From assembly GCA_030452365.1 (NCBI GenBank), contig JAKDMK010000051.1, forward strand, positions 1 to 10,081: DNA of 10,081 nt, read 5' to 3'. The DNA comes from Nitrococcus sp. (GTDB lineage: Bacteria; Pseudomonadota; Gammaproteobacteria; Nitrococcales; Nitrococcaceae). A program made the translations under genes and the position numbers. The notes under the pieces are model-generated. The model had not been told where the DNA came from and searched no databases. It was given only the letters and a program-made list of their open reading frames with translations. Below, in pieces: positions 1-10,081 of the stretch; position 1 is the first letter of the stretch, and every line of letters begins with the position of its first letter.

Positions 1-757
1 GGTTGTGGGGCATTACCTGCTGGATGAAGCCTTGCGCCTGTTCGTATACCTCGGCGTCATCGACCAGGATCTCGGCGATGTCGCTGCGTAGGTAGTCACG
101 CAACGCCCGGATGATGACATTGCTTTCTTGGTAGATGAGGACCGGCGCTGTGCGTTCGGCGGCGGCCTTCTGGATACTGCTCCAGAGGTTCAGCAAATAG
201 TCCAAGTCCCATTGCAGCTCCTCAACGCTGCGGCCAACACCAGCCGTGCGCACGATCAACCCCATGCCTTCAGGAGCGTCGAGCGAACGCAGCGCATCAC
301 GGACCTCATTACGATCCTGTCCTTCGATGCGCCGTGAGACACCGCCCGCACGCGGGTTGTTTGGCATGAGCACCAAGTAGCGCCCGGCCAAGCTGACAAA
401 CGTTGTGAGCGCCGCCCCTTTGTTGCCGCGCTCCTCCTTTTCGACTTGAACGACGAGCTCTTGCCCTTCCTTAATGGCCTCCTTGATGCTGAGCTTAGCG
501 GAGTCGGCGTCTTGTTCGGTTTGGTAATAACCGCGCGCGATCTCCTTGAGAGGGAGGAAGCCGTGACGTTCGGCGCCGTACTGGACGAATGCGGCCTCCA
601 GACTCGGTTCTATACGCGTTATCTTACCTTTGTAGATGTTGGCTTTTTTCCGCTCCCGTGACGGTGTTTCAATGTCTAGGTCGTAAAGTAACTGGCCATC
701 CACTAGCGCAACCCGCAGCTCTTCGCGCTGGGTTGCATTGATCAACATCCTCTTCAT
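1..757 (-). CDS. rne: Ribonuclease E, N-terminal part (runs off the window)
   Basis: RNase E is the essential endoribonuclease that starts most mRNA decay, matures rRNA and tRNA, and scaffolds the degradosome at the inner membrane. About 252 codons are visible, read from 757 down to the window edge with no stop. The start [10 protein letters not shown] is nearly identical to the E. coli N-terminus, which fixes the ATG at 757. It is preceded by AGAAGGA four bases upstream. Motifs in order: the RNase H-like N-terminal segment, then the S1 RNA-binding domain from about residue 36 ([29 protein letters not shown]) to about 120, then the 5'-sensor segment with R170-T171, equivalent to E. coli R169-T170, which binds the 5' monophosphate. 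The DNase I-like catalytic domain and the degradosome scaffold lie beyond the window. RNase G is the alternative, but the MKRMLIN start and the divergent rluC favour RNase E. It is divergent from rluC, as in E. coli. Confidence 0.96.
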
Positions 758-852
758 TAGATCCTTCTCTCCAGCGCTCGACCCGGGTGTTCGCCATGCC
801 ACGCAAGACGCCGGCGCTCCGACCCTCACAGGTGAGCTGCAACGGCGTAACA

Positions 853-874
853 TGCTTGGTCGATGATCCAAGCA
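853..874 (-). promoter_or_regulatory. Second hairpin in the rne leader
   Basis: TGCTTGG (853-859) and CCAAGCA (868-874) form a perfect 7-bp stem closing an 8-nt loop, about 100 nt upstream of the rne start. Read on the rne strand, its loop and that of the neighbouring hairpin at 902-931 both contain ATCAT next to TCGA, in different order. The paired arrangement makes a structured leader likely; its function is inferred only from the known autoregulation of rne in E. coli. Confidence 0.4.
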
Positions 875-901
875 GCGCGGGGTTCAGTGGCGATTTAATC
901 A

Positions 902-931
902 CACCCGCCCAAGGATGATCGAGGGCGGGTG
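902..931 (-). promoter_or_regulatory. Strong hairpin in the rne leader
   Basis: CACCCGCCC (902-910) pairs perfectly with GGGCGGGTG (923-931), a 9-bp GC-rich stem with a 12-nt loop. No T-tract follows on either strand, so it does not look like an intrinsic terminator. It lies about 145-175 nt upstream of the rne ATG. In E. coli, hairpins in the rne leader bind RNase E and mediate feedback on its own mRNA. An equivalent role here is inference from position. Confidence 0.45.
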
Positions 932-1089
932 CCCAGGTGGGCGCAGTCGCATGGGTGCACATGAATGTGTGTGACGTCGGATAGATTTGGGACGTTTTTG
1001 GATCTCGTTAAACGCCATGCTGCACGTTGCGGCCGGCGTCTCCGACTGAATTTAGGTTTGCTTGAGCACATAGCTCCAGGCTCCAAGCT

Positions 1090-1118
1090 ACTTTATCAGC
1101 GTTGCCGGAATGCTTCAA
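1090..1118 (-). promoter_or_regulatory. Candidate sigma70 promoter for rne
   Basis: On the minus strand TTGAAG (1118-1113) and TAAAGT (1095-1090) are separated by 17 bp, each matching four of six consensus bases. Transcription would start near 1083 and give an rne leader of about 325 nt. The E. coli rne leader is known to be similarly long (about 360 nt) and is used for autoregulation. The match is modest, and other weak boxes exist nearby (for example TATAAC at 1141-1136 without a good -35). Confidence 0.3.
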
Positions 1119-1177
1119 ATGCCCCGTGCACCGTTGTTATACCGTATCATGGGGAAATTGGCTTGGAAGAGCAGCGC

Positions 1178-2134
1178 GTGCCGGGAGTCCGCCACATCCA
1201 GGTCGCAATCGAATACGAAGATCAGCGGCTGGATAATTTTTTGCTTCGGGAGCTCAAGGGTTTACCGAAAACACGGATTTATCGCCTGCTGCGCCGGGGG
1301 GAAATCCGAGTAAACGGCGGTCGAGCCCGGCCCGAGTATCGTCTGTGCCGCGGCGACCGCTTGCGGCTGCCACCGATGCGCCTGGGCGAGCGCGAGCTCG
1401 GCGGCGAGCCGTCGCCGCGCATTCTCCAGCGCATCGAACAGGCGATTCTCTATGAAGACGAGCAGCTGCTGATCCTGGACAAACCGAGCGGGCTCGCCGT
1501 ACACGGCGGCAGTGGTCTTGCTTATGGCGCTATCGAAGCGATACGTGCTCAGCGTCCCGATATGCCTTCCCTGGACCTGGCGCACCGCCTGGACCGGGAT
1601 ACCAGTGGTTGCCTGATCCTGGCCAAACGGCGCGATACGCTGCGCCAGCTCCATGTGCTCATGCGCTCAGGGCGGGTAGACAAGCGCTACCTGGCCCTGC
1701 TCAAAGGCGAGCTAGGAGAGGGTACATTGCGCGTGGAAGCACCGCTTGCGCGCTGCTCGGGCAAAGGGTATCTACACGCGGTGCGGGTATCAATGGCGGG
1801 CCGCCAAGCGCTGACCGTGTTCCATGCCATTGAACGGTACCGAGGCTGGGTGCTGGCCGACGTGGAGCTGCATACCGGGCGTATGCATCAGATTCGCGTA
1901 CATGCGGCTTGCAGCGGCCATCCCGTCGCGGGTGACGAGCGCTATGGGGATCGCGAGGCCAATCGCGCGCTGCGTCGATTAGGCTTGCGCCGATTGTTCC
2001 TGCACGCGAGCCGCGTAGCCTTCGAGCTGCCTGGGTGCGGTGAGGTGGTGGCGCAAGCGGCGCTCAGTGGCGATCTTAGCGCGATACTACAGGCTCTGCG
2101 CGAGCGCATGGCAGCCGCCGAAGCCCCGAGATGA
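1178..2134 (+). CDS. rluC: 23S rRNA pseudouridine synthase RluC
   Basis: This RluA-family enzyme isomerises uridines to pseudouridine in 23S rRNA; E. coli RluC modifies positions 955, 2504 and 2580. The product is about 318 aa (E. coli 319). An S4 RNA-binding domain lies at roughly residues 13-75 (QRLDNFLLRELKG, KTRIYRLLRRGEIRVN, RPEYRL). The catalytic domain follows, with YEDEQLLILDKPSG, AVHGGSG, and HRLDRDTSG, where D139 is the catalytic aspartate, then TGRMHQIRVHAACSGHPVAGD and YGDREANR near the C-terminus. The start is uncertain. GTG 1178 has GGAAGAG six bases upstream, while TTG 1163 has GGGGAA six bases upstream and would give 323 aa. The longer frame back to ATG 965 is not family-like. 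It is divergent from rne and followed by prc 130 bp later. Closest alternative is RluD, but the rne neighbourhood and the DNFL and GVIE-like segments favour RluC. Confidence 0.93.
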   Translation: MPGVRHIQVAIEYEDQRLDNFLLRELKGLPKTRIYRLLRRGEIRVNGGRARPEYRLCRGDRLRLPPMRLGERELGGEPSPRILQRIEQAILYEDEQLLILDKPSGLAVHGGSGLAYGAIEAIRAQRPDMPSLDLAHRLDRDTSGCLILAKRRDTLRQLHVLMRSGRVDKRYLALLKGELGEGTLRVEAPLARCSGKGYLHAVRVSMAGRQALTVFHAIERYRGWVLADVELHTGRMHQIRVHAACSGHPVAGDERYGDREANRALRRLGLRRLFLHASRVAFELPGCGEVVAQAALSGDLSAILQALRERMAAAEAPR

Positions 2135-2264
2135 ACGCACTATCCCGCAGGGTGGCGTACGGCGTGAACAGCGGCGGATGCAAGGCGCGCGGCGTGCACC
2201 GCTGGGAGCTACAATTGCGCCTACAATCATACCGCTTACCCTGCAGCATGCCGAGCAACTACTT

Positions 2265-4337
2265 ATGCGTAATCCCGTAGTATCGCTGTTAACCCTGGTG
2301 CTCATGCTGCTAGCCAGCGCGGCTTTTGCGCAGGTCGCCCCGACCACGGTATATCAACCGCTGACTGTGGGCGATCTACAGGAGCAGATCGATCGCCAGG
2401 TAGTCGAACGCCTGCAGGAGGCGCACTACAGTCCGGTGACTCTGGATGATGCATTTTCAAGGCAATTGCTGCACGCCTACCTGGACGCCCTGGATCCCCG
2501 CCACAGCGTATTTTTGGCCAGTGACATACGGCGATTCGAGCGCCGGTTCGGTGATGAGCTTGACGATGGGCTGCGCGAAGGGCGGCTCACGGCAGCGTTC
2601 GAGATCTTCAATACGTATCAGGACCGCCGTGTCGCCCTCTATCGGCGCACCCTGGAACGGTTGCAGGCTGGGCTTGATTCATTCGACCTCAATGACGCCG
2701 AATACCTCGTTATTAATCCGCAGGATGCGCCTTGGCCGGCGGATCGTCCCGCGCGCTGGGCACTGTGGACCAAGTACCTGGAGAACCTGATCATCAACAT
2801 GCGTTTGGACGAGAATGAGGACGCTGCCGAGGACGCGCATGAGAGGGAGGAACCGCCCATTCTCGAGCGTCTGACCCGCCGCTTCAGCAATGAACTAGGA
2901 CAAGTTTCCCAGGCCGAGCCGATCGACGTGGTTGCGGTATATATGGGGGCCTACACCCATCTCTACGACCCGCACACAGACTATTTTTCGCCCAAACAAT
3001 CGGAAAATTTCGAAATCAACATGAAGCTGTCGCTGCAAGGTATTGGAGCGCAGCTACGCAGCTACAACGGCTCTACTGAGATCGTAAGGCTGATCCCCGG
3101 TGGTCCGGCCATCGAGAGCGGCAAGCTAAAGCCCGGCGATCAGATCATCGCTGTCGGTGAGGGCAAGCACGGGGGCTTTACCAACATCGTGGGCATGCGT
3201 CTGGACGAATCAGTTCAGCTCATCCGTGGCAGAAAGGGCACCACGGTGCGGCTGCGCGTTGCATCGGGCGATAGCGGCGATACCCGCACCGTGGCGCTGG
3301 TACGGGACAAAATCAAGCTCGAGGCCCAGGCCGCGAGAATGCAGATAATCGAGCTGGAGCGCAACGGCAACCCCCGACGGATCGGGCTGATTACCCTGCC
3401 GTCGTTTTATCAGGGCACCGCGGATGACGTGGATAAGCTGCTGCGCGAGCTCGAAGCCCGAAACGTGAGCGGTGTTATCCTTGACCTGCGCAATAATGGC
3501 GGTGGGGCGTTGGGCGAGGCCATCGAGCTCGTGGGCCTGTTTATGGCGTCGGCGCCCGTGGTGCAGATTCGGGAGGCCGATGGCGATATCCATGTACTGG
3601 GTCATCACTCCCCATGGCCAGTGTATTCCGGACCGCTCGTGGTGCTGGTCAACCGCCTGAGCGCATCGGCTTCGGAGATTTTCGCCGGCGCCGTTCAGGA
3701 CTACGGCCGTGGTCTGATTGTCGGCAGCCGAACCTTTGGCAAGGGCACCGTGCAGGCGTTGCTGCCCCTGAAGCAAGGCAGTATCAAGCTCACGCGGGCC
3801 AAGTTTTATCGCGTTACCGGTGCGAGCACCCAGGTGCGCGGCGTAATGCCTGATATCGACTTTCCACCCGTGGTGGACCCGGAAGAAATCGGCGAGGGCA
3901 CCTTGCCCCATGTGCTGCCCTGGGACCATATCGATTCCACCCCCTATCCGCAGAGCACGCGTATCGAGCAATTGAAATCAGCAATGTCCAAGGCACATCA
4001 GGTCCGGGTGGCATCCGATCCGGACTTCCAGTATCGGGTCAAGCGCATCGCCCTGGCGCGGGAACAAAACGAACGCGAGCGTCTGTCTCTACAGATCGGA
4101 CAACGCCGCGCCGCCAGGCAAGCCTTCCAGCAAAAACAGCTGGCACTGGCCAATGCTCACCGCAAGGCCATCGGCAAGAAGCCGTTCGATAGCTACCAGG
4201 AGTTTCAGGACAGCGAAGATGCGCAGATGCTCGACACCGGCTTGCCGTCCGATGGGGCCGAGGAACCCGACGCCTACCAGGGGGAGGCCGCGCGCATACT
4301 ATTGGACCTGGTGGAAATCCAGCGCAGCCGATTCTAG
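2265..4337 (+). CDS. prc: Carboxy-terminal processing (tail-specific) protease Prc
   Basis: Prc (Tsp) is a periplasmic S41 serine protease that trims or degrades proteins from their C-termini, including ssrA-tagged products and, in E. coli, penicillin-binding protein 3 and a peptidoglycan hydrolase. The product is 690 aa (E. coli 682). The ATG at 2265 is chosen because it begins a signal peptide: a short basic start, a hydrophobic stretch rich in leucine, then ASAAFA-Q as the cleavage site. The open frame upstream lacks family resemblance. Only a weak GAG precedes this start. Segments: an N-terminal domain with LDALDPRHSVFL; DPHTDYFSP before a PDZ domain from about 253 to 340 (LSLQGIGAQL, GDQIIAVGEG); an S41 domain with NNGGGAL at 410-416; catalytic S468 in SASASEIF and K493 in TFGKGTVQ, 25 residues apart as in E. 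coli S452/K477; then a C-terminal helical region to 690. TACAAT occurs twice upstream (2210 and 2222), without a matching -35. Confidence 0.95.
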   Translation: MRNPVVSLLTLVLMLLASAAFAQVAPTTVYQPLTVGDLQEQIDRQVVERLQEAHYSPVTLDDAFSRQLLHAYLDALDPRHSVFLASDIRRFERRFGDELDDGLREGRLTAAFEIFNTYQDRRVALYRRTLERLQAGLDSFDLNDAEYLVINPQDAPWPADRPARWALWTKYLENLIINMRLDENEDAAEDAHEREEPPILERLTRRFSNELGQVSQAEPIDVVAVYMGAYTHLYDPHTDYFSPKQSENFEINMKLSLQGIGAQLRSYNGSTEIVRLIPGGPAIESGKLKPGDQIIAVGEGKHGGFTNIVGMRLDESVQLIRGRKGTTVRLRVASGDSGDTRTVALVRDKIKLEAQAARMQIIELERNGNPRRIGLITLPSFYQGTADDVDKLLRELEARNVSGVILDLRNNGGGALGEAIELVGLFMASAPVVQIREADGDIHVLGHHSPWPVYSGPLVVLVNRLSASASEIFAGAVQDYGRGLIVGSRTFGKGTVQALLPLKQGSIKLTRAKFYRVTGASTQVRGVMPDIDFPPVVDPEEIGEGTLPHVLPWDHIDSTPYPQSTRIEQLKSAMSKAHQVRVASDPDFQYRVKRIALAREQNERERLSLQIGQRRAARQAFQQKQLALANAHRKAIGKKPFDSYQEFQDSEDAQMLDTGLPSDGAEEPDAYQGEAARILLDLVEIQRSRF

Positions 4338-4346
4338 CAAGACGCC

Positions 4347-4660
4347 CTAGGGAAGGTGCACGCCTTCTATGGCCAACATTTCCGTGAGGCGGATCAGCGG
4401 CAAGCCGATCAAGGCCGTGGGGTCATCGCCCTCGATCCGTTGCAGCAGCACGATCCCAAGGAGCCGATTATCAGAGCGGGCTCATTGATCGGCCTTGCGG
4501 CTCGCGCCTTGGCAATGGCCAGACGCTTGACATAGGCGGCCGGCTCTTCGCCGCGGCGGGGCGTCTCGTCGATGCGGCCGGGTATTTGCTCGAACGGTAG
4601 TCCCAAGCGGCGCAGCAGCTCGGCGCGGTAGGGCGAAGCGGAGCAGAGTATCAATCGCAT
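4347..4660 (-). pseudogene. maf: Broken Maf/YceF-family nucleotide pyrophosphatase (internal deletion)
   Basis: Maf proteins hydrolyse non-canonical or modified nucleoside triphosphates; E. coli YceF acts on m7GTP. The ATG at 4660 has a good ribosome-binding site (AAGGAG, five bases away). The first 47 residues are normal: MRLILCSASPYRAELLRRL with the SxxR motif, then VDETPR-like IDETPRR and the strand LIIGS. Right after LIIGS the sequence jumps to the family's C-terminus in another frame ([29 protein letters not shown], ending at the stop 4347-4349), which matches E. coli GITLFERLEG and LVGLPLIAL. About 90 residues (about 270 bp) of the usual 190-200 are missing, including the aspartate that follows IIGS and is the catalytic base in this family. 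Translation from the start runs out of frame to a stop at 4409-4411. Loss of function is very likely. It converges on prc, ten bases apart. A possible -10 (TATGAT, 4698-4693) precedes it. Confidence 0.88.
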
Positions 4661-4840
4661 GAGGACTCCTTCGGCAGTGCATTTGGGCTCCTATCATACT
4701 GCCCTTGCGCCGGGTTGACCGGATAGACCGGAGTCGAATTGCGAGCGCAGCGATCGATGGGGGGTGGCTGAGCTGAATGCCGCCGGTTGCCGTCGCCGCT
4801 GCGGCGATTGCGAGCGCAAGTCGGTCTTGAATTCTATTCT
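4661..4840. other. Gap between maf remnant and rpmF promoter
   Basis: No gene is supported here. The 12-mer ATTGCGAGCGCA occurs twice in direct orientation (4738-4749 and 4807-4818), 69 bp apart. A possible minus-strand -10 (TATGAT, 4698-4693) and the maf Shine-Dalgarno AAGGAG (4671-4666) lie on the left side. TTGACC at about 4716 on the plus strand has no good -10 partner. Some of this may be eroded yceD or maf sequence that is no longer recognisable. Confidence 0.5.
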
Positions 4841-4869
4841 TTGACAGCACGGAAGCTCGCAATTATTAT
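4841..4869 (+). promoter_or_regulatory. Near-consensus sigma70 promoter for the yceD remnant/rpmF transcript
   Basis: TTGACA (4841-4846, 6/6) and TATTAT (4864-4869, 5/6) are separated by exactly 17 bp, and the stretch just upstream (4827-4840) is AT-rich like an UP element. The start of transcription would be about 4876. It is the strongest promoter visible in the window and points at the yceD remnant, rpmF and, without an obvious terminator, plsX and the fab genes. It probably was the original yceD-rpmF promoter. Confidence 0.75.
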
Positions 4870-4916
4870 CGAACGTTTTGCACGAACCCTTTTAAAGTCG
4901 ATCGATAGCGCACGGC

Positions 4917-5080
4917 TCGATCAGGATTGTGCGCGCTTTGCCGCCCCTGGCGATGCACGAAAGCGGTTGGGTGTACGCTCAGAGCGGCGGTTACTTCGGC
5001 GCGCCGGTCCGGCAGCTGTGGTGCCGCATCACCAGAGTCCATTCGCCGTGCTGGAACAGCTCAAGATGGGGGACGTTTGA
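4917..5080 (+). pseudogene. yceD: C-terminal remnant of YceD (DUF177), frameshifted
   Basis: YceD is the roughly 170-residue DUF177 protein normally encoded just before rpmF; its family is linked to accumulation of large-subunit rRNA. Here only pieces of the C-terminal third are recognisable, in different frames. [13 protein letters not shown] (about 4926-4965) corresponds to IILALPVVPVHDS in E. coli and lies in the frame that also contains rpm[11 protein letters not shown] (5036-5065), in another frame, corresponds to the conserved C-terminal PNPFAVLASLK and ends at a TGA at 5078. A possible fragment AASPES lies in the third frame just before it. The N-terminal two thirds, with the expected CQRC-like cysteines, are absent: only about 240 bp separate the promoter from rpmF. 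At least one frameshift and a large deletion are needed to explain this. The match rests on short motifs plus position. Confidence 0.72.
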
Positions 5081-5114
5081 GCGCCGGTCGCACGAATGTA
5101 GGAGACACCGGATA

Positions 5115-5294
5115 ATGGCTGTTCAAAAGAGTCGGAAAAGTCCATCGAAACGGGGAATGCGCCGCGCACACGATGCGCTCAAGCGGCCCACGCTTTCGGT
5201 GGATCCCACGACCGGTGAGACGAATCGTCGCCACCATATTTCTCCTGGTGGCTACTACCGGGGCCGCCGGGTGATCTCAGGTGACGAAGACTAG
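5115..5294 (+). CDS. rpmF: 50S ribosomal protein L32
   Basis: L32 (bL32) is a small basic protein of the large ribosomal subunit. The product is 59 aa (E. coli 57). The start [20 protein letters not shown], then [25 protein letters not shown], closely follows the family; the ATG has AGGAGA nine bases upstream (5100-5105). The zinc-binding cysteines of some bL32 forms are absent, as in E. coli. It lies between the yceD remnant and plsX, the usual arrangement. The end is odd: the last residues SGDED differ from the E. coli end, and the TAG stop (5292-5294) takes its last two bases from the left end of an inverted-repeat element, so the original terminus may have been altered by that insertion. 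Confidence 0.97.
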
Positions 5295-5343
5295 GGCCTG
5301 TTGACATCCGCCCACGGCGGCGCGGGTGAACGTCAACAGGCCC
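5293..5343. repeat. 51-bp solo-end derivative of the inverted-repeat element
   Basis: AGGGCCTGTTGAC (5293-5305) and GTCAACAGGCCC (5332-5343) are perfect inverted repeats around a short GC-rich centre. The left about 31 bases match the left end of the 267-bp element at 8420 with few changes, and the right about 19 match its right end, so this looks like the same element with its interior deleted. It can form a long hairpin in the rpmF-plsX RNA, but no T-tract follows, so it is not a classical terminator. No clear target duplication is seen. It overlaps the rpmF stop codon. Confidence 0.85.
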
Positions 5344-5384
5344 ATGCCCGCGCTTGCGGCGCTCGTCACGCTCTTGGCCGTGCG

Positions 5385-5412
5385 TTGCGTTGGCGTCTGC
5401 TAGACGTATAGT
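5385..5412 (+). promoter_or_regulatory. Candidate promoter for plsX
   Basis: TATAGT (5407-5412, 5/6) lies 16 bp downstream of TTGCGT (5385-5390, 3/6). Transcription would begin near 5419, about 26 nt before the plsX ATG. The good -10 and suitable position support it; the poor -35 does not. It would let plsX-fab be transcribed separately from rpmF. Confidence 0.35.
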
Positions 5413-5444
5413 CTCCGCCATTTACATGGGCGACCTCAGCACCA

Positions 5445-6476
5445 ATGTCGCGACGCTTTACGATTGCTTTGGACGCCATGGGCGGGGACAACGGCCCGGC
5501 AGCCGTGGTGCCCGCCGCGCTCAGAGCTTTGAGCCGCCACTCCGGGCATGTGCGTTTGATTCTGGTTGGCCGGCAGGAGATCATTCGTGCGGAGCTTCAT
5601 CGCCAAGGTGGACGGGAAGACGAGGCTCTGCGCATCCATTCAGCTTCCCAGATTGTTGCTATGGCCGACCTCCCCTCGCAGGCTTTACGCAGCAAAAAGG
5701 ACTCCTCGATGCGCGTGGCCCTCGGCCTCGTCAAGCAGGGTGTCGCCGATGCCTGTGTCAGCGCCGGCAACACCGGCGCGTTGCTCGCTACGGCACGTTA
5801 TGTGCTGAAGACGCTACGCGGGATTGATCGTCCGGCGATCTGCACGACGATTCCGTGCCTCGGTGGCCGCTTTCATATGCTCGATTTGGGGGGCAATGTG
5901 GATTGCAGCGCAGAGCAGCTGTTTCGATTCGCCGTAATGGGCTCGGTGCTCGCCGAGGCGAGCGGTGCCTACTCGCCGCGAATCGGGCTAATGAACCTGG
6001 GCGAGGAGGAGATCAAGGGCAATGAGCAGGTCAAGCGCGCGGCCCAGCTCCTACAAGCCAGCAAGCTGAACTATATCGGTTATGTCGAAGGCGATTCCGC
6101 CTACAAGGGGGTAGCGGATGTCGTGGTCTGCGACGGCTTTGTGGGCAACGTGGCTTTGAAGAGCAGCGAGGGCGTTGCCTTCGTGATCTCCAGCTATTTG
6201 CAGGAAGCATTTCATCGCAGCCTCTTGACCAAGCTTGCGGGCTTGATCGCACTCCCGGTTCTGCGCTCGCTGCGCAGGCGGCTCGACCCGCGCCAGTACA
6301 ATGGCGCGAGTCTGCTTGGGTTGCGCAGTGTGGTCATCAAGAGCCATGGCGGTGCCGATGCCGTCGCATTTGAACGTGCCATCGAGGTTGGCATCCTGGA
6401 GGCGGAAAAAGCGGTGCCTAGGCTAATCGACGAGCGCCTTGCGGAAATCTTTTCTCAGGAGCGGCAGCAGACGTGA
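5445..6476 (+). CDS. plsX: Phosphate acyltransferase PlsX
   Basis: PlsX converts acyl-ACP and phosphate to acyl-phosphate, the acyl donor for PlsY in the first step of phospholipid synthesis; it is a peripheral membrane protein. The product is 343 aa, within the usual range (E. coli 356). Motifs: ALDAMGGDNGP at residues 8-18, SSMRVAL around 87-93, SAGNTGAL at 106-113, DLGGNVDC at 147-154, MNLGEEEIKG at 183-192, CDGFVGN at 229-235, and QYNGASLLG near the C-terminal third. The ATG at 5445 gives the standard MSRRFTIALD start; a clear Shine-Dalgarno is lacking (only GGGCGA-like sequence upstream). It ends in a four-base GTGA overlap with fabH, which implies coupled translation. Confidence 0.97.
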   Translation: MSRRFTIALDAMGGDNGPAAVVPAALRALSRHSGHVRLILVGRQEIIRAELHRQGGREDEALRIHSASQIVAMADLPSQALRSKKDSSMRVALGLVKQGVADACVSAGNTGALLATARYVLKTLRGIDRPAICTTIPCLGGRFHMLDLGGNVDCSAEQLFRFAVMGSVLAEASGAYSPRIGLMNLGEEEIKGNEQVKRAAQLLQASKLNYIGYVEGDSAYKGVADVVVCDGFVGNVALKSSEGVAFVISSYLQEAFHRSLLTKLAGLIALPVLRSLRRRLDPRQYNGASLLGLRSVVIKSHGGADAVAFERAIEVGILEAEKAVPRLIDERLAEIFSQERQQT

Positions 6477-7444
6477 GTTTTTCACGCATCCGCGGAACCG
6501 GGGGCTATTTACCCGAACGGATCATAACCAATCATGATCTGGAGCGTATGGTGGATACTTCGGATCAATGGATACGCGAACGCACGGGGATCAGCGAGCG
6601 CCATATCGCGGCCGAGGGGGAGCTCTGCAGCGATCTTGCCGCCGCGGCGGCGCGACGCGCCTTGACAGCGGCGGCCTTCACTGGCCGCGATATCGATCTG
6701 GTCGTGCTGGCGACGTCGACGCCGGATCAGATATTCCCCAGTACCGCTTGCCTGCTACAGGAGCGGCTCGACATCCCACGCAATGTTATTGCCTTCGATA
6801 TCGCGGCGGCCTGCTGTGGCTTTATTTATGCGCTGGATGTCGCCGACCGTTTCATCCGCACCGGTGGTGCCCGGCGGGCGTTGGTGATCGGGGCAGAGAC
6901 CTTTTCACGTATTTTGAACTGGCAGGATCGAGCCACCTGCGTGCTCTTTGGAGACGGCGCGGGCGCAGTGGTTCTTGAGGCCGCCGAGGAGCCCGGTGTG
7001 CTTGCCACACGGCTGCACGCGGACGGTCGCCAGGCGGCGTTGCTGAATGTTCCCTGGGGAGTCTCGCAGGGCTATGATCGTCTGACAGATAACTCCGGCA
7101 AAATTACCATGCGCGGCAACGAAGTGTTCAAAGTCGCTGTGCGCACAATGGGCAGGTTGGTGAACGAGACGCTGCAGGCAAATAATCTCTCGCGTGAGGA
7201 AGTGGATTGGCTTGTGCCGCATCAGGCCAATATCCGCATTATGACGGCACTCGCTCGTAAGATCGGGTTTCCCATGGAGCGAGTGATCGTAACGGCGGAT
7301 CGGCATGCCAATACGTCGGCGGCCTCGGTTCCACTGGCACTGGATGTCGCCGTGCGCGACGGCCGTATTCAACGGGGTCAGCTCCTGTTGCTGGAGGCAT
7401 TCGGCGCCGGGTTCACCTGGGGCTCGGCGCTGGTGCGCTACTGA
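6473..7444 (+). CDS. fabH: Beta-ketoacyl-ACP synthase III (FabH)
   Basis: FabH condenses acetyl-CoA with malonyl-ACP to start each fatty acid chain in the cytoplasm. The product is 323 aa (E. coli 317). It has the thiolase fold with the start SRIRGTGGYLPER, TSDQWIRERTGI, and the catalytic triad C114, H250 (WLVPHQAN) and N280 (HANTSAAS), spaced like E. coli C112, H244 and N274. The C-terminus GAGFTWGSALVRY is typical. The nucleophile lies in AACCGF, where the family usually has ACAGF, so a second cysteine follows the active one. The GTG start overlaps the plsX stop (GTGA) and AGGAG lies 11 bases upstream (6457-6461). Confidence 0.97.
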   Translation: MSFSRIRGTGGYLPERIITNHDLERMVDTSDQWIRERTGISERHIAAEGELCSDLAAAAARRALTAAAFTGRDIDLVVLATSTPDQIFPSTACLLQERLDIPRNVIAFDIAAACCGFIYALDVADRFIRTGGARRALVIGAETFSRILNWQDRATCVLFGDGAGAVVLEAAEEPGVLATRLHADGRQAALLNVPWGVSQGYDRLTDNSGKITMRGNEVFKVAVRTMGRLVNETLQANNLSREEVDWLVPHQANIRIMTALARKIGFPMERVIVTADRHANTSAASVPLALDVAVRDGRIQRGQLLLLEAFGAGFTWGSALVRY

Positions 7445-7466
7445 CGGTGCCCAGCAACGGATGACC

Positions 7467-8414
7467 ATGAGCGAGAACAGCAAGCTTGCAATCGTTTTCC
7501 CCGGTCAGGGTTCCCAGTCGGTCGGTATGCTGAGCGATCTGAGTAAGGCCTTCCCGACCACCGTGCGTGGCACGTTCCAGGAAGCTTCTGCGGCTTTGCA
7601 AGTTGACCTATGGGAAATGGTACAAAACGGTCCGCAGAGCGAGCTCAACCGTACCGAATGCACCCAACCGGCCATGCTAGCGGCCGGGATCGCCGTATGG
7701 CGGTGCTGGAGGGCGCAGGGTGGCGCGACTCCAGTCGTGTTGGCCGGCCACAGCCTTGGTGAGTATACCGCGCTGGTTTGTGCCGGGGCGCTTGATTTCG
7801 AGGTGGCCACCCGGCTCGTTGCCGATCGCGGCCGCATCATGCAGGAGGCGGTGAGCGCAGGCCACGGGCGCATGGCAGCGATCCTCGGCCTGGATGATGA
7901 TCAGGTCCGTCTTGTGTGTCAGGAAGCGGCTCAGGGTGAGGTGGTCGAGGCGGTCAATTTCAATGCACCGGGGCAAGTGGTTATCGCCGGTTGCACGGCG
8001 GCGGTCGAACGCGCCGTTACCCTGGCGCACGCAGCGGGAGCGAAGCGCGCGTTGGAATTGCCGGTCAGTATACCCTCCCACTGCGCCTTGATGCGGCCGG
8101 CCGCGGCAAAGCTTGCGCAGTGTCTTGAAGCCGTGCAGATTAACGCGCCGGCGCTCCCGGTATTGCATAACGTCGACGTCTCTGTAGCGGTGCGCCCGCA
8201 GACCATCCGCGATTGCCTCGTTAAGCAGTTGCACAGCCCAGTGCGCTGGGTTGAAATCATACGGCGAATGGCCGCAGATGGCGTGGAACGGGTGATCGAA
8301 TGTGGCCCCGGCAAAGTGCTCGCGGGCCTCAACCGCCGCATCGACCGGCGTATGGACGTGGATGCGGTGTTCGATTCGGCATCGCTCGACAAGGCACTGC
8401 TAAGAGGGAGCTGA
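7467..8414 (+). CDS. fabD: Malonyl-CoA:ACP transacylase (FabD)
   Basis: FabD transfers the malonyl group from CoA to acyl carrier protein, supplying the two-carbon donor for elongation. The product is 315 aa (E. coli 309). It has VFPGQGSQSVGML at the start, the nucleophile S96 in GHSLGEY, VADRGRIMQEAV carrying the carboxylate-binding arginine, NFNAPGQVVIAG, the catalytic H205 in PSHCALM, and GPGKVLAGL near the end. Two start codons are possible. ATG 7467 has GGA five bases upstream, while ATG 7461 would add two residues without a better site. The gap after fabH is 22 bp. The stop is followed after five bases by the 267-bp repeat element. Confidence 0.95.
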   Translation: MSENSKLAIVFPGQGSQSVGMLSDLSKAFPTTVRGTFQEASAALQVDLWEMVQNGPQSELNRTECTQPAMLAAGIAVWRCWRAQGGATPVVLAGHSLGEYTALVCAGALDFEVATRLVADRGRIMQEAVSAGHGRMAAILGLDDDQVRLVCQEAAQGEVVEAVNFNAPGQVVIAGCTAAVERAVTLAHAAGAKRALELPVSIPSHCALMRPAAAKLAQCLEAVQINAPALPVLHNVDVSVAVRPQTIRDCLVKQLHSPVRWVEIIRRMAADGVERVIECGPGKVLAGLNRRIDRRMDVDAVFDSASLDKALLRGS

Positions 8415-8419
8415 GCACA

Positions 8420-8686
8420 AGGGCCTGTTGACATTCGCCACGGCGTCGCGTTGCTGCCCAAAATCCGGCCAGGCAAGGCGCGAGGAGAGAAGTTTAGTGT
8501 TACTAAATGAACGACGAGCAACGCCGCCTGGGCGGATTTTGGGCGCAACCCGAAGGGACGGGGCCATTTTCCCGCAATCCTGCGTTGTCGCTTGCTTATG
8601 TAGCAATACTACACGGCGCTCGCGACGCCTTGTCTTGCGAGAAAATGGCCGCCGTCGCGGCGTCGTGGCGAACGTCAACAGGCCCT
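8420..8686. mobile_element. 267-bp palindromic MITE-like element in the fabD-fabG gap
   Basis: The ends AGGGCCTGTTGAC (8420-8432) and GTCAACAGGCCCT (8674-8686) are perfect inverted repeats, and the match continues imperfectly to about 31 bp. Inside lie two hairpins, each about 89 nt. Hairpin A spans 8456-8544 with an 18-bp arm, CCCAAAATCCGGCCAGGC, having one mismatch. Hairpin B spans 8562-8650 with the 16-bp arm GGCCATTTTCCCGCAA, also one mismatch. Hairpin B read in reverse resembles A (shared CAAGGCG, TAGT, CTA and CAACGC positions). No transposase or credible protein is present; frames open across it are a by-product of the palindromes. A shortened relative lies at 5293-5343. Structure and two copies suggest a non-autonomous mobile repeat mobilised in trans. 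No obvious target duplication is visible (left flank GAGCACA, right flank AGCTATG). Confidence 0.82.
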
Positions 8687-8690
8687 AGCT

Positions 8691-9440
8691 ATGGCGTTCT
8701 CGCTGGATAGTCAAATCGCGCTCGTTACGGGAGCGAGCCGGGGCTTGGGACGGGCGATTGCGCTCACCCTAGGTGAGGCGGGCGCGACGGTCGTGGGCAC
8801 GGCTACTACCGAGGCGGGAGCGCAGCGAATCTGCGGCGAGTTGGCGCAGGCGGGTATCGCCGGGGCGGGTATGGCGCTCGATGTGACGGACCGCGAGCAG
8901 GTGCCCACCGTGGTGACCACCATGGGCCGGCGTTTTGGTAGCCCGACGATACTAGTAAACAATGCCGGTGTTACGCGTGATGCGCTGTTTCTGCGCATGC
9001 GCGAGGAAGATTGGGATGTTGCCATTGACACGAACCTCGGCTCGGTCTATCGGATGAGCAAGGTGTGTTTGCGCGCGATGATCAAGGCCCGCTACGGCAG
9101 GATTATAAACATCGCCTCGGTAGTGGGGCTTACTGGCAACATCGGGCAGGGCAACTATGCGGCGGCCAAAGCAGGAATCATGGGTTTGAGTAAGTCATTG
9201 GCGCGCGAGGTGGGTTCCAGGGGCATTACGGTGAATACCGTGGCGCCGGGATTTGTTGCTACCGATATGACCGATTCGCTGCCCGAGGCACAACGCGAGG
9301 CGTTATTGGTGCAGACACCCCTTGGGCGGCTGGGCCAACCGCAGGACATCGCTACCGCGGTGCTCTTCCTAGCCACTCGGGAGGCGGGTTTTATTACTGG
9401 CGAGACATTGAATGTCAACGGCGGTCTGCACATGGCCTGA
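8691..9440 (+). CDS. fabG: 3-oxoacyl-ACP reductase (FabG)
   Basis: FabG is the NADPH-dependent short-chain dehydrogenase that reduces 3-oxoacyl-ACP to 3-hydroxyacyl-ACP in each elongation cycle. The product is 249 aa (E. coli 244). It has the dinucleotide-binding TGASRGLG at residues 13-20, LVNNAGVTRD around 88-97, and the catalytic set N115, S143, Y156 and K160 (GNYAAAKAG), then VAPGFVATDM and a C-terminal ITGETLNVNGGLHMA. The ATG begins only four bases after the inverted-repeat element, so the usual leader has been replaced. The only Shine-Dalgarno-like sequence is CAGG at 8679-8682, inside the element's end. Its translation may depend on element-derived sequence. Confidence 0.97.
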   Translation: MAFSLDSQIALVTGASRGLGRAIALTLGEAGATVVGTATTEAGAQRICGELAQAGIAGAGMALDVTDREQVPTVVTTMGRRFGSPTILVNNAGVTRDALFLRMREEDWDVAIDTNLGSVYRMSKVCLRAMIKARYGRIINIASVVGLTGNIGQGNYAAAKAGIMGLSKSLAREVGSRGITVNTVAPGFVATDMTDSLPEAQREALLVQTPLGRLGQPQDIATAVLFLATREAGFITGETLNVNGGLHMA

Positions 9441-9568
9441 GGCGGGATGCCAGTTGATAGCGTGACTCAGTATCTTCAACGTACAATACGCCCGCCATCG
9501 GTCCCGGGGGCATGTGCTGGGGGAACGTGCACGAGTTGAACCATCCATATTTCGGAGGAATAGCCAAG

Positions 9569-9808
9569 ATGAGCAGTGTCGAAGAACGCGTGAGCAAGAT
9601 CATCGTCGAACAGCTTGGAGTCAAAGAAGAGGAGGTGACTCCAGAGGCTTCCTTCGTTGACGATCTTGGTGCCGACTCATTGGATACCGTCGAGCTCGTA
9701 ATGGCGCTCGAGGAAGAGTTCGAGTGCGAGATCCCGGATGAAGAGGCAGAGAAGATCACGACAGTGCAGCAGGCTATCGATTACGTCAGCCAGCACCTGG
9801 AGCAATGA
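9569..9808 (+). CDS. acpP: Acyl carrier protein
   Basis: AcpP carries growing acyl chains on a 4'-phosphopantetheine arm for fatty acid, phospholipid and lipid A synthesis. The product is 79 aa and very acidic (E. coli 78 with the start Met). The attachment site is S37 in [21 protein letters not shown], preceded by [15 protein letters not shown], as in E. coli. The start at 9569 is set by the family N-terminus and by a strong Shine-Dalgarno GGAGG (9554-9558) ten bases upstream. The 128-bp gap after fabG probably carries its own promoter, but no well-spaced pair is visible. Confidence 0.98.
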
Positions 9809-10073
9809 CCCAGGCGCGCTCGCAATCGCTGCGGGGCTGGTTGAGATGGCTTTGCCGTGCCTTGGTTCAGGCAAGGGGTGTCGAAAAGTGGATAACGTTT
9901 TCGGCACCCATGCGCCATGGCCCCACTGGCCCTAGTAGACCGGCGTAGGCCGCCTGAGCTGCCAAAGGCACGGCAGGTCTTTACTTGGTAGCGCAGAGAG
10001 TCTGTTAACACTGCCCCCGCTCGCCGCGACGATCGGGGGAGCGTTAATAATCCCTAGCGTCTGGAGGTTGTCC
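9809..10073. other. acpP-to-next-gene gap (265 bp)
   Basis: No gene is supported. Weak stems exist after acpP (TTTGCC near 9853 with GGCAAG near 9871, no T-tract). Closer to the right end, CCCCCG (10014-10019) pairs with CGGGGG (10034-10039), with an alternative pairing of CGCTC (10018-10022) with GAGCG (10039-10043). This is followed by TTAATAAT, which holds a -10-like AATAAT at 10046-10051 without a -35. The gap is longer than I would expect between acpP and fabF. Confidence 0.45.
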
Positions 10074-10081
10074 GTGGCCGC
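10074..10081 (+). CDS. Probable start of the next gene, possibly fabF (partial)
   Basis: A strong Shine-Dalgarno GGAGG (10063-10067) is followed six bases later by GTG GCC GC at the window edge, giving only Met-Ala plus part of a third codon. The gene after acpP in most Gammaproteobacteria is fabF, the elongating ketoacyl-ACP synthase II. That identity is from gene order only; nothing in eight bases can confirm it. Confidence 0.35.

Follow-up and report, generated by a model that had tools for sequence, protein, structure and literature searches.

A Conserved Hairpin Core Between the Ends of Different Insertion Sequences: a MITE-like Element in the fabD-fabG Gap of Nitrococcus

Introduction

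Names of bacterial MITEs refer to their ends, and the usual view of these elements is that they are insertion sequences (IS) in decay. The closest described systems are summarized here from the accessible portions of the published accounts. MITEAba12, mobilised in trans by an IS resident in its host, measures 113 bp and is associated with 9-bp duplications (PMC6382973). Pseudomonas fluorescens carries the MITE-like intergenic repeats R0, R2 and R200, of which R0 and R2 (89 and 110 bp) share their ends with a resident IS (PMC2718517). QMITE2 of Coxiella has a core of 113–145 bp and duplications of 7–9 bp, and its transcript is predicted to fold strongly (PMC10969869). Many palindromic repeats and MITEs are found together in the single genome of Thiomargarita nelsonii, whose hupL MITE has 10-bp direct repeats (PMC4853749). 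The IS5-type element ISAba31 has the ends GGGTGTGTTGACACTT and AAGTGTCAACAGACCC, a transposase with pfam13340 and pfam13586, and a 2-bp duplication (PMC4776018).

We describe here an element located in a window of 10,081 bp of Nitrococcus sp. (contig JAKDMK010000051.1). Its hairpins are a conserved module that is found across bacterial classes and between the ends of different IS, a feature that had escaped the first-pass annotation of this DNA. Literature searches by end sequence, tip sequence and topic, with slight coverage of subscription journals, retrieved no description of this core or of an exchange of ends around it.

Results

Position and fold of the element

The element occupies positions 8421–8685 on the plus strand of the window (265 bp, GGGCC...GGCCC). 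It lies between fabD, with its stop codon at 8412–8414, and fabG, with its ATG at 8691, so that 6 and 5 nt remain on the two sides. The first-pass annotation, which delimited it as 8420–8686 and counted 5 and 4 nt, was correct in stating that it fills the gap almost completely. The terminal inverted repeats around two large hairpins described at that stage correspond to a terminal stem of 29 bp and two 100-nt hairpins, to which a mini-hairpin of 7 nt is added; the fold thus consists of the stem and branches of 100, 7 and 100 nt. The outer part of the left arm of the stem (8421–8449, plus strand) is the IS5-type terminal inverted repeat GGGCCTGTTGAC, and nearly the same end is present on a transposase-bearing IS from another genome (L039). 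The right arm (8657–8685, plus strand) carries the GTCAACAGGCCC end. Hairpin unit H1 (8450–8549, plus strand, 100 nt), defined by the fold, also matches the covariance model R1 with an E-value of 8.9e-20, the unit itself belonging to the training set of R1. The mini-hairpin, with a GAA loop (8550–8556, plus strand), separates H1 from hairpin unit H2 (8557–8656, minus strand, 100 nt), which is inverted with respect to H1. A conserved apical domain is located at 8474–8526 (plus strand) in H1, where the motif C-AA-GG ... GC-AA-CGCCG has AA bulged on both arms, and at 8580–8632 (minus strand) in H2.

The segment 8416–8690 has a minimum free energy (MFE) of −166 kcal/mol when folded as RNA (z = −11.4) and of −99.5 kcal/mol when folded as DNA (z = −11.1), and none of 200 shuffled sequences was as good in either case. 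No gene is evident in the element, whose two mechanical ORFs, 86 and 92 aa long, overlap each other. A TA dinucleotide (8686–8687, unstranded) flanks it on the right and AA (8419–8420) on the left, so that a TA duplication is not intact at this copy. Among 27 full copies with IS5-type ends, 21 have TA on both sides, a count in which a CTAG palindrome blurs the distinction between a duplication and an extension of the ends.

The shortened second copy reported previously does exist, as a solo hairpin of 50 bp (5294–5343, plus strand), but is made up of just the two end arms and lacks the hairpins. It lies before plsX, where congener G003 has a degenerate form at the same site and no copy was seen in congeners G001, G002 and G004. 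Elsewhere in the window, a maf-like gene on the minus strand (4349–4660 / 4660–5110) appears to be truncated, its N-terminal part being open and then broken. A DUF177/yceD gene usually precedes rpmF, and no intact ORF for it is evident in the 4349–5110 region.

Copies in the host genome and empty sites in congeners

The host genome (G000) is a draft of 3.16 Mb in 656 contigs. BLAST with the element gave at least 45 matches in it (40 of 149 first-look candidates were scored), and the 13-mer of its end, with at most one mismatch, gave 65 + 74 = 139 matches, compared to 1 + 1 for the reversed pattern used as a control. These counts establish that the element belongs to a repeat family, as had been proposed. 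Among the ten best places, two (C69 and C521) are complete and internal, while the other eight extend to 2 nt or less from a contig end, in keeping with the tendency of repeats to break assemblies. Solo hairpins of ~50 bp similar to that at 5294–5343 account for at least 16 end pairs, 35–42 nt apart from start to start, among the matches listed, and are taken to be end-only derivatives. Genome contigs and viral contigs contain no match to an exact 25-mer of the window copy, and phage records likewise gave no match.

The first-pass annotation had proposed a comparison of the fabD-fabG gap in close relatives, and had stated that a single-copy sequence conserved at the same site in distant relatives would indicate a fixed regulatory structure. 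Instead, the sequence is multicopy, and the gap is empty in all four congeners (G001–G004), as it should be for a MITE: the fabD stop and the fabG start are separated by 2 nt in G001, G002 and G004, and by 3 nt in the nearest congener, G003. The absence from all four points to a recent insertion rather than to a fixed regulatory structure of the fab operon.

IS5-type ends and the candidate transposase

The ends of the window element match those of an IS5-type insertion sequence located in another genome. This candidate partner (L039, 7985–8853 of a viral contig) is a complete IS, bounded on either side by CTAGGGTCTGTTGAC, whose transposase of 249 aa contains PF13340 and PF01609. One viral contig (L037/L038) carries a full-length element ∼2.4 kb from a transposase gene with a left end of the L039 type, for which a right end was not found. 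The host genome contains one fragment of an L039-like transposase (E = 1.3e-17). No intact partner IS was found there, and neither of its two PF13340 places has an element end nearby. At E ≤ 0.001, an L039-like transposase was detected in just 8 of the 26 carrier genomes; the 18 without such a hit include G385, G133 and G595, which carry IS5-ended copies.

The earlier suggestion of a MITE moved by a transposase encoded elsewhere is thus supported by the multiple copies, by the TA flanks of most copies, by the empty sites and by the terminal repeats shared with an autonomous IS, although that IS lies in another genome; we infer the movement in trans from the shared ends. Similarly, the search for a transposase gene bounded by the same ends succeeded with L039, but in the host genome it yielded only fragments without ends.

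Three other observations concern such ends. In congener G001, a broken relic of an IS5-type transposase (L294, 281351–284677) has at both ends TGTTGACATTC, which is shared with the window family, and could be a former partner of that family. A 289-bp sequence (L040, 5503–5791) has IS5-type ends on both sides without the hairpin core, and looks like an internally deleted IS. The sequence GGGTCTGTTGAC occurs twice in a paper on a bacterial toxin-antitoxin system (PMC12457610).

Different ends around one core

BLAST matches inside the core led to copies in which the same core is bordered by quite different ends. The ends are therefore not of the IS5 type throughout the family, and three other end classes match IS630-type elements, one strongly (L096) and two with weak scores (L053 and L092). 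The end of L096 matches, at 27 of 28 positions (E = 1e-3), the end of a Marinobacter IS630 whose inverted ends are 1,179 bp apart. The end of L053 matches the end of the IS630-like IS885 of Cupriavidus (28 of 33, E = 0.7) and that of a second Cupriavidus IS630 (27 of 31, E = 0.2), both with inverted ends 1,110 bp apart. The end of L092 is identical over 18 of 18 positions (E = 6) to the left end of an IS630-like element of the ISBmu8 family from Caballeronia, which has a DDE_3 transposase; the right end of this partner is less similar (17 of 22). As database scores the L053 and L092 classes are weak, and they are counted because their matches are located at IS630 ends.

These searches also hit places without an IS annotation. 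The L053 end has matches in six plasmid records, of which three carry annotations other than IS (LysR, hypothetical) and two are the same plasmid. Of the six records matched by the L096 end, four Vibrio records are hit in a hypothetical protein and one at an unannotated place; no transposase is annotated around the one Vibrio match inspected.

The families with other ends are also multicopy, with 43 (G074), 6 (G221), 22 (G328), 47 (G136) and 30 (G259) end matches and none for the controls. Plasmids, viral contigs and the IS5-like copies of G328 yielded no partner of the GAGCCTGTCTGTGAATAAATC ends, and viral contigs none of the AGGGGGCGTTCTCAATTAA ends. In viral sequences, 1 stretch was found with the ACTAACC ends and 14 with the GTGTAGTGCGTCACT ends, all lacking an inverted end pair at IS distance. 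Among 16 stretches examined for IS-length end pairs in G074, G385, G133 and G328, the sole longer pair spans 2.7 kb in G074, and none of the four ORFs displayed for it resembles a transposase; the other stretches contain single ends or pairs of MITE size. Five IS5-type copies of G328 (L290, L298, L305, L310 and L315) have CTAGGTTCTGTTGACGTTTC ends and are each 40% identical to the query, whereas the hairpin elements of the same genome carry GAGCCTGTCTG ends.

The same core is thus found between the ends of unrelated IS, which suggests that the core, rather than the apparently borrowed ends, defines the family.

Distribution and architecture of the core

BLAST with the window copy found matches in 12 of 59 relatives, and BLAST with a copy from Halomonas in 40 of 369 class-level genomes, which represent 33 of 272 genera; in each genome two candidates were scored. 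A set of 38 full-length copies was assembled from an automatic list of 42 rows, by keeping 27, dropping 15 as chance or duplicate pairs (L040:5503–5791 among them), and adding 11 elements with other ends. These copies are 264–279 bp long, with terminal stems of 27–35 bp. The three-branch fold is present in 35 of the 38, the mini branch is exactly 7 nt long in 29, and the two hairpins are inverted relative to each other in 36. In the other two (L084:1450–1716 and L076:1344–1608) both hairpins have the same sense, which could reflect an inversion of one of them.

The single hairpin unit was then represented by the covariance model R1, built from the 64 units of alignment A1 (76 units before, and 72 after, a length filter). 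Its E-values are rough, and those of its own training sequences were not counted as evidence. At E ≤ 0.001, R1 has matches in 133 of 398 phylum-level genomes (69 of 213 genera); by hand count, 84 of these reach 1e-8, many of them from a single family (f210). Of 29 loci taken from this search, 27 give a paired unit. The paired architecture was examined in these 29 loci and in 30 of 119 from another search. Together, the 59 loci contain 116 R1 hits, of which 106 form 53 opposite-sense neighbours, all in the order plus then minus, and 48 of these pairs have a 7-nt spacer. The remaining 10 hits have no partner, and four loci are single-unit even at E ≤ 1. No same-sense neighbours within 40 nt were seen in the 59 loci when the list was checked by eye, the script having counted opposite-sense pairs only.

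The architecture of a stem with branches of 100, 7 and 100 nt occurs in many gammaproteobacterial genera and in a zetaproteobacterium. The copy in a record from the Zetaproteobacteria (L251) is complete, has the same ends and shows a plus-then-minus pair 7 nt apart. The tip motif is present in Thiodiazotropha, Alcanivorax, Thiogranum, Nevskia, Gilvimarinus and Nitrococcus, and full-length copies reside on plasmids of Azotobacter, Pseudomonas aeruginosa and Halomonas.

Several structural variants were observed. Three copies of ∼296 bp (L100:1468–1762, L108:1467–1764 and L150:3456–3751) have 31–34 nt rather than 7 nt between the hairpins. In L031 and L032, of the Azotobacter/Halomonas/P. aeruginosa type, the orientation of the mini-hairpin with respect to the A-type hairpin is the reverse of that in the window type. 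Four copies of G074 with GAGCCTGTCTG ends (L275, L276, L277 and L278) each lack a different part of the structure, ∼50 bp in length; they look like independent palindrome-associated deletions.

Covariation of the stems and conservation of the tips

In alignment A1, 90.7% of the cells are paired, compared to 60.4% after shuffling and 38–41% after sliding of the partners. The score for covariation reaches 0.717, compared to 0.201 and 0.11–0.20, respectively. The slides keep the relatedness of the units, which the shuffles do not. Double changes are found at 26 of 28 pairs, a result that is weak alone, as the shuffles average 23.9 and 21 of 500 reach 26.

Such complementary changes could arise without selection. 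Correction of palindromes by template switching is established, and an ordinary MITE family in which template switching between the hairpin arms during replication maintained perfect palindromes, with a core devoid of function, would show them together with nearly equal numbers of G.T and A.C mismatches, as found below. The same process should, however, also erase bulges. The tip is bulged, one arm reading C-(A)A-GG and the other AA-CGC, and all five invariant alignment positions fall within the tip domain; the bulged AA columns are kept on both arms in nearly all of the 64 units, while the flanking stems are still paired. Since the loci had been found through the tip, its conservation was assessed on 19 units lying outside the match by which they were fetched. 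In these units, the identity is 0.59 in the tip, 0.41 in the stem and 0.80 in the core columns of the AA bulge, so that the tips are more conserved than the stems in units that played no part in detection. The length, the 7-nt spacer and the inverted order are also kept across genera and classes, with few exceptions. Template switching could thus maintain complementary arms but not the bulges that persist, which argues for selection on the shape, and we regard a functionless core as unlikely.

GNA triloops are very stable in DNA, as is the complementary UNCG in RNA. On one of the two strands, the loop of the mini-hairpin conforms to GNA in 30 of the 38 elements (GAA 19, GGA 7, GCA 3, GTA 1) and in 69 of 88 elements of a larger set.

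Constraint at the level of DNA or RNA

The larger set of 88 elements comprises the 38 copies and 50 others, obtained from the 53 pairs after three with a terminal stem shorter than 25 bp were dropped. It contains 8,619 Watson-Crick pairs and single mismatches of the types G.T (115), A.C (96) and other (190). RNA is expected to tolerate G.U far better than A.C. When the 1x1 mismatches are read on the sense strand of the genes, in 29 co-directional contexts, G.T and A.C are equally frequent (39 and 39). When they are oriented by the mini-hairpin (69 elements) the counts are 75 and 82, and when oriented by the A-type hairpin (71 elements) 67 and 82. The lack of an excess of G.T over A.C in all three orientations indicates that the constraint appears to act on DNA; selection at the RNA level is disfavoured, and a function in RNA was rejected as the main explanation because this asymmetry is lacking.

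A structured RNA that acts in transcripts, either in the fab mRNA or as an sRNA of its own, as a processing site, terminator or regulator, would account for the very stable RNA fold (z = −11.4) and for the gene contexts. A simple ORF caller assigned 29 of the 88 elements to co-directional, 20 to tail-to-tail and 5 to head-to-head contexts, with 34 unclear, so that co-directional genes flank 29 of the 54 elements with a clear context. Three terminator-like sites in 8300–8750, against 0.4 expected, could also count in its favour, but all are on the minus strand; the sense strand has none, and the region has no sigma-70-like promoter. The orientation of the mini-hairpin relative to the gene sense is evenly divided (10 and 9). 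No Rfam family reaches its gathering score, and the sole sub-threshold hit in 8400–8710 is to a miRNA family, at 20.7 bits compared to the required 114. The earlier alternative of a structural element of the fab mRNA lacks support in particular, as the element is missing from the fab operons of all four congeners and the sense strand shows no excess of G.U. Taken with the mismatch counts, these results make a structured RNA very improbable. A REP/BIME-type repeat spread by a REP-associated tyrosine transposase is scarcely credible: the element is palindromic and multicopy, with its placed copies intergenic, but it is ∼265 bp long and its ends match elements with DDE transposases, whereas REPs are 20–40 bp long with GTAG or CGTC tags, according to the accessible part of the source (PMC3733652).

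Discussion

The anatomy of the element is that of a TA-target MITE: it is short, has no transposase gene and is present in many dispersed copies. The window copy is probably a TA-targeting, non-autonomous transposable element that entered the fabD-fabG gap once the lineage had split from its closest sampled congener, and in which a folded-DNA core has been kept while the ends were exchanged. An IS5-type transposase would mobilise it in trans, as judged from the similarity of the ends.

A broader proposal, which we advance tentatively and consider close to an even call, is that the core is an old selfish DNA fold distributed throughout the Proteobacteria. The fold itself would be the unit of inheritance, and the element a transposase-agnostic satellite of IS that borrows and exchanges TA-target ends of the IS5 or IS630 type. 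We infer both the mobility of the element and a function of its core from the patterns described above. With less certainty, the core may act as folded DNA, in the form of a hairpin or cruciform, probably by holding the ends together or by recruiting a host protein. The folded core would shorten the distance between the two ends, bind a host protein at the bulged tips, or both, and it could then work with whichever TA-target transposase supplies the ends. Selection would act on the folded shape of the DNA by way of the element's own spread.

At the fab operon, the insertion also separates the end of fabD, where GGGAG stands just before the fabG start in G003, from the start of fabG. We speculate that a folded mRNA could bring the two together again.

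The core outlives its ends, and its homology extends over different genera and at least two classes, its folded shape being kept while the sequence of the stems is free. If the core aids mobility, these elements would be hitchhikers adapted to many transposases and not products of decay, and they would allow the effect of folded DNA on transposition to be addressed directly. The elements also break assemblies and enter operons, as seen here where fabD is parted from fabG.

MITEAba12 and other bacterial MITEs resemble the element in being non-coding and multicopy, with terminal repeats identical to those of an IS; a multi-hairpin core common to differently ended copies is a feature of the element that the accessible part of the MITEAba12 report does not mention (PMC6382973). 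R0 (89 bp) and R2 (110 bp) are shorter than the element, and R200 (320 bp) can be set beside it by its description only, as far as the available text goes (PMC2718517). QMITE2 is likewise a MITE with a strong predicted fold, and a structural core shared across genera is not mentioned in the portion of its account available (PMC10969869). The hupL MITE of Thiomargarita is similar by description only, in the part of the paper at hand, and has 10-bp direct repeats in contrast to the TA flanks of most copies of the element (PMC4853749). The ends of ISAba31 are close to those of the window element, and its transposase domains are of the types found in L039; ISAba31 differs in being autonomous and encoding its transposase, and a hairpin core is not reported for it in the accessible part of the source (PMC4776018). 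The IS630-type elements (IS885, the ISBmu8-like element and the Marinobacter IS630) have ends that resemble those flanking other copies of the core. They differ from the element in being autonomous, with a transposase of another family than the IS5-type enzymes, whose gene fills the span between their ends.
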